Source: Pleurocapsa sp. FMAR1
Lineage (GTDB): Bacteria; Cyanobacteriota; Cyanobacteriia; Cyanobacteriales; Xenococcaceae
Assembly (NCBI RefSeq): GCF_963665995.1
Contig: NZ_OY762512.1
Coordinates: forward strand, 3,224,001 to 3,288,000
DNA length: 64,000 bases
Reading direction: 5' to 3'
The position numbers and the translations under genes were made by a program. This document shows positions 1-64,000 of this stretch, piece after piece (positions within the stretch are counted from its first letter, which is position 1; each line of letters opens with the position of its first letter). The notes beneath the pieces are model-generated. The model was given only the letters and a program-made list of their open reading frames with translations. It searched no databases and was not told where the DNA came from.

Positions 1-1023
1 AAACAGGTTTTGCTGCTAGCTTTTGCTGCGGTCGTTTTTGCCACGGCAATTAATCAACTTGTCAAGCTATTACAAGCAAAATTTAAATTAAATCGCCGAA
101 TAGCGATCGCCATTTCCGTTGGTGGAATATTAATATTTATTGTTGGCTTTATTGCTTTAGTTATACCCCCTTTCATTGAACAATTTAAAGAGCTAGTTAC
201 TTTAGTTCCTGATGGTTTAGAAAAGCTTAATGGTTGGAATAAATGGTTACGTAACTTTTTACCAAATAGGTTAATTGAAGATTTTCAGGGTATAGAAGCT
301 TTAACGCAAAATCTTAGATCCTGGATGAATGGATTAGTTAGTAATTTTTTCGATCTATTTTCTAGCACATTAGCAGTATTTCTTAATTCACTATTAGTAA
401 TAGTAGTAACGATTATGTTGCTGGTTAGTCCTACTCCTTATAAGCAGGTTTTCTTATTAATGTTTCCTGCTTTTTATCGTCGCCGAATTCAAAGCATCTT
501 GAAAAAGTGTGAAAAAAATTTAGGGGGATGGTCAATCGGCATACTGTTCAATATGGCGGTTATTGCTATTTTAAGCGGTATTGGGCTATGGGCATTGGGA
601 GTTAGGCTACCTTTGGCAAACAGTTTATTAGCAGGAATGTTAACTTTTATACCAAACTTAGGACCTGTTTTAAGTGTTGTTCCCCCAACAGCAATGGCTT
701 TGCTAGATGCGCCCTGGAAAGCATTAGCCGTGGTCATTCTTTATGTTGTTATTCAACAAGTTGAAAGCAATATTCTTACTCCTATTGTGATGAAGAAACA
801 GGTATCCTTGTTGCCTGCAATTACTTTACTTTCTCAAGTGGCTTTTGCCGTTTTTTTTGGTGTTCTGGGCTTATTTTTGGCTCTACCGATTACCGTAGTG
901 GCTCAAGTTTGGCTCAAAGAAATAGTAGTTAAAGATATCTTGGATCTTTGGCAGCCAAAATCAGATAAATATGGCTTTATTCCTCACAAATCAAAAGCAA
1001 AAAATAGATTATCAAATAAATAA
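1..1023 (+). CDS. AI-2E family transporter (PerM-like permease), 5' end outside window
   Basis: Polytopic inner-membrane protein of the AI-2E/PerM family. Members are proposed to export small molecules or act as cation antiporters; the substrate here is unknown. The frame is open from base 1. The first possible start, a TTG at base 10, falls inside a hydrophobic segment that is usually preceded by an N-terminal helix in this family, so the true start is most likely upstream of the window. Visible features are several membrane segments and the conserved late region with FIPNLGPVLSVVPP, followed by a QQVESNILTPIVM motif and a final hydrophobic pair. The C-terminal tail is basic. The family call is solid; the function is not known. 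Confidence 0.88.
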   Translation, partial: KQVLLLAFAAVVFATAINQLVKLLQAKFKLNRRIAIAISVGGILIFIVGFIALVIPPFIEQFKELVTLVPDGLEKLNGWNKWLRNFLPNRLIEDFQGIEALTQNLRSWMNGLVSNFFDLFSSTLAVFLNSLLVIVVTIMLLVSPTPYKQVFLLMFPAFYRRRIQSILKKCEKNLGGWSIGILFNMAVIAILSGIGLWALGVRLPLANSLLAGMLTFIPNLGPVLSVVPPTAMALLDAPWKALAVVILYVVIQQVESNILTPIVMKKQVSLLPAITLLSQVAFAVFFGVLGLFLALPITVVAQVWLKEIVVKDILDLWQPKSDKYGFIPHKSKAKNRLSNK

Positions 1024-1090
1024 CCTAAGCGTGTGAGTTATTATATGAAATACTTAAATGTTTGCTACAAATGATTAATTTTGATTCCTT

Positions 1091-1237
1091 CGGGACTTGG
1101 GGACTGGGGGACTGGGGGACTGGGGGACTGGAGGACTGGGGGACTTGGGGACTTAGGGACTTGGGGACTTAGAGACTTGGAGACTTGGATATCGATAAAA
1201 CCGAAGGTTCCCCCCGTCACCCCGTCACCCCGTCACC
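1091..1237. repeat. Short tandem repeats, GGGGACT-type and CCCGTCA-type
   Basis: From about 1091 to 1188 the sequence is a run of 7-8 base units built on GGGGACT(T/G). From about 1207 to 1237 there are three units of CCCGTCAC. Such STRRs are typical of intergenic DNA in filamentous and baeocystous cyanobacteria. A low-complexity reading frame passes through them on the plus strand but it is repeat translation, not a gene. Confidence 0.85.
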
Positions 1238-1289
1238 TGATTCATATCTTTCTTTTTTGGAATTCATATTATTTGTCTGTTATTTTCCC

Positions 1290-2282
1290 CTAGCCAACTT
1301 CAGCTAAAGCAGCATTAATAGTTAAAGAATCTGCCCCAGGTAAACAAGCGTGTTGACTAATATAGCGTTTCCAGGCTTTTGTCCCAGGCTGCTCAGCAAA
1401 TAGCTGTAACATATGACGGCTAATAGAATTAAGTCTTGTTTCTCTATTAATCCAATAGTCAATGTAGGGAATCATTGCCTTAACAATCTGCTGACGTGTC
1501 AAAGGAGTTGTGTCTTCTCCATAAATATCTCTATCTACCGTAGCGAAAATATAGGGACGATCGTAGGCAGCCCTGCCAATCATAGCTGCATCTACAAACT
1601 GAAGGTGTGTTTTCGCTTGTTCAATATTAGCAATACCACCGTTAATCTCAATAAAAAGATGGGGAAAATCGTGTTTAAGACGATACACATCTTCGTAGCG
1701 CAATGGAGGAACATGACGATTTTCTTTAGGACTCAAACCCTGTAACCAAGCTTTACGCGCGTGAATCGAAAAGTTAGTGCAGCCAGCCCCCCAGACAATA
1801 CGCACAAAGTTAACCATGTCTTCATAGCGATCGCACTCGTCTACGCCGATACGATGTTTTACAGTGACAGGGATATCTACTGCCTTTTGCATCGCTTCTA
1901 CCCCCGCAGCGACTAATTCTGGCTGGGTCATTAAACAGGCACCAAAGTTCCCGTTTTGCACCCTGGGACTAGGACAACCAATATTTAAATTAAGACCGTC
2001 GTAGCCCCAATCTGCGCCAATCTTGGCACATTCTGCCAACTGAATAGGATCATCTCCTCCTAGCTGTAATACCAAAGGCTTTTCTTCGGGAGAAAAATCT
2101 AATAGCTTATGGCGATCGCCATGAATAATTGCCTGGGTAGTAATCATCTCTGTGTACAGCAAAGTGCGACGACTGATTTGACGCATAAAATAACGATAAT
2201 GACGATCTGTACGATCCATCATTGGCGCAATACTCAGAGGATTATTAACAATGGCTTGTTTGTTTAAATTATTGCTGTTCAT
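1290..2282 (-). CDS. dusA: tRNA-dihydrouridine(20/20a) synthase DusA
   Basis: FMN enzyme that reduces uridine to dihydrouridine in the tRNA D-loop using NADPH. The 330-residue length matches DusA. Visible motifs are the N-terminal SIAPMMDRTDRHYRYF, the central NIGCPSPRVQNG followed by FGACLM, whose cysteine is the usual proton donor, the VKHRIGVD segment, IHARKAWLQGLSPKENR, and the flavin phosphate region INGGI...MIGRAAYDRP. The ATG at 2282 places the barrel start at the normal distance. The gene stands alone, converging on the STRR region at its 3' end. Confidence 0.96.
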   Translation of the reverse strand: MNSNNLNKQAIVNNPLSIAPMMDRTDRHYRYFMRQISRRTLLYTEMITTQAIIHGDRHKLLDFSPEEKPLVLQLGGDDPIQLAECAKIGADWGYDGLNLNIGCPSPRVQNGNFGACLMTQPELVAAGVEAMQKAVDIPVTVKHRIGVDECDRYEDMVNFVRIVWGAGCTNFSIHARKAWLQGLSPKENRHVPPLRYEDVYRLKHDFPHLFIEINGGIANIEQAKTHLQFVDAAMIGRAAYDRPYIFATVDRDIYGEDTTPLTRQQIVKAMIPYIDYWINRETRLNSISRHMLQLFAEQPGTKAWKRYISQHACLPGADSLTINAALAEVG

Positions 2283-2381
2283 AGTGCCATTTATCTAATG
2301 CTGATTAGATAGTAGTTCTCGCCTTGCCTCAGTTGCTAATATTTTAGATATATCTCATCAAACTAAAAAAATTATAAGCTT

Positions 2382-2642
2382 ATGGCTCGTTTAAATATTC
2401 ATAGTCTGTCGATGCAAATCAGTCGTATGTTTGAGCAAGGGCAGTCTTTTTTCTGTGCTATTAAGGTGCAAGACTGGCTGAGAGAAAGAAATGAAAACCC
2501 TGATGATTATGATATTTTATTTCATGAAAAACCTGCACCGCCAGGATCGGGATTAATCATCATGCGAGAAATTGAGTTGCGTCGCAAAGACGGCAAACCA
2601 GTTGAGGCTTGGTTACAAGAGGATATAAATAGCTATACCTAA
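2382..2642 (+). CDS. Conserved hypothetical small protein, 86 aa
   Basis: Not recognised as a named family. The protein is a soluble 86-residue polypeptide with no signal peptide or membrane segment. It begins MARLNIHSLSMQISRMFEQG and has a mixed-charge C-terminal half (REIELRRKDGKPVEAWLQED). Its normal codon use, ATG start, and a strong 18-bp inverted repeat just after the stop all support a real gene. It is divergent from dusA with about 100 bp between them. Function unknown. Confidence 0.7.
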   Translation: MARLNIHSLSMQISRMFEQGQSFFCAIKVQDWLRERNENPDDYDILFHEKPAPPGSGLIIMREIELRRKDGKPVEAWLQEDINSYT

Positions 2643-2692
2643 TTGAACTGAACCTGAGTGGGTATTTCTCAAACTATACGACCATAATCTAG

Positions 2693-2741
2693 TTTAATAG
2701 ATGCGATCGCTATTTTGCAGAAGGCGATCGCATCTATTAAA
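2693..2741. terminator. Bidirectional stem-loop between convergent genes
   Basis: Perfect 18-bp arms (2693-2710 and 2724-2741), each containing a HIP1 octamer GCGATCGC, flank a 13-base loop. It lies between the convergent stops at 2642 and 2757, so it probably ends transcription from both sides. Confidence 0.75.
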
Positions 2742-2756
2742 TCAGCATCAAATAAT

Positions 2757-3779
2757 TTACTTACTTATTCCAGGCATTTCAATAAATAATGGTAGTTTTT
2801 TGATGCGATCGCACCATTGATTTATAGCAGGATATTTATCTAACATTACACCGCCTTCTGGAGCTAAAGCAATATACGGAAAACAAGCGATCTCTGCAAT
2901 GGTAGGGCGATCTAAGGCTAACCACTGATGTTGGTTTAAATGTTGTTCGATTATAGTTAGAATTGACTCTGCTTTTTGTTGTGCCAGTTCTAAATCAACG
3001 GCAAGGCCGAACTTTTTGTTGAGCCTTGCATCATTTAGACCACGAGCAATTTCGTTTGCTGCTATGGATAACCATTGAGTTACCTTTGCCATTCCTAGTG
3101 CATCGCTAGGAAACCAAGCTTCACCGCCATGTTTTTTAGCTAGATAAACTAAAATTGCTTGGGAATCTCTCAAAATTAGACCGTCATCTTCTAACACTGG
3201 AATTTGTCCCAATGGATTTAACTGCAAAAATTCTGGTGATTTGTGTTGTCCACCCATAAAATCAACGCTTACTAGCTCATATTCAATATTAAGCAAGGAT
3301 AAAAATAAACGTATTTTGTAGCAATTTCCTGAAAGTTCTAAATCGTATAGTTTCATAGTCGAAATATTTTGAGTATCTTGTTTGATATTAGATGGATAGA
3401 TTTGGTCAAATTCTAAGACGTTGCCATCAGGATCGCGGATGAAACAGACTCGACGGCGTTCTCCAAGATATATTGGTCCCTCTGTGACTTGAATATTCTC
3501 TTGCTTTAATTTTTTTAGTAGCAGATCGATATCTTCGACAACAAAGGCTGGATGAGTAATTCCTGGATACTTGATGGGTTCGTCCATGAGAATGTTGCGT
3601 AAGCGTTTTGCTCCATTAAAAATCAAATTAATATAAACGCCATCGGCTGTAACTAACTCGCTTGCTTGGTGTTTGGGAAAATATCTTTCTTCGATAAATC
3701 CTAGTTTTTCGTAAAATTTCAGAGCTAAAGCGCGATCGCTAACACGAATGCCTATATGTTCGTAATCAATAATTTTCAT
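2757..3779 (-). CDS. Fused VOC (glyoxalase-like) and glutathione S-transferase protein
   Basis: One continuous frame encodes two detoxification domains. Residues ~1-125 from the ATG at 3779 form a VOC/glyoxalase I-like module: DYEHIGIRVSDRALALKFYE at the start, GITHPAFVVEDID in the middle, and FIRDPDGNVLEFDQIYP at the end. After a short linker a complete GST follows, with the N-terminal thioredoxin-like fold (ELSGNCYKIRLFLSLLNIEY, LNPLGQIPVLEDDG, LRDSQAILVYLAKKHGG) and an all-alpha C-terminal half. A longer reading to 3860 would run through the operator region, so 3779 is chosen. An internal ATG at 3356 lies exactly at the GST domain start and could give a separate GST. The gene is divergent from a tetR gene and probably controlled by it. 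Confidence 0.9.
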   Translation of the reverse strand: MKIIDYEHIGIRVSDRALALKFYEKLGFIEERYFPKHQASELVTADGVYINLIFNGAKRLRNILMDEPIKYPGITHPAFVVEDIDLLLKKLKQENIQVTEGPIYLGERRRVCFIRDPDGNVLEFDQIYPSNIKQDTQNISTMKLYDLELSGNCYKIRLFLSLLNIEYELVSVDFMGGQHKSPEFLQLNPLGQIPVLEDDGLILRDSQAILVYLAKKHGGEAWFPSDALGMAKVTQWLSIAANEIARGLNDARLNKKFGLAVDLELAQQKAESILTIIEQHLNQHQWLALDRPTIAEIACFPYIALAPEGGVMLDKYPAINQWCDRIKKLPLFIEMPGISK

Positions 3780-3794
3780 GGTTTTCGATTTTTT

Positions 3795-3841
3795 TATACC
3801 GAACGTTCTGTACACAATTATTGTACCGAACAATCGGTATA
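3795..3841. promoter_or_regulatory. Paired TetR-type operators between divergent genes
   Basis: Two related imperfect palindromes lie 9 bases apart: TACCGAACGTTCTGTAC near 3797-3813 and GTACCGAACAATCGGTAT near 3823-3840. The second has exact arms ACCGA and TCGGT, and the whole pair is itself roughly an inverted repeat. The position, between the starts of the VOC-GST gene (3779) and the TetR gene (3888), is where a TetR repressor normally binds to control itself and its neighbour. Assignment is inferred from position and symmetry. Confidence 0.6.
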
Positions 3842-3887
3842 ATGTAAATATGACTAACAAGAGTACCTAAAAAACGGCTTAAATTTC

Positions 3888-4430
3888 ATGTCTAAAGAAC
3901 AAGCGATAATTAAATTAATTCCCGCTTTTAGAGAGTATGGCTATGAAGGTGCAACCTTATCTTTGCTTTCAAAAGCCAGTAGTTTAGGCAAAGCGAGCCT
4001 GTATCATCATTTTCCTGGTGGTAAATCAGAAATGGCTGCTGCTGTATTTGAATATGTCGGTAGTTGTTTTAGCGATGTGGTACTGAAAAGTTTACAGGGA
4101 GAAAATAAACCAGAAGCGAAAATTCAAGCTATGTGCAAGAGTCTGCAAGATTTTTATAACGATGGAAAAAATTCTTGTTTTTTAGCTATTATGTCTTTTG
4201 GTGAAGCCGATAAACTATTTCACGAGAGAGTAAAAGCAAAACTCCAACAGATCATTGAAACTTTAGCTCAAGTTTTGATCGATGCAAAGATTGAACCAGA
4301 AATTGCCCAAAAGCGATCGCAAGATGCCATTGGCACAATTCAGGGAGCATTAATTTTAGTTAGAATTTTAGATGATACCGAACCTTTTAATCGAGTAATC
4401 AAGAGCTTGCCAGAAAAGCTGTTAGGTTAA
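3888..4430 (+). CDS. TetR/AcrR family transcriptional regulator
   Basis: A 180-residue regulator with the standard layout. The N-terminal helix-turn-helix covers residues ~5-50, including GYEGATLSLLSKASSLGKAS followed by LYHHFPGGKSEM, the family signature. The C-terminal helical ligand domain contains a TetR_C-like segment (QDAIGTIQGALILVRILDD). It is divergent from the VOC-GST fusion gene with a paired palindrome between them, so it is likely an autoregulated repressor of that gene, induced by an electrophile or other toxic small molecule. The inducer cannot be read from sequence. Confidence 0.93.
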   Translation: MSKEQAIIKLIPAFREYGYEGATLSLLSKASSLGKASLYHHFPGGKSEMAAAVFEYVGSCFSDVVLKSLQGENKPEAKIQAMCKSLQDFYNDGKNSCFLAIMSFGEADKLFHERVKAKLQQIIETLAQVLIDAKIEPEIAQKRSQDAIGTIQGALILVRILDDTEPFNRVIKSLPEKLLG

Positions 4431-4482
4431 TTAGCGACAAGGCTTAAGTAATTGGACAAAATTAAATTCAACGTTGATGCTT

Positions 4483-5073
4483 GAAGTCAGAGGTCAGAGG
4501 TCAATTCGAGCATTCCCTTGCTAGGGCAGCGTTTCCTTGCTAGCGGGTGTGGAACATGGCTCCTGGACGGAGCCGTTTCCACCCGCTCTGACGGCGACGC
4601 GGGGTCTGCCCTCTTACCGCCGACGCGGTGAGACAGTTGCGGTGGTGAGACACTTGCGTTGCGGACGGCAGTTTTTGAGGCGAGGAAACGCCCCCGTTTA
4701 GGGGGCTTGTTCCACTCGCCTGTTGGGACAGAATACTCTGACCCAACCTCGACAGTTCCTTTAAGCGGGGGAACCCCGCCAACGGACTGTCTCGCAAAAC
4801 ACGCCTCGTCTGTGACCCGTTGGGAGACAAAACCGTTGCGGTGAGGCAGTTGCGTTGGTGAAGCATTGCGGTCTTGGGGGTTTCCCCCATGAGCAAATGC
4901 TGAAAGGCTTCCCCGACTTGAGCAAAGGCACGAACCCGAAGGGGGGTTCCCCCCGTTGAGGTACCTGCGGGGGGTACCCCTTGGTTGTCGAGGGCGAGCA
5001 AAGTGTCGAAAGGTTTCACCGGCATAAGCAAACTGTCTCACCCTTTAGGGGGTCTCGAAAGAGGTCAGTAATA
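4483..5073. repeat. GC-rich repeat mosaic inserted in an AGAGGTC heptamer STRR
   Basis: The block from about 4503 to 5056 is strikingly GC-rich in an AT-rich genome. It is packed with short repeated pieces: versions of GTTGCGGTGAGRCAGTTGCG near 4630 and 4830, CGACGCGG near 4588 and 4621, and several hairpins (CCCCCGTTTAGGGGGC, GGGGGTTTCCCCC, GGGGTACCCC). It is flanked by AGAGGTC units, GAAGTCAGAGGTCAGAGGTC at 4483 and AAAGAGGTCAG near 5060, as if it had entered a heptamer array. Open frames exist on both strands at once but look like repeat translation, so no gene is called. Confidence 0.7.
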
Positions 5074-5205
5074 ATTAACTGTAGTTATTTCTGTCCATGT
5101 GTTTACCACCAGTGTGCTACCAAAGATAGAGCTTTGTTCACATCGCAAATATTGAATCTTAAAGCAAAAAAAAGCTTTAGCATGATCTCGAAATAACAAT
5201 ATTTT

Positions 5206-5994
5206 TTACAGTCCCCAATATTCGATTCTTTGCTGTAGCCAACCCGATTTTTGCCAATGATAGATCGCCCGATCGACTTTATTACGTAGTTCCTGGTACT
5301 GTAAACCTTTCGGCATCACAATTGCCAATGCTGCCCCAGAAATCCTCTCTGGAAGAAGTTTATAAGCAGGATATTCTTGTATCCAACCTGTAAGTACAGA
5401 GCGATCGGCGGCAAAGGCATCAGCTTGTTTGGTTTCAATTAGCTGTAGTGCGTCTTGATAAGACTTTGCACCAATTAAAGTGGCATTGGGTAGTTTATTT
5501 CTGACTACGGCGATAGTTGCCGAATTTTCTAGTACAGCTATTTTGCTGTTGTTTAAACCTTTAATATTCTTAATTTCAGCGTTTTTGGTAATGATGCCTG
5601 TGCCATCAAGATAATAATAAGGGCTAAAATCGACTATTCTACTACGGGAAGAAGTAAGGGCGACTCTGGCGATCGCCATATCTACTCGATCGTTTAGAAC
5701 TACCTGCAAACGTTCTTTGTTAGTCACAGGTAAAAACTCTACCGCCTCAGCCTCACCGAGTAATTCTTCTGCTAACTTATGAGCAATATCAATTTCTAGC
5801 CCAACTAAATTCCCTTTTTTATTGATAAAGCCCAAAGGACGCAAATTATCTTTTACAGCGACTTTTAGTTCTCCTCTTGAGGCAATTTCTGACCATTCCT
5901 CTGCAAGTATTAGTTGCGGGTTAGTTGCTAAAAAAGCGATCGCCAAGCTAGTCGAAGATATTGCCGTAACCAGACTTAAAAGTCTTTGTTTCAT
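5206..5994 (-). CDS. Periplasmic amino-acid-type solute-binding protein (SBP_bac_3)
   Basis: Extracytoplasmic solute receptor of family 3. The ATG at 5994 gives a clean signal peptide (MKQRLLSLVTAISSTSLAIA, then a hydrophobic stretch ending near LILAEEW). The mature part starts with the typical RGELKVAVKDNLRPLGF and continues with GNLVGLEIDIAHKLAEELLG, VDMAIARVALTSSRSRIVDF and a C-terminal YRAIYHWQKSGW-like segment. An upstream ATG at 6060 would add 22 unlike residues and destroy the signal peptide. No permease or ATPase gene is adjacent, so it is an orphan receptor, perhaps for polar amino acids. Confidence 0.88.
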   Translation of the reverse strand: MKQRLLSLVTAISSTSLAIAFLATNPQLILAEEWSEIASRGELKVAVKDNLRPLGFINKKGNLVGLEIDIAHKLAEELLGEAEAVEFLPVTNKERLQVVLNDRVDMAIARVALTSSRSRIVDFSPYYYLDGTGIITKNAEIKNIKGLNNSKIAVLENSATIAVVRNKLPNATLIGAKSYQDALQLIETKQADAFAADRSVLTGWIQEYPAYKLLPERISGAALAIVMPKGLQYQELRNKVDRAIYHWQKSGWLQQRIEYWGL

Positions 5995-6113
5995 TCTGCT
6001 ATTGCATTTGTTTGCTGAAGCAAATTTAACACTCAATGGTAATTTTGTTGAACAACTCAAATTTCAACTCCTCAATCCAGTAAAATTAAAAACTATTAAA
6101 AGGAGGTATGTGA

Positions 6114-6289
6114 GTGTATCGAGTTTATGGAGATATTCAGTCTGGCAATTGCTACAAAATCAAGCTGCTAATGAATCATCTTGAAATTGAGCATCAGTGG
6201 ATAGAACTGGACATCCTGCAAGGTGAGACGAGAACCGAGAAATTTATAGCTAAGAACCCCAGCGGTAAAATTCCTGTACTTGAACCTAC
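6114..6289 (+). pseudogene. Glutathione S-transferase, 5' fragment, interrupted by IS200/IS605
   Basis: Start is GTG 6114, preceded by a perfect AGGAGG at 6101-6106. The peptide MYRVYGDIQSGNCYKIKLLM then NHLEIEHQWIELDILQGETR and KNPSGKIPVLE is the thioredoxin-like half of a GST. The homology stops after VLE near 6286, where the mobile element's left end begins. The rest of the gene continues on the far side of the element at about 8136. It is a paralogue of the GST domain in the VOC-GST fusion at 2757. Confidence 0.85.
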
Positions 6290-6346
6290 TCGGAGCGCAT
6301 TCTCCTTCCAAGCGTTAGCTTGGTGGGGGTTAGCGACGACCAGGAT

Positions 6347-6760
6347 TTAAATAGGCGAGTCTTGAGACTCTATATACTGTTTTACTATTTCTAATGGTGC
6401 GCCACCTGTAGAGACAATACAATATGCACCAGTCCAAAAAACTGGTTTATGATAAAACCGATCTAGGTGCGCTTGATAGTCTCTACGTATCAAGCGACTA
6501 GAGACGGTTTTTAGAGTATTAACCAGCCTCGATGGAGCAATATCTGGGTACATTTCTACGAGCAAATGGCAATGGTCTTCTTCTCCATTAAAACTAGTCA
6601 ACTGACACTTTTTGCCTTCGCATAACCTAGTAAATATCTTTTCTAAGTCGTCAAGTATTTCTTTAGTTATTACTTTGCGCCGATATTTAGTTACAAAAAC
6701 AATATGTACACTAAGTCGATAAACACAGCCTCTAGCCTTATTTAAGCTATTGTTTTTCAT
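6347..6760 (-). CDS. tnpA: IS200/IS605 family Y1 transposase TnpA
   Basis: HUH single-strand transposase of 137 residues, the normal family size. It shows the basic N-terminal region (VYRLSVHIVFVTKYRRKVI), the HUH motif within EEDHCHLLVEMYP, and the catalytic tyrosine in IVKQYIESQ. It appears intact. Its start at 6760 lies only 24 bp from the divergent tnpB start, so both share a promoter region. TnpA would excise and insert the element as a single-stranded circle, recognising the end hairpins. Confidence 0.95.
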   Translation of the reverse strand: MKNNSLNKARGCVYRLSVHIVFVTKYRRKVITKEILDDLEKIFTRLCEGKKCQLTSFNGEEDHCHLLVEMYPDIAPSRLVNTLKTVSSRLIRRDYQAHLDRFYHKPVFWTGAYCIVSTGGAPLEIVKQYIESQDSPI

Positions 6761-6784
6761 AACACACTAAAGTACAATACTCCT

Positions 6785-8110
6785 ATGAGTATAACCCGTA
6801 GAGTAACTTTTAGGCTTTATCCCAGTGTGGTGCAGAACAATAAACTGCACTACTGGAGGAAGCTGCATAAATTGCTCTACAACGCCTGTGTGTCTCATAG
6901 AACTACCCAGTACAAGCAGTTTGGCGAGTCGATAGATTACTTCGACCAACAGAACTGCTTACCAGCGTTTAAAGAATGCTGGACTGAGTACAAAGAGCTT
7001 GGCTCTCATGCTCTTCAGGCGACGGTAAAACGGGTTGATTTTGCGTTCCTACGATTCTTTAGAATCAAGTCAGGATATCCCAAATTCAAGTCTTCTAGAT
7101 TGTATAAAGGTTGGACGTATCCCTGTAAAGCTGGTTGGAAAGCCTGTACTTCAGGTAAAAATGGTTATCTCAAGCTATCAAACTTAGGTAACGTTAAAAT
7201 GCGCGGTCAAGCCCGTGACTGGGGCGTTCCAAAGACCTGCACCATTTTGTTCAAGCAAGGCAAATGGTATGCTTCAATAACTGTTGAGTGTGTACCAAGC
7301 CGAATACAAACAGGTAATGGTGCAGTAGGTTTGGATTTTGGGACTCATCATGCAGTTGCATATAGTGATGGTACGATTGTTGATAATCCTCGGTTTGTTA
7401 AGCAGTCTCAAGAACAAGTTAACCGACTGGCTAAAAAAGGAAGGAGGAAGCGCACTCCTAACTGGAAAAAGAGAATCAAAGCCTCTCGTCGCTGGAAAAG
7501 AGCTAATAAAGCTGTAGCTAAAATACAGTCAAAAGTAGCCAGACAAAGACAAGATTGGCAACACAAGTTGGCTTCAGACATAGTTAGCTGTAATAGCTTC
7601 GTAGCCACAGAAAAATTAAACCTAAAAAACCTAACCCGTAAAGCTAAGAAGCGGTGCGACCCCGCGTCGCCGTTAGGCGCAAGGGAACGCGCACCAAGAC
7701 AAGGCAGTAAGAGAAAAGCTCAGAAAACTGGACTCAATCGTAGCCTTTTAGATGTTGGGATAGGTAATCTAAAAAGCCTAATTAAGTACAAAGTAACCGA
7801 AGCGGGTGGCATTTACATCGAAGTGCCTACTCGCAAGCTTGCTCCATCTCAGACCTGTCCAGGCTGTGCCGCCAAACGCAAAAAGAACTTGAGTGAGAGA
7901 TTCCACGTCTGCGATTGCGGTGTCCAACAACCATTAGACAGAGATGTAGCAGCAGCAATGGTTATGATTAATTACGCTAGGGGTAAGGAACTTGCCTCTA
8001 CAGACGCGAGTAGTTTACCTGCTCATAAAGAGTCGTCAAGCTCTACTTCCTGCGGTAGCATGAAGCAACTTGGGGCGTTGAAGCGTCAGAAACTTACACC
8101 AAATCTTTGA
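6785..8110 (+). CDS. tnpB: RNA-guided endonuclease TnpB (IS200/IS605), with an in-frame repeat insertion
   Basis: TnpB is the RuvC-fold nuclease that is ancestral to Cas12. The 441 residues carry all three RuvC acidic motifs: GLDFGTHHAVA (Asp), VATEKLNLKNL (Glu) and DRDVAAAMVM (Asp). They also carry the zinc-finger cysteines in CPGCAAKRKK and HVCDCG. The odd part is a segment of about 17 residues, RCDPASPLGARERAPRQ, between RuvC-II and the zinc finger. It is encoded by a GC-rich dispersed repeat (7651-7702). Without it the join would read KAKK-GSKRKAQK, the usual TnpB sequence. The frame is kept, but activity is uncertain. A guide RNA would be expected to overlap the 3' end of the gene. Confidence 0.93.
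   Translation: MSITRRVTFRLYPSVVQNNKLHYWRKLHKLLYNACVSHRTTQYKQFGESIDYFDQQNCLPAFKECWTEYKELGSHALQATVKRVDFAFLRFFRIKSGYPKFKSSRLYKGWTYPCKAGWKACTSGKNGYLKLSNLGNVKMRGQARDWGVPKTCTILFKQGKWYASITVECVPSRIQTGNGAVGLDFGTHHAVAYSDGTIVDNPRFVKQSQEQVNRLAKKGRRKRTPNWKKRIKASRRWKRANKAVAKIQSKVARQRQDWQHKLASDIVSCNSFVATEKLNLKNLTRKAKKRCDPASPLGARERAPRQGSKRKAQKTGLNRSLLDVGIGNLKSLIKYKVTEAGGIYIEVPTRKLAPSQTCPGCAAKRKKNLSERFHVCDCGVQQPLDRDVAAAMVMINYARGKELASTDASSLPAHKESSSSTSCGSMKQLGALKRQKLTPNL
7651..7702. repeat. GC-rich dispersed repeat inserted in frame within tnpB
   Basis: About 51 bases with the core AAGGGAACGCGC(A/C)C. Related copies lie near 8560-8598, 25191-25256 and 38957-39008, and pieces of the block at 4503-5056 are related. 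Its length is a multiple of three here, so tnpB stays open. Confidence 0.75.
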
Positions 8111-8122
8111 TTTGGTGTAAGT
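8092..8122. repeat. Right-end stem-loop of the IS200/IS605 element
   Basis: The arms CTTACACCAAATC and GATTTGGTGTAAG form a perfect 13-bp stem with a TTT loop, overlapping the tnpB stop. Such a hairpin is the TnpA recognition structure at the right end. It is also where the TnpB guide RNA scaffold normally lies. Confidence 0.75.
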
Positions 8123-8135
8123 AGTTCATCTGACT

Positions 8136-8474
8136 TCAGGAAAATGTCTTTGGGAGTCTAATGCAATACTTAACTATTTAGCACACAACACCAGCTATTT
8201 ACCTAATGAGCCATGGTCAAGAGCCAATGTTCTCAAGTGGCAGTTCTTTGAACAATATAGCCACGAACCTTATATTGCGGTAGCTAGATTTATTGCTAAA
8301 TATCTTGGATTACCAGAAGCGCGCAGAGAAGAATTTGAGGCTAAACAAGTAGGTGGTAACAAAGCTCTTGCTGTTATGGAGCGACAACTGGCAGAAACTA
8401 AATTTTTAGTCAATGACACACTAACCATTGCAGATATATCCTTGTACGCCACTCCCATCCCATGTTTATTTTAG
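8136..8474 (+). pseudogene. Glutathione S-transferase, 3' fragment
   Basis: Continuation of the GST broken at about 6289. The frame reads SGKCLWESNAILNYLAHNTS, then the alpha-helical domain through QFFEQYSHEPYIAVARFIAK, ETKFLVNDTLTIADISLYA. It then leaves the family near 8450 and stops at 8474. The last 50 or so residues of a normal GST are missing, so the gene was damaged at least twice: by the IS and by a 3' deletion. Confidence 0.82.
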
Positions 8475-8557
8475 AAGAATTGTTTCGCGACCTAGATGAT
8501 GTCTTGATTCAGTCGCTTCAAGTCGGGGAACCTCCGCAACGCTATTGGAAAGCATTC

Positions 8558-8600
8558 CCTAGCAAGGGAACGCGCCCGAACCCGAAGGGTTATCAGCCTA
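8558..8600. repeat. Copy of the GC-rich dispersed repeat
   Basis: CCCTAGCAAGGGAACGCGCC followed by CGAACCCGAAGGGTTAT, matching the element at 38957-39008 and the one inside tnpB. It lies in degenerate sequence between the GST and ctaE fragments. A 61-codon frame crosses it but looks spurious. Confidence 0.6.
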
Positions 8601-8645
8601 AGAAGCCTTCTCTCGATCTTGAAAAGGATTTAGCTCAATATGCTT

Positions 8646-8849
8646 AACCCGAACTCAGGTTATTTACTAACGGGCTTTCACGGACTGCACGTTACTGCTG
8701 GCATTATCTTACTGACCATCATGCTGCTCCGCTCTTTTATTCCCCGTATTTATCGAGATGGTCACTATGGGTTAACGGCAATTTCTTTGTTCTGGCACTT
8801 TGTTGATGTACTTTGGATCTTCCTGTTTTCTCTAATTTATCTCTGGTAA
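8646..8849 (+). pseudogene. ctaE: Cytochrome c oxidase subunit III, C-terminal fragment
   Basis: The last ~62 codons are clearly COX3: LLTGFHGLHVTAGIILLTIM for the penultimate helix and HYGLTAISLFWHFVDVLWIF for the last one, ending at a normal terminal tryptophan. The N-terminal three quarters are absent. Just before the homology lies AACCCGAACTCAGGTTA, the same sequence (inverted) that borders the IS982 fragment near 62824, so an IS982 end probably marks the breakpoint. Not functional. Confidence 0.82.
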
Positions 8850-8977
8850 TAAATACAGGGAGTAAAAAGTAGGTTACTTTTGTATCGTTAATATCTACCC
8901 CACATAAGTAGTTGTGCAAAATTAATTTCCTATTTGAGATCGGGGAAAGGTAAAGGCTATCGCAACTCGACTTATTC

Positions 8978-9889
8978 TCAAGTAGGTTGTAAGAAACTGC
9001 CAGCTACTTCGACTAACCAATCTACAAAAGTTAGAATCAATGGTTCTTTTGAGTGGTTTTCTAAATACACTGCTGAATAGTTAAAACCGTCTAGCGATAC
9101 ATTAAGAGGCTGGACTAAAAAACCTAACGCCAGATCATCAGCGACATGAATATTGCTGCATAACGCTACCCCTTGACCGGCGATCGCGGCTTGAATGGCT
9201 AAACTTTCCTCATCAAATGTCAGTCCTCGATTTGGGTCAATATCGTTTAGCTTTGTGAGGATAAACCAGTTTTTCCAATCAGGAGCGTCTGTGCCAAAGT
9301 GAATCCACTCAAAATGCAGCAGAGGATAATGCACTAAATCATCAGGCTTTTTAATTAGATGTTTACCCTCCAACAACCGTGGATTACAGACAGGCAGAAA
9401 CACATCAGACATGAGCTTACGGACGGTAAACCCAGGATAGTTGCCTTTGCCATAACGAATGGCTAAATCAACCGTCTGCTTATTCAGGTCTACTACATCA
9501 TTCGAGGTTTGTAGACGCAGATCGATGTCAGGATGAGCTTGCTGAAACTCAGATAAACGGGGAACCAACCACTTGGCTGCAAACACCGTCGTTACACTTA
9601 CGGTCAAAGTATTAGATTCTGGAGTTTTCGTTAGCTGGGCGATCGCCGTTGCGATCGCGTGCAGGCTTTCGCGTACTGCTGGATACAGGAGTTGCCCTGC
9701 TTCAGTCAACGCCAGAGGACGAGGGCGACGGCGAAATAAGGTTACTCTCAGGTGTTCTTCGAGAACTTTGATTTGATGACTGACTGCGGTTGGCGTGACA
9801 TCGAGTTCTTCAGCAGCTTGCTGGAAACTCAGGTGTCGAGCTGCAACCTCAAAGGTGTGCAAGGCGTTGAGCGGTGGCAGCGAGCGCAT
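8978..9889 (-). CDS. LysR-family regulator, GcvA-like
   Basis: A 303-residue LTTR. The N-terminal HTH (RSLPPLNALHTFEVAARHLS, then QQAAEELDVTPTAVSHQIKV) is of the GcvA/AmpR branch. The effector domain spans residues ~90-295 and includes the GcvA-type stretch VDLAIRYGKGNYPGF. It starts at 9889 and is divergent from a VOC-RidA-DsbA-OYE gene run that begins at 9996. Regulation of that run and of itself is therefore likely. The inducer is unknown. Confidence 0.93.
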   Translation of the reverse strand: MRSLPPLNALHTFEVAARHLSFQQAAEELDVTPTAVSHQIKVLEEHLRVTLFRRRPRPLALTEAGQLLYPAVRESLHAIATAIAQLTKTPESNTLTVSVTTVFAAKWLVPRLSEFQQAHPDIDLRLQTSNDVVDLNKQTVDLAIRYGKGNYPGFTVRKLMSDVFLPVCNPRLLEGKHLIKKPDDLVHYPLLHFEWIHFGTDAPDWKNWFILTKLNDIDPNRGLTFDEESLAIQAAIAGQGVALCSNIHVADDLALGFLVQPLNVSLDGFNYSAVYLENHSKEPLILTFVDWLVEVAGSFLQPT

Positions 9890-9995
9890 ATATTTGTGGG
9901 TAAGTTTTTCTCATCTTAAACGTGAGCAAATTGAATTTGCAATCCCTCCTTATCCCTTGTTACTTTGAGAAGGAAGTGAAATTCTTAAAGAAATT

Positions 9996-10523
9996 ATGGA
10001 ATCAGACTTAGACACAATTAAGGTCATCAACACCTCCCAACTCTCGAATAGTTTTCTGGGCGATGTCATCGAAATTTGTATCGTTACTCGCGATTATCAG
10101 CAAACAATGGCAGGGTTTGTCCAGTTGGGTATAGATCCCTGGCGAGTTTACACCTTTAATGCTGAAACCGTTACAGAACAGATTTACAGAGGACACCCCG
10201 CTGAATATGCAATTAAAGTCTGTTTTGCTCAGTCCAAAAATGTAATCTGGGAAATTATGCAGCCCTTGTCTGGACCGACGATTTTTCAAAAATTTTTGGA
10301 TCGGCACGATCAGGGAATTCATCACATTGCGTTTAACTGTGGCGATCGCCCCTGGAATGAGCGAATTCAGGAGTTTGAGTCCAGAGGATTTCGCTTGCTC
10401 CAGTTGGGCAAATGGATGGGGCAAAATACCTTTGCATTTTTGGGGACTGAGGATGCCACCAGCACCATCTTTGAAACTTACTTTTTTCCACCAGATTTTG
10501 AGTACCCAGAGCCTGAAGCCTGA
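9996..10523 (+). CDS. VOC family protein, methylmalonyl-CoA epimerase-like
   Basis: A 175-residue protein with two VOC half-modules. The first is LGDVIEICIVTRDYQQTMAG with IDPWRVYTF; the second is GIHHIAFNCGDRPWNERIQE with FAFLGTEDATSTIFETYF. The histidine in GIHHIAF and the glutamate in IFETYF sit where VOC metal ligands usually are. The substrate cannot be told from sequence. It is the first gene after the divergent LysR regulator and is probably co-regulated with RidA downstream. Confidence 0.85.
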   Translation: MESDLDTIKVINTSQLSNSFLGDVIEICIVTRDYQQTMAGFVQLGIDPWRVYTFNAETVTEQIYRGHPAEYAIKVCFAQSKNVIWEIMQPLSGPTIFQKFLDRHDQGIHHIAFNCGDRPWNERIQEFESRGFRLLQLGKWMGQNTFAFLGTEDATSTIFETYFFPPDFEYPEPEA

Positions 10524-10617
10524 TTTCCAGAAGCCCCTTAGTAGGACAGCACATAGATGACGACAGTATTAAAAATTAAAGTAACGAAGCAATCTTCCCA
10601 TTAACATAAGAACTAAC

Positions 10618-11037
10618 ATGAAAGAATTTAACGTGAACCTCAAACAGATTTCAACCGAGCCTGACCCCTATCAACCTTTTCTTTTATCTCAAGGGATTCA
10701 GGTTGGAGACTTAGTGTTCATTTCAGGACAAGCTGGTTATGCTGATAACGGAAAGATTGTTGCTGGTGGTTTCCGCGCCCAAGGTGAGCAGGCATTTTCC
10801 AACCTCGATCGCGCACTTATAGCTGGTGGCTCCAACCTCAATAACGTCGCTAAAGTGACCATTTTCCTGACGGACATGAGCAACTTTGATGAAATTGTCG
10901 AACTCCGCCGCAAGTATTTCAGCCTTCCCTATCCAGCCGATAGCATTGTCGAAGTTTCCAGACTCTACACGCCAGAAGCAATGATCGAAATCGAAGCAAT
11001 TGGTGTAGTGAGCGAGGTGCGTCGCGACGTTGGTTGA
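10618..11037 (+). CDS. RidA family protein (enamine/imine deaminase)
   Basis: 139 residues, the usual RidA size. RidA proteins hydrolyse reactive 2-aminoacrylate and related imines, protecting PLP enzymes. Visible are GDLVFISGQAGYADNGKIVA, QGEQAFSNLDRALIAGGSNL, KVTIFLTDMSNFDE, and the C-terminal VEVSRLYTPEAMIEIEAIGV. The last contains the arginine and the glutamate expected for the deaminase subgroup. It is 95 bp from the VOC gene and followed by a DsbA-like gene, in a cluster with a detoxification flavour. Confidence 0.93.
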   Translation: MKEFNVNLKQISTEPDPYQPFLLSQGIQVGDLVFISGQAGYADNGKIVAGGFRAQGEQAFSNLDRALIAGGSNLNNVAKVTIFLTDMSNFDEIVELRRKYFSLPYPADSIVEVSRLYTPEAMIEIEAIGVVSEVRRDVG

Positions 11038-11125
11038 ATTTAATAAAAGAGATTTTTGACTGCATCAAAATTGCTGAGAGTCAGTGACCACCATGTCATT
11101 CCCATCGAATATTAGGAATTTGGAA

Positions 11126-11722
11126 ATGAGTATTAAAATTAAAGTTTATTCGGACTACGTATGTCCTTACTGCTTTTTGGCAAAACAGACTTTAGATAAA
11201 GTTGCCAAAGAACAAGAGGTAGAAATAGAGTGGATGCCTTTCGAGTTAAGACCCTATCCTACACCTACGCTCAAACCTGAAGACGATTACCTACCGAGAG
11301 TGTGGCAACAGTCTGTTTATCCGCTGGCAGAAGCAATGGAAATTTCTATTCAGTTACCTAGTATTTCGCCACAGCCATATACTCATTCGGCTTTTGAAGG
11401 TTATCAATTTGCCAAAGCACATGGCAAGGCAGAGGCTTATAACGATAGAGTACTAAAAGCTTTTTTTCAAGAAGATCGTGATATTGGAGAACTTGAAGTA
11501 CTTGTACAGTTGGCAGAAGAAATTGGTTTGCCAAAACAAGAATTCAAGCAGGCTTTAATTGAACGTAGATATAAAGCTATTCATCAGCAGGCTTTGAAAC
11601 ACGCTTATGAGTCAGTAGGAGTAACTTCTGTACCTACATTGGTAATTGGAGGACAAATATTCCTAGGTATACCTCGAAAAGAAAACTTACAACAAGCGAT
11701 CAAGACAGCAAAAGCGAATTAA
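11126..11722 (+). CDS. DsbA-family oxidoreductase, FrnE-like
   Basis: Thioredoxin-fold protein of the DSBA/FrnE group. The start at ATG 11126 puts the fold start IKVYSDYVCPYCFLAKQTL in the right place; the active site is CPYC. An upstream ATG at 11084 would add 14 unsupported residues. The helical insert runs to about residue 150, and the cis-Pro segment GVTSVPTLVIGGQIFLG closes the fold. There is no signal peptide, so it is cytoplasmic, as usual for FrnE-like proteins (disulfide exchange or isomerisation under oxidative stress). It sits between ridA and the flavin reductase. Confidence 0.92.
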   Translation: MSIKIKVYSDYVCPYCFLAKQTLDKVAKEQEVEIEWMPFELRPYPTPTLKPEDDYLPRVWQQSVYPLAEAMEISIQLPSISPQPYTHSAFEGYQFAKAHGKAEAYNDRVLKAFFQEDRDIGELEVLVQLAEEIGLPKQEFKQALIERRYKAIHQQALKHAYESVGVTSVPTLVIGGQIFLGIPRKENLQQAIKTAKAN

Positions 11723-11793
11723 CGCTTGAAATGACAGCACAAGCTAGATTAATCGGAATTTGTCAACGCCAAATCATCAAGTATTTAAAAAAT

Positions 11794-12900
11794 ATGACAT
11801 CAAAAACCAACGTACCCCATCTTCTTAGTCCTTTAGAGAAAAGCTTATTTTTAAAGAACCGTGTCGTAATGGCTCCTATGACTCGCGGACGAGCAGGAGA
11901 AAAAAGAACGCCTAATTCCTTGATGACAGAATATTATGCTCAACGTACGGGTGCGGGCTTAATTGTTTCTGAAGGTACTGCGATCTCTCTGCAAGGTTAT
12001 GGCTGGACTCATAGTCCAGGAATTTATACTTCCGAACAAATAGAAGCTTGGAAAGAGATAGTTAATGCGGTACACGCCCAGGGAACGCCAATTTTTTTGC
12101 AACTATGGCATACGGGTAGAGCATCCCACAGCAGTTTTCAGCCGAATAATCAGCTTCCCATCGCTCCATCGGCCATCAAAATTGAGGGAGCCCAAGCTCA
12201 TACGCTTGACGGTAAAAAGCCCTATGAAACACCTAGAGCTTTAGAAACCGAGGAAATTCCCAGAGTGATTGAGGAATATCGTCAAGCAGCAGCAAATGCA
12301 AAAGAGGCTGGTTGTGATGGCGTAGAAATCCACGGGGCAAACGGCTATCTAATTGATGAGTTTTTGCAGTCGAAAACAAATCAGCGCAACGATAAATATG
12401 GTGGCAGTATTGAAAATCGCTATCGCTTTTTAAAAGAGGTGGTACAAGCAGTATTAACTGTTTGGGATGCGGGAAGTGTAGGAGTTAGACTTTCTCCCAA
12501 CGGTAATTTTAACGACATGGGTTCGCCTGATTACCGTGACGCTTTTACCTATACTGTTCGACAACTAAATAACTATAAATTAGCATATCTGCACCTTGTT
12601 GATGGTTTGGCTTTTGGCTTTCATGAATTAGGAGAGCCAATGACCATCGCCGAATTTAGAAAGATCTATGATGGGGTGTTAATGGGTAACTGTGGTTACG
12701 ATCGCCATGATGCAGAACAGGCGATCGCCTCGGGAAATGCCGATTTAGTGGCATTTGGTAGACTATATATCAGCAATCCAGATCTAGTAGATCGTTTTGT
12801 TAACAACTGGGAACTAAATCCCGATGCAAAGATGGATATTTGGTATTCTGCTGGTGCAGAAGGTTATATCGATTTTTCTACTTACAAAGAAGGGTCGTGA
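11794..12900 (+). CDS. Old yellow enzyme family alkene reductase (NemA/OYE-like)
   Basis: FMN enzyme that reduces activated C=C bonds of enals, enones or nitro compounds with NAD(P)H. The ATG at 11794 gives MTSKTNVPHLLSPLEKS, the normal OYE beginning; the upstream ATG at 11731 adds 21 residues without support. Motifs: NRVVMAPMTRGRAG, FLQLWHTGRASH, the substrate-binding pair in GVEIHGANGYLIDEFLQ, RNDKYGGSIENRYRF, and VAFGRLYISNPDLVDR for the FMN phosphate. It is the last gene of the run under the LysR regulator and agrees with electrophile detoxification. Confidence 0.95.
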   Translation: MTSKTNVPHLLSPLEKSLFLKNRVVMAPMTRGRAGEKRTPNSLMTEYYAQRTGAGLIVSEGTAISLQGYGWTHSPGIYTSEQIEAWKEIVNAVHAQGTPIFLQLWHTGRASHSSFQPNNQLPIAPSAIKIEGAQAHTLDGKKPYETPRALETEEIPRVIEEYRQAAANAKEAGCDGVEIHGANGYLIDEFLQSKTNQRNDKYGGSIENRYRFLKEVVQAVLTVWDAGSVGVRLSPNGNFNDMGSPDYRDAFTYTVRQLNNYKLAYLHLVDGLAFGFHELGEPMTIAEFRKIYDGVLMGNCGYDRHDAEQAIASGNADLVAFGRLYISNPDLVDRFVNNWELNPDAKMDIWYSAGAEGYIDFSTYKEGS

Positions 12901-12962
12901 TTACTAATTATTAATTAGAGTGGCGTACAGTTAAACTAATCTGACTATATCTAAACTTTCCA

Positions 12963-12994
12963 CAAAAGAAAAAAGGTTAGCGCTCACGCCAACC
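12963..12994 (-). terminator. Rho-independent terminator of the thrC-moaD-like operon
   Basis: Read on the minus strand, a GGTTGGCG / CGCTAACC stem with a 4-base loop is followed by a T-rich tract (complement of AAAAGAAAAAA at 12963-12973). It lies about 35 bp after the stop of the MoaD/ThiS-like gene. Confidence 0.75.
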
Positions 12995-13030
12995 CCAATT
13001 ATACTGTTACGAAATTTGTAAATCTAAACC

Positions 13031-13306
13031 TTAGCCCCCTGCAACCGCAGGAACAATACTAACTTCATCACCATCACTTAGTGCTGTATCTGTACCCTCA
13101 AGGAAACGGATATCTTCACTGTTGACATAAAGATTTAAAAAACGACGAGGCTTTCCGCTTTCGTCACAAATACGAGCCTTGATACCAGGACAATTAGTTT
13201 CTAGAGAGTTAATTAGCTCGTCTATATTACTACCAGCACAGTCGATAGTGGCTTGATTGTTGGTGAACTTTTGCAGGGGGGTAGGAACTAATACTTTAAC
13301 GGTCAT
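13031..13306 (-). CDS. MoaD/ThiS-like sulfur-carrier protein
   Basis: A 91-residue ubiquitin-fold protein ending in the diglycine tail SIVPAVAGG needed for adenylation and thiocarboxylation. It also shows [20 protein letters not shown] and [13 protein letters not shown], characteristic of the family. It follows thrC by about 80 bp on the same strand and shares its terminator. In some bacteria a ThiS-like carrier works with a PLP-dependent cysteine synthase (the CysO/CysM pair). Here the partner is threonine synthase, also a fold-type II PLP enzyme, so the role is open. Confidence 0.9.
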
Positions 13307-13387
13307 GATCGATAGAAAAAGATTTAATAATGAATAGTTGAACCATTTACCTAGTTGGAAAAAATGATCGATGGTAAATGATAAATG

Positions 13388-14686
13388 TTAAACGCTGGTT
13401 TGTTGCCATTCCAAACGTTCTAGAGTACGAGAGCGTTCTAATGCACGTTCAAAGCTGTCTAGTTTTGGTTCAATAGTTAGAGGCTCACCAATGTATCCTT
13501 GTACTGCTTCTTGAGTTTTCAAGCCATTACCAGTGATATAGATAACTGTTTTCTCGTCTGGGTTAATTTTACCTGCTTCTACCAGCTTTTTAAGGACGGC
13601 AACAGTAGTACCACCAGCAGTTTCGGTAAAGATACCTTCGGTTTCAGCCAAAAGCTTCATACCTTCAATAATTTCAGCATCTGTAACAGATTCAATGTTG
13701 CCGTTAGTTTTGCGAGCAACATCTAAAGCGTAGTAGCCATCTGCGGGATTACCGATCGCAATAGATTTAGCGATCGTATTTGGCTTAACAGGAGTAACAA
13801 AGTCTCTGCCTTCTTTAAATGCTTGAGCAATGGGAGAACAGCCTTCTGCCTGTGCGCCACTAAAGCGAACTTTTTTGTCTTCTACTAAACCAACTTTAAC
13901 GAACTCATTAAAGCCTTTATAGATTTTGGTAAATAATGAACCAGAAGCCAAAGGTGCAACTATATGATCGGGTAGTTCCCAGCCTAACTGTTCGGCTACT
14001 TCATAACCAAGAGTTTTGGAACCTTCAGAGTAGTAAGGGCGAAGATTGATGTTGACGAAACCCCAGCCATAGCTATTACCAACTTCAGAACAAAGTCGAT
14101 TGACCTGATCGTAGTTGCCTTTAACTGCCATTACGGTAGGGTTATAAATCAGGGTACCCATGATTTTTCCTGCCTCTAAGTCCGCAGGAATAAATACGCA
14201 ACAGTCCATACCTGCGTGTGCTGCGATCGCTGCTGTCGAATTAGCTAAGTTACCAGTACTAGCGCAGGAAACAGTAGAAAATCCTAGCTCTTTGGCGCGA
14301 GTCAAGGCTACAGACACTACCCTATCTTTGAAACTGAGGGTAGGCATATTAACCGCATCATTTTTAATATAAAGATTTTTTAGACCCAAACGACGAGCTA
14401 AACGATTGGACTTAACCAAAGGAGTCATGCCTGTACCGACATCAATCGGATTTTCGCTTTCAACTGGCAAAAATGCTTTGTAACGCCAAATTGAATTGGG
14501 CCCTGCCGCAATAGTTTCACGGCTGACTTGACGACGAATTTCATCGTAATCATATTCAACTTCTAGAGGCGAAAATGTTTCTTCGCAAACATTGAGAGCC
14601 TTAAGAGGATATCTTACACCACCTTCTTTGGATATTAGGTTGGTGAAAGTTCTTCCTTTAGTGGTTTTGATGGGTGTTTGGGTCAT
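13388..14686 (-). CDS. thrC: Threonine synthase
   Basis: PLP enzyme converting O-phosphohomoserine to threonine. The 432 residues include an N-terminal region typical of the plant/cyanobacterial type (CEETFSPLEVEYDYDEIRRQ), the PLP lysine in MPTLSFKDRVV (about Lys120), the phosphate-binding loop SCASTGNLANSTAA, and the glycine-rich ETAGGTTVAVLKKL. The ATG at 14686 is preceded by an AT-rich promoter region. It forms a two-gene operon with the MoaD/ThiS-like gene. Confidence 0.96.
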   Translation of the reverse strand: MTQTPIKTTKGRTFTNLISKEGGVRYPLKALNVCEETFSPLEVEYDYDEIRRQVSRETIAAGPNSIWRYKAFLPVESENPIDVGTGMTPLVKSNRLARRLGLKNLYIKNDAVNMPTLSFKDRVVSVALTRAKELGFSTVSCASTGNLANSTAAIAAHAGMDCCVFIPADLEAGKIMGTLIYNPTVMAVKGNYDQVNRLCSEVGNSYGWGFVNINLRPYYSEGSKTLGYEVAEQLGWELPDHIVAPLASGSLFTKIYKGFNEFVKVGLVEDKKVRFSGAQAEGCSPIAQAFKEGRDFVTPVKPNTIAKSIAIGNPADGYYALDVARKTNGNIESVTDAEIIEGMKLLAETEGIFTETAGGTTVAVLKKLVEAGKINPDEKTVIYITGNGLKTQEAVQGYIGEPLTIEPKLDSFERALERSRTLERLEWQQTSV

Positions 14687-14932
14687 GATTTATTTTTTAC
14701 TTCGTCAACAGTGATTTTGATAGTATCACAGGTAAAAAGAACCAGTCAATCATACCCGATAATTTTGGTCGGGTATAAACAAACACTTTAAAAAATGGGT
14801 TTTTAGAGCAAAAACGAACGATAAATTGAGACTTTTCCCAGGTTTTGTGAATTAATATAAATTTTTAAGCAAAAACAACTTGATTTAGTCGCTGTTTTTT
14901 TAGTAATCTACTAAAACTGTTTACTTAGAAAA

Positions 14933-15637
14933 TTGTTATTTTGGCGACAGATTTTGAATAAATATTTAGATAGCGCGGTTATGATGACTAGTGTTTGCTC
15001 AATAACTTTAGCAACTTTCTCCTTCGCCGCAGATAAAAACCCCGATCCACAATCTCATCTAGTCAATAAAATTCAACTACAGAAACTAGATCGATCCTCA
15101 AAGGTTAATTTAAAAAATTTAGAAACCGAAACTCGGCAAACTCCTAGAAAGACAAGCTTAAAAAAGATAACTCCCAAACCCATTTCTCCTGTAGCAATTA
15201 ATCTCATCAAGGAGTTCGAGGGATTTGAAAGGCAGGCTTATATAGATACTGACGGTGAGGCTGTAATTGGCTATGGCTTATCGCAAATAGAGGGTAAACC
15301 AGTTCAGGTTGGCGATCGCGTTTCTGCCGAACAAGCTAATGCTGCCTTAAAAGCTCAAGTGCAAGAAATTCAGCAAGAGTTGGATCGAGCTATCAAAGTC
15401 AAATTGAGCGATCGCCAATTAAGTGCATTAGCTTCACTCTCCTTTAATGTGGGCGTAGATTATATTGCAGAAAGTACCCTGATCAGAAAAATTAATGCCA
15501 AAGATTATGCTGGTGCAGCCAATGAGTTTTTACGCTGGGACAAAGCCAATGTCGGAGGCGCACTGGTACAAATGCCAGGACTAACTAGAAGAAGACAAGC
15601 AGAAAGACAGCTATTTTTAGAGGGACAAAGCCTTTAG
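14933..15637 (+). CDS. Secreted GH24 lysozyme (phage T4/lambda-type muramidase)
   Basis: Peptidoglycan hydrolase with a phage-type lysozyme domain at residues ~85-230: INLIKEFEGFERQAYIDTDG, then EAVIGYGLS, holding the catalytic glutamate and the IGYG motif; LSDRQLSALASLSFNVG; and GLTRRRQAERQLF at the end. The first ~35 residues look like a signal peptide or anchor (VMMTSVCSITLATFSFAA), followed by a polar linker. The TTG at 14933 is the upstream limit; ATGs at 14981 and 14984 are equally plausible. It stands alone with no holin or phage genes beside it, so a cell-wall or predation role is more likely than a prophage. Confidence 0.85.
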   Translation: MLFWRQILNKYLDSAVMMTSVCSITLATFSFAADKNPDPQSHLVNKIQLQKLDRSSKVNLKNLETETRQTPRKTSLKKITPKPISPVAINLIKEFEGFERQAYIDTDGEAVIGYGLSQIEGKPVQVGDRVSAEQANAALKAQVQEIQQELDRAIKVKLSDRQLSALASLSFNVGVDYIAESTLIRKINAKDYAGAANEFLRWDKANVGGALVQMPGLTRRRQAERQLFLEGQSL

Positions 15638-15657
15638 CCGCATGTAGGGATGAAGAA

Positions 15658-15776
15658 TAGACCTCTTGCACGAACATAAATCTTAGTTAAATATGAAGTC
15701 AGAGGTCAGAGGTCAGAGGTCAGAGGTCAGAAATTAACATCGAAAATATCTAAAAAATATTTATGTAAGAAGTCTA
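15658..15776. repeat. MITE-like element enclosing an AGAGGTC heptamer array
   Basis: The ends TAGACCTCTTGCA (15658-15670) and TGTAAGAAGTCTA (15764-15776) are inverted copies with few mismatches. The left end matches the termini of the IS5-type fragment at 47517 and the MITE at 48241. Inside lie about five AGAGGTC units (15696-15730). No coding capacity. Confidence 0.6.
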
Positions 15777-15791
15777 ATAATGACTAAAGCT

Positions 15792-17162
15792 TTAATCATG
15801 ACAAATCCAATCAAGATATTTAGGTTCATCAACCAAATCTTGAGCCAATAAAAAACTAGATATTGTCCAATTCTGATATTTTCTGGCTTCTTTGCCGACT
15901 AAGCGACCGTTTTTACCATCATAATATTCTGCCCACTCATCTTTATGTAAGCGTTTGGCTGCAATTTCAATCGCTCTTTTAGCCAAGTCTAAACGATCCA
16001 TTTTTATCGCTGCTGCTGCCATAAAACATAACAACACTGGCCAATTGCCCCCGTTGTGATATGACCATGGACGATTTTTGGGGTCACAACCTGTAAGTAT
16101 TTGCCAATCTCTACCTTTGAGGGCAGGAAAACAAATTTTCATTGGCATCCAGCCGACCAAATCTTCCCATTTGGTATCGATGGTGTGCATAATGATTTGC
16201 CCCTGTTGACGCATGACCAAAGAAGATAAAATTGCCATCATATTACCCAAAGCAAAGAAACGACAGTCCAAATGGGATGGTCCTAGATTGCCTGCCAAAT
16301 ATCCTCCTTCTTCGGGAAACCATTCGCTTAATTCGGCATAGGGAATAGATTCTGCATAAATATTAAACTGGTTTAAAGCATCTTCTCCATACTCTTCAGA
16401 GTGGTAGCGATAAATAACGTTTAACTTTTCTGGATCTAGCCAATAATTGTGACGAATGTGGCTGGTTAAAGCTGCAAGACGACCATCAATTGCTTGGAGA
16501 ATTTTATCATTTTCCTGATTATTTAAAAGCAATTCTCTGGCACATTTCAAAGTTGTATGAAACAAAGCCTGGATTTCTAAAGGATGCCCATTAATTCCCA
16601 TACGACGGTCAATCATGCACGCCCCATCAGGAACGAGTAAAGTTGGATACATATCAAATCTTGCCGACAGACAAAGCTCAATAATGAGTCGAATTCCTTT
16701 CTGCATTTCTGGAGTATGAGCAAAAGAATTTTCTGCTGTCGCTCTGACATAAGCCCTCAACAAAAACATCCACCATAAACAAGAGTCTACAGGAGTAACT
16801 CTACCAATAGCATGATCGCCAAAATCAGCCTTGAGAAATTCTTCACCTCCTTGATGCAGCACTTTAAAACTAGCGGGCATCAAGCCTCTTCCTGGTTCGA
16901 GAAAATCTAGCTGTTTTTCCTTAATTTGCAGTTTTAGGGTTTCCAGCAAAAAATTATGGACGACTTCGGATCTACCTCTGATCAGAAAAATCAAGGCTGC
17001 CGGAACAAAGTCACGTACAAAACACTGATCGTAATTTAGTGAGGGTGAACTGTAATCACTAGCAGCCAAAGTCCCTATAGGGCGACCTCGATAATAAATG
17101 ATAGATGATTCAAGAGCTTGCCATGCCTCGGCAGCGATAAGATAACTTTGTTTGGCAATCAA
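15792..17162 (-). CDS. Neutral/alkaline invertase (glycoside hydrolase family 100)
   Basis: Cytoplasmic sucrose-cleaving enzyme of cyanobacteria and plants. The 456 residues fit the cyanobacterial size, with no N-terminal extension. Key segments are SLNYDQCFVRDFVPAALIFL with its catalytic aspartate region, FLEPGRGLMPASFKV, VTPVDSCLWWMFLLRAY, GINGHPLEIQALFHTTLKCA, and ENSAR-like PSHLDCRFFALGN. The C-terminal WPVLLCFMAAAAIKM is also present. It would feed glucose and fructose from sucrose. It is transcribed away from the kinase gene at 17580. Confidence 0.95.
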   Translation of the reverse strand: MIAKQSYLIAAEAWQALESSIIYYRGRPIGTLAASDYSSPSLNYDQCFVRDFVPAALIFLIRGRSEVVHNFLLETLKLQIKEKQLDFLEPGRGLMPASFKVLHQGGEEFLKADFGDHAIGRVTPVDSCLWWMFLLRAYVRATAENSFAHTPEMQKGIRLIIELCLSARFDMYPTLLVPDGACMIDRRMGINGHPLEIQALFHTTLKCARELLLNNQENDKILQAIDGRLAALTSHIRHNYWLDPEKLNVIYRYHSEEYGEDALNQFNIYAESIPYAELSEWFPEEGGYLAGNLGPSHLDCRFFALGNMMAILSSLVMRQQGQIIMHTIDTKWEDLVGWMPMKICFPALKGRDWQILTGCDPKNRPWSYHNGGNWPVLLCFMAAAAIKMDRLDLAKRAIEIAAKRLHKDEWAEYYDGKNGRLVGKEARKYQNWTISSFLLAQDLVDEPKYLDWICHD

Positions 17163-17579
17163 TTTTTTTAAATCCCTAGATATGATGAGACCGCTGGTTT
17201 TTAATTAGCTTTATCTGCTGTAAGGCGTTTTGCTAGTTAATATAGTTGATTTTATATCATCGTTAGTTTATCAACAAAATTAGGCACTAGTATCATCAAA
17301 GTGAAACGCGATCGCTCCTAAAATGTCTAATTTCTGCTCAAAATTCATTTCTTGATCCTGGAAATTGCCATATCGGTATTTACCCGAATATAACCACCAG
17401 CAAAGACATTGTAAATTCGCAAAATTGCTTAAATTAGATATTTTGTCTGGTTTTTGTCTACCAAAAGTATGGTATATGCTTAACCTTTTGTTTGAAACCA
17501 ATTTCAGTTTTCAGACGTACTAAGATTAAGTGTAGATGTTGCTTTTATTAATCAAGTTGCTGGGACGATTGAGTTAAAT
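17163..17579. other. Intergenic region with a doubtful 73-codon frame
   Basis: Spacer between the divergent invertase and kinase genes; it should hold both promoters. A minus-strand frame at 17280-17501 has a plausible C-terminal half (MNFEQKLDILGAIAFHFDD) but an improbable first half and no recognised family. It may be a gene remnant. Confidence 0.4.
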
Positions 17580-19046
17580 ATGACAAGCTTGAGCTTAGAT
17601 TCGCGAAAAAAACTATTAAACAGACGTTACTATCTTCATGAATTGATAGCTCAAAGTAGCAACAGTAGAGTTTTTTTGGCTAGCGATCTAGTTTTAAGAC
17701 ATCAAAAATGCGTCATCAAACAGTTGTGTCTAAATTTTTCTTCTGCTCAGGAAAAGCAGACAAGAGAGCTAATCTTCCAAGAAGAAGCCCAAATATTAAA
17801 AAAACTTGCTGGTAAACATTCTCAAATCTGCCAATTTTATGATTACTTCAGTGATTCTCACGGTTTATATTTGGTGCAGGAATGGATTCAAGGAGTTACT
17901 TTAGAACAAAAATTAAGTAGTCAACAAAAGCTATCAGAGTCTGAAACTAGAGACATTTTACTAAATTTGTTACCTGTTTTAGAATGTATTCATAGCTTGG
18001 GAATTGTTCACCGCGATATTAAACCAAGCAACATTATTTTACGGGCAAAAGATAATTTACCAGTGCTGATTGATTTTGGTGTTGCCCACAGGGTTAGCAC
18101 TCGTCGCCAAAAACTCATAGTTGGTACACCAGGATATATGTCTCTAGAACAAGCAATGGGGCATACAACTTATAATAACGACCTCTATAGTTTAGGTTTA
18201 ACAGCGATTCATCTTTTAACAGGGAAATCGCCACTAACTTTCGATTTTGAAATAAATCAAAGCAATTTTGAACAACAAAAAAGGACTGCTTCTAATCAGA
18301 ATCTAATGGTAGTCATCGAACGTGCGATCGCTCCTAATTATAGTCAAAGATTTGCTTCTGCCAAGGAAATGCTTTCAGCGTTGCAGTTTCCCAAAGCAAC
18401 ATCATCTTTAACTCCGACAAATACTCATAAATTTCGCTTAAAATCATGGGCAATATATTTCATGATTGGTATACAGCTTACTTGGGTGTGTCTAGGCTTG
18501 AATTACCTAACCTCGGAACTTGATGAGCGACCACCGATAAACTTGTTAGACTCCCAAGCTAAATTGCTTCTCCCAACTGACGATGATATTGAACCTATAG
18601 ATAAGAAAACCAAGAATTTACCAACTAAGAATAATGCTCTTCAAGCTGTAATTTTTATTCCTGGGACTTCAGAAAGCAAAATCCTTCAGGCTTTAGGAGA
18701 ACCTGTTTGGCGCCAACCAGGTTTTTGGGCAAATAGTATTGCCTGGTCTTATGAAAATGTTGTTTCCAAGGGAATTGACCTGGGATATGTGTTTGACACT
18801 CAAACAAATAAGCTGCGTCAAGCAGAAATAGCTGTTCCACCTGCAACTAACTTTAATACAGTCTACTCTGCCCTAGATTCGCTTTTGGCAGTAGAACCCA
18901 CCCCTGACTTAAAACAAGGATTACAAGCCGTATATCGTCGTCAAAAAACTACCTATGATTTTTCGGTAAATGGCTTAAAAGGTATTATTCAGCGCAATCA
19001 GAAAGACCGCATCTATATAGCGGTTTGGGAAGCAGATTTTCATTAA
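17580..19046 (+). CDS. Membrane-anchored serine/threonine protein kinase (Hanks type)
   Basis: The kinase domain covers residues ~17-265: the invariant lysine in CVIKQLCLN, EWIQGVTLEQKL, the catalytic loop IVHRDIKPSNIIL, DFGVAHR, and GTPGYMSLEQAMGHTTYNND. One membrane helix follows (KSWAIYFMIGIQLTWVCLGL, about 285-308), so the C-terminal ~175 residues are extracytoplasmic. That part (SKILQALGEPVWRQPGFWAN) resembles a domain found after the membrane span in cyanobacterial kinases and may sense or bind a ligand. The start is ATG 17580. No phosphatase gene is beside it. Confidence 0.94.
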   Translation: MTSLSLDSRKKLLNRRYYLHELIAQSSNSRVFLASDLVLRHQKCVIKQLCLNFSSAQEKQTRELIFQEEAQILKKLAGKHSQICQFYDYFSDSHGLYLVQEWIQGVTLEQKLSSQQKLSESETRDILLNLLPVLECIHSLGIVHRDIKPSNIILRAKDNLPVLIDFGVAHRVSTRRQKLIVGTPGYMSLEQAMGHTTYNNDLYSLGLTAIHLLTGKSPLTFDFEINQSNFEQQKRTASNQNLMVVIERAIAPNYSQRFASAKEMLSALQFPKATSSLTPTNTHKFRLKSWAIYFMIGIQLTWVCLGLNYLTSELDERPPINLLDSQAKLLLPTDDDIEPIDKKTKNLPTKNNALQAVIFIPGTSESKILQALGEPVWRQPGFWANSIAWSYENVVSKGIDLGYVFDTQTNKLRQAEIAVPPATNFNTVYSALDSLLAVEPTPDLKQGLQAVYRRQKTTYDFSVNGLKGIIQRNQKDRIYIAVWEADFH

Positions 19047-19309
19047 TTTAAATTTAAAGTTTAGATGAATCCAATTGCCTTGCATGAGCGTACTAACAAT
19101 AGAGGCAGAGTTAAATTAATCTCTGTCTGCCGTGACAATCCTAATTGAGGTTTCTAAATAGGCTAGATAAAAGTTAGGGATACTATCTATCTCTTAGACC
19201 TTTTAGGGTTGTGCAGCGATTAGCATGAGTCCCACGATAGTATACGGATTTTGCAACCGCAAAAGGCGATCGCTTGTTCTATTTATTAAAAAATAGGGCA
19301 AGTTTCGCT

Positions 19310-21556
19310 ATGAAAAAATTAGCCAGAGATTTAATTTTTATGGAATACAAAGTAGATTTAAGTACACTCAACAGTTCATTTGGTTCTGATGCCAGTGGCG
19401 AGGCGAAACTAACCCTTGATGCACCAACTAAAGATACTCGTACTCTGCGAGTTCAAGTTGACGCTAGCGACTTAGAAGATCTTAGCGATATTGGTGGAGT
19501 CCACGTTGCCCATATTCACGGACAGTTTGTAGGAAATGCTGACAAGCCTCTCTTAGAACAGGGTGATGGTAGCTTTTTTGATGGGACGGGAGGAGAACCC
19601 GTAAATTCAATTCTGCCAACTGTAGCCAATAGTGATGTTGACGGTGATGGCTTTGTTAATTTCCTTGAAGGTCGTCCCAACTATGGTCCAGTAGTTCTCA
19701 ATTTGACCTCAGAACAGATTGAATCAGCACCAGATGGCACACCACCTCTAACTAATTTCCTCAATTTAGCGACAGCAGGTGAAATTAATCCAGCCGAGCT
19801 ATTTCCTTCAGGCACAGAGTTTAATCTAGATACTACCTATACCTTCGACTTAAACGATCCAGATCAACTGCGTCAGTATAACAATTTAACGCCCCTAGAC
19901 GAGCGAGAAGTGGTTGTACATGGTTTGACAATTCCTACAGAAACTTCTGAGGCGATCGACGAAACTGCTATGGGAACAGCACCAGCAGGGATGGATCTGG
20001 GTAATGGCGAAGCTTTCCGCATTACTGCACCTGTAGCAGCAGGAGAAATCAAAGCACAAAAATCAACAGATGTTTCTCAGCTTGTAGCCTTAACCGACCA
20101 TAACTCATTAGTCTCATTTGACTCTAATAATCCTGGTGCAAGTCAGTTTACCGATGTTACTGGAGTTGAAGGTACGTTGTTGGGTATTGATACTCGTCCT
20201 GCCGATGGTTCTATTTACGGTATTTCAACTGCCAATAATATTTATACTATTGATGCGGATAGCGGTGCAGCTATTTATGTTAGCACCCTTGATACGCCCT
20301 TTGAAGGGGGAACTATATCGGGATTTGACTTTAATCCTGTTGCCGATCGCCTGCGTTTAGTAGGAGATAACGATCAAGACTTTCGGATTAACGTAGATAC
20401 GGGAGAAGTAACCGTTGATGGGACTTTAGCATTCGGTTCAGGAGATTCTAATGAGGGCGTAAATCCTAACGTTACTGCTGCTGCCTATACTAACTCCTTT
20501 GATGGCACTATTTCCACTCAGCTATACGATATTGATACTTTGTTAAATGACGTAGTATTGCAAGATCCTCCTAACGATGGCACATTAGTTACCGTTGGCG
20601 ATTTAGGCATTGATTTTGATACTCTAGGTGGATTTGACATTGTTTCTGCTGTAGAAGGCGATAATACAGCTTTTGCTGTTTCTAACACGACTTTATATTC
20701 GATAGATTTAGAAAGTGGTGCAGCCAATAGTTTAGGCGATGTTGGCTCAATTGATCCTTTAAATTTACAAGGATTGACCGCAGTTCAAGCTCCACCAACA
20801 ATTGACGAAATTTTAGCCAACTCCAAATTTGTAGCCTTAACTGATAACAATACTTTAGTTTCTTTCGCTTCTGATAACCTAACAGATTCAGATTCAGTAG
20901 AAATTACGGGAGTAGAAGGAACATTACTCGGTATTGATACTCGTCCTGCCGATGGCTCTATCTACGGTATTTCTACTGCCAATAATATTTATACCATTGA
21001 TGCAGATAGCGGTGCAGCTACATACATCAGCACCCTAGATACGCCCTTTGAAGGAGGAACTATATCGGGATTTGACTTTAATCCTGCTGCCGATCGCCTG
21101 CGTTTGGTAGGAGATAATGATCAAGACCTTCGGATCAATGTGGACACTGGCGAAGTAACCGTTGATGGAACTTTGGCTTTCGATGAAAGCGATTTCAATC
21201 AGGGCGTAAACCCCAATATTACTGCTGCTGCTTATACTAACTCTTTTGATGGTACTGATAGCACTCAGCTATACGATATTGATACTCTGTTAAATGACTT
21301 GGTGCTACAAGATCCGCCCAATGAAGGAACTTTAGTTAGCGTCGGCGATTTGGGAATTGATATTGATACTTTGGGTGGCTTTGATATTGTCTCTTCTCTT
21401 GATGGAGATAATGCAGCTTTTGCTGTCTCAGACTCAACTTTCTATTCCGTTAACCTTGGTACGGGAGAAGCGTTGAGTTTGGGTGAAATTGGTGAAATTG
21501 ATGATTCAAATGCTGATAACCTTCAGGGATTAACTGTCGTTACTGATTTTGTCTAA
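19310..21556 (+). CDS. CHRD-domain protein with two DUF4394 repeats
   Basis: Large, acidic, probably exported protein without a classical signal peptide. The N-terminal third is a CHRD domain (RTLRVQVDASDLEDLSDI, HVAHIHGQFVG), known from chordin and from many cyanobacterial proteins. The last two thirds are two near-identical ~245-residue DUF4394 units, each with EGTLLGIDTRPADGSIYGIS, NIYTIDADSGAA and GFDFNP.ADRLRLVGDN; the copies start near 20085 and 20830. Start choice is uncertain: ATG 19310 gives MKKLARDL, ATG 19340 starts directly at the domain, and a TTG at 19274 also lies in frame. Function unknown. Confidence 0.85.
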   Translation: MKKLARDLIFMEYKVDLSTLNSSFGSDASGEAKLTLDAPTKDTRTLRVQVDASDLEDLSDIGGVHVAHIHGQFVGNADKPLLEQGDGSFFDGTGGEPVNSILPTVANSDVDGDGFVNFLEGRPNYGPVVLNLTSEQIESAPDGTPPLTNFLNLATAGEINPAELFPSGTEFNLDTTYTFDLNDPDQLRQYNNLTPLDEREVVVHGLTIPTETSEAIDETAMGTAPAGMDLGNGEAFRITAPVAAGEIKAQKSTDVSQLVALTDHNSLVSFDSNNPGASQFTDVTGVEGTLLGIDTRPADGSIYGISTANNIYTIDADSGAAIYVSTLDTPFEGGTISGFDFNPVADRLRLVGDNDQDFRINVDTGEVTVDGTLAFGSGDSNEGVNPNVTAAAYTNSFDGTISTQLYDIDTLLNDVVLQDPPNDGTLVTVGDLGIDFDTLGGFDIVSAVEGDNTAFAVSNTTLYSIDLESGAANSLGDVGSIDPLNLQGLTAVQAPPTIDEILANSKFVALTDNNTLVSFASDNLTDSDSVEITGVEGTLLGIDTRPADGSIYGISTANNIYTIDADSGAATYISTLDTPFEGGTISGFDFNPAADRLRLVGDNDQDLRINVDTGEVTVDGTLAFDESDFNQGVNPNITAAAYTNSFDGTDSTQLYDIDTLLNDLVLQDPPNEGTLVSVGDLGIDIDTLGGFDIVSSLDGDNAAFAVSDSTFYSVNLGTGEALSLGEIGEIDDSNADNLQGLTVVTDFV

Positions 21557-21624
21557 AATAAATCGCCCTTTGTCGATCTCAAACTTGGGAGAGTAAATTA
21601 ACTCAAAGTCTTCCAAGTTTGAAC

Positions 21625-21665
21625 GTGATGGGGTATGGCGAGGAAACTTCGCCATACCCCATCAC
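21625..21665. terminator. Perfect 17-bp stem-loop between convergent genes
   Basis: The arms 21625-21641 and 21649-21665 (GTGATGGGGTATGGCGA and its complement) are exact, with a 7-base loop. It lies between the CHRD gene stop (21556) and the rpiA stop (21692). A second inverted pair AAACTTGG / CCAAGTTT lies just upstream. Confidence 0.7.
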
Positions 21666-21691
21666 TCTGTTGGCGGATTTAGCGACCGTTA

Positions 21692-22393
21692 CTAAAACTG
21701 ACTAATTTCAGATTTACCGTCTACAATCTTGCCGACTAGAATAATATCTGCCACGCCAACGAACAAGCCATTTTCTAGCACTCCTGGAAAATTATTGATC
21801 GTTTTTTCCATTTCCTCAGGGTTGGTAATATGGTCAAATTTTACATCAATAACTAAATTGCCTTGGTCTGTGACCACTGGTCCAGCTTTTTTTACACCCA
21901 TCCGCAATTCTGGTTTTCCCCCTAGCTTTTCTAAGCTTCGCATCACAGGAGCAACCGCCATAGGAATTACTTCTACAGGCAGCAAGAAAGTTGAACCGAG
22001 TTTATCAACTAGTTTGCCTTCATCTACGACGACAATAAATTCTTTAGCTAGAGAATCTACAACCTTTTCACGAGTGTGTGCTGCGCCACCACCTTTAATT
22101 AAGTTTTTTTGAGGATCGACTTCATCCGCACCATCGATCGCAATATCAATATGATCGATAGCATCTAGAGTAACTAAGGGGATGTTAAATTTTTTTGCCA
22201 ATACTTCTGCCTGAAAAGAAGTAGGTACACCGACAATATTTTTAATTTCCCCCTTTGCCAGGCGATCGCCTATATACTCAATAGCATAGGCAGCAGTAGA
22301 ACCAGATCCTAGTCCGACGATAGAGTCTGATTTTACGCGATCGGCAGCAGCTTTCCCTACCTCTTGCTTCATAGTTTTGACAGGATCGCTCAT
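21692..22393 (-). CDS. rpiA: Ribose-5-phosphate isomerase A
   Basis: Interconverts ribose 5-phosphate and ribulose 5-phosphate in the Calvin cycle and pentose phosphate pathway. The 233 residues carry the phosphate loop [19 protein letters not shown], the catalytic region [20 protein letters not shown] with [12 protein letters not shown], and [15 protein letters not shown]. Length and start are normal. Confidence 0.97.
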
Positions 22394-22658
22394 TGATTTT
22401 ATCTCCGTATATTATCTTGTTGGATTTATTCAATCTGGGACTTATTTTCGCAGATATTTTCCCAAAACCCTAAAAAAATTACGGTGTCCAATTCCTCCTA
22501 GTTACCTAGAGAGTTATTGTCACCGTGTCATTTCATTGAGCGTTTAGCATTTAACATTGGTTTGGAAGTAGGCTTGAAACCAAAAAATGTTCAATGAGTG
22601 GTCAAAACCTGAAGCCTATAGCTACAAACGAACTGTTACTGACTAACTATAAATAAAT

Positions 22659-23129
22659 CTAATTATTAGCAGAGGCTAACATTTCTTTGAGTTTAGCTAA
22701 TTCATCTGCCCAGCGAGGATCTGGTTGAATACTACCCTGCTGTTTTTGACTGCTGCTGCTACTACTAGATTTTTTACCACTACGCTTAGTATTGTTACTA
22801 GCGTTAGCGTTGTTGACTTTGGGTTTAGGAGCGTTATTAGCGTTACCTTCTGCCACTGGTGCGCCTTCTTCATCTCCTTTAGAACGTGGTAAAGCCTTTT
22901 CAATTTTCAAAGGATTATCCATAAACGATTGACCATTATATTTTTCAATAAATTGGTCTGCTGCTTCATCACTTTCGACAGTAACAAAAGCAAAACCACG
23001 ACATTTTCCTGTTTTACGGTCTTTAATCACTTTGGTTGTGATCTGTTCAGATTCAGCAAACATAGTTGCCAAGGCTTCGCGATCAATTTCTTCTTTAGGT
23101 AAATTACCTACATACAAACGGATAGACAT
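22659..23129 (-). CDS. RRM-type RNA-binding protein with serine-rich tail
   Basis: Cyanobacterial single-RRM protein of the cold-inducible Rbp group. The RRM spans residues ~1-80, with RNP2 IRLYVGNLP at the very start and RNP1 KCRGFAFVTV. The tail is low-complexity, rich in Asn, Lys and Ser (KKSSSSSSSQKQQG), and ends in DPRWADELAKLKEMLASANN. Rbp proteins of this group bind RNA at low temperature. The upstream region is long, which fits a regulated leader, but no specific element is claimed. Confidence 0.93.
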   Translation of the reverse strand: MSIRLYVGNLPKEEIDREALATMFAESEQITTKVIKDRKTGKCRGFAFVTVESDEAADQFIEKYNGQSFMDNPLKIEKALPRSKGDEEGAPVAEGNANNAPKPKVNNANASNNTKRSGKKSSSSSSSQKQQGSIQPDPRWADELAKLKEMLASANN

Positions 23130-23728
23130 ACTGTATCTCCCAAGCTAGTTTAATTTTAAAATAGTGTGCAGAGCGAACGCTTTTCTGATGGCAGCTACGC
23201 CAAAATATACTAAATTGTCCAAAAGCTTTATTTATAGATGGAGCTTTTTAAGTAACTATTTCAACTGTACACAAATACGCACCCAAACATTTACCCTTTC
23301 TAAAGCTATCCAGAAAAAAAACACTAAGGTTGCACCCTGAAAATGTACCAGCTATTAAATATGACGCTACTAATTACTGCCACAGTATCAAAACACCTGT
23401 ATAACGCAAAATGCCCATTGATTTGAGTCCATGCTGTGCTTTAGAAAACCCAAAGCAGTTCACATTCAATTTAAAAAATTGAATTATATTTTAAATTCTG
23501 CACTATCTCTAATTATTACAGAATGTTTACACCATTGACCAATATGTTCTCTTAAATTTGCTTTTTTTTCTTGACAATCTTCCTTTAGGAGGAAAAATCT
23601 AGCCAACAATTGACAATTAACTATCGCCAGATATATAACTAATATTATCTAATGTCAATTAATTGTTACATTAGATAATATTAAAGTCAAAATGTCGTTG
23701 TTAAGTCATAGATGGAAGTACACATAAA
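23130..23728. other. 600-bp divergent spacer: rbp leader and nblA promoter region
   Basis: Non-coding and AT-rich. It must hold the promoters of the RRM gene (minus) and nblA (plus). The only outstanding structure is the palindrome at 23641-23682, reported separately. No open frame of interest and no tRNA-like sequence was seen. Confidence 0.6.
23641..23682. promoter_or_regulatory. 42-bp palindrome upstream of nblA
   Basis: Arms AATATTATCTAATGT (23641-23655) and ACATTAGATAATATT (23668-23682) match perfectly over 15 bp around a 12-base centre that is itself nearly palindromic (CAATTAATTG). It ends 46 bp before the nblA ATG. It could be an operator; inside it TGT-N12-ACA resembles, but is 2 bases wider than, the usual NtcA site (GTA-N8-TAC in consensus). 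Confidence 0.55.
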
Positions 23729-23923
23729 ATGTCAAACTCAATGGAATTATCTTTGGAGCAAAAGTTTAATATTCGCTCTTTTGAAAGTCAGGTAAAAGGG
23801 ATGAGTCACGAACAGGCTCAAGATTTTTTGGTAAAACTATATGAACAAATGTTAATTAAAGATAATATGTATCAAAACTTTATCCGCCATCAGTGGGGTA
23901 TAGATTCTCCACCTGGAGCATAA
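23729..23923 (+). CDS. nblA: Phycobilisome degradation protein NblA
   Basis: A 64-residue protein with the NblA hallmarks: LSLEQKFNIRSFESQVKGMS, then HEQAQDFLVKLYEQMLIKDN and MYQNFIRHQWGI. NblA is a small helical adaptor that brings Clp protease to the phycobilisome during nitrogen or sulfur starvation. Its presence confirms a phycobilisome-containing cyanobacterium. The gene has its own long upstream region with a large palindrome. Confidence 0.96.
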   Translation: MSNSMELSLEQKFNIRSFESQVKGMSHEQAQDFLVKLYEQMLIKDNMYQNFIRHQWGIDSPPGA

Positions 23924-24101
23924 AGATAAATCTGCGCACCTCTTGAATCATGCAGCCTCCTTCTCTTGCTGGTTTCCATTGAAAAAAGCTGGGGTTGATG
24001 GGGTTTAGACTCAGGTGAAAGACTAAGAAAATTAAGATTATAGAAACTAATAATACTTTTTTTGCTAGTGTTAGAAAAAAGATATTCGCTATTTAGCTTC
24101 T

Positions 24102-24980
24102 ATGTTTCAAAGCTGCTTGATTTGCACTGACTTTACCGATGGTTTGTATCGCTTTGTTGACTGTGTACCTAGTCTGTCTCAGTGCGGTTTAAAAAAAATT
24201 GTCTTCTTCCATAGTGTTCCTTTTTGGCAAGAAGGAGAAGTTCCCAGAATAGATGAAGAAAAAGTAGAAAAAGCTAAACAACGTTTTCAGATAGCTTTAG
24301 AAAATGCCTCTGAATCAATAGATGTTCAAATCGAGGTTCTTTCAGGCAAACCCCTCGACACAATTCCTAGAATATTAAAGAAACATCAGATAGATGTAAT
24401 CATGACAGGAACGCCGATCAGAAGTTCGCTGCAAGAAAGCTTTTTTGGTAGTACTAGTACAGGCTTGGCAAAAATCACTAGTCAACCTCTTAATATTATT
24501 CGCCCAGAACTGATTACTACCTATACTCGCGAAGAGTTAGACTTGCGCTGTCAGCACCTTTGGCGGTATTTACTTATTCCTTATAATGATAGTGAAACTG
24601 CTCACTATTTAATAGAAGAGATTAAGAAATATGCCCAGGATCGCCCAGAAAATTCTCTCAAGCAGTGTATGTTGATGAGCGTGGTTGACGATGGCGGTAG
24701 AAAGTCAATGATGGTTGAACAACGGCTGAAAGATGCCCAAAGCAAGCTAGATTCAGTTAAACAAGAATTAAAGGCTTTGGATATTGAAGTTAATACTCTA
24801 GTCAAGCAAGGCAATCCTTTACAAGAGATTACCATGACTGCATTAGACTTTGATATTAGTGCGATCGCGATCGCCACAGATTATCGTAACAGCCTTTTGC
24901 AGTGGACAGTTCGTAGTTTTGCTAATGACTTGATGCGTAGTAGCTGGTTTCCAGTGTTATTATTCTCGCCTAAAAAGTAA
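24102..24980 (+). CDS. Tandem-domain universal stress protein
   Basis: 292 residues with two UspA-like halves (about 1-140 and 150-290). The first has MFQSCLICTDFTDGLYRFVD, VLSGKPLDTIPRILKKHQID and MTGTPIRSSLQESFFGSTST, the last resembling the Usp nucleotide loop. The second half has RYLLIPYNDSETAHYLIEEI and ISAIAIATDYRNSLLQWTVR, where the glycine-rich loop is lost, so ATP binding is likely only in the first half, if at all. Monocistronic; it responds to unknown stress. Confidence 0.86.
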   Translation: MFQSCLICTDFTDGLYRFVDCVPSLSQCGLKKIVFFHSVPFWQEGEVPRIDEEKVEKAKQRFQIALENASESIDVQIEVLSGKPLDTIPRILKKHQIDVIMTGTPIRSSLQESFFGSTSTGLAKITSQPLNIIRPELITTYTREELDLRCQHLWRYLLIPYNDSETAHYLIEEIKKYAQDRPENSLKQCMLMSVVDDGGRKSMMVEQRLKDAQSKLDSVKQELKALDIEVNTLVKQGNPLQEITMTALDFDISAIAIATDYRNSLLQWTVRSFANDLMRSSWFPVLLFSPKK

Positions 24981-25322
24981 ACTTACCATAATTGTAGCTC
25001 TTAGCTGTCTTGTCGAGCGTATATGCGGGCATACCGCGACCCATTAGCCCGCATATCTTACGCCCTCATAAAGTTACTAATACTTATGGCGATCGCATTA
25101 TCAAATATTGCCAAGAAAATAAATTGAAGTTTTTGGGCGATCGCACTATGCCTGTCTAGAGCTTATATCGCAGTACGTCAATCGGTTAGCGGTGCGACCC
25201 CCGCGCATGGTTCAGCATCGCAAAGCATTCCCTTGCTAGGGAACGCGCACCAAGAAAGTAAAAAGTAAAAAGTAGCTAAGGTGTACCCACCGCAGGGAGT
25301 GTTTTAACACAGCCTCGTATTG
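24981..25322. other. Intergenic region with GC-rich dispersed repeat copy
   Basis: Contains HIP1 sites, a short hairpin around 25023-25058 (GCGGGCATACC...GCCCGCATA-type), and a copy of the GC-rich repeat at about 25191-25256, with CATTCCCTTGCTAGGGAACG then CGCACCAAG. Short AAAGTA tandem units follow (25255-25275). No gene seen. Confidence 0.6.
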
Positions 25323-28316
25323 CTATATCTCTTGAAACTGTTCTTGAGTTAGTTGGCTCGGACTGACACCCAGCACTACTGCCAACTGCTCACCTTGATA
25401 ACTAATAAAGCTATTAACTCTACCAGCAATTTCCAGTTCATCGTCGGTAATATTATCAGCTAAACCAAGGCGATCTTGATTAAGTTCAAAATCACGAATC
25501 CAATCGAGACTTCCTTTTATATTTTCTAAATAAAACAGATCCTTTCCCTCTTCGCCAAGAAGAACATCAATCCCTCCATTGCCGATCAAAACATCATCAC
25601 CATCGCCACCGTTTAGTCGATCGAACTGCTGACCACCGTTGAGAGTATCATTGCCAGCCTTACCGTTCAGGATATTTTTCTTAGTGGTGCCAGTTAAGAT
25701 ATCATCACCTAGACCGCCATCAATAATCTCAAGATTAGCAGTATCAATCGATCCTGGTTGAACTTCATACGCACCAATGTCGGTTTGTAGAAGAGAACGT
25801 TCTAATCCTCGCTGGTCGGTAGTTAGTTTTTTGGAGTTGTTACCTGCATTAATTGCTGAGGAGTCGGGAAGCAGAGCATGAGTAAAAGTCAAACCGCCAT
25901 TGTCTTTCAACTCACCTAAGCGAGATTTGGCAGGAGCATCAGCAGTGCCGACTAAATCTCCCTTGACACCATCGCTAAAAGCTTTTGTATTATCTGCATT
26001 ACCAATTAAATTATTACCACCGCTTGTACCATTGCCTAAAAAATCATCATTTTTGCCATTGCCAGAAATAATACTGCTAGTAAAAGTACTGCTGGAAAAT
26101 TGAGCAGAGACTCCACTACCGTTGCCTCCAGGAAAATTACGGCTATTCATAGCAGTATTTTTAGTAATTGTACTATTGTTAACTTCTAATATGGTATCAA
26201 AAGCATCAATACCGCCACCTTGACCCTTAGCAGTATTACCACTAATCGTACTGTTGTTAACTATAGTTGACCCACCCTCGAAACTGGAGCTAGAAATACC
26301 GCCACCTCCATATTTCGTCGAATTGTTGTTGCTAATAGTAGAGTTATTGATAGTAGTAGTAGAGTCAGAATTTGACACACCACCACCACCTTGAGCTGAA
26401 TTATCGCTAACAGTAGAGTTATTGATAGTTGTTGTGGCAAAGTTGTTCGTCAATACACCACCACCACCTTGAGCTGAATTATCGCTAATAATTGATTTGT
26501 TAACTGTCAGATTTTCGTGATTATTAATCCCTCCTCCACCTTCTTCGCCAGCATTTGCGCCGCTGATAGTTAATTTGCCGATGGTCACATCAAGATCGCT
26601 ATCAGAACCATTATCAACATTAAATACCCGACTCTTGTTATCAGCATCTATGGTTAACTTATCTGCACCTAAGCCAGTTATATTTAGGCTTTTGTCTACA
26701 GCTAACTCTCCTAAAGTCAGAGTAATCTTTCCGCCACTAAGGCTAGGATCGAAAGTAATACTATCTCCAGAATTGCTCTCTAGAATTGCTTCTCGCAGGG
26801 AAATATCATCTACACTCAAATCACCATCATCTTCATCATCGAGAGTTGTTACTATCCTTGATGTTGGTTCTGGTGGCAGAAACGGGAGATCGTAAATCGA
26901 GTCAGTATCGGCTTCAAAAGCTCCAATATCAGGGGCATCAAACAAAACACGCTCAAACCCTTTCCCCCGTTGATCGGTAGTTAGTTTTTCAGGGTTGCTA
27001 CCTGTATTAATCGCTATACTTTCAGGTAAAAGAGCATGAGTAAAGGTATTTCCACCATTATCCTTTAGCTCACCTAGTTGGGGATCTATTGGCTTATTAG
27101 CAGTACCGACAAGATCGCCATTAAATAGATTGACAAAATCTGGCGCACCATCGCCATTGCCAATTAGGTTATTACCTCCAGAGATGATACCTGCACCATT
27201 TGCATCATTGTTGTCTACGTTGCCTGCAATGATGCTGCTGGTAATATTTATTTGATCTGAGCCAAGTTGATATATTCCTCCACCTTCTGGAGCCGAGTTA
27301 TCAGCTATGGTACTGTTGGTTACGGTATTGAAACTACCAAAAAGAGTATGTAAGTAAATGCCCCCACCTAGTGCTGTCGAGGTGTTGCCACTAATAGTAC
27401 TATTACAAATAGTACTGCTGGCATCAGATCCATCAATATTAATACCAGCACCAATCTCAGCTTGATTACTATTGATAGTGCTGTTGACTATATCAGCAAA
27501 ATTAGAGGAAATACCGCCACCAGATTTAGCTTTATTTTCACTAATAGTACTATCTATAATCGTGACATCATCATTGTAAATACCACCACCCCTACCAAAT
27601 TTGGCATCATTTTGATAAATGTCGCTATTTCTAATTTTTATCGATACGGCATAGCCATAAATACCACCGCCACTACCAGATTTAGCTGAATTGCCACTGA
27701 TGATACTACCATTCACAATTAAAGTATTAGGATCGCCGGAAGTAAAACTATTGCTATTTAAGGAAACACCGCCGCCAGTGTTTTTAGCCGTGTTATTACT
27801 AATTACGCTGTTGTTAATGGTTGTTGTTGCATCATACTCTTGGAAATCATCATCAGTATCATTGGAAGTATTATAAATACCCCCGCCATCTTTAGCTGTA
27901 TTGCCAGTTATAGTACTATTGTTAATAGTTAAATTGTCTGTATTTTTAATTCCACCACCATCTTGCTTGTCAGCATTACCACCTGTAATAGCTAAATTCT
28001 CTAAGGTTACGTCTAAAGTTTTTTGAGAGCGATCGCCAATGTTGAAAACTCGACTTTTATTATTACCATCTATAGTCAGTTGACCATTATCAAAACCTTG
28101 AAGAGTTAGACTTTTATCGATATTTAATTCGCCACGAGTCAGCAAAATAGTTTTATTCTTCAGGCTATTATCGAAGCTAACTTTACTTCCATCTTGGCTA
28201 TGGACAATTGCCTCGCGCAGGGAAATGTCATTTGCAGCTAAGTTTCCATCATCTTCGTCATCTAAAATCGTAACAATAGGATTATTTAGACTTAGATTCT
28301 CTGGGGAATTTTCCAT
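25323..28316 (-). CDS. Giant RTX protein with two beta-helix (CSLREAI/choice-of-anchor Q) halves
   Basis: A 997-residue, very acidic, Ser/Thr/Asn-rich protein. Each half opens with a VTxLDDEDDGxL..DISLREAI module (near residues 14 and 489), followed by beta-helix rungs of the type NNSTISGNTAKGGGGI and a closing DQRG...DIGAFE segment. The C-terminus (from about 870) has RTX nonapeptides (GGLGDDILTG, GKAGNDTLNGG, GGDGDDVLIG) and a DWIRDFELNQDRLGLADNI tail. RTX proteins bind calcium and leave through type I secretion without a signal peptide, fitting the N-terminus here. It is probably a surface or matrix protein. Confidence 0.88.
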   Translation of the reverse strand: MENSPENLSLNNPIVTILDDEDDGNLAANDISLREAIVHSQDGSKVSFDNSLKNKTILLTRGELNIDKSLTLQGFDNGQLTIDGNNKSRVFNIGDRSQKTLDVTLENLAITGGNADKQDGGGIKNTDNLTINNSTITGNTAKDGGGIYNTSNDTDDDFQEYDATTTINNSVISNNTAKNTGGGVSLNSNSFTSGDPNTLIVNGSIISGNSAKSGSGGGIYGYAVSIKIRNSDIYQNDAKFGRGGGIYNDDVTIIDSTISENKAKSGGGISSNFADIVNSTINSNQAEIGAGINIDGSDASSTICNSTISGNTSTALGGGIYLHTLFGSFNTVTNSTIADNSAPEGGGIYQLGSDQINITSSIIAGNVDNNDANGAGIISGGNNLIGNGDGAPDFVNLFNGDLVGTANKPIDPQLGELKDNGGNTFTHALLPESIAINTGSNPEKLTTDQRGKGFERVLFDAPDIGAFEADTDSIYDLPFLPPEPTSRIVTTLDDEDDGDLSVDDISLREAILESNSGDSITFDPSLSGGKITLTLGELAVDKSLNITGLGADKLTIDADNKSRVFNVDNGSDSDLDVTIGKLTISGANAGEEGGGGINNHENLTVNKSIISDNSAQGGGGVLTNNFATTTINNSTVSDNSAQGGGGVSNSDSTTTINNSTISNNNSTKYGGGGISSSSFEGGSTIVNNSTISGNTAKGQGGGIDAFDTILEVNNSTITKNTAMNSRNFPGGNGSGVSAQFSSSTFTSSIISGNGKNDDFLGNGTSGGNNLIGNADNTKAFSDGVKGDLVGTADAPAKSRLGELKDNGGLTFTHALLPDSSAINAGNNSKKLTTDQRGLERSLLQTDIGAYEVQPGSIDTANLEIIDGGLGDDILTGTTKKNILNGKAGNDTLNGGQQFDRLNGGDGDDVLIGNGGIDVLLGEEGKDLFYLENIKGSLDWIRDFELNQDRLGLADNITDDELEIAGRVNSFISYQGEQLAVVLGVSPSQLTQEQFQEI

Positions 28317-28720
28317 AATTTTTAAGCTTTAGGAACTTGAAGTATTGTTGAGAAAACTTTCGATAGTTGCAAAATTGCGTAGCGAAGCTATGTCGTAGGC
28401 GCGATCGCGATTTCAACTAGATTTTGTACTTGTCTATACTATTCGCAGTAAAAATTTTTCTAAGCGCAGAATCTTAATGTCCTGTATAACAGGTCTTGTT
28501 TTAAGAGCATTATTAAGATATATGTATTTTTTAGTTTGTGGCTAAACTAAAATCTCAACTTGGCGATCGCATTCAAGATCGAGAAGATGGAGGACAGATA
28601 GTGGTATGTCCCGTCTTAAGTTGGTTGCCGTTATCAGAATGTAATATTAGTTTTTATCTAAAAAACTTTTATCTATAAATTGGCAAAATTTATTTTTCAA
28701 TTGAGCATACGTTTGGTCAA
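28317..28720. other. Intergenic region upstream of the RTX gene
   Basis: Contains HIP1 sites and the probable RTX gene promoter. A 46-codon plus-strand frame (GTG 28538 to TAA 28678; peptide beginning MAKLKSQLGDRIQDREDGGQ) has no recognised relative; too weak to call. Confidence 0.4.
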
Positions 28721-30202
28721 TTATTCTTCTTCAGTATTCCATTGCTTAGATTCCTCGGCTGCTTTAAGCTGCCGTTTTTTAACTTTAGGTTTGGGAGTTG
28801 TAATTAGCTTTAGCTGTCTAGGTCGGTCGTCGTCTTGTTCCCCCCGACGACGTTGGGAGGTTCTTTCTTCGCTGGTGTTTTCGGTAACAACTTCGTAGAG
28901 AATTGCCTGTTTGTTGCTGGTGTTGCCTTTTCTCAGCACTCTACCCAACCTTTGGATATATTCTCTAGTTGAGCCTGTACCCGAAAGGATAATAGCTATT
29001 CTGGCATCGGGAACATCTACACCCTCGTTAAGTACATGAGAGGCGACTAAGGTTTTATATTCACCTGCTTTAAATCTGGTTAGTATCTCATGACGCTCTT
29101 TGACTGCGGTTTGATAGGTGATGGCAGGGATCAGAAACTGTTGGGAGATACGATAAACCGTAGCGTTGTCGTTGGTAAAGATTAAAATGCGTTCGGCATG
29201 ATGTTTTTGGATCAGATCGATCAAGATACGGAGTTTGGCATCTGTACCCAAGGCGATCTCTTTAGCTTCACGGTGCGCTAACATGGCTTTTCTACCCTCG
29301 GGCGATCGCGCGCTGGCTTGAACAAATAGCTGCCATCCTTCAAGGCTACCTAAAGATATATTAGACTGACGTAGGAACTTGCTTCTAGTGGCGATCGCTT
29401 TCTCATATTTCTCCTGTTCTACAGCCAACAGCTTGACTCTCATCTGTACTATTTTATGTTCGGCTAAAGCACCGCCAGAGAGTTCTTCAGGGGTTTTACG
29501 ATAGACTATTTTGCCAATTAAGGTATCTAAATGGCGGTGTGTACCGTCGCTACGTTCGGGAGTTGCAGTTAAGCCCAAACGATAGGGTGCGATCGCGTAT
29601 TCGGCAATTACTTTAAAAAAGTCTGTAGGTAAATGGTGGCACTCATCGAAGATCTGGAGTGCATAGCGATTTCCCAGGGTTTCGGCGTGTATAGCTGCGC
29701 TGTGGTAGGTGGCAATCAGAATAGGAGTGCGATCGCGCGAACCACCACCTAATAAGCCTATTTCCGCCTGGGGAAAAGCGGCTTCAATTTGAGCATACCA
29801 CTGGTGCATCAAATCTAAAGTCGGCACCACAATTAGGGTTGTGCGGGGGGTAGCTTCCATTGCTAGCTGTGCTAGATAAGTTTTTCCTGCTGCGGTGGGT
29901 AAAACTACTACTCCCTGTCTTTTGGCTTGTTTCCAAGCCTGTAGTGCTTCTGCTTGATGGGGATAGGGTTCAAACTGCGATACAGCTTTTAACTCTAGGT
30001 TATAAAATTCTTTAGCATCATCAATAATGTTTTTATCGTCTGCTTGAAGTGCTTCAACCAAAGGACGATAATAAATTGCAGGTATGCGAAACTTTTCAAC
30101 GCGATCGTCCCAGGTTGCATAGTCTAACCAGGCTTTTCCCTTGGGTGGAGGATGGAGAATTAAAGTTCCACGATCAAATTTTAATTTAGGCGATCGAGGC
30201 AT
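28721..30202 (-). CDS. XPB/Ssl2-like SF2 DNA helicase
   Basis: A 493-residue helicase. After an N-terminal damage-recognition-like segment come LPTAAGKTYLAQLA (Walker A), FDECHHLPTDFF (DExH), LTATPERSDGTH, and LIFTNDNATVYRIS. HVLNEGVDVPDARIA and YIQRLGRVLRKG (motif VI) complete the set. The TATPER and DECHH forms are those of prokaryotic XPB-like helicases. The last ~60 residues are charged and low-complexity. XPB-like genes are often paired with a Bax1/DUF790 nuclease; none lies in this window. It probably acts in DNA repair. Confidence 0.9.
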   Translation of the reverse strand: MPRSPKLKFDRGTLILHPPPKGKAWLDYATWDDRVEKFRIPAIYYRPLVEALQADDKNIIDDAKEFYNLELKAVSQFEPYPHQAEALQAWKQAKRQGVVVLPTAAGKTYLAQLAMEATPRTTLIVVPTLDLMHQWYAQIEAAFPQAEIGLLGGGSRDRTPILIATYHSAAIHAETLGNRYALQIFDECHHLPTDFFKVIAEYAIAPYRLGLTATPERSDGTHRHLDTLIGKIVYRKTPEELSGGALAEHKIVQMRVKLLAVEQEKYEKAIATRSKFLRQSNISLGSLEGWQLFVQASARSPEGRKAMLAHREAKEIALGTDAKLRILIDLIQKHHAERILIFTNDNATVYRISQQFLIPAITYQTAVKERHEILTRFKAGEYKTLVASHVLNEGVDVPDARIAIILSGTGSTREYIQRLGRVLRKGNTSNKQAILYEVVTENTSEERTSQRRRGEQDDDRPRQLKLITTPKPKVKKRQLKAAEESKQWNTEEE

Positions 30203-30556
30203 ATACAGATAAAATAAAGAACAGGTAAACCTATTTATTAACTATTCAATTGCCAATTAATATTATTAAAGCTAGTTTTTTGACACTTAAATAAAATATT
30301 AATCTGCTATTAAACATAGCAATTATTGAATCAATATTTCAAATATTGATATATTGATACCGTATAACAAAGGTACAGAATAGGTAAGACAAGCTAAAAA
30401 CAAATACAAAACAGCGACCGAGCTTAGTGAATAGTATTATCAACAAAACCTGAAAATCTTCAAGTATAAGTTGGAAAATTTCTGAAATTTAGAGCAATTA
30501 ATTTTTCTTTCTCTATAACAAATTGTAGGTTAAAAGTCTTTTTAGTATAAATCACC
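30203..30556. other. AT-rich spacer before galE
   Basis: About 350 bp with no open frame of interest; it should hold the divergent promoters of the helicase and galE genes. ATATTGATA-type direct repeats occur near 30335-30362. Confidence 0.5.
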
Positions 30557-31531
30557 ATGTCAAAGGTTTTAGTTACCGGCGGTGCTGGTTACATTGGTTC
30601 TCATACTGTAAAAATGCTAGGAGAAGCAGGTTACGAAATTGTGATTTACGACAACCTATCTACAGGTTCAGCGATCGCTGTATTATATGGAGAATTAATT
30701 AAAGGTGAACTTAGCAATACCGAACAGCTAGCACAAGTTTTTGCTCAACACAAATTCGACGCAGTGCTACACTTTGCAGCTAGTATTTCTGTTCCCGAAT
30801 CATTAGAAAAACCTTTGGCATACTATCACAACAATACTTGTAACGTAATTAATGTATTGCAGTGTTGTGAAGAGTTTGGTGTTAATCGGTTTATTTTTGC
30901 CAGTACCGCAGCCGTATATGGAGAAATTAAAAATTACCCTGTTCAAGAAACAGCTTCAACTTTGCCGATCAATCCTTATGGTCAATCTAAATTGATGAGC
31001 GAGAGGATTATCTGTGACTATGCTCAAAGTTCAAGACTTAAATATGTAATCTTACGTTATTTTAACGTTGCAGGAGCAGATAGTTCAGGCAAAATCGGTC
31101 AAATGGGTAAAGCTGCTCACTTGATTCGAGTAGGTTGTGATGCAGCTTTGAGTATTCGTCCATCTGCTAGTATCTTTGGTACAGATTATTCAACTCCAGA
31201 CGGCACAGGCATCCGCGACTATATTCATGTCGAAGACTTAGCTGCTGCCCATGTAGATGCTTTAGCTTATTTAGAAACAGAATCCCCCAGTCAAATTTTA
31301 AACTGCGGCTATGGTACTGGCTATAGCGTTAGAGAAGTATTATCCAAAATCAAAGAGATTTCAGGAGTAGATTTTCCGATTGAGGAGACTCTTCGTAGAC
31401 AAGGAGATCCTGCTTGTGTAGTAGCATCAGGAGACAAAATTCGCGAAGTTATTGGCTGGCAACCACAACACAATTCTTTAGATAAGATTGTTAGTTCGGC
31501 TTTAGAGTGGGAAAAGAAAAAAATTAAGTAG
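30557..31531 (+). CDS. galE: UDP-glucose 4-epimerase
   Basis: Short-chain dehydrogenase-type epimerase interconverting UDP-glucose and UDP-galactose. Seen: the NAD loop VTGGAGYIGSHTVKML, LHFAASISVPESLEKP, the catalytic Ser-Tyr-Lys set (FASTAAVYG, then INPYGQSKLMSER), and RYFNVAGAD. Also RDYIHVEDLAAAHVDAL and the late GWQPQHNSLDKIV. The length of 324 is normal. It would supply UDP-galactose for polysaccharides and galactolipids. Confidence 0.95.
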   Translation: MSKVLVTGGAGYIGSHTVKMLGEAGYEIVIYDNLSTGSAIAVLYGELIKGELSNTEQLAQVFAQHKFDAVLHFAASISVPESLEKPLAYYHNNTCNVINVLQCCEEFGVNRFIFASTAAVYGEIKNYPVQETASTLPINPYGQSKLMSERIICDYAQSSRLKYVILRYFNVAGADSSGKIGQMGKAAHLIRVGCDAALSIRPSASIFGTDYSTPDGTGIRDYIHVEDLAAAHVDALAYLETESPSQILNCGYGTGYSVREVLSKIKEISGVDFPIEETLRRQGDPACVVASGDKIREVIGWQPQHNSLDKIVSSALEWEKKKIK

Positions 31532-31668
31532 CTAAACTTATTTGATAATGGTGAAGCCTTAATAGTCCGACAACTACGACGCAACATCTTTAGGACTAGC
31601 GAAACTAAAATCACCAAGATAAGGTTATGGTAAAAACTGGCTCAAACATCATGAATCGAGACTAAAGC

Positions 31669-32376
31669 GTGAAACCAGGTATTTTATACGGCGTTAGTGT
31701 CGGCACAGGGGATCCTGAATTAATTACTGTCAAAGGATTACGGATCTTACAAACTAGCGATATTATTGCCTTTCCTGCTGGTATTAATAATCGTCCAGGA
31801 ATAGCTCAAAATATTATTGAGCGTTGGTTACAGCCACAACAGCAAATTTTGCCCTTAAAGTTTCCTTACACTCAAGATGTGGAAGTTTTACAAGCAGCTT
31901 GGTCAGAAGCAGCAGACCAAGTTTGGCAGTATCTTGACCAGGGAGTAAACATTACTTTTGCCTGTTTAGGAGACGTTAGCTTTTATAGCACCTTTACTTA
32001 TTTAGCTCAAGCTTTAGAGCGATCGCATCCAGAAGCAAAGATAGAAACTGTCCCTGGAGTTTGTTCGCCAATGGCGATCGCCTCTGTCTTAAAGATACCT
32101 CTCACCATCAACCATCAGCGTTTGGCGGTATTACCTGCTCTACATACAGTTAAAGAATTAGAAATAGCTTTGGACTGGGCAGAGATAATTGTATTACTCA
32201 AAGTAAGTTCTGTTTACCAGCAGGTTTGGCAAATTTTAGAGCAGCGAAATCTCTTAAATTCTAGCTATATTGTCGAAAAAGCAACTTTTCCTGAGCAAAA
32301 AATATATGATGATCTTGCCAACTATCCTCAGCTTAAACTGTCTTACTTTTCAATTATGCTCATTAACAATAGCTAA
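31669..32376 (+). CDS. cobI: Precorrin-2 C(20)-methyltransferase
   Basis: SAM-dependent methyltransferase of corrin ring synthesis. The GTG at 31669 gives MKPGILYGVSVGTGDPELIT, the family's opening. Further motifs are VKGLRILQTSDIIAFPAG, NITFACLGDVSFYSTFTYLA, ETVPGVCSPMAIASVLKIPL and a C-terminal domain with IVLLKVSSVYQQV. At 235 residues it is a complete CobI/CbiL. It is about 140 bp after galE and may have its own promoter. No other cobalamin genes are near. Confidence 0.93.
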   Translation: MKPGILYGVSVGTGDPELITVKGLRILQTSDIIAFPAGINNRPGIAQNIIERWLQPQQQILPLKFPYTQDVEVLQAAWSEAADQVWQYLDQGVNITFACLGDVSFYSTFTYLAQALERSHPEAKIETVPGVCSPMAIASVLKIPLTINHQRLAVLPALHTVKELEIALDWAEIIVLLKVSSVYQQVWQILEQRNLLNSSYIVEKATFPEQKIYDDLANYPQLKLSYFSIMLINNS

Positions 32377-32438
32377 ACTTTTAAGCTGGTGAAATCAACA
32401 AATATTTCAAAGGCTTATGGGTTATAGGTTATATGCGA

Positions 32439-32792
32439 TTATGAACCAAGCTTAAAGGCTTCTAGAAATAAACTAAAGGTTAAACCAATTTTAAATAAAT
32501 TGAATACGTCTACATAAAGCGATCGCCTGACGGGTAAAAAAGCTGCTTGTTGACGGTTGCGACGACTATAAGCAAACTTACTGGTTAATTCAGTAAAGAT
32601 AAGCAAAACCGCTGCTGCGGGAACATCCCAGACTGCATCCTGTCCCGCAGTAGTTGCAATTGCCGAACCCATAAAAAATCCAAAAAGAAAACTAATCAAG
32701 CTCAAGGCAATACGTCGCCAAGGATTACTAAACATCAATTCTAAGCGTGAGTCTGTAATCTCTACCAGACTGTTAAGACGAGTACGTTGCAT
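32439..32792 (-). CDS. ycf20: Ycf20-family membrane protein (DUF565)
   Basis: A 117-residue protein found in cyanobacteria and plastids, linked in algae and plants to photoprotection. The start at ATG 32792 gives MQRTRLNSLVEITDSRLELM, the conserved N-terminus; an ATG at 32804 adds four residues. Two to three membrane segments follow (LSLISFLFGFFMGSAIATTA; VPAAAVLLIFTELTSKFAYS; the C-terminal FNLFKIGLTFSLFLEAFKLG). It is followed on the same strand direction by no close gene; the DUF3611 gene lies upstream. Confidence 0.92.
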   Translation of the reverse strand: MQRTRLNSLVEITDSRLELMFSNPWRRIALSLISFLFGFFMGSAIATTAGQDAVWDVPAAAVLLIFTELTSKFAYSRRNRQQAAFLPVRRSLYVDVFNLFKIGLTFSLFLEAFKLGS

Positions 32793-32877
32793 TTCAATTA
32801 TCAATTACTATTTAGTGGGCAACAAAAGCTGATTGGTAGGTAAAATACAAAACTATTTTTTGCCCACCCTACAATGT

Positions 32878-33483
32878 TTAATGCTTATCAATACGGTTAA
32901 AAATCCAAAAAGAACTTACCAAACCAACAAAATGACCAGCGATAATATTGATACAGGCTTGGATAATAAATACATCTAAAGAATTAACAAATTCTGTATT
33001 GCTTTGATTATTAAAAACTTTTGCAGGATCAAAAGACAAAGTTTTCGAGAGGACAAGACCCGCGATGGTTTCCGCACCCAATATAGTGATTAATGTACCG
33101 ACTAGACTAGTAATAATACCAATTTGAATTATTTTGATCGTGGTAGATTTTTTGGGTGGAGCAGTGTTTGGTTGAGCAAATTTAGCTGCCATCTTGCCAT
33201 ATCTAAAGGCAATACAAATACCGACGATTAAACAGATCAATCCACATACACCGCAAAATATGCTAAATCCAACGCCTGGAGTACTTCTTTGCGCTCGATT
33301 GGTAATGGCTAAAGCTAAGGTAACAGAAGAGACAACTCCTAAAAATACTTGAATCCAGAATCCAGCTAACCCACCCCACTTGAGGGCATTAGCTGCTTGA
33401 AGCATTCGGGCAGATTTTGTAGCTGGGGCAGTACGTGAACTAGGATCTTGGGAAAATGGGGTAATTTCTGATTCTTTTGCCAT
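32878..33483 (-). CDS. DUF3611 family membrane protein
   Basis: A 201-residue cyanobacterial/plastid-type protein with four membrane segments, such as WGGLAGFWIQVFLGVVSSVT, GVGFSIFCGVCGLICLIVGI, IIQIGIITSLVGTLITILGA and ACINIIAGHFVGLVSSFWIF. The conserved LGAETIAGLVLSKTLS motif between spans three and four typifies the family. Function not established. It lies 86 bp upstream of ycf20 on the same strand, so the two may be co-transcribed; both have plant chloroplast relatives. Confidence 0.9.
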   Translation of the reverse strand: MAKESEITPFSQDPSSRTAPATKSARMLQAANALKWGGLAGFWIQVFLGVVSSVTLALAITNRAQRSTPGVGFSIFCGVCGLICLIVGICIAFRYGKMAAKFAQPNTAPPKKSTTIKIIQIGIITSLVGTLITILGAETIAGLVLSKTLSFDPAKVFNNQSNTEFVNSLDVFIIQACINIIAGHFVGLVSSFWIFNRIDKH

Positions 33484-33780
33484 GGTTGAGTTTTCCTTGG
33501 TAGTTGATGATTAATAAAAGTACACTTAATATCTAGTAAATTTTTTGAGGCTAGTTTTCTGAGCAATAAAGGCTATTTTAACTATAGTTATTCATTTAAT
33601 TATTTGAGATATATCAATCAATAATAAACTAGATAGATGAGAGAGTTAGCGAGGTAGTTGCAAATTTGTCCTTGGAGGCAGATTTGAGGAAAGTCCGGAC
33701 TCCCGAAAGACCATACTTGCTGGATAATTCCCAGTGCGAGCGATCGCGAGGAGAGTGCCACAGAAAAATACCGCCTTTTC

Positions 33781-33841
33781 ATTGAACATTGAACATTGAA
33801 CAGCAAAAACTGATAAATGATAAATGTTTAATGATAAATGA
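33781..33841. repeat. Heptamer STRRs inside rnpB
   Basis: Three ATTGAAC units are followed by TGATAAA/ATGATAAA units, within the RNase P RNA gene. STRRs inside rnpB are known from some heterocystous cyanobacteria; here they sit between the ACCGCC and GGTAAGGG blocks. Confidence 0.8.
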
Positions 33842-33979
33842 GTTTGGTAAGGGTGCAAAGGTGCGGTAAGAGCGCACCAGCAGTATCGAGAGGTACTGGC
33901 TCGGTAAACCCCGGTAGGGAGCAAGGACGGAGGGATTATGGTTGGTCTTTTTCCAGTCCCGTTTTTGGCGGTGAGGGAC

Positions 33980-34022
33980 TTCGAGCTACCCAGTCGCCGA
34001 AGGGCGCACTGGGTAGCTCGAA
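33980..34022. repeat. Long perfect hairpin inserted in rnpB
   Basis: Arms TTCGAGCTACCCAGT (33980-33994) and ACTGGGTAGCTCGAA (34008-34022) are exact over 15 bp. The loop CGCCGAAGGGCG can extend the stem. A second hairpin, GCTGCTT CTT AAGCAGC, follows at 34025-34041. This looks like an added helix in the 3' half of the RNA. Confidence 0.7.
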
Positions 34023-34211
34023 TTGCTGCTTCTTAAGCAGCTTGTCCAATCACCGCTTTGGAGAGCCGCAAGAGGTGTTTGGTAACAAACATCCCAGATA
34101 GATAACTACCCTTGGCTGAAGTTGATGTAGCATTTTGTTACATTATCTAAGTTTGAGAACAGAATCCGGCTTACGTTCTAACTCTCTCTATTCTATTTTG
34201 TCCCTAGCTAA

Positions 34212-34955
34212 ATGTTTGCAGATCCCAGACGACAAAAACAATTAGAAAAATTTCTAGGCAAGCTTGGGTTACCGTCTGCTGTAGACGTTGACCTGTCTTT
34301 GCTTGATTTGGCTTTGACTCATCCTAGTATCTCTCGCACTCACAACTATGAGCAGCTAGAGTTTGTTGGCGATTCTGTGGTCAGGTTAATTGCAGCAGAA
34401 CTATTATTAGAAACCTATCCCCAAGAATCGGTAGGGGAATTTGCTGCTATTCGTTCTATTTTAGTAAGCGATCGCGTTTTGGCGGAGTTGGCTGAAAGTT
34501 ACGGAGTTGAACCATATTTATTGATTGGTACCAATGCCACAGGCAACCCTATCGGCAGACAGTCTTGGTTAGCAGACGCTTTTGAAGCAGTATTAGGAGC
34601 TTTATACCTCAGCACTCACAATATGGATTTGATTCGTCCTTGGCTAGATGGGGCATTAAAAACTAGAGCAGCAGAGGTTTTAAACGATCCTGCTCGCTTT
34701 AATTATAAAGATGCTCTACAGGAATGGACTCAGAGAAAACACAAAATTTTGCCTGAATACCGAGTTCGGGAAAACAAAGATTTCAAACTAGCCAAAACCG
34801 AAGCAACACCAGATCCTTCTTCATATCAAGCTCATCGCTTCATAGCTGAAGTCTGGTTGGAAAATCGCTGTTTAGCTACAGGGATAGGACGTTCTAAAAA
34901 AGCTGCCGAACAAGCAGCAGCAAAAGAAGCTCTTTTAGCTATACCAAATGAATGA
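34212..34955 (+). CDS. rnc: Ribonuclease III
   Basis: Double-strand RNA endonuclease. The catalytic domain (about 1-150) has the signature HNYEQLEFVGDSVVRLIAAE and the second acidic cluster in LADAFEAVLGALYLST. The C-terminal dsRNA-binding domain (about 165-240) has YKDALQEWTQRKHKILPEYR and GIGRSKKAAEQAAAKEALLA. Length 247 is typical. The start is only 23 bp after the 3' end of rnpB, so the two RNA-processing genes may be transcribed together. A long stem-loop follows the gene. Confidence 0.96.
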   Translation: MFADPRRQKQLEKFLGKLGLPSAVDVDLSLLDLALTHPSISRTHNYEQLEFVGDSVVRLIAAELLLETYPQESVGEFAAIRSILVSDRVLAELAESYGVEPYLLIGTNATGNPIGRQSWLADAFEAVLGALYLSTHNMDLIRPWLDGALKTRAAEVLNDPARFNYKDALQEWTQRKHKILPEYRVRENKDFKLAKTEATPDPSSYQAHRFIAEVWLENRCLATGIGRSKKAAEQAAAKEALLAIPNE

Positions 34956-35040
34956 TTATCAATTAATAGTTTTGCGCCAATACAATCAAATAGTAGTATG
35001 GGAAAATATAAGATTTTAGCTAGTCTGGTGATAAATCACT

Positions 35041-35083
35041 GGGCGTGGAATATGCTGCTTATAAAGCAGCATATTCCACGCCC
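35041..35083. terminator. 20-bp stem-loop after rnc
   Basis: Arms 35041-35060 and 35064-35083 pair perfectly (GGGCGTGGAATATGCTGCTT and its complement) around a 3-base loop. No T-run follows, so it may act as an mRNA 3'-end stabiliser or be a mobile palindrome as well as a terminator. Confidence 0.6.
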
Positions 35084-35119
35084 ACTAGGAATTAGATAAT
35101 AAAACAGCCTTTAGAAGCG

Positions 35120-35872
35120 ATGATGAAAAATGATGATCTAAATTTAATCGAAAACGAATCCAGTAATCCTTTAGGTCAAACAAGTTCTACAAACTTATCA
35201 TCAGAAATTCCTCCACCAGACCCAGAGCGAATGCTGGAGTTATTAGAATCGACAACTGCTGCCGATAGAATGTTAGCAGCAAGGGCTTTTTGTGAATTGA
35301 AAGATCCCCGCTCTATTCCTTTATTAATTAAACTTTTAGATGATACTTGCCCTTTGGTTAGAGTTAGTACTACCTATGCTTTAGGTCGCAATACCGATGC
35401 TAGTACTGTTGAACCGCTGATTGAATTATTAGCCAGAGATTTTAATGGTTATGTGCGTAAGGGAATTGTTTGGGCTTTGGGCAACAGTAAAGATCGTCGC
35501 GCTCTTAAACCCCTAATTCACGCCTTGAAAACTGATATCTCGGCGGTTAGACTTTGGGCAGCTAGTGGTTTAGCGCAGATAGCTCCTTTAGACTATGACG
35601 ATATTATTGCTGCTATTCCGCCTTTGATTCAAGGTTTAAGACGAGACCCCACCGCAGCAGTACGCAGTAACTGTGCTTGGGCAATTGGGCAACTATGTCG
35701 CGAACTACCTTCTAACGTGGTTTATGCCACGGCGATCGATGCTTTAGTTGAGTCTTTGGTTGAAGATGACGATCTTAGCGTCAAAGATGATGCCAGAAGT
35801 GCTATTCTCAAGGTCGGCGATCCTGGCGGTCTACAAATGATCGAAGAATTGGAATTTGAAGGATTAATTTAA
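35120..35872 (+). CDS. HEAT-repeat protein (phycobilin lyase-type)
   Basis: A 250-residue all-helical repeat protein. After a polar N-terminus of about 35 residues come 5-6 HEAT repeats of the PBS-lyase kind: DPRSIPLLIKLLDDTCPLVR, AVEPLIELLARD-like, DRRALKPLIHALKTDISAVR, AAIPPLIQGLRRDPTAAVRS, and ATAIDALVESLVEDDDLSVK. Such proteins include CpcE/CpcF and NblB-type phycobilisome factors, but many others are generic scaffolds. It lies 15 bp upstream of ubiX and is probably co-transcribed with it. Confidence 0.85.
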   Translation: MMKNDDLNLIENESSNPLGQTSSTNLSSEIPPPDPERMLELLESTTAADRMLAARAFCELKDPRSIPLLIKLLDDTCPLVRVSTTYALGRNTDASTVEPLIELLARDFNGYVRKGIVWALGNSKDRRALKPLIHALKTDISAVRLWAASGLAQIAPLDYDDIIAAIPPLIQGLRRDPTAAVRSNCAWAIGQLCRELPSNVVYATAIDALVESLVEDDDLSVKDDARSAILKVGDPGGLQMIEELEFEGLI

Positions 35873-35887
35873 TCGATAAAATATTAC

Positions 35888-36496
35888 ATGACAAAACCCC
35901 TGATTGTAGGCGTAAGCGGTGCTTCGGGACTGATTTATGCTGTGCGCGCTTTGAAGTATTTACTGGCTGCTGACTATTCAATTGAGCTAGTTGCTTCTCG
36001 TGCTACCTATATGGTTTGGCAAGCAGAAGAAAACATTCGGATGCCCACCGACCCAGAAGAACAAGAATTATTTTGGCGAGAAAAGGCGGGAATTATGCAG
36101 GGGGGAACCCTTAACTGTCATCGCTGGAATGATGTGGGGGACAATATCGCTAGTGGTTCTTTTCGGACTTTGGGTATGATCGTTATTCCCTGTAGCATGA
36201 GTACAGTAGCTAAAATTGCCACAGGTTTAAGCTCCGATCTATTAGAAAGAGCCTCAGATGTACAGATTAAAGAGGGCAAACCTTTAGTAGTTGTTCCTAG
36301 AGAAACCCCATTTAGTCTCATTCACCTGCGCAACCTAACTACTTTAGCTGAGGCTGGGGTTAAAATTGTTCCTGCTATTCCTGCCTGGTATCATCATCCT
36401 CAAACTATTGAAGATTTAGTGGATTTTGTGGTAGCTCGTGCTTTAGATACTCTCGATATTGATTGCATTCCGCTCAAGCGTTGGAAAAGCAGTTAG
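35888..36496 (+). CDS. ubiX: Flavin prenyltransferase UbiX
   Basis: Makes prenylated FMN for UbiD-type decarboxylases. The 202 residues start MTKPLIVGVSGASGLIYAVR with the FMN loop. They continue with VGDNIASGSFRTLGMIVIPC, SMSTVAKIATGLSSDLLERA, VVVPRETPFSLIHLRNLTTL and IPAWYHHPQTIEDLVDFVVA. All are typical. It follows the HEAT-repeat gene by 15 bp in the same operon. Confidence 0.95.
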   Translation: MTKPLIVGVSGASGLIYAVRALKYLLAADYSIELVASRATYMVWQAEENIRMPTDPEEQELFWREKAGIMQGGTLNCHRWNDVGDNIASGSFRTLGMIVIPCSMSTVAKIATGLSSDLLERASDVQIKEGKPLVVVPRETPFSLIHLRNLTTLAEAGVKIVPAIPAWYHHPQTIEDLVDFVVARALDTLDIDCIPLKRWKSS

Positions 36497-36544
36497 CAAT
36501 TGCTGATACCAAATTAAATAATATTTACTACAAATATCTCGTTA

Positions 36545-36564
36545 GGGCGAACGGCCGTTCGCCC
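36545..36564. repeat. 20-bp perfect palindrome, dispersed element
   Basis: GGGCGAACGGCCGTTCGCCC is exactly self-complementary. A close relative with a CACC loop lies at 52705-52730, where it acts as a terminator. It is probably the terminator of the HEAT-ubiX operon here. Confidence 0.6.
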
Positions 36565-36795
36565 CTACAAATAATAATGTGTTGTGTCTTTAATTTAAAT
36601 TGGTATGATTATCTCGATACTGCTTGATATTACGAATCATTTAAAAGCTTACAGCTATAGGTTTTCAAGCGACTCACTCCGTTTTTAAATTCACACCAAG
36701 TAGAGCAACATAATTAAACTGAAAATAGAATTCTTCTAGTCCCCCAGCCCCCTAGGTCTCCCAGTCAATCTATACCAAGGTTTATTGTTTCCTGC

Positions 36796-38910
36796 CTACT
36801 TAGACGTAATTACTGGAAAAACATATTGTCTTGCTGCATGAACTAAAGGCAATAAAGCCCCAGCTTGTTCTGTACCGTTAACTCCCAAGTCACTATGACA
36901 AAGAAATATTGTTTCTGCTCTTGCCATAACATCTCGCAGGATACGCTCCAAACGAGCTTTATCCATCTCATATTCATCTTCAGGCATCCAGACTCTTCCT
37001 GACCATTGTTTAAGAAATAAAGGAGCAGCAAATAGAGTTGCCGCACCGCCCTGTGACCAGAGAGGTGAACTAGCATCCAGCCAAAACTGCCAGGGATGAT
37101 GCGATCGCAGGGAACGATACTGGAATACAGTAGCTAGGGTAACTGCCTCTACTTGAGGAGAAAATTGACTCATTGGGCGAGGATTAGCGGTAATTGTGCC
37201 ACGACGCAACAGGTTGATGAATTGGGCTATGGTAGCAGCCTGGGTTTGAAAACTAGGTTCATTTTGTCGCAGGCGACGATCTACTTCCCAAAAGTGTTGG
37301 GCGGTTTCCATTAATTCTCGCAGTATTGCCAGCCTGTCACTGGTTAAATGTGCGCCATTGTTTAAAAAGTGCTTAATAGCTTCTGATAACAAAATCGTCG
37401 GTGTAAAAAAACTTTGCTGCTGCTGTCGAACTTTGGTGTTTTCAATCCAGCTAACAATTTCTTGATAGGCTATGGTGGCTTGATGTCCCAAACGATCCCA
37501 ACGGGGAAAAGTTTCTACAGCAGACAAATAAGGATGTTCTGGATCGACATGATAACAGTAGTCGGCGATTAAGCCCGCCCGCACTGGATCGATGTGAGAA
37601 GTTAATCGATCATTTTGAAATTTTTGACTAAATACCGTTAACATTTCGGCGATGGAGTCACGGTCAACCAAGCGACCTAAATCGGAGTAAATTAAACCTA
37701 ATAAGGTAAGTAGACTTCTGACTAAAGGCGAGCTAATGATAGGACGTTGTTCGTTGAGAGGTATCACGGGAATACCTTTAGCAGCCAGAATTTCGATTAA
37801 AGTATAGCGGGCAATTTCATCTAAACCAGGGGCAATAATGGCAATATCTGAAGGCTTAAGCCCCTGCTGTTGAACAGCCTGGATTATCATCTCGGCAGTT
37901 TGACGCAATAATTCCGCACGGGAAATGGTTTGTACCGACTGAATAGCTTCGGGGGCATCAACGAGATAGGCTGCTTCTGTGACCAAATCTACTGCGGTAT
38001 CAGCAAAAACGGCTATATTACTAGTAGAAGGAGATAATTTTTCCTGCTGACAGCGAGCAGCTAAACCTGCTATGTAATCTGGATCGGCGTTTAAGCCCAA
38101 GCGAATTTTGCCATCGGGATTATAGGTAAAAACGGAATATGCACCTCGATCGAGCATAAACTCAAATAGATCGCGAGCGATCGCTGGATAATCATCTACA
38201 TCATCGGCAAAAACTGCCTGATAACGGTTTGTCAAGTGTTGCTGATATTGAGGATTGGGTAATAAATAACGCCAGTAAAGCTCGTAAATTAGACCATAGG
38301 TCAACAAACCCCGTTCCAAACACCAAGATCGCCAGAGTAACAGTAATTCTCCCATTCTTTGCCAGAGATGGCTTTTATCTTGCTCAACTAAATCTAATCC
38401 TGCTAAACCCTGAGATAACATGGTGGAGATATCTTCGGTTGGCACACCGCTAGTCCCCGCTAGCTGCATTAGATCTAAAGTTTGTCTTACCAAACGGTAT
38501 TCGTTGTCAAATTCACACAAAGCTGACCAATCTGCTTGCGATCGCCATAGCTGAGTTGCTAACTCTTGTTCGGTTTCAGGGCGCAGTCGCAACGGAAATT
38601 GTGCCTTAAGATTCAACTGTTCAAAAATTAAGGGAAAGAATAACATCACCTCATCGGTAATAAAGCCTACAGAAGTTTTACAAACTACGGGATAAGTTCC
38701 ATCTACAGCGAGAACAAGGCGATCGCTTAATTGGCGACGGCTTTGATTATTAGCAGCAAAGACTAAAATAGCAGAAGCTAAATTTTGAGGCAGAGCTTTA
38801 ATCTTAGGTTTTAATAACTGTTTTCTTACCCAAGCAGAAAATTCCGTTACCAAACGAGAAGTTTTGCCTGTACGAGTTGTTCCTGTAATCCAAAGGGATG
38901 AAGTAGACAC
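36796..38910 (-). CDS. UvrD-like SF1 helicase-fold protein ('recombinase family', cyanobacterial)
   Basis: A 704-residue protein with SF1 helicase features: Walker A in WITGTTRTGKTSRLVTEFSA, a Walker B-like acidic run YQAVFADDVDDYPAIARDLF, the motif IAIIAPGLDEIARYTLIEIL, and VIPLNEQRPIISSPLVRSLL as in UvrD/AddB. The late LATVFQYRSLRSHHPWQFWL and RLERILRDVMARAETIFLCH also fit. There is no evident nuclease domain with the four AddB cysteines. Similar cyanobacterial proteins are simply called recombinase family proteins. It probably acts in DNA repair or recombination; not proven. Confidence 0.72.
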   Translation of the reverse strand: MSTSSLWITGTTRTGKTSRLVTEFSAWVRKQLLKPKIKALPQNLASAILVFAANNQSRRQLSDRLVLAVDGTYPVVCKTSVGFITDEVMLFFPLIFEQLNLKAQFPLRLRPETEQELATQLWRSQADWSALCEFDNEYRLVRQTLDLMQLAGTSGVPTEDISTMLSQGLAGLDLVEQDKSHLWQRMGELLLLWRSWCLERGLLTYGLIYELYWRYLLPNPQYQQHLTNRYQAVFADDVDDYPAIARDLFEFMLDRGAYSVFTYNPDGKIRLGLNADPDYIAGLAARCQQEKLSPSTSNIAVFADTAVDLVTEAAYLVDAPEAIQSVQTISRAELLRQTAEMIIQAVQQQGLKPSDIAIIAPGLDEIARYTLIEILAAKGIPVIPLNEQRPIISSPLVRSLLTLLGLIYSDLGRLVDRDSIAEMLTVFSQKFQNDRLTSHIDPVRAGLIADYCYHVDPEHPYLSAVETFPRWDRLGHQATIAYQEIVSWIENTKVRQQQQSFFTPTILLSEAIKHFLNNGAHLTSDRLAILRELMETAQHFWEVDRRLRQNEPSFQTQAATIAQFINLLRRGTITANPRPMSQFSPQVEAVTLATVFQYRSLRSHHPWQFWLDASSPLWSQGGAATLFAAPLFLKQWSGRVWMPEDEYEMDKARLERILRDVMARAETIFLCHSDLGVNGTEQAGALLPLVHAARQYVFPVITSK

Positions 38911-39024
38911 AATCTATTAACCTATAATCTATTAACCTATAACCTATAACTGAGGGCGACCCCGCGTCGCCGTCAGGCGCAAGGGAACGCGCCCGAACCC
39001 GAAGGGCTATAACCTATAACTTCC
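38911..39024. repeat. CTATAAC heptamer array with a GC-rich insertion
   Basis: CTATAATCTATTAAC and CTATAAC units (about 38922-38953) are interrupted by the GC-rich repeat at 38957-39008. The array then resumes with CTATAACCTATAAC (39008-39021). The insertion contains the same AAGGGAACGCGCCC core as the piece inside tnpB. Confidence 0.75.
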
Positions 39025-39143
39025 TACTTCTTACTTATTAGTATATATACGCCCAATACTTGAGTATCATAAAGGTTGTAATCCTGCTCTCTATAATCAA
39101 GCAAAAATTCAACCTGATTACTGATGGTGTTGTTTTAAATTAA

Positions 39144-40499
39144 ATGAAACTTCAAGATATTTTAAATGCCAGTAGACGTTGGTTATCTAGCACTCCTGAA
39201 AGAGCTTTAGATGCGGCTTATCGAGCAGCAATTAAGATTAAGGCGATCGAAGATGATCATTTTGATGGGCAAATGGTGTCTGCTAGCTCAGTGGAATACT
39301 CAGATAGCGTAATAAAAGTATTTCGCAGCGACGTTAATAATTATCTCAGCACCATCAAAGCCAGGCTAGCAGAATTTAGGATTAGCAGAGGTTTACTGAT
39401 TTTTTCTGATACCCAGCCTAATAATTCTAGTCAAAGTATCGTTCGCTATACTAACGGTTTTAAAGATGCCCGTGGCGAACTTACAGTAGTAGAAAAGTTG
39501 GCATATATTGACGCCATTATTTACAAATATAAGAATCCCACGGTTGAAGATGTTGAAGTTATCCCCACCCGCCGTTTAGAGAAAAATCAAAAGAATAACC
39601 GTTTAATTATTAACAATAATAAGCGATCGCTTGCCTTAAATCAATCTATTTCCGAGAAAAACGCCAAGGATTCCAATACAGAAACTATTACTGATAAAAC
39701 TAGTGTCTTGCCTCGTTCTTTTATGCGGACTCTTGGTCGGATTAGGCAGGAAATCGATCCGCAAGCAGAAAATACCGAAGAAGAAGTAGTTAAAAGATTT
39801 CGTAAAAGCCGTAATAAAACTGCAATTTCAATTCGTTTTTTATTAATTCTAATTATTATTCCCTTATTAACCCATCAAGTCTCAAAAAGCTTGATTATTA
39901 TGCCTTTGGTAAAGCAATATTCTGTCGATCATCAACAACAAGTTTTATTTATCAACCAAGATCTCGAAGAAGAAGCTTTTATGGAGCTTCGTAATTACGA
40001 AGAAGAACTTCGTTTCAAAAGTATGATTGGTTTAATACCTGCTCTTTCTCCTGAAGAACAAGAAAAGAAAATCATCGAAAAAGCTGAAGAATTATCATTA
40101 GCATTTAAAGGTCGAGGAATTAATGCGATCGGCAATGTTTTTGCTGATTTATTTTCTTTATTGGCTTTTGCAGGGATTATTTATTTCTGTAAACGAGAAA
40201 TTCAAGTTATCAAATCTTTTCTTGATGAAATAGCCTATGGTTTGAGCGATAGTGCCAAGGCTTTTTTAATTATTTTGTTAACTGATATGTTTGTAGGTTA
40301 TCATTCTCCTCACGGTTGGGAGATCATCTTAGAAGGCATTGCTCGTCATTTAGGACTACCTGAAAATAGAGAGTTTAACTTCCTGTTTATTGCTACTTTT
40401 CCAGTAATTTTAGACACGGTTTTAAAATACTGGATTTTCCGCTATCTCAATCGAATTTCACCCTCTTCCGTGGCAACTTATAAAAATATGAACGAATAA
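39144..40499 (+). CDS. pcxA: Proton extrusion protein PcxA (CemA family)
   Basis: Inner-membrane protein involved in light-induced proton extrusion, related to the plastid envelope protein CemA. The long polar N-terminal ~225 residues (MKLQDILNASRRWLSSTPER, AYRAAIKIKAIEDDHFDGQ) are of the cyanobacterial PcxA type. The CemA domain follows: ISIRFLLILIIIPLLTHQVS, FADLFSLLAFAGIIYFCKRE, LIILLTDMFVGYHSPHGWEI, and FLFIATFPVILDTVLKYWIF. YHSPHGWE is the conserved core. The 451 residues look complete. Confidence 0.95.
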   Translation: MKLQDILNASRRWLSSTPERALDAAYRAAIKIKAIEDDHFDGQMVSASSVEYSDSVIKVFRSDVNNYLSTIKARLAEFRISRGLLIFSDTQPNNSSQSIVRYTNGFKDARGELTVVEKLAYIDAIIYKYKNPTVEDVEVIPTRRLEKNQKNNRLIINNNKRSLALNQSISEKNAKDSNTETITDKTSVLPRSFMRTLGRIRQEIDPQAENTEEEVVKRFRKSRNKTAISIRFLLILIIIPLLTHQVSKSLIIMPLVKQYSVDHQQQVLFINQDLEEEAFMELRNYEEELRFKSMIGLIPALSPEEQEKKIIEKAEELSLAFKGRGINAIGNVFADLFSLLAFAGIIYFCKREIQVIKSFLDEIAYGLSDSAKAFLIILLTDMFVGYHSPHGWEIILEGIARHLGLPENREFNFLFIATFPVILDTVLKYWIFRYLNRISPSSVATYKNMNE

Positions 40500-40516
40500 A
40501 TAAATTTACCCGTTTG

Positions 40517-41389
40517 CTAAAAACGTTTGCCTAATGCGACGCAGATAATTACCGCCACAGCAAAACCAAGAGTTGTAATTGTCAAAGTCTCCTTGAGCAA
40601 TATTGCTGATGCTAAAATTGTCAGAAAAGGCTGAATTAATTGAATTTGGCTAACACGAGCAATACCACCTATGGCGAGACCTTGATACCAAGCAATAAAG
40701 CCCAGAAACATACTAAAAACGCTGACGTAAAAAAAACCCAGCCAAGCATTTAGAGATATAGACTCCAGCGAAGTAGGAGAGTGTTTAAGTACAATTGGCA
40801 ACAAAATTGGCATAGAGAGTACCAATGCCCAACAAATAACCTGCCAAGCAGCAAAAGTACGTGCTAAGATAGCTCCTTCAGCATATCCCAAACCACAGGT
40901 TACAACTGCCCCTAATAAAGCAAGATCCGCTAGGCTAATCGATTTTGCGCCAGACATCAGGGCAAAGCTAACTACTAAGCCACTGCCAATTAGGGCAAAA
41001 ATCCAAAAAGAGATAGAGACTTTTTCATTCCCTCGCCATACACCACACAGGACAGTAGCTAATGGCATGAGTCCGATAATTACCGCTGCATAAGAAGCAG
41101 GAGTATTCTGTAAAGCGATCGCCGTTAGTAATGGAAAGCCAATAATTACCCCAATAACTACAATCCCAAATCTCGGTATAAATCTCCAAGGCGGTATGGT
41201 TTGACGAGTAGCAATCAACAAAATTAACGACAATCCTGCTGCTACAATTGAGCGACCAAGACCAACAAAAACTGGATCTAATTCGGCGACAGCCAGACGA
41301 GTCGCAGGCAAAGTTAGACTGAAAATTAGTACTCCTATAAATCCGTATCCAAAGCCGATTAATTCTTGTCGCGATTTTAAATCTGACAT
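40517..41389 (-). CDS. EamA/DMT-family exporter
   Basis: A 290-residue drug/metabolite transporter with ten membrane segments in two EamA halves, e.g. FGYGFIGVLIFSLTLPATRL, VFVGLGRSIVAAGLSLILLI, NTPASYAAVIIGLMPLATVL, and LNAWLGFFYVSVFSMFLGFI. The closing pair is FLTILASAILLKETLTITTL. Such proteins often export amino acids or other metabolites. A MocR-type regulator gene starts 600 bp away on the other strand; MocR regulators commonly control neighbouring EamA exporters, so this is a likely target. Confidence 0.92.
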   Translation of the reverse strand: MSDLKSRQELIGFGYGFIGVLIFSLTLPATRLAVAELDPVFVGLGRSIVAAGLSLILLIATRQTIPPWRFIPRFGIVVIGVIIGFPLLTAIALQNTPASYAAVIIGLMPLATVLCGVWRGNEKVSISFWIFALIGSGLVVSFALMSGAKSISLADLALLGAVVTCGLGYAEGAILARTFAAWQVICWALVLSMPILLPIVLKHSPTSLESISLNAWLGFFYVSVFSMFLGFIAWYQGLAIGGIARVSQIQLIQPFLTILASAILLKETLTITTLGFAVAVIICVALGKRF

Positions 41390-41392
41390 TGG

Positions 41393-41539
41393 TTATTTCT
41401 TTTTGGAGTGGAGACTACCAAGATATTCACCATAGAATTTGCTAAATTGCCAAAACTTTTGACAGAAGAGAATTATTTTGTTTTCTTCTATTTCTATTTT
41501 TTCGTAAACTAAATCTGGTTTGTTTTTAGACGGGTTCAT
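41393..41539 (-). CDS. Possible small protein, 48 aa
   Basis: An ATG at 41539 preceded at proper distance by AGAGGA opens a 48-codon frame (MNPSKNKPDLVYEKIEIEEN, then KIILFCQKFWQFSKFYGEYL). It ends just upstream of the EamA exporter start on the same strand. No family recognised; the ribosome-binding site and tight packing make it plausible that it is translated. Confidence 0.4.
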   Translation of the reverse strand: MNPSKNKPDLVYEKIEIEENKIILFCQKFWQFSKFYGEYLGSLHSKKK

Positions 41540-41573
41540 TTTAAATTCCTCTTTAAATATTAAATTAGTTTAG

Positions 41574-41789
41574 CTATTTTGCCTGAGCGTAATAACTTTT
41601 TTCAAGCCATATTCTCACTTCTTGTTCGTCAGAAAAATGATTATATGAACCTGTAATTGGATTGAAAACTACCCAATAACTATTACCTTCGCGATCGCCT
41701 TTTCGCCAAATTTTTAATTCTGTTCTTTTCTTACTTAACTTTGACCAAAAATTATCAATTATAGAAATCGTATTTTGAATAATTTTCAT
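41574..41789 (-). CDS. Small hypothetical protein, 71 aa
   Basis: The start at ATG 41789 gives MKIIQNTISIIDNFWSKLSK; an upstream in-frame ATG at 41840 adds a hydrophobic 17-residue stretch (MAIVIVGFLARVYLVNV). The core (RTELKIWRKGDREGNSYWVV, FNPITGSYNHFSDEQEVRIW) looks like a small soluble beta/alpha domain, well formed but of unknown function. It is followed on the same strand by the 48-aa frame and the EamA exporter, perhaps in one transcript. Confidence 0.6.
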   Translation of the reverse strand: MKIIQNTISIIDNFWSKLSKKRTELKIWRKGDREGNSYWVVFNPITGSYNHFSDEQEVRIWLEKSYYAQAK

Positions 41790-41995
41790 TACATTTACTA
41801 GATAAACTCTAGCCAAAAAACCTACTATCACTATCGCCAATTAAATTAAAAATAAGAAGGTACAAAAAGCGAAAATATTGCTAGTACAGTTACTTTTTTA
41901 AACAAACTGTTCTATTAAAAACTAGTCAAAAGCGTACCAGCAAAACTAGCAAGAGATAACGTAAGATAACGGAAGGCGAATTGAGTAACTAGAAA

Positions 41996-43474
41996 GTGAA
42001 AATTCCTATCGACCGTCAAGCAGTAAAACCAGTCTACTTACAAATTCGCGATCGCCTTAGTCGTTTGATTAAATCAGGAAGTTTAAAAACAGGCGATCGT
42101 TTACCTTCAATTCGTTCTTTGGCAAAAAATGCTCAGGTTAATAAACTAACTGTAATTGAGGCTTATAGTGTTTTAGAAGCAGATGGATTGATTCATGCTC
42201 GTCCAGGTTCGGGTTATTTTGTAAACCCAGAATCTTTAATTTCAGTTCAACCAAAGTCCAATTTTGCCCCAATTCAAGAAGTAATTATTCCCCAACAAAA
42301 AAGTATTTCCTTTTTCGATATTTATCAACTTTCCGTACAGGCAAATAATAAACCTGGAGTAATTGATTTTAGTAGTGGTTTTCCTATTTCGTCTGGTTTA
42401 AAAGATTTACAGCGTCATGCCAGACGAGCGATGAAACAGGTAACAGAAACCTTATACAACTATGACTTTCCCCAAGGACAGCTTATTTTAAGACAGCAAA
42501 TTACCAAAATGCTGATTCAGTTGGGATTAGAAGTTTCTGCCGATGATTTAATTATTACCAATGGCTCAAAACAAGGATTATCCCTGGTAATGAATTATTA
42601 TCTCCAGGCTGAAGATTGGATAGTAACTGAAAGTCCAACTTATTACGGCACTTTAGATATTATTGAAAATATTGGCGCGAGGACTATTGGTATTCCCATG
42701 CAGGCATCGGGAATGAACTTAGAGCTTTTAGAACAGTATTTGCAAAGTCATCACCCTAAGCTGATTTACACTGTCTCGACTTTTCAAAATCCTACAGGTA
42801 TTACAACTACTCTCCAGCATCGGCAGCAACTATTAGCTTTAGCCGAAAAATATGGGTGTTTAGTTTTAGAAGATAATTCCTATGAAGGTTTAAACTTTGA
42901 ACCTGTACCTCCACCAATCAAATCCATAGATGGCAGTGATTCGGTTATTTATACTGGCACATTTTCTAAAACCTTGATGCCAGGCTTGAGAGTTGGTTAT
43001 CTGTTAGCTACTGGAAAACATTATCGTCCCTTGTTAGAACAAAAGCTGTTTCACGATCTTCATGTTTCTACAGTTTCTCAGGCAATTGTCAGCGAATATC
43101 TGGCTTCGGGGCATCATCGTCGTCATCTCAATCATCTCCGAGCTAGCAACTTGTGTAGTCGCAACGCCATGCTACAAGCCTTAGAACGTTATTTCCCTCA
43201 AGAAGCTACTTGGACTATACCCAATGGTGGCTTATTTCTTTGGGTGCAGTTACCAGATGAAGTTTCACTGGTGACAATTGCTCGTCAAGCTTGGCAAGAA
43301 AATGTGTTTGTTTGTCCTGGTATGCCGTTTTTCCCAGGACAAAAAGGTTATAACGCTTTGCGCCTCAACTTTTCCCATACTCCAGAAACAATTGATCAAG
43401 GTATTAGTATTTTAGGTAAGTTACTAAAGAAACACTTAGCGAAAACAACTCAAATCGACAAAAATCATTATTAA
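41996..43474 (+). CDS. MocR/PdxR-type regulator: GntR HTH fused to a fold-I aminotransferase
   Basis: The N-terminal winged helix of the GntR type spans residues ~8-75 (PVYLQIRDRLSRLIKSGSLK, GDRLPSIRSLAKNAQVNKLT). After a linker comes a full PLP aminotransferase-like domain (residues ~115-480) with SGFPISSGLKDLQRHARRAM, TNGSKQGLSLVMNYYL, YTVSTFQNPTGITTT and the PLP lysine in YTGTFSKTLMPGLRVGYL. MocR proteins sense PLP or an amino compound. The GTG start at 41996 is chosen because the domain begins there. A likely target is the EamA exporter gene on the opposite strand. Confidence 0.94.
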   Translation: MKIPIDRQAVKPVYLQIRDRLSRLIKSGSLKTGDRLPSIRSLAKNAQVNKLTVIEAYSVLEADGLIHARPGSGYFVNPESLISVQPKSNFAPIQEVIIPQQKSISFFDIYQLSVQANNKPGVIDFSSGFPISSGLKDLQRHARRAMKQVTETLYNYDFPQGQLILRQQITKMLIQLGLEVSADDLIITNGSKQGLSLVMNYYLQAEDWIVTESPTYYGTLDIIENIGARTIGIPMQASGMNLELLEQYLQSHHPKLIYTVSTFQNPTGITTTLQHRQQLLALAEKYGCLVLEDNSYEGLNFEPVPPPIKSIDGSDSVIYTGTFSKTLMPGLRVGYLLATGKHYRPLLEQKLFHDLHVSTVSQAIVSEYLASGHHRRHLNHLRASNLCSRNAMLQALERYFPQEATWTIPNGGLFLWVQLPDEVSLVTIARQAWQENVFVCPGMPFFPGQKGYNALRLNFSHTPETIDQGISILGKLLKKHLAKTTQIDKNHY

Positions 43475-43475
43475 C

Positions 43476-43564
43476 AGGACTTACGCAGAGAGACTATATG
43501 TAGCGTGGTCAATGCCCAGCTTACGATATATGCAGAATTAAAAAGTTTATTTTGCGCAAGTCCT
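43476..43564. repeat. MITE-like element, GGACTT(A/G)CGCA ends
   Basis: Inverted ends AGGACTTACGCA (43476-43487) and TGCGCAAGTCCT (43553-43564) enclose about 65 non-coding bases, immediately after the MocR gene stop. GGACTTACGCA ends are common on small cyanobacterial elements. TA-type flanks suggest a non-autonomous transposon. Confidence 0.55.
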
Positions 43565-43803
43565 AATTAACTCAAATTTTTAAATTAAAGTCATTTTCAG
43601 AAACCAAATAAATTCTCCGCTCAATTCAGTCAAAATGAAATAACCCTGTCACAGTTGCAAGAAGTCTAATCGCTTGTTGTTTTCTGGTAACAAAAAAGAC
43701 AAAAAGACTAATTCACCATCAGAATTGCGGAAATGATGAGTTACATATCTAATCTGGGAATTCTATGAATAAGAAAGCTGGATTCTGATTTTAGTGAATT
43801 TTA
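43565..43803. other. Spacer before the MotA/ExbB-like operon
   Basis: AT-rich sequence with no gene seen; it should contain the promoter of the three-gene operon starting at 43804. Confidence 0.45.
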
Positions 43804-44919
43804 ATGAATAGCAAAAAAACTAAGCACATTAATTCAAAGTCTCCCAAATCTTTTCATAATATCTTAGATATCGATCTTTTTAGGGTTGCAATTACCGCTA
43901 TTGGACTGACAGTTATTGTTTACGGAGTGTGTCTTTTATTCATCAACTCATATCTTGGTGAATTGCTGTATAAACGAGGCTTTACTCAGTACCTCACAAT
44001 TTTATTAGCTAGTGTTGTAGCGGTATTTACTTGGTTCAAGTTTAATAAAATTAATTCTGAATGGAACAAATTATCCAAGAATTTAATTCCTGAACACATT
44101 AATTTCGACAATTATGATTCTTTTGAGCTTGTCGATTTACAAAAAAGTTTATCTCAAGGCAAAAGTTTTATTTCTATTCGCTGCGGTCGAGTTTTGGCAG
44201 CTTATATAAGCTCAGGAAATAGAACTACAGTAGCAGAATTTATTGCAGACGACTCGTCATTTTATACTGCTGCTTCTGCATCTTCTTATGTGTTGCCAAG
44301 AATTTTAATTTGGGCTATCCCTCTCATGGGATTTATTGGCACTGTTATGGGAATTAGTTCGGCGGTAACTGGATTTTCTAGTTTTTTAAGTGGGGCTGAG
44401 GAAATTGAGCAAATCAAAGAAGGAATTGGCTTAGTTACTAGCGGTTTGGCGATCGCTTTTGATACAACGCTGTTAGCATTACTTCTGAGTGTATTAGTGA
44501 TGCTGCCTTTAGTGGCAATTGAACGTTTTGAATCTCAATTATTGTTGGCAGTTGATATTTATCTTAACGATCAACTACTTACAAAAATCAAAGATAAAGC
44601 GCAAAACTCAGTAGAATCTTTAGCTATTAATCGTACTCAAAAATTTGTTGAAGAAGCCAGCAAAATTCAGACAGCAAATACTCAATTATTAGAGCAAATA
44701 GATTTGACAACTAATGTTTTAGAAAAACGAGTAGCTATTGTGACACAACTTCAGCAAGGTTTAAATATTAGTTCAGAATTAGGTACATCATCTCAATTAG
44801 ACAAAGTTTTAGAGCGAGTAAGTGATAACCTCGCCCAACTTGAACCTGTTCTTAAAGAACTAAATTTACCTCGTCGCCTGGTATTAGTTGAAGAAAAAAA
44901 TCAAAATAACAAACTATAA
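43804..44919 (+). CDS. MotA/TolQ/ExbB proton-channel family protein
   Basis: A 371-residue membrane protein. Two N-terminal spans (VAITAIGLTVIVYGVCLLFI; YLTILLASVVAVFTWF) precede a cytoplasmic stretch. The ExbB core follows, with ILIWAIPLMGFIGTVMGISS and GIGLVTSGLAIAFDTTLLAL then LLSVLVMLPLVAIERFE, in which small residues line the channel. The C-terminal ~120 residues (QKFVEEASKIQTANTQLLEQ) look coiled-coil. Its stop overlaps the next start by one base (TAATG), so it is translationally coupled to the ExbD-like gene at 44919. It should form the proton-conducting stator part of an energised complex; what is driven is unknown. Confidence 0.88.
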   Translation: MNSKKTKHINSKSPKSFHNILDIDLFRVAITAIGLTVIVYGVCLLFINSYLGELLYKRGFTQYLTILLASVVAVFTWFKFNKINSEWNKLSKNLIPEHINFDNYDSFELVDLQKSLSQGKSFISIRCGRVLAAYISSGNRTTVAEFIADDSSFYTAASASSYVLPRILIWAIPLMGFIGTVMGISSAVTGFSSFLSGAEEIEQIKEGIGLVTSGLAIAFDTTLLALLLSVLVMLPLVAIERFESQLLLAVDIYLNDQLLTKIKDKAQNSVESLAINRTQKFVEEASKIQTANTQLLEQIDLTTNVLEKRVAIVTQLQQGLNISSELGTSSQLDKVLERVSDNLAQLEPVLKELNLPRRLVLVEEKNQNNKL

Positions 44920-45374
44920 TGCGCCATCGATCTTCATCTTCTCCACCTGAGATAGATTTATTCCCTTTTCTATCTATTTTGTTTTGTACTATTGGCACGT
45001 TAGTTTTAATAATTATTTTATTGGTTGTTCAAGCAAATGGGAATACTAAAAAAGTTACAATCATTGCCAAAAATAGTGGCTCAATAAATCAAAATAAAAT
45101 ACCTCTATATGTTGAATGTCAAAAAAATGGTGTAATTATTCATCCCAGTCAAGAATTTGTAGCAACTGAGGACTTGAACCAATCAAATTCAGTTTTAAAC
45201 CAGCTTTTTTCGCAAATAAAAGCAGAAAAAGAAGAATATATAATTGTAGCAATTAGACCCGATGGTATTGAAGTATTCCAAAAAATTAGAGAATTAATTG
45301 AGTCTGAAGGAATTGATATTGGTTATGAGCCTATAGATCAAGATTGGCAACTGCAAATCAAACCATCAAAATAA
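44919..45374 (+). CDS. ExbD/MotB-like single-span protein, small
   Basis: A 151-residue protein with a short cytoplasmic N-terminus, one span containing an acidic residue just ahead of it (PPEIDLFPFLSILFCTIGTL, then VLIIILLVVQ), and a periplasmic C-terminal domain. The aspartate in EIDLFPF is where ExbD/TolR carry their proton-accepting Asp. The C-terminus IVAIRPDGIEVFQKIRELIE with GIDIGYEP resembles that of the next gene, so the two are paralogues. It overlaps the preceding stop. Confidence 0.8.
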   Translation: MRHRSSSSPPEIDLFPFLSILFCTIGTLVLIIILLVVQANGNTKKVTIIAKNSGSINQNKIPLYVECQKNGVIIHPSQEFVATEDLNQSNSVLNQLFSQIKAEKEEYIIVAIRPDGIEVFQKIRELIESEGIDIGYEPIDQDWQLQIKPSK

Positions 45375-45377
45375 GTA

Positions 45378-46085
45378 ATGAAAAAAAGAAAATATTTAAA
45401 CCAAGCTAATCCAAGTCAAAATCTAGACTCTTTTTTAGATATTCTCACGAATACAGTTGGTGTATTGATATTTATTTGTTTATTTGTCTATCTTGTTGCC
45501 GCTCAGGCGACTACAACAATTAAAACTCCTGTGATTACTAAAAGCGATAAGCAGCCTCGTTTTTTTGAAGTTCGCAATCAAAAAGTTAATTACGTTAACC
45601 AAGAAAATATTGATCTGCAAATCAAAAAGCTGGTTTCTTCATTACCTGAATGTTATGAACCAAATATTCCCGAACAGATTAGTCCAAGTTTATATCGTCA
45701 CTATTCAAATCAAATTGAAGATTATCAAGCTTGCCAAAAAGAGCAGATTGAAGCAGTAGAAAATTTTAAAGCCAGCACCAAATATTATGATGTTCAGCTA
45801 GTTGGTGAGTCTTTAGTTTATAAGCCTAAAGATTCAATTGTAGGAGAAACTCCATCAAGATTAAATCAAGCTAATTCTGAATTTCAAACAATTCTGAAAG
45901 ATCTCGATCCCGAAACAGACTTTTTGGCATTTGTTGTCAAAGCTGATAGTTATGAAGCTTTTAGAGTTGCCAGACAACAAGCTTGGGATCGAGGTTTTGA
46001 TGTAGGCTGGGAACCCCAAACAGTAGATACAAAACTAGCATTTCAAGTATTTGGTTCGGGTGGTAGAAAGATTAATGTTCAGTAG
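45378..46085 (+). CDS. ExbD/MotB-like single-span protein, long
   Basis: A 235-residue protein, again with an N-terminal acidic residue and one span (LDSFLDILTNTVGVLIFICL, FVYLVAAQATTT), followed by a long periplasmic part. The ending VVKADSYEAFRVARQQAWDR with GFDVGWEPQ matches the fold of the neighbour's end (GIDIGYEP). The middle (residues ~70-140) has an extra insert with two cysteines (LPECYEP; YQACQKEQIE). It begins 3 bp after the previous stop. Together the three genes look like one proton-driven membrane machine. Confidence 0.8.
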   Translation: MKKRKYLNQANPSQNLDSFLDILTNTVGVLIFICLFVYLVAAQATTTIKTPVITKSDKQPRFFEVRNQKVNYVNQENIDLQIKKLVSSLPECYEPNIPEQISPSLYRHYSNQIEDYQACQKEQIEAVENFKASTKYYDVQLVGESLVYKPKDSIVGETPSRLNQANSEFQTILKDLDPETDFLAFVVKADSYEAFRVARQQAWDRGFDVGWEPQTVDTKLAFQVFGSGGRKINVQ

Positions 46086-46129
46086 CTGTATTTTCAGTAA
46101 CTACTTTCTTATAGTAGCTAAAAGCTCTA

Positions 46130-47164
46130 TTAGAATAATTCTTCTAAAAACAATTCTACTAATTCTTGAGTAGTAACAAGAGTTTCTGTGCCGTGTGAAT
46201 ACAAGTCTTGAGTGCGATAACCCTGGGAGAGAATTGTATCCCTAGCCTGTTGTAAACTTTTTACCGCAGCTACTTCACCCCATTGTTCTAACATCATCAT
46301 TGCACTAGCTAAAGTCCCCAAAGGATTAGCCAAATTTTTTCCTGCTATATTAGGTGCAGTGCCATGAATCGCTTCGTACATACCAAAGCCTGACTCGTTA
46401 AGACTAGCAGAACCTAATAAACCTATTGAGCCAACTAAAGCACCACCAAGATCGCTTAAAATATCCCCAAATAAGTTACCTGCCAAAATAACATCAAAAT
46501 GCTGGGGATTTATTATCAACTGCATAGCTAAATTATCTACTAGCATCGGCTCAACAATAACATCAGGATATTCTTGAGCAACTTCTTCTACTAATTTTGT
46601 CCAAGGTAAATGAGGTAAGGCGTTTTCCTTATGAGCTACCGTAAGTAAGCCTCGTCTTGCTTTGGCTTTTGCTAGAGCAACTTCAGCAATACGTTTAATC
46701 TGCCAGTCGTAATACTGCATGGTGTGATAACCATAGTTACCCAGCGCATCTTCTCCTCTCCCTGATGCGCCAAAGTAAATCCCGCTAACTAACTCCCGAA
46801 CAAATAAAATGTCTACTCCTGCAAGGCGATCGCTTTTTAAACTAGATTTATCTAATAAGCTAGGAATTATTTTAACTGGACGCAGATTAACAAAAAAATC
46901 AAACTTCTTTCTTAGTTCTAATAATCCACCTCTACTAACTGCACCAAAGAGGATACCATCTGCTTGACTACATAATTGAGATGTTGATTCGGGAAAATAC
47001 GAGCCATACTGTTGAAATGCTGCTTGTCCAATTACGCCATAGTCTACTTGCAGTTTAAAATCATGTTTTATAGCTACCTGTTGCAAAATTGTCAGCGTCG
47101 CCTCCACTACTTCTAAACCAATTCCCTCTCCTGGTAAAGCAGCTATTTGATATTCTTTGGTCAT
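46130..47164 (-). CDS. Isopropylmalate/isocitrate dehydrogenase family protein (LeuB paralogue)
   Basis: NAD(P)-dependent beta-decarboxylating dehydrogenase. The ATG at 47164 gives MTKEYQIAALPGEGIGLEVV, the usual beginning; ATGs at 47179 and 47278 are in frame but add unlike residues. Substrate arginines are placed as in LeuB (LRKKFDFFVNLRPVK; FVRELVSGIYFGASGRGEDA). Also present are VAHKENALPHLPWTKLVEEV, GNLFGDILSDLGGALVGSIG, and MYEAIHGTAPNIAGKNLANP. The N-terminal LPGEGIG (usually LPGDGIG) and other differences set it apart from canonical LeuB, so it may act on another 2-hydroxyacid. Confidence 0.82.
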   Translation of the reverse strand: MTKEYQIAALPGEGIGLEVVEATLTILQQVAIKHDFKLQVDYGVIGQAAFQQYGSYFPESTSQLCSQADGILFGAVSRGGLLELRKKFDFFVNLRPVKIIPSLLDKSSLKSDRLAGVDILFVRELVSGIYFGASGRGEDALGNYGYHTMQYYDWQIKRIAEVALAKAKARRGLLTVAHKENALPHLPWTKLVEEVAQEYPDVIVEPMLVDNLAMQLIINPQHFDVILAGNLFGDILSDLGGALVGSIGLLGSASLNESGFGMYEAIHGTAPNIAGKNLANPLGTLASAMMMLEQWGEVAAVKSLQQARDTILSQGYRTQDLYSHGTETLVTTQELVELFLEELF

Positions 47165-47516
47165 TATTTCATTATTCATTGTTGAATTAGAGTCAACCCA
47201 GCAAATTTGCTTCAATAACAAACTCATAACCTGAAAACAACCCCAAGCCACTTCGCAAATAGGAATTATTCTCAACACCTCGATTGGATATGCGCGAGTA
47301 AGGCTTTAGCCGCAACTGACCCACGCATCCCTCTCGGTCATTTGTGAAGCGACCTGTTGCCACTTTAAAAGGTTGTAAAGAATTTATCTAATCAAATAAT
47401 AGAGTACAAGCGATCGCATATCTTAGATCCTTCACCTGTAGATACGAAACATGACGCTTAAAAATTATTCAATACAAGCTAAAAGTCTGACTCTAATTGC
47501 GCGATCGCTTCTATAG
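47165..47516. other. Spacer upstream of the dehydrogenase
   Basis: Contains HIP1 sites and no gene or repeat that I recognise; it ends at the left terminus of an IS5-type fragment. Confidence 0.4.
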
Positions 47517-47769
47517 TAGACCTCTTGCATGAATAGAAAGAAAATAAGGAAAGTAAGATGATGATGCGATCGCGAAAGAAAATATGACCTACGAACAAAT
47601 CAAAAATTTAAGTGAGAAGAAGTTCAAGCGTTTTTGTGAGGTAAAGCCACAACTGTTTGAGGAGATGGCAGGTGTGCTGAGACAAAAAGTACCCGAATCA
47701 AAAGAGTTGTCGGGAAATAAAAAACAGAAAAGCAATTCTTCTGAGAGCTTTTTCTTACCGCCGATTTAG
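47517..47769 (+). pseudogene. Truncated IS5-type transposase with left terminus
   Basis: The end sequence TAGACCTCTTGCATGAAT (47517-47534) is followed after 49 bases by a frame at 47584 starting MTYEQIKNLSEKKFKRFCEV, an N-terminal region of an IS5-like cyanobacterial transposase. The frame ends at 47769 after ESFFLPPI, before any DDE catalytic motif. Only the first ~250 bp of an element remain. The related MITE at 48241 carries the same start of the gene. Confidence 0.75.
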
Positions 47770-47890
47770 CTGAAATATTCAAACAATTACTTTATTCTCC
47801 AACAATCTTGGCTTATTTAGTTCTCTATTCACTCTTAGGGTGATAGTTTAAACTTTGCTGCATCTGGGAATTGTCTTCAGTCAAGGAGTT

Positions 47891-48196
47891 CTACTGCCCC
47901 GACATTTGCTGCATCTGTTTCATCATTTGCTCCAGTTGTTGACGGTTTTGTTGCAGTTGTTCTGGGGTCATTTGCTCGACTTGCTGCTGCATTTGCCGCA
48001 ACATTTGCTGCATCTGTCCGAGAGTTTGATGGTACTGTATTTGCTCAGGAGTCGTGGACTGCGACACAATATTGTTAGGCATTGTCTGCATTTTTGGCGT
48101 TGTCTGCGCCTGGGTTAAAGTTGGACTTAGCAGCGATGATATTATTCCAGCTAACACAGCTAGACTAAAGGTTTTACTAATCAACTTTATTTTCAT
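47891..48196 (-). CDS. Secreted Gln/Met-rich protein
   Basis: A 101-residue protein starting at ATG 48196 with a clear signal peptide (MKIKLISKTFSLAVLAGIIS, then SLLSPTLTQAQ with a cut after AQA-type residues). The mature part is a helical, Gln/Met-rich chain (QMQQMLRQMQQQVEQMTPEQ, LQQNRQQLEQMMKQMQQM). It may be periplasmic and metal-binding through methionines, or a coiled-coil adaptor; no family recognised. An ATG at 48229 gives a poorer signal peptide. It lies between IS5-type remains. Confidence 0.6.
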   Translation of the reverse strand: MKIKLISKTFSLAVLAGIISSLLSPTLTQAQTTPKMQTMPNNIVSQSTTPEQIQYHQTLGQMQQMLRQMQQQVEQMTPEQLQQNRQQLEQMMKQMQQMSGQ

Positions 48197-48240
48197 TTTT
48201 GTTAAATTTACTATAAATCTCTCTATCACTGTTTATATGA

Positions 48241-48415
48241 TAGACCTTTTGCATGAATCGAGAGAAAATGAGGAAAGTAGGTCAGAGAGTAGAAAAAAGA
48301 ATGACCTACAAACAAATAGAAAATCTAAAAGACAAAGGGCTTGCACGCATATAAGAATTTAAGCGATTGTGTGGGGTGAATTTAGCGCAATCGCCTGATT
48401 CATGCAAGAGGTGTA
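48241..48415. mobile_element. MITE derived from the IS5-type element
   Basis: Inverted ends TAGACCTTTTGCATGAATC (48241-48259) and GATTCATGCAAGAGGTGTA (48397-48415) match over 19 bp with two mismatches, with TA at the borders. Inside, a short frame at 48301 reads MTYKQIENLKDKGLARI then stop. This aligns with the first residues of the IS5-type transposase at 47584, so the MITE is an internal deletion derivative. Confidence 0.72.
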
Positions 48416-48446
48416 GTTTTATATTAATATTCTGAGCTAAAGGCTA

Positions 48447-49406
48447 TTACCAATCCCACATTATGGGTTTGTTATCAAGATGATCGGTTACTTGTCTACC
48501 AATTTGATCGATTTGCTGCAATTCATCAGAAGATAAAGTAACTGAAGCTGCTTTAGCATTATCTACTGCTTGCTCTGCATTTCGTGCGCCAGCGATCGCA
48601 TTTGCTTGAGGTTGAGCGATCAACCAGGCTAAGGAAAGTTGCGCCAAAGTGCAATTATGGCTTTTAGCAATGGGACGAAGTTGATCTAAAGCTTTTTGAG
48701 CGCGTTGATAGTTTTCTCCTTTAAAAAGCGTATTATCAGTTCGATGATCTCCTTCGGCAAACTGATGATCTAAGCCAAATTTACCTGTAAGTAATCCTTG
48801 CGCTAGGGAGGAATAAGCCAAAATTGAGATATCATTGGCTACACAATATGGCACAGCATCATTTTCTATTTTGCGCCAAAAGAGGGAATAAGGAGGCTGT
48901 AAACTATCAATCCGTCCATACTGGCTTGCTTCTTCTAATTGAGTACCAGAAAAATTAGAAACCCCAATCGCTCGAATTTTACCTTGTTCTTTGAGTTTAT
49001 TTAAAGCACTCATAGTTTCTTCGATAGGCACAGCTTCGCTATTAAAAGAACCAGAAGGCCAATGAATTTGATATAGATCGATATAGTCGGTATTAAGATT
49101 TTCTAAAGAGCGATCGCAAGCTTCGATTACCTGATTATATTCAAGATGATTGGCAAATACTTTGGAGGCATAAACGACATTATCCCGTTCGTCACTCAAA
49201 GCTTTAGCAACAATCTGTTCTGAATGACCTGTGCCATAAACTTCGGCTGTATCTATAGTAGTTATCCCAGCTTCATAAGCCTGGCGAATAGCTTTAATGG
49301 TTTCTGCATCTTCAATTCCTACCCACATCTTTTTACCTGCTTGCCAAGTTCCCATCAGGACAGGAGTAATTTTGATCTCAGATTTTCCTAGCGATCGCGT
49401 TTCCAT
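48447..49406 (-). CDS. Aldo/keto reductase
   Basis: NADPH-dependent oxidoreductase with a TIM barrel. The 319 residues show GMWQAGKK-like opening (TPVLMGTWQAGKKMWVGIED), the catalytic Asp/Tyr in TIDTAEVYGTGHSEQIVAKA, the lysine in VVYASKVF, the histidine in DLYQIHWPSGSF, and the cofactor region LAQLSLAWLIAQPQANAIAG. It resembles the IolS/YajO-type AKRs. Substrate unknown. The ATG at 49406 is well placed; the neighbouring trhO gene lies on the same strand. Confidence 0.94.
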   Translation of the reverse strand: METRSLGKSEIKITPVLMGTWQAGKKMWVGIEDAETIKAIRQAYEAGITTIDTAEVYGTGHSEQIVAKALSDERDNVVYASKVFANHLEYNQVIEACDRSLENLNTDYIDLYQIHWPSGSFNSEAVPIEETMSALNKLKEQGKIRAIGVSNFSGTQLEEASQYGRIDSLQPPYSLFWRKIENDAVPYCVANDISILAYSSLAQGLLTGKFGLDHQFAEGDHRTDNTLFKGENYQRAQKALDQLRPIAKSHNCTLAQLSLAWLIAQPQANAIAGARNAEQAVDNAKAASVTLSSDELQQIDQIGRQVTDHLDNKPIMWDW

Positions 49407-49500
49407 AATCTATAATCTTTTGGTGTATCGATTCTTATAGATATTATGATCTATTTTAAGCGTCGTGTTTTCTGCATTAGCGTTTAACAGTGCGAGGATC

Positions 49501-50406
49501 TCAAAAATCTGTATTTAAACTGTTTTGTTGTTTTTGATATTCTCTATTTTGACGACGATCTTCTTGGCGGGATTTTTTGTCTGGGGTTAGGCGATCGCAA
49601 CAATAGGGACAAGAGATATATGATTCGTATTGAGGAGAGTTTTTATCCGCTTCTGATATAGGATGTCCACAGGCGTAGCATAGTTCATAATTACCAATCT
49701 CTAATCCTTCTTTAACTGCAACTCGTTCATCAAAGACAAAGCATTCTCCTGACCACATACTTTCTTGGGGAGGCACGTTTTCTAAATATTTCAAAATTCC
49801 TCCCTGGAGATGATACACCTCTTTAAATCCTTGGGAAAGCATATAAGACGAAGCTTTTTCGCAGCGTATTCCTCCCGTGCAGAACATGGCTACTTTTGAA
49901 TGCTGTTTGGGGTCGATATTTTTGGCTACGTATTCAGGAAATTCGCGAAAAGATTGAGTATTGGGGTTTTTTGCTCGTTGAAAACTGCCAATTTCTACTT
50001 CATAGTCGTTTCTGGTGTCAATTACTACTACTTCTGGATCGCTGATGATCTGATTCCAGTCCTGGGGTGCAACATAAGTACCCACTTGCTGAGTCGGATT
50101 TACTTCGGGTATGCCTAGAGTAACTATTTCTGATTTAATTTTTACCTTTAGTCGGACAAAAGGTAGCTTTTGGGAGGTTGATTGTTTGTATTCTAAATCC
50201 GCTAAACCAGGAATGGTACGTAAATAAGATAATACAGTTGAGATCGCCTTATTGCCTCCAGCGATCGTACCGTTAATTCCTTCTTGCGCCAGAATAATTG
50301 TACCTTTAACTTTATTTTCTCGACAAAATGCCAATATTTGCCCTCTTCTTGCTTCAATCTCCGAGATGGTCACAAATTTATAAAAAGTGGCAATGGTATA
50401 AGACAT
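49501..50406 (-). CDS. trhO: Oxygen-dependent tRNA uridine(34) hydroxylase TrhO (rhodanese)
   Basis: Forms 5-hydroxyuridine at the wobble position. The N-terminal ferredoxin-like part (YTIATFYKFVTISEIEARRG, GTIILAQEGINGTIAG) is followed by a rhodanese domain with the active-site loop MFCTGGIRCEKASSYML. The C-terminal region has four cysteines as CYACGHPISEADKN and CPYCCDRLTP, possibly for zinc. The 301 residues are typical. Confidence 0.95.
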   Translation of the reverse strand: MSYTIATFYKFVTISEIEARRGQILAFCRENKVKGTIILAQEGINGTIAGGNKAISTVLSYLRTIPGLADLEYKQSTSQKLPFVRLKVKIKSEIVTLGIPEVNPTQQVGTYVAPQDWNQIISDPEVVVIDTRNDYEVEIGSFQRAKNPNTQSFREFPEYVAKNIDPKQHSKVAMFCTGGIRCEKASSYMLSQGFKEVYHLQGGILKYLENVPPQESMWSGECFVFDERVAVKEGLEIGNYELCYACGHPISEADKNSPQYESYISCPYCCDRLTPDKKSRQEDRRQNREYQKQQNSLNTDF

Positions 50407-50768
50407 GAATGAGTAATAAGTAATACGTAATACGTAATACGTCTAATGCGAATTAACTTTTATACTATCAGCTTATAAAAAGCTTAATCTTTCAAGGAAT
50501 AAAAAGAGCTTACAAGAATCGTATTCAATCATTGCTAAAATCAAGGTTAATCTAATGCTACGGAAGGGGTTTGGGGAGGGTCGTCACCTCCCCAACAGGG
50601 GGTCTGGGGGAAAGTTCCCCCAGGGTTAAGTAATGGTTTTACAGACAAATTTGAGATATTGAGAGAGAATTAACCCTTTTTAATTCACATCAGACGTAAG
50701 TAATAAGTAACGAAAATAGATCGTAATATCTTGATTACTTGGTTTTACATTTAATTTCACCAATCTAC
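50407..50768. other. Repeat-bearing spacer between panB and trhO
   Basis: Contains an ACGTAAT heptamer array (about 50415-50443), two strong hairpins (GGGGAGG/CCTCCCC at 50573-50593, and CTGGGGGAA/TTCCCCCAG at 50604-50623), and AT-rich flanks. The hairpins can act as the panB terminator read on the minus strand. No gene seen. Confidence 0.6.
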
Positions 50769-51548
50769 TCATGACTGAGGAAACTCTTTATTTTGTACTT
50801 CTTGACTAAATTCTTGAACGGCATCACTAATAACCTGCCGTAAGTTGACGTAAGATTTAGCAAAAGGTGGCTGTTTGGCTGACAAGCCTAATAAGTCGGC
50901 GGTAACCAAAACTTGACCATCACATTTATTCCCTGCACCAATACCAATGGTAGGAATAGTTAGCTTAGAAGTAATGGTGGCAGCTAAATCTCTAGGGATA
51001 TGTTCGAGAACAATCGCAAATGCTCCCGCTTGCTGTAAGGCGATCGCCTGATCGATAATTAAATTTGCGTTTTCAATCGTTTTTCCCTGTTGCTTGTAGC
51101 CTAAAATCCGAAATGACTGGGGAGTTAAGCCAACATGACCCATGACAGGAATACCTACGGCGGTTAATTCGGCAACTGTTTCAACGATGCGCGAACTTCC
51201 TCCTTCCAACTTTATAGCTGCTGCATCCGTTTCTTTTAGCACTCTTGCTGCTGCTTCCATTGCCTGCGTGATACTAGCTTGATAGCTCATAAAAGGCAAA
51301 TCACAGACAACCAAGGCTTTTTTGACCCCGCGACAAACGGCTTTAGCATGATGAATCATTTCGTCTAGGGTTACAGGCAGAGTACTATTATGACCCAAGC
51401 CCACCATCGCCAAAGAATCTCCTACCAGAATTATGTCTACTCCTGCTAGATCTAATACCTGCGCCAGACTATATTCCCAGGCTGTGAGAGAAATAATCGA
51501 CCGTCCTGCTTCTTTCCATTGAGTTAATTGCTGTATAGTTACTGCCAT
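50769..51548 (-). CDS. panB: 3-Methyl-2-oxobutanoate hydroxymethyltransferase
   Basis: First enzyme of pantothenate synthesis. The ATG at 51548 gives [20 protein letters not shown]; one at 51572 adds eight residues. The barrel shows [90 protein letters not shown] and [20 protein letters not shown]. All the metal and substrate residues of PanB appear to be present. Confidence 0.96.
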
Positions 51549-51630
51549 TGCTCCCTTAAGCTGGTTATACAATCTTATCGGCTGTCTTCCTATTATAAAA
51601 GCTGAAATAAAATAACTTATTTATTTAGAC

Positions 51631-52350
51631 ATGGCAAAACTAAAATTACTAAATTTACAAAAAAAATACCGTCCTGATGTCATTCCAGTTAAAGACATTT
51701 CCTTAGAAGTTGACGATGGTGAATTTTTAACTTTATTAGGACCTTCAGGCTGTGGTAAGTCTACCTTATTACGGCTGATTGCGGGTTTAGAGCCACCCAC
51801 CAAAGGTCAGGTGATGATTGGGCAAAAAAACCTCAATCAGGCTGCTCCAGGCGATCGCAATATGGCAATGGTCTTCCAAAGCTATGCCCTTTATCCCCAC
51901 ATGACCGCAGCCGAAAATATTGCCACTGCTTTAAAGCTGCGTAAAATGCCCCAGGATGAAATCAATCTTAAAGTGAATGATGCAGCGCATAAATTAGAGC
52001 TTACTAGTTTACTCAATCGCAAGCCTGGTCAGATGTCTGGTGGACAAAGACAAAGGGTAGCTTTAGCTAGGGCTTTAGTACGCGATCCTGAAGTATTTTT
52101 ACTAGATGAACCTCTTAGTAATTTAGACGCTTTACTGCGAGAGCAGGTTAGGGCGCAGATGAAACAGCTATTTAAAGAGCAAAACAAGCCTGTAGTCTAT
52201 GTTACCCACGATCAAACTGAGGCGATGTCTCTTTCTACCACGGTGGCAGTTTTAAAAGATGGTTTGATTCAGCAATTAGATCCTCCCAGTCGCATTTATT
52301 CCATCCAGCCAATGAATTTGTTGCCAGCTTTGTTGGTAGTCCGCAAATGA
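51631..52350 (+). CDS. ABC transporter ATPase, MalK/UgpC type, NBD half of a split gene
   Basis: The 239 codons carry a complete nucleotide-binding domain: LLGPSGCGKSTLLRLIAGLE (Walker A), FQSYALYPHMTAAENIA (Q-loop), MSGGQRQRVALARALVRDPE (signature), VFLLDEPLSNLDALLREQVR (Walker B), and VYVTHDQTEAM (H-loop). The frame then shifts after QPMNL, reading LPALLVVRK and a TGA, where a MalK should read F-V-A-S-F-V-G-S-P. The C-terminal regulatory domain continues in another frame from 52347. The TGA overlaps the next ATG (ATGA), so two subunits may still be made. Confidence 0.9.
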   Translation: MAKLKLLNLQKKYRPDVIPVKDISLEVDDGEFLTLLGPSGCGKSTLLRLIAGLEPPTKGQVMIGQKNLNQAAPGDRNMAMVFQSYALYPHMTAAENIATALKLRKMPQDEINLKVNDAAHKLELTSLLNRKPGQMSGGQRQRVALARALVRDPEVFLLDEPLSNLDALLREQVRAQMKQLFKEQNKPVVYVTHDQTEAMSLSTTVAVLKDGLIQQLDPPSRIYSIQPMNLLPALLVVRK

Positions 52351-52694
52351 ATATTTTAACCTTGAGATGCGAGGGCAACAAAGCACTTTTAGGCAAATAT
52401 GAATTTGAGCTACCCCCCAAGACGAGTAGACTATCTAAAATCATCTTTGGTATACGCCCTGAAGATGTATCATTAGCGTCTTCTGAATTAGAGTCTAATA
52501 TTATGGGTCGGGCTTATTTAGTTGAGCAGTTAGGAAAAGATAATTTAGTCAGCCTCAAGATTACTGATTCTAACCTGACTATTAGGGCATTATTACCCAG
52601 TGATGGTGATTGGCAAGATAACACTATTTCACTAGCAATTAAACCAAATAAAATTCATTGGTTTAATGCCGAAAATGGCGATCGCCTCGGTTAA
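52347..52694 (+). CDS. TOBE/regulatory domain half of the split ABC ATPase
   Basis: 115 residues homologous to the last part of MalK-type ATPases: MNILTLRCEGNKALLG, IIFGIRPEDVSLA and VEQLGKDNLVSLKI, typical TOBE strands. The start ATG overlaps the stop of the upstream frame by the sequence ATGA. In an intact gene the two parts would be one ~355-residue protein. The join falls at a TTTG repeat in the upstream segment. Confidence 0.82.
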   Translation: MNILTLRCEGNKALLGKYEFELPPKTSRLSKIIFGIRPEDVSLASSELESNIMGRAYLVEQLGKDNLVSLKITDSNLTIRALLPSDGDWQDNTISLAIKPNKIHWFNAENGDRLG

Positions 52695-52704
52695 AATCAG
52701 GGTG

Positions 52705-52730
52705 TAGGGGCGAACCACCGTTCGCCCCTA
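52705..52730. terminator. Stem-loop terminator, dispersed TAGGGGCGAAC palindrome
   Basis: TAGGGGCGAAC (52705-52715) pairs with GTTCGCCCCTA (52720-52730) around CACC, followed by CTTTTTA. It lies between convergent stops (52694 and 52735), so it serves both. The palindrome at 36545 is a relative. Confidence 0.75.
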
Positions 52731-52734
52731 CTTT

Positions 52735-54282
52735 TTACCTAAGCGCTTTTTCCGCCTTCGGTTTAGAGGCCATATAGTTAGCTAACTGAGTGTTAATCTG
52801 TTCTCTAACAATAAATCGATACTCGGTAAAGTGTTCTAAATAGGCACAAAGAGTTAAGTATATTTCTAGCTGACGAGGTTTTTTGAGCAATACTTGAATC
52901 AAATTAGCCCAAAACTTTACGCGAGTCTGAGCTATAATTCCCTGCTTCCATAGAATCAAAAGCAGCGCGCGAATTGATTTGAGGCTAGGTCTTTTAGATA
53001 CCACGTTTTTAGCTTCACCCAATTTCATATAGTAGCGAAAGATGCGATCTAGATAAGCTGAAGGATCGTAAAGCTGCCAAAACGCATTAACGTATTCTGT
53101 GGCGATGTCTTCAATGTTTCTCGTCGGCACAAAATTCATTAAGGTAGTCTGATTGATATTTGCTGCTGAATTGAGCAATCTACCCTCTTTTTCCAACCTA
53201 TCCCACAGAGCGGTGCTGGGTAAAGCCTGAAGCATACTAAACATTGCCAAAGGAATCTCGGTTTGCTCGACAAACTGGACAATGCGATCGCCTGCATGAG
53301 GTTTTTCGCCATCAAAACCAATGATAAACCCAGCCATTACCTGCATTCCCGCTCTAGTGATTTTATCAATAGATTCGGTTAGAGGATCGCGAGTGTTTTG
53401 AAATTTACTGGTAAGAGCTAGGCTATCTTTATCTGGTGTTTCAATGCCCAAGAAAACTTTTTTAAAGTTGCATTCCACCATCAGCTTGAGTAGCTCTTCA
53501 TCTTGAGCTAAATCTACCGAAGCCTCTGTAGTTAAGCCAAAAGGATAACCTTTATCTGCCATCCAAACTTTTAATTCATTAAGCAACAGTTTAACGTTGC
53601 GTTTATTACCAATAAAATTATCATCTACCATAAACACGGCACCGCGCCAACCTAGATCGTAGATTCGCTCTAATTCAGCCAATAACTGTTGGGGATTTTT
53701 GGTGCGGGGTTTACGTCCATAAAGAACAATGATGTCGCAAAATTCACACTGAAAAGGACAGCCACGGGAAAACTGCACCGACATATTATCGTAGGCGTTA
53801 AGATCTAGTAGGTCATAACGAGGAATTGGAGTTTCCGTTACCGCTGGCTTTTCTGTAGAGCGAAAAACCCCACTGCGATCGCCACGCTCAACAGCAGCAA
53901 TAAACATGGGTAATGTAATTTCTCCCTCATCTAAGACTAAAAAATCGGCAGACTCTACTTCTTGGGGAGATGTAGTAGCGTAAGGACCACCTACGGCTAC
54001 CAGCTTATTTCTTTTTTTAGCTTCTCCTATCTGAACGAGCATATCTTTTTTCTGCACAATCATGCCCGACAAAATGACTAACTCTGCCCACTCCCAGTCC
54101 GACTCAGCGATTTTCTGGACATTATGGTCTACTAGTTTAAATTCCCACTCTTGAGGCAGAATAGCAGCTACAGTAATTAAACCTAAAGGTGGCATAAGAG
54201 CTTTGCAGTCTACTAAAGCCAAAGTCTTTTCAAATGACCAGAAACTTTTAGGAAATAGGGGGTATAACAATAAAACCCGCAT
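52735..54282 (-). CDS. B12-binding radical SAM protein (DUF4070-type)
   Basis: A 515-residue protein. The N-terminal cobalamin-binding-like domain (about 1-150; MRVLLLYPLFPKSFWSFEKT, LMPPLGLITVAAILPQEWE) is followed by the radical SAM domain with the cluster motif FSRGCPFQCEFCDIIVLYGR. VFMVDDNFIGNKRNVKLLLN and VFLGIETPDKDSL follow. The C-terminal DUF4070-like part is helical. Relatives act in hopanoid or bacteriochlorophyll modification, so a C-methylation or ring modification role is possible; the substrate is not known. Confidence 0.9.
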   Translation of the reverse strand: MRVLLLYPLFPKSFWSFEKTLALVDCKALMPPLGLITVAAILPQEWEFKLVDHNVQKIAESDWEWAELVILSGMIVQKKDMLVQIGEAKKRNKLVAVGGPYATTSPQEVESADFLVLDEGEITLPMFIAAVERGDRSGVFRSTEKPAVTETPIPRYDLLDLNAYDNMSVQFSRGCPFQCEFCDIIVLYGRKPRTKNPQQLLAELERIYDLGWRGAVFMVDDNFIGNKRNVKLLLNELKVWMADKGYPFGLTTEASVDLAQDEELLKLMVECNFKKVFLGIETPDKDSLALTSKFQNTRDPLTESIDKITRAGMQVMAGFIIGFDGEKPHAGDRIVQFVEQTEIPLAMFSMLQALPSTALWDRLEKEGRLLNSAANINQTTLMNFVPTRNIEDIATEYVNAFWQLYDPSAYLDRIFRYYMKLGEAKNVVSKRPSLKSIRALLLILWKQGIIAQTRVKFWANLIQVLLKKPRQLEIYLTLCAYLEHFTEYRFIVREQINTQLANYMASKPKAEKALR

Positions 54283-54960
54283 GATGTGATGCCTCAGATT
54301 AACAATTTAAAGTTATATAAGCTTACCTGCCTAATAGGTTAAAAGTCGTTAAAGATTTATGTAATTTTTACTACTAAATCTTTATACTATCTAACCGTCA
54401 AATGCGGCAATCTAATACAACAATTTAGAGAGCGAATTTTAAAAACACAAAAAACACCTGATAATATGCAGTTTTTTTGAATTTTTTGTTAAATTAGAAA
54501 GCAGCAAAAACATCAGTCGCCAATTGGTTAAGGTAGTATAAAAAAAGTATTTATCTGTATTTTTACGTAGATAAGTTAGGTTAAGCAATAATCAGTAAAT
54601 GTCTAAAAAAATACTGGTCATTCAGTATAAATACATAGTTTATTTTTTAGTCTAATTCTTCTGTAAATCTCTATTGCAATAGCTTTTTTAGACTAAAGTT
54701 TAATTGATTAACACTTAGCAATTGACTATTTTAAATTTATCAGAAAAATTAAACCAATTTAATATTTAATAAAATTGATATAATATACGTTAGGGATCAA
54801 GCCCTGAGTTTTTATTAAATTAAGCGAAAACTGACTATTTTCAGCTTTCATTTAATTGCTAGGAAATATATCTTAAGTAAGAGATTTAGTAAATATTCAA
54901 ATACTACACATTCCTAAGCAAAAAGCATACCAACCACAGACCTATAGCTAGATTGAAACA
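54283..54960. other. Long AT-rich spacer upstream of the DUF1830 gene
   Basis: About 680 bp of AT-rich DNA, the longest plain spacer in the window. A small hairpin AGGG-ATCAAG-CCCT followed by GAGTTTTTATT is near 54791-54815. No open frame above 50 codons of note and no RNA gene recognised. Confidence 0.45.
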
Positions 54961-55236
54961 ATGTTATCTTCCACCGCACACCCTCCTTCTGAAGCCGCAC
55001 TCTGCTGTTATGTAAATGCTACTGCTCATACTGAGATTGTACGCATTACTAATATTCCCCACTGGTACTTTGAGCGAGTAGTTTTTCCTGGGCAACGTCT
55101 GATTTTTGAAGCTCCAGCTATAGCTAAACTGGAAATTCATACAGGTATGGCTATTAGCTCTATTTTGTCTGAAACAATTGATTGTCAAGAATTGCAGCTA
55201 ACTTCTTCTTCTGCTGCTTCAGATTCATTAGCCTAA
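54961..55236 (+). CDS. DUF1830 family protein
   Basis: A 91-residue cyanobacterial protein with the DUF1830 core CCYVNATAHTEIVRITNIPH then WYFERVVFPGQRLIFEAPAI, followed by LEIHTGMAISSILSETIDC. Small, soluble, no signal peptide. Function not established. It is monocistronic and followed by a HIP1-containing hairpin with a T-run (55265-55297). Confidence 0.9.
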   Translation: MLSSTAHPPSEAALCCYVNATAHTEIVRITNIPHWYFERVVFPGQRLIFEAPAIAKLEIHTGMAISSILSETIDCQELQLTSSSAASDSLA

Positions 55237-55264
55237 TATAATTTATAAAATCGTCAAGAAAAGA

Positions 55265-55297
55265 GCGATCGCAGTCAATCCAGGCGATCGCCTTTTT
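55265..55297 (+). terminator. HIP1-based stem-loop terminator
   Basis: Two GCGATCGC octamers (55265-55272 and 55284-55291) form the stem, with GCGATCGCC followed by TTTTTATT. It lies 29 bp after the DUF1830 stop. Confidence 0.65.
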
Positions 55298-55350
55298 ATT
55301 TAATCAAATGCTTTAGCTCCCTTTAACAGCTTTTCCCTCTTAGAAAAACA

Positions 55351-56898
55351 TTAGGGTTTGCCGTAGCCTCCGCCACCTGGAGTTTCAATCACAAAAGTAT
55401 CGCCAGGCTGCATTTCCACAGTAGCTTTACTGTCTAGTTTTTCAATAGTTTCATTTTGTTGTACATAATTCTCACCAGCTTTTCCAGCTTCTCCCCCTGC
55501 CAAGCCAAAGGGTAAAATACGACGACGATTAGATAAAATTCCCGCTGTCATATTTTCGAGGAAACGTATTTTTCTGACAACACCATTGCCACCATATTTA
55601 AAGCCTTTTCCTCCGCTATTTTCGCGAATGCTAAACTCTTCCAGCAATACAGGAAAACGTAATTCCAATACTTCAGGATCGGTAAGCCGAGAGTTGGTCA
55701 TCTGAGTTTGTACTGCATCAGTGCCATTAAAGTCTTTTCCCGCACCAGATCCACCACAGATAGTTTCATAGTACTGATACTGCTGATTGCCAAAGGTAAA
55801 ATTGTTCATTGTTCCCTGAGAAGCTGCCATAATTCCCAAAGCAGCGTATAAACAATCAGTAATGTTTTGAGAAGTTTCTACGTTTCCTGCTACTACTGCT
55901 GCGGGATATTGCGGGTTGAGCATACAGCCTTGAGGAATAATAATTTTTAGTGGTTTGAGACAACCAGCATTCAGGGGAATATTATCTTTAACCAAAGTCC
56001 GAAAAACATAAAGAATAGCTGCTTTGCATACAGCAGCAGGAGCATTAAAGTTGTTTTCTAGCTGACTAGAAGTACCTGTAAAGTCAATATTCGCTGCTAA
56101 ATTTTGATGATCTATAGTTATTTTGACCTGAATTTTGGCACCATTGTCCATTTCACAGCTAAACTCGCCATTATGTAATAAGGCGATCGCTTTTTTAACC
56201 GCTGCTTCAGCATTATCTTGTACAAACTGCATATATGCCTGTACGGTTTCTAATCCGTATTGCTCAACCATCTTTAAAAGTTCGGTCTGACCGCGATTAT
56301 TAGCTGCAATCTGCGCCTGGAAATCAGCTATATTTTGGGTAGGGTTACGGGCAGGATATTGATGATCTGCCAATTTTTGTCTGATAGCATTCTCTTTAAA
56401 GTTTCCCGCCTCAACCAGTAGGAAGTTATTGAGTAGTATTCCTTCTTCTTCAATATGTTGGCTTTCAGGAGGCATTGAACCTGGAGTTATACCGCCAATG
56501 TCTGCCTGATGTCCACGAGAGGCTACATAAAATATTGGTTTTACTCGATCTTGCTTGCCAAACACAGGCGTAATTATGGTTACATCGGGCAGATGTGTCC
56601 CACCGTTATAAGGATTGTTTGATAAATAAACATTGCCTGGTTTTATTTTAGCTGCTAATTCGTTAATCAAACTGCTTACGCTTGCACTCATTGAGCCAAG
56701 ATGTACGGGAATGTGGGGCGCATTAGCGACTAATAAGCCATAGCTATCAAAAATTGCACAAGAAAAGTCTAATCGCTCTTTTATGTTTACTGAGGCTGCG
56801 GTATTTTGCAGCACAATACCCATTTGTTCAGCAATAAATTGATAGAGATTTTTAAAGATCTCTAGACGAACAGGATCTGGTTGATCGATGACACTCAT
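55351..56898 (-). CDS. Hydantoinase B/oxoprolinase family protein
   Basis: 515-residue HyuB-type subunit, acting on 5-oxoproline, hydantoins or, in related enzymes, acetone. Segments: PVRLEIFKNLYQFIAEQMGI, SCAIFDSYGLLVANAPHIPV, HLGSMSASVSSLI, YLSNNPYNGGTHLPDVTIIT, and FYVASRGHQADIGGITPGSM. The C-terminal ETPGGGGYGKP is typical. The partner HyuA is not in the neighbouring 5 kb of either side within this window, so the subunit is apparently orphan here. Confidence 0.92.
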   Translation of the reverse strand: MSVIDQPDPVRLEIFKNLYQFIAEQMGIVLQNTAASVNIKERLDFSCAIFDSYGLLVANAPHIPVHLGSMSASVSSLINELAAKIKPGNVYLSNNPYNGGTHLPDVTIITPVFGKQDRVKPIFYVASRGHQADIGGITPGSMPPESQHIEEEGILLNNFLLVEAGNFKENAIRQKLADHQYPARNPTQNIADFQAQIAANNRGQTELLKMVEQYGLETVQAYMQFVQDNAEAAVKKAIALLHNGEFSCEMDNGAKIQVKITIDHQNLAANIDFTGTSSQLENNFNAPAAVCKAAILYVFRTLVKDNIPLNAGCLKPLKIIIPQGCMLNPQYPAAVVAGNVETSQNITDCLYAALGIMAASQGTMNNFTFGNQQYQYYETICGGSGAGKDFNGTDAVQTQMTNSRLTDPEVLELRFPVLLEEFSIRENSGGKGFKYGGNGVVRKIRFLENMTAGILSNRRRILPFGLAGGEAGKAGENYVQQNETIEKLDSKATVEMQPGDTFVIETPGGGGYGKP

Positions 56899-57033
56899 AA
56901 AGTACGTCTGAGGTGAATTACTTCGCTCTAGTTTATTTGTTTTTAGCTCTTAGCTTTTAAAAATCACAATTCATTTAAAAACAATTATTGCTTTAATTAT
57001 TAGAAATAGCGTAATCTTCCATTTTTTATTTCC

Positions 57034-58494
57034 ATGACCAAACAACGTATTTTAATTTGGTATCGCCAAGATTTAAGAGTACATGACTTATTAGCTCTTG
57101 ATGAGGCAGTTCAACAACAAGCAGAAATAGTTCCTGTTTATTGTTTTGACGAGCGCAACTTTGGCGAAACTTCCTTTGGCTTTCCCAAAACGGGTAGCTT
57201 CCGCGCTCAATTTCTAGTTGAAAGCGTTACCGATCTACGTTCTTCTCTGCAAAAGTTAGGCAGTAACTTAATTGTACGTCGAGGTTTACCAGAAGAAATT
57301 ATTCCCGCGATCGCCCAGCAGCTAAATGTGGATCGGGTTCACTATAGCCAAGAGGCTACACCCGAGGAAAAGCAGGTTGAGAAAAAGCTGAGAAAAGCCC
57401 TATCAGCCCAAAAAATTAAAGTTAATACTTATTGGGATGCAACTTTATATTCCCCAGAAGATTTGCCTTTCGAGATTAAACAGACACCAGAGTTATATAC
57501 AAATTTTCGTAAGCAGGTTGAAAAGAAAGCAAAAATCAATAGTGCTATTCCTGCACCTAAGAAGTTACCAGCCATTCCCGAAATAGAAATAGGAAATATC
57601 CCCAGATTAGCCGAATTATGCCTAGAAACCCCAAAATTTGACCAAAGAGCAGTACTAAAATTTAAAGGTGGAGAAACTGAAGCCATCAAACGCTTACAGG
57701 ACTACTTTTGGCAATCAGATTGTCTGCGAGAATACAAAGAAACCCGCAATGGAATGTTGGGTGCTAACTATTCTTCTAAATTCTCTCCCTGGTTAGCTAT
57801 GGGCTGTATTTCTCCACGCTATATCAACGATCAGGTAATTAAATACGAAGCTGAAAGAGTAAAAAATAATTCTACCTACTGGCTAATATTTGAACTGATT
57901 TGGCGTGACTTTTTTCGCTTTATTGTGGCAAAACACGGCAATCAAGTATTTAAAATTACAGGAATGCAGGGGCTAGAAATACCCTGGAAAGAAGATTGGC
58001 AAAGGTTCGATCTCTGGCGTGAGGGCAAGACTGGCTATCCCCTAATCGATGCCAACATGAGAGAAATAGCAGCCACAGGCTTCATGTCTAACCGAGGCAG
58101 ACAAAATGTGGCTAGTTTCCTGACTAAAAACCTGGGCATCAATTGGATGATGGGCGCAGAATGGTTTGAATCACTTTTGGTTGATTACGACGTGTACAGC
58201 AACTGGGGTAACTGGAACTACACCGCAGGAGTTGGTAACGATGCACGAGGCTTCCGCTATTTTAATATTCCTAAACAAACCAAAGATTACGATCCTCAAG
58301 GAGAATATATTAAGCACTGGCTACCAGAATTAGCATCTCTGACTGGTGATAAAGTTCGTGAACCATGGAAACTAAGCCAGGATGAACAAAAACGTTATGG
58401 AGTACGCTTAGGTGTAGATTATCCCCACCCAGTCGTGGACTTTTTTAAATCAGTTAAAGCTAACGAAAAGATTTATCAAAGCGTCAAGAATTAG
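57034..58494 (+). CDS. Cryptochrome DASH (FAD photolyase/cryptochrome)
   Basis: 486 residues, as in other CRY-DASH proteins. The N-terminal photolyase antenna domain begins MTKQRILIWYRQDLRVHDLL. The FAD domain has ETRNGMLGANYSSKFSPWLA, FELIWRDFFRFIVAKHGNQV, DANMREIAATGFMSNRGRQN, YSNWGNWNYTAGVGNDARGF and RYFNIPKQTKDYDPQGEYIK, all DASH signatures. CRY-DASH repairs cyclobutane dimers in single-stranded DNA and may act in light signalling. It has its own promoter and lies upstream of the PII paralogue. Confidence 0.93.
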   Translation: MTKQRILIWYRQDLRVHDLLALDEAVQQQAEIVPVYCFDERNFGETSFGFPKTGSFRAQFLVESVTDLRSSLQKLGSNLIVRRGLPEEIIPAIAQQLNVDRVHYSQEATPEEKQVEKKLRKALSAQKIKVNTYWDATLYSPEDLPFEIKQTPELYTNFRKQVEKKAKINSAIPAPKKLPAIPEIEIGNIPRLAELCLETPKFDQRAVLKFKGGETEAIKRLQDYFWQSDCLREYKETRNGMLGANYSSKFSPWLAMGCISPRYINDQVIKYEAERVKNNSTYWLIFELIWRDFFRFIVAKHGNQVFKITGMQGLEIPWKEDWQRFDLWREGKTGYPLIDANMREIAATGFMSNRGRQNVASFLTKNLGINWMMGAEWFESLLVDYDVYSNWGNWNYTAGVGNDARGFRYFNIPKQTKDYDPQGEYIKHWLPELASLTGDKVREPWKLSQDEQKRYGVRLGVDYPHPVVDFFKSVKANEKIYQSVKN

Positions 58495-58543
58495 CAGCAG
58501 TTTTCTCGAAAAATAAATAATTAATAGACATAAAAAGTAAGAA

Positions 58544-58882
58544 GTGAAAAAAATTGAAGCAATTATTCATTCCCATAAACTTGATGATGTTAAAACCAGC
58601 CTGATTTCTGTAGGCGTAATTGGTATGACCATCTCAGAGATTAAAGGATATGGACACAAAAAGGGCTTAACCAATCGTTATAGAGGTACAGAATATCGAG
58701 TTGACTTTACTACCAAAGTCAAAATTGAAACCATAGTCGAAGACGAAATGCAGGATATGGTAGTGCGCCAAATATCTCTGGCTGGTCGTACAGGAGAAAT
58801 TGGCGATGGTAAAATTTTTGTTTCTAATGCCGAGCAAATTATCAGAATCAGAACAAAAGAAACAGGAATTACGGCAATTTAA
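58544..58882 (+). CDS. PII-like signalling protein (GlnB paralogue)
   Basis: A 112-residue PII. The start is GTG 58544. The core aligns with GlnB throughout: MKKIEAIIHSHKLDDVK, VGVIGMTISEIKGYGHKKGL, RYRGTEYRVDFTTKVKIET, RTGEIGDGKIFVS and RIRTKE. Differences from the canonical cyanobacterial PII fall at key places: Gln39 is Lys, Ser49 (the phosphorylation site) is Thr, and Arg9 is His; Tyr51 and Lys58 are kept. It is probably a paralogue with altered 2-oxoglutarate response, beside a Crp-family regulator gene; a standard glnB must exist elsewhere. Confidence 0.9.
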   Translation: MKKIEAIIHSHKLDDVKTSLISVGVIGMTISEIKGYGHKKGLTNRYRGTEYRVDFTTKVKIETIVEDEMQDMVVRQISLAGRTGEIGDGKIFVSNAEQIIRIRTKETGITAI

Positions 58883-58956
58883 CTTTAAGTACCTATAGTT
58901 TTAAACTATCATTTAAAAAACCTTAACTTATAGAGATTAAGCTAGCAACTGTATTC

Positions 58957-59487
58957 ATGGAGTTAGCTTTGTTACTAATTAAAATTGTCGCTGTTGCTGG
59001 ATTATTGCTTCTAATAGGAGATTTCCTATCTACTTTTGCTTATCATGTACCAGAACACGTTTTTGGTAAAATTCACACCATAGTTCATCATGGCAAAAAT
59101 CGTAGTTTTTTTCATTATGCAGTTTTGAGCAAAAATCCTCTGGTGATTGTAGATGGCTTTTTGGGAGCATTACCATACTTTATTTTTATACCTTTTGGTT
59201 GGCAAATATCTCCTGTTGGTACGGCTATTGGACTGATTTTGGGTGAACTGCACGTTATTTGGCGACACGTTTCTATTATCAATTGGCAAACTCCCAAGGC
59301 GATCGCTTTTTGCTGTCGATTATGTTTTATTACTACTCCAGAACGGCATTGGCAACATCATCAAAATGTTAATTTGGCATACGGAGATATTTTTACTTTT
59401 TTCCATCTTCCTGCTATAGCTTGGATGCAATTTTTAATTTCCTTGAAAAAAAAGTATCAAAAGCCTTTAGATATATCCAAAGCTTAA
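58957..59487 (+). CDS. Membrane protein with histidine boxes, fatty acid hydroxylase/sterol desaturase-like
   Basis: A 176-residue protein with about four membrane segments. Histidine clusters are in the order HVPEHVFGKIHTIVHHGK, HVIWRHVSI and TTPERHWQHHQNVNLAYGDI, resembling the HxxxH / HxxHH pattern of di-iron membrane hydroxylases. The final TPERHWQHH...NYG-like segment is the best match. It is shorter than typical members (about 250). Substrate unknown; a lipid or carotenoid modification is possible. It is between the PII-like gene and the Crp regulator. Confidence 0.65.
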   Translation: MELALLLIKIVAVAGLLLLIGDFLSTFAYHVPEHVFGKIHTIVHHGKNRSFFHYAVLSKNPLVIVDGFLGALPYFIFIPFGWQISPVGTAIGLILGELHVIWRHVSIINWQTPKAIAFCCRLCFITTPERHWQHHQNVNLAYGDIFTFFHLPAIAWMQFLISLKKKYQKPLDISKA

Positions 59488-59571
59488 CCCTATCCTCATT
59501 CTTTGTTTACTTTTCTAATCTATAGTAAAAATCAAGTTAATATAATCACGTAATAACAATTGATCTAAATT

Positions 59572-60174
59572 ATGTTTCTGAGTCACAAACCAAGCTCTAA
59601 ACTATATCTAGGAAGAAGCGTCGAGGAGTTACCTTTACAAAGATATGAAAGAGGAGACGAAATCGTTACCCTAGATTCAGAGATTTGGCAGATTTATCGA
59701 GGCGTGGTGCAGTTAAACCGCGTCCAGTTAGATGGCAGGGAAGTAGTTGTCGGCTGGGTAACATCAAATGGTGTTTTTGGTAGTTTAGATGATTCACTTA
59801 TTTCCTATCGTGCTGTTGCCTTGGGGGATGTTTATGCCAGACGTTATACAGCTCAAGACATAATTAAATATCCTCAGTTAGGACAGCAATTTTTGAGTCA
59901 ATTTAGCGATCGCCTGCTCAAAGCACAGCAGCTATTAGCAATTATCGCCATCAGAAAAGTTGAAGATCGCTTAAAAAATTTGTTGTTATTAATGAAGCAA
60001 GAAATTGGGCAACCCGTGAGCGATGGCGTTCGATTGCAGGTGCGTTTTACTCATCAGCACCTAGCAGAAGCTATTAATACTACCAGAGTTACAGTGACCA
60101 GAACTTTAGGAGATTTTCAACGTCAAGAATTAGTTTACATTGATAGGGAAAAACATATAGTGATCAAAAGTTAG
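59572..60174 (+). CDS. Crp/Fnr-family transcriptional regulator, NtcA-like HTH
   Basis: A 200-residue regulator. The N-terminal cyclic-nucleotide-like beta-roll is somewhat reduced (ELPLQRYERGDEIVTLDSEI, GREVVVGWVTSNGVFGSLDD). A long helix follows (FLSQFSDRLLKAQQLLAIIA), then the winged helix FTHQHLAEAINTTRVTVTRT with LGDFQRQELVYI. The recognition helix resembles NtcA but the ligand domain does not keep an obvious NtcA signature, so it is another member. Position next to the PII-like gene suggests a nitrogen or carbon link; not proven. Confidence 0.88.
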   Translation: MFLSHKPSSKLYLGRSVEELPLQRYERGDEIVTLDSEIWQIYRGVVQLNRVQLDGREVVVGWVTSNGVFGSLDDSLISYRAVALGDVYARRYTAQDIIKYPQLGQQFLSQFSDRLLKAQQLLAIIAIRKVEDRLKNLLLLMKQEIGQPVSDGVRLQVRFTHQHLAEAINTTRVTVTRTLGDFQRQELVYIDREKHIVIKS

Positions 60175-60313
60175 TAAGCTGTTAGATCTGATTACTAAAG
60201 TAGTTCACATATATCAGCAAAATGTACCTTTGATAAAAGATAATAATCCTGTATAATCATATATTTGGAGATATTTTGTAACTGTAGTGTCAATTTCAAA
60301 GGGGAAATAATAT

Positions 60314-60922
60314 ATGTCTCGCTATAGAGGTCCGCGTTTGCGGATCGTCCGCCGTTTAGGAGACTTACCAGGTCTAACTAGAAAAAGCGCACGTAAGGCT
60401 TATCCACCAGGACAGCATGGGCAAAACCGTCGCAAGCGTTCTGAATATGCTATTCGTCTAGAAGAAAAGCAGAAGCTTCGTTTCAACTACGGCATTACCG
60501 AAAAACAACTAGTACGCTATGTGCGTAAAGCTCGTAGAGTTGCTGGTTCTACAGGACAGACCTTACTCGAATTACTAGAAATGCGTTTGGATAACACCAT
60601 TTTCCGCATGGGAATGGCTGGTACTATTCCTGCTGCACGTCAATTAGTCAACCATGGGCATATTTTGGTAAACGATCGCGTTGTAAATATTGCCAGCTAT
60701 CAGTGTCGTCCTGGAGATGTGGTCAAAATCAGAGATCGCGATCGCTCGCGTAAGCTAGTAGAAACTAACATGGAGTATCCAGGTTTAGCCAATCTACCTA
60801 GCCATTTGGAATTTAGCAAAGATACCTTTACAGGTAAGGTTAATGGCATAATTGAGCGGGAGTGGATCGCCCTTCAGGTGAACGAACTACTCGTTGTTGA
60901 GTACTATTCTCGGATGGCGTAA
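60314..60922 (+). CDS. rpsD: 30S ribosomal protein S4
   Basis: Primary 16S rRNA-binding protein of the small subunit. The 202 residues include the N-terminal [20 protein letters not shown], the central S4 RNA-binding domain [20 protein letters not shown], then [20 protein letters not shown], and the C-terminal [20 protein letters not shown]. The ATG at 60314 is preceded by AAGGGGAAA at good distance. It is monocistronic here, as in many cyanobacteria. Confidence 0.98.
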
Positions 60923-61041
60923 AGACTTTGAGAGTCAATTGGCTCAATTAATGAGTTTTCTGCTCGTAGCTTCTTGATTCAGTCGCTTATCGACGAGAAA
61001 GGCGCACTTCCGCATCTGCCGCCGAGTCCGCGCTGAATCGC

Positions 61042-61062
61042 TATTAGCTTTAAGCTAATAGC
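61042..61062 (+). terminator. Stem-loop 120 bp after rpsD
   Basis: CTATTAGCTTTAAGCTAATAG is an almost perfect palindrome. A second copy of AGCTAATAGCC follows at about 61070. It may end rpsD transcription or be part of a dispersed repeat; the preceding 60960-61035 is GC-rich repeat-like sequence. Confidence 0.5.
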
Positions 61063-61192
61063 CCTGAAAGCTAATAGCCAATTGAATTATTGTCAAACGC
61101 AAATAAAAAAATTAAGGCTGAGGTAAAAGAAGTAAAGATGTCAAATTTTCTAGTATCTTTCATCCCTTCTTTCATCTCTTCGCCCTCATCTT

Positions 61193-62182
61193 TTATCCTC
61201 CAATTTGGGACATGGTACGGGTATAAGTTCCAGCTTCAGTACCAGAGTCCCGCTCTTTAAAGTTAATTTCTGGCTTAAGCAGCAAAAGCTGACTGATTTT
61301 AGCCTGTAAGTTTTCACTGCTCACACCGTCACGCAAGGCAGTTTTTAAATCAATTTGACCCGTCTCGTTGAGTAAACAAGGGCGCAACCAACCATCGGCT
61401 GACAGTCTTACACGGTTACAGCGATCGCAAAAACATTCGGACATCTGAGAAATAAAGCCCAGGGTGCCTTTGGCATTGGGAATTTGAAATACATCGGCAG
61501 GACCATTGCCCTTGATATTTGATTCTACTAAGCCCCATTTTTGACGAACTGACTGCCGTATCTCTTCTGAGTCTATCCAGGCTTTTTCGCCAAATAAATA
61601 AGAATTACCAATAGGCATAAACTCAATAAAACGAATATGCCATTGGCGATCGATGCTCAAGGCAGCCAAATCCAAAACTTCTTGGTCGTTTAAGCCAGGA
61701 ATCACCACCACATTAAGCTTTAAAGGATCGAACCCCACTTGATGAGCAGTTAAAATTCCTTCCCAAGTTTGTTGCCAACGGCTTTTACCACGGTTGCCAA
61801 TAATTTGATCGAATATCTGGGGATCTAAAGAATCTAAACTGATATTAATGCGCTTTAATCCCGCATCATAAAGTGGCTGTGCCAAATCTGCTAATAAAAA
61901 GCCGTTGGTGGTTAGGGCAAGATCTTTGCAGGCGGGCAATTGGGCAAGATCTCTGACTAAATCTACTAACCCAGGACGTAATAATGGCTCTCCCCCCGTT
62001 AAGCGAAACTTAGTAAAACCTAAAGGCATAAAAACATCTCGCACTAAAGTCAGAATTTCTTGATTGCTTAATAATTCTTGGTTAAGGACATAATTAAGCT
62101 TTGCCTCTTCTGGCATACAGTATTGGCAACGAAAGTTGCATTTATCAATTAGGCTGATGCGTAAATAATCTATTTCAGGCAT
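61193..62182 (-). CDS. moaA: GTP 3',8-cyclase
   Basis: Radical SAM enzyme that starts molybdopterin synthesis. The N-terminal cluster is Cys15/19/22 in [16 protein letters not shown]. Also seen are [52 protein letters not shown] and the second cluster [20 protein letters not shown] with its cysteines. The C-terminal GTGTR-like tail is here [19 protein letters not shown]. The 329 residues are complete. It faces away from the mobile DNA region on the right. Confidence 0.96.
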
Positions 62183-62485
62183 TGAGTGGCTTGGTATAGT
62201 TAAAATATATTATTAATTAGGGAATGCGATCGCTATTCGCTACGCTAAAATAGCAGTTAATTTCTTGGTAGCTGTTTATTTTTCTACTTCTATTATTTAG
62301 CTTAATTGATGTCACTCTTTAAACCAAGTGAAACTCTTTAAGAGCAGGAATAAAATTTCTATTTTCATGATTAGATCGACTTAGTTTAATCAGGACAAAT
62401 CTTTGCATTTGTGTCAGATTTTCCCATTTGTACATTAAATGATTATTTGTCAATTTTAAAGAATTAGCGTCACAAATTACAATCG

Positions 62486-62516
62486 GCTACAAGCCCTTCA
62501 TAATAAAGCTTGTAGC
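62486..62516. terminator. Hairpin with T-run inside the putative transposon end
   Basis: GCTACAAGC (62486-62494) pairs with GCTTGTAGC (62508-62516), followed by TTTTATC. It has a terminator-like form and could shield the element from outside transcription. Confidence 0.5.
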
Positions 62517-62823
62517 TTTTATCATACTCCAATAGACTAAAACTAGATTTAAAGAATTAAATGTCAATTCTTTTCCAAGACATTTTTGACTTTAAAAAAT
62601 AAGTGTCAATTTTTTCACTGTTTTATTGCTATCTGAAATACTCAATATATTAAGAAACACAATAAAGCCCATAATCCTTATTTTGAAAGAGCTTTAATAG
62701 TTTTTTCAAGCTCAAATAATAAGTTTGTTTAAATAATTAAATGTCAAAATTTGATGTTGATTTGAGAAAATTTCAGCGATCGCCAGGAAGTTACCGACAA
62801 CAAATGCTACGTCGATAGTATTT

Positions 62824-63029
62824 AACCTGAGTTCGGGATAAGAAAAGGGACAAGTAGTAAGCTTAAAATAATAACAAATTCAGTAAACCTGTCCTATATT
62901 TAGTTTAGATGCTTTGTTTTGTAATGTAGATGATTTTTGTCTTCATTTTGAACCTGAATGGCAGAAAAAGTTGCTAAATCATGAAGGAATAAAAAGATGT
63001 AGAGCCAGAAGAATTAGGAAAAATCTCTA
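62824..63029 (+). pseudogene. IS982-family fragment: end sequence and transposase start
   Basis: Starts with AACCTGAGTTCGGGATAAG, the IS982-like terminus also seen inverted at about 8646. From 62896 a frame reads (I)FSLDALFCNVDDFCLHFEPE then WQKKLLNHEGIKRCRARRIR and a stop at 63029. This is the N-terminus of IS982 transposases, with the start codon changed to ATA. Only about 200 bp remain. Confidence 0.72.
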
Positions 63030-63117
63030 ACCAGGGAGAAACCAAGCATAATAAAAGAGTTGGTTGAATAATTAAACGACAATTATTTAAGACATTTTTC
63101 CATCCAGTTGGAGCATT

Positions 63118-63456
63118 CTATTCAAGATGAGAAGCCCAGTTAAAGTTGCTCTGCTCTATTTCTAAACTAGAGATATTAGATGGGCTCAAAGACAAAAAAG
63201 CTTCAGTATTTAAACTAATCATCAAATAAGCATTCATGATGATTTCCCACCATTTACTAATCTCATCAAATTTGGTAAATCTGTAATTAGTCGGGCCTAG
63301 CTCTTGCTTGCATTGTCGAAAGCCATATTCAACCCATGTTCTCAGTCCATATAAGTTACCAAGAGTTTTTTTCATTTTGTTTCTAGTCTCTTGAAGATTA
63401 GTCATAACAAAAGAAGTTGAATTCTCTGGAATAGTTTCAGGATCGGTAGTTATTTC
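63118..63456 (-). pseudogene. IS701-family transposase, C-terminal fragment
   Basis: The frame on the minus strand carries LYGLRTWVEYGFRQCKQELG then TNYRFTKFDEISKWWEIIMN and AYLMISLNTEAF, the end region of IS701-like transposases, including the catalytic glutamate area. Homology continues upstream of the first ATG (63405) as ITTDPETIPENSTSFVM until an in-frame stop at 63457-63459. The N-terminal two thirds are lost. Confidence 0.75.
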
Positions 63457-63462
63457 CTAGTA

Positions 63463-64000
63463 AGTTCTTTCTTTTCTCGTGCCAAAAAAGGGTTAGCCGA
63501 TATTATTAGTCTCCAGGTTGATTCTCTTGGCAGATTAGACTTAGAATATCTCGAACAAGTCTGCAAACAACGACTATCTCTGCTATGTGTCATGGCAGCA
63601 AATAACGAAATTGCTAATATTTACCCCATTCGAGAAATTGGTGAAATAGCTCAAAAATATAATATTCCTTTTCTTGGCGATGCTTCTCCAGCAGTAGGAA
63701 AAATACCAATCGACTTTGAACAATGGGGAATTACTTATCTAGCAATCTCTGGTCATAAATTTTACGCTCCCAAAGGAATAGGAGCATTAATTGTCAGAAA
63801 AGGAGATCATCTAGAACCGATTATCTTTGGTGGTGGTCATCAAAAAGGATTGCGATCGCGAACGTTTAATGTACCTGGTATTGTGGGTTTGAGTGAAGCC
63901 TGTCGATTAAGAATGTTGGAAATGGAAGAAGATGAACAAGCGATTACACGACTACGGGATAAATTACAGAATCTGCTTCAAGAAAAAATCCCCAATCAAG
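63463..64000 (+). pseudogene. Cysteine desulfurase / NifS-like class V aminotransferase, 5' truncated, runs off window
   Basis: From about 63463 the plus frame reads VDSLGRLDLEYLEQVCKQRL, LCVMAANNEIANIYPIREIG, FLGDASPAVGKIPIDFEQWG and YLAISGHKFYAPKGIGALIV with the PLP lysine in SGHK. It continues as FGGGHQKGLRSRTFNVPGIV, where the family has RSGT, to the last base. About the first 130 residues are missing and the border coincides with the IS701 fragment, so the gene was cut by mobile DNA. The 3' end is outside the window. Confidence 0.8.

Follow-up and report, generated by a model that had tools for sequence, protein, structure and literature searches.

A TGTACA at base 62429 of the Pleurocapsa sp. 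FMAR1 sequence, followed by degenerate copies of a short motif all reading the same way, raises the question of whether a mobile element ends here and, if so, what remains of it. The original prediction proposed the end of a Tn7-like or type V-K CRISPR-associated transposon (CAST), with tnsB, tnsC, tniQ and perhaps cas12k in an interior to the right, unless the end is a stranded one. It was made from the window, the 64-kb stretch formed by bases 3224001-3288000 of the contig. The analysis covered the genome, a single contig of 5,429,540 bases (5.43 Mb). Coordinates past base 64000 are window-equivalent, obtained by adding 56000 to the position in L016.

Our answer is that the feature at 62429 very probably marks the right end (RE) of a 4,983-bp type V-K CAST (62429-67411) that has become defective. 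The element is internally deleted and keeps both ends; it is not an autonomous CAST, and a lone stranded end does not describe it either.

According to the portion of PMC9938897 available to us, V-K CASTs are ordered from left end (LE) to RE as a tRNA gene directed at the LE, an anchor spacer, the CRISPR array, tracrRNA, cas12k, a regulator gene in reverse and cargo, followed on the RE side by tniQ, tnsC, tnsB and the RE itself. PMC11406308 and PMC9527255, also available in part, are further sources on V-K CASTs.

RESULTS

Extent and order of the element

A search of the FMAR1 genome with the DNA of the feature found the inverted partner of the 62429 end at genome 3291364-3291412. The LE tip is at 67411, and a tRNA-Phe gene has its 3′ end 12 bp away. 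TGTACA stands at both tips, and the terminal arms of RE and LE (49 nt) are 86% complementary, so that the matching inverted end sought to the right as a check was found. The features of the locus are as follows.

62429..62748, + strand: RE with TGTACA tip and five TnsB-type sites (62441, 62461, 62555, 62597, 62735); motif scan and alignment to related ends
62824..63011, + strand: IS982-type element, 5′ fragment; 100-aa ORF of a homologous copy
63007..63484, - strand: IS701 element, 3′ fragment, holding motif copy 63070; HMM search and homologous copies
63485..64302 (window-equivalent; ORF 63592-64302), + strand: NifS/DndA-like cysteine desulfurase, C-terminal part; NCBIfam NifS, 1.9e-71
64306-64800 (L016:8306-8800), - strand: DNA-binding regulator gene, 164 aa
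64972-65445, + strand: ORF, 157 aa
65455-65784, + strand: cas12k N-terminal fragment; HMM search
65839-66267, + strand: cas12k C-terminal fragment; HMM search
about 66320-66890, + strand: probable tracrRNA region; corresponding sequence conserved in five related loci
67017-67053, 67090-67126 and 67159-67195, + strand: CRISPR array, three 37-nt repeats
67206-67213, + strand: truncated repeat GTTGAAAG
67214-67230, + strand: anchor spacer, 17 nt
about 67249-67411: LE, with its tip at 67411
67424-67496, - strand: tRNA-Phe gene
67459-67475, - strand: protospacer in tRNA-Phe

Inverted TGTACA-type ends with repeated TnsB-type sites, which mark a V-K CAST, are thus present, and with a second inverted end in place a lone stranded end was rejected. 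The parts run RE, cargo, regulator, cas12k, probable tracrRNA, array, LE, the canonical V-K order. It is this agreement with the published order that makes the 62429 end, opposite the tRNA and the array, the putative RE by position. Together the inverted TGTACA end and the Cas12k fragments bear out both the proposed V-K CAST end and the placing of its interior to the right of 62429. No second copy of the element was found in the FMAR1 genome at E 0.001.

The right end and its sites

With up to two mismatches, AATTAnnTGTCAA occurs on the + strand at 62441, 62555, 62597, 62735 and 63070 of the 656-bp stretch that begins at the TGTACA of 62429, and nowhere on its - strand. For the same length of 656 bp, the rest of the window averages 0.25 copies and holds at most 3 on the + and 4 on the - strand, against the five counted here; none of 3000 dinucleotide shuffles of the stretch held five. 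Over the whole window there are 55 copies against 45 expected, a number reached in 7 of 100 shuffles. The motif, whose equal frequency in other spacers would have counted against an end, is therefore not clearly enriched window-wide; only its clustering stands out.

A further copy at 62461 (AATTAGCGTCA) lacks one base and falls outside the strict pattern; its place is occupied by AATTA[AGT]TGTC in all five related ends compared there. The first ~190 bp of the RE, with four sites, align at 74-78% to stretches in G010:C4, G010:C3, G021:C284 and G026:C44, whose sites are in the same places as here and beside which no tnsB showed. The fifth site (offset 307) has a counterpart at equal offset in one of five related ends scanned (L168). 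Five copies thus look like true end sites and are putative TnsB sites. The one at 63070 is not, because it lies inside the IS701 fragment and IS701 copies elsewhere carry nearly identical letters. Of the six same-direction copies first reported, then, five look like end sites and the sixth is IS701 sequence; three of the positions had been off by one base (correctly 62555, 62735 and 63070) and three were exact.

A broken cas12k

The two Cas12k fragments match V_Cas12k at 8.9e-36 and 2e-50 over profile positions 2-107 and 503-629 of 629, are confirmed by matches to solved Cas12k chains, and are the only Cas12k matches in the FMAR1 genome. Alignment with full-length relatives shows that about 385 residues are gone and that there are two frame changes. 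The suggestion that cas12k might lie inside was right as to the sequence; the gene itself is broken. A search of the genome-contig collection with the C-terminal fragment returned no relatives. Among 27 genomes of the family, FMAR1 included, Cas12k is found in 15 at E 1e-20. Thirteen of 32 Cas12k matches cover at least 591 of the 629 positions, 12 of them without an internal stop, so fragments are common in the family, though some lie at contig edges.

The surviving fragments, compared with relatives, mostly show dN/dS values like those between the relatives: for the Cas12k C-terminus 0.113-0.157 in pairs with FMAR1 versus 0.118-0.187 between relatives, and for the regulator 0.087-0.106 versus 0.093-0.188 where computable. 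The highest value in the set belongs to an FMAR1 pair for the Cas12k N-terminus (0.327), the 157-aa ORF (0.277) and the cysteine desulfurase (0.140). With many dS values near saturation, this pattern agrees with a recent breakage but does not allow it to be dated.

The homing guide at tRNA-Phe

In the available part of PMC9938897, V-K homing is described as relying on a 17-nt anchor spacer whose match lies in a tRNA outside the LE, with a GTN PAM and a distance of 46-82 nt. The FMAR1 guide has all of these: the anchor spacer matches tRNA-Phe at 17 of 17 positions, with a GTA PAM, 64 bp from the LE. We scanned fourteen ends for such a match, namely 13 LE-type ends and the FMAR1 RE as a control, L170 and the RE-type ends of relatives being left out. 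Seven of the fourteen, the FMAR1 LE included, had a GTA PAM next to a match of 17-18 nt, and GTTGAAAG precedes the homing spacer in six of these seven (the exception is L063). Six ends, the RE control among them, gave no match, and L173 gave one of only 12 nt. The same LE type adjoins tRNA-Phe in six other genomes of the family (G006, G007, G010, G012, G019 and G026).

Conservation in relatives makes the region at 66320-66890 the probable tracrRNA. A repeat:tracrRNA duplex within a 220-nt part was equalled or bettered by 107 of 300 shuffled repeats; the wider region gave -26.5 kcal/mol, a value that has no control. Rfam over L016:6000-12000 put the tRNA alone above its cut-off. Among plasmids, array spacer 1 had four weak matches (E 0.3, none covering 80%) and spacer 2 none, and the exact cores of both spacers were absent from viral contigs.

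Other LE tips show some peculiarities. Directly outside the tip, an extra TGTAC, TGTACA or GTACA occurs at L065:4675, L068:2612 and L127:2350, and other end types beside tRNA-Phe carry such extra letters in L058 and L064; perhaps they reflect a target preference or the scar of an earlier end. At L121:14391 (G019:C152) an LE is stranded at tRNA-Phe with polyketide-synthase-like sequence (by eye) nearby; the G019 genome has no Cas12k match at E 1e-20.

Cargo remnant and IS fragments

The cysteine desulfurase fragment is a cargo remnant, with 85-87% protein identity to genes of 391-393 aa in L063 and L060. The IS982 fragment noticed in the original prediction is present at about 62824-63011; the 100-aa ORF of its homologous copy matches NCBIfam IS982 (1e-8) without reaching the curated cut-off. 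For the IS701 fragment, a homologous 443-aa ORF in L137 matches IS701 at 1.6e-73. Both fragments sit where element sequence is missing, and their junction is followed at once by a desulfurase that lacks its N-terminal part, which suggests an IS-associated deletion.

Beside the related cas12k in L060 there is a cargo-like operon (L060:3-9624) of a TPR-CHAT protein, two unknown ORFs, a HATPase/PLD protein with a partial MzaB match (5.5e-18) and a DndA/SspA-like cysteine desulfurase, a possible defence operon.

The regulator and its partner ORF

The regulator gene runs in reverse to cas12k, often with the conserved ~157-aa partner ORF between them. Searching the genome-contig collection found the regulator at five loci (L060:9628-10167, L063:12207-12746, L065:222-758, L067:6522-7034 and L177:2157-2726), and all six including FMAR1 have CAST parts alongside (L177 by eye). 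The FMAR1 protein is conserved in L060, L063, L065 and L067 at 59-83% (57-77% by tblastn, L177 included). In its C-terminal half there are weak HTH matches (HTH_26 in four of five members, HTH_3 in three of five), and ParG, a model of the RHH type, was matched in three of five, in L060 by the N-terminal half. The predicted structure has low confidence (mean pLDDT 65.4).

Three V-K regulator types are named in the available part of PMC9938897: the MerR-type CvkR, and Arc_1 and Arc_2, which are small RHH proteins of 53-72 aa. In contrast to CvkR, the regulator here shows no MerR-type domain: none of the 10 Pfam families matched by any of the five members at E 0.1 is a MerR model. A profile search of solved structures gave seven matches at E 10, none named CvkR, in a collection that may lack a CvkR entry. 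From Arc_1 and Arc_2 it is set apart by their described size, its aligned members being 164-179 aa long with an added HTH. One could go on to propose a Xenococcaceae class of V-K regulators (RHH-like N-terminus plus Cro-type HTH, 164-189 aa) outside the three named in that part of the paper, together with a relic that a related CAST could move in trans; as a joint claim we consider this quite doubtful.

Missing transposition genes

The original prediction placed tnsB, tnsC and tniQ in the interior; none was recognised among the ORFs of the element. We therefore file it as a defective derivative and not as a complete V-K CAST. Nor did tblastn with the TnsB of L067 find a tnsB adjoining this type of RE in the fetched stretches of five RE-type ends (L165, L167, L168, L169, L172). 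Genome-wide, the V-K TniQ of L067 found nothing in FMAR1 or in G024 (81% complete) and had matches in five of six other genomes searched. The L067 TnsB found one 24%-identical protein in FMAR1 and had matches in five of six other genomes.

PF09299 and PF06527 had no match in the FMAR1 genome alone, in a search where no control gave a signal; across the family PF09299 matched in 22 of 27 genomes and not in FMAR1. It also missed the distant FMAR1 TnsB, which scores below the cut-off, so PF09299 alone is no proof of absence and proteins of the lineage were used instead.

The distant TnsB gene, with a weakly TnsA-like ORF, lies at genome 4110211-4112626 (L180:6212-8627, - strand) beside a gyrB-like gene (by eye), with no further ORF of at least 100 aa between the pair and the neighbouring genes. 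We judged this pair unlikely as a helper, its TnsB being only 24% identical to V-K TnsB and closest to I-F3 CAST TnsB (7.3e-66).

Elsewhere in the genome a second stranded V-K-type end occurs at 245294 (L017:5294-5522, + strand). Its identity to an end in L182 (G007:C177) is 72% (116 bp) and 81% (48 bp), and that L182 end is followed ~325 bp later by a V-K tnsB match.

Relatives and known systems

The related loci come from an uncultured Pleurocapsa (L060), Xenococcaceae MAGs (L063, L065), a Xenococcus MAG (L067) and Hyella patelloides (L177), genera which we take to be grouped in Xenococcaceae. L060, L063, L065 and L067 share regulator, LE and tracrRNA region with FMAR1 and, unlike it, have long Cas12k frames, full-length or nearly so; the first three also have the upstream ORF, and L060 and L063 the same cysteine desulfurase. 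Unlike the FMAR1 element, L067 and (by eye) L177 keep tns genes. L067 carries LE, array, Cas12k, regulator, TniQ, TnsC and TnsB ORFs on one contig, and its TnsB matches ShCAST TnsB at 1.8e-110. No RE was found on that contig with the LE-type pattern. At 177 aa and 492 aa, its TnsC and TnsB ORFs seem short, so that L067 may not be whole either. In L177, V-K-like TniQ, TnsC and the start of TnsB were read by eye beside the regulator.

A decayed CAST is also found at G010:C4:67803-69912 (L181), where a TnsB C-terminal fragment (64% to L067) stands directly before a broken Cas12k C-terminus, followed by array and LE at tRNA-Phe.

With CASTs of the ShCAST/AnCAST kind, as described in the available part of PMC9938897, the FMAR1 element shares an LE beside a tRNA directed at it, a 17-nt anchor spacer with truncated repeat, a GTN PAM within the 46-82 nt range, an array of 37-nt repeats after cas12k, and a reverse regulator gene upstream; the place of their tracrRNA is taken by the probable tracrRNA region. 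It differs in that no tnsB, tnsC or tniQ was found, cas12k is broken, there is no target duplication and the length is only 5 kb. The same part of that paper leaves 12 degenerated Cas12k proteins out of its tree, and its degenerate V-K CASTs resemble ours in having a degenerated cas12k beside regulator, LE and tRNA. The FMAR1 element belongs to a known kind and is apparently an inactive relic of it, in a Xenococcaceae lineage.

DISCUSSION

V-K CASTs duplicate 5 bp of target on insertion. The check for such a duplication came out negative, the flanks being CCATT on the left and ATATA on the right. A single common insertion of RE and LE is therefore not proven, and a rearrangement at the RE flank is implied. 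One possibility among others is an inversion with an end at the RE, which would mask the duplication. Beside tRNA-Phe, PII-like, hydroxylase-like and crp genes (by eye) have the opposite orientation to FMAR1 in G017 and G018, two of 14 loci compared; rpsD and moaA were not found in the G017 and G018 stretches.

The missing duplication and this gene block, inverted relative to the tRNA, would also suit an origin of RE and LE in two CAST insertions joined by rearrangement, the 4,983-bp interval never having moved as a unit, as would the five of five RE-type ends with no tnsB in the fetched stretch. We think this rather unlikely, given tips 86% complementary over 49 nt and a canonical order of parts from RE to LE. 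A non-autonomous mini-CAST moved in trans would keep its cis parts (ends, tracrRNA, array, homing guide) and borrow its proteins; the cis parts are here, the tracrRNA as a probable region, and in the family there are relatives whose Cas12k is full-length and whose LE is of the same type. Against it stand the lack of a second copy, of a target duplication and of a V-K TniQ in the genome, and the other decayed example, in G010:C4, is broken differently, which fits decay rather than a maintained form; such a mini-CAST is highly improbable. That there is no transposon at all, and that copies of an AT-rich motif happen to cluster in a spacer, might be argued from the window-wide count (55 against 45 expected) and from the sixth copy being IS701 sequence. 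It has a negligible probability and was ruled out by the second end and the Cas12k remnants; CRISPR parts too lie between the ends, the clustering was unmatched in 3000 shuffles, and homologous stretches occur in three other genomes.

For the preferred reading, an internally deleted V-K CAST, we propose the following history. In an ancestor with the full gene set, Cas12k, tracrRNA and the 17-nt anchor guide would have bound the tRNA-Phe gene at the GTA PAM, and TnsB, TnsC and TniQ would have inserted the element 64 bp downstream, its LE turned towards the tRNA. The tns genes, cargo and the beginning of the cysteine desulfurase gene may later have been lost through deletions associated with IS982 and IS701, and cas12k would have been destroyed by another deletion and by frame changes. 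We infer the order of the losses, the role of the IS fragments and the present immobility; as far as the FMAR1 genome shows, the element looks dead.

The end motif first read from raw sequence marks a real V-K CAST. The element offers an example from a single-contig genome that retains its two ends and an exact homing guide and makes the loss of the protein genes readable. Within one cyanobacterial family, tRNA-Phe emerges as an attachment site that V-K elements have used repeatedly. The lineage-specific two-domain regulator of Xenococcaceae is a less familiar side finding, and a testable one.
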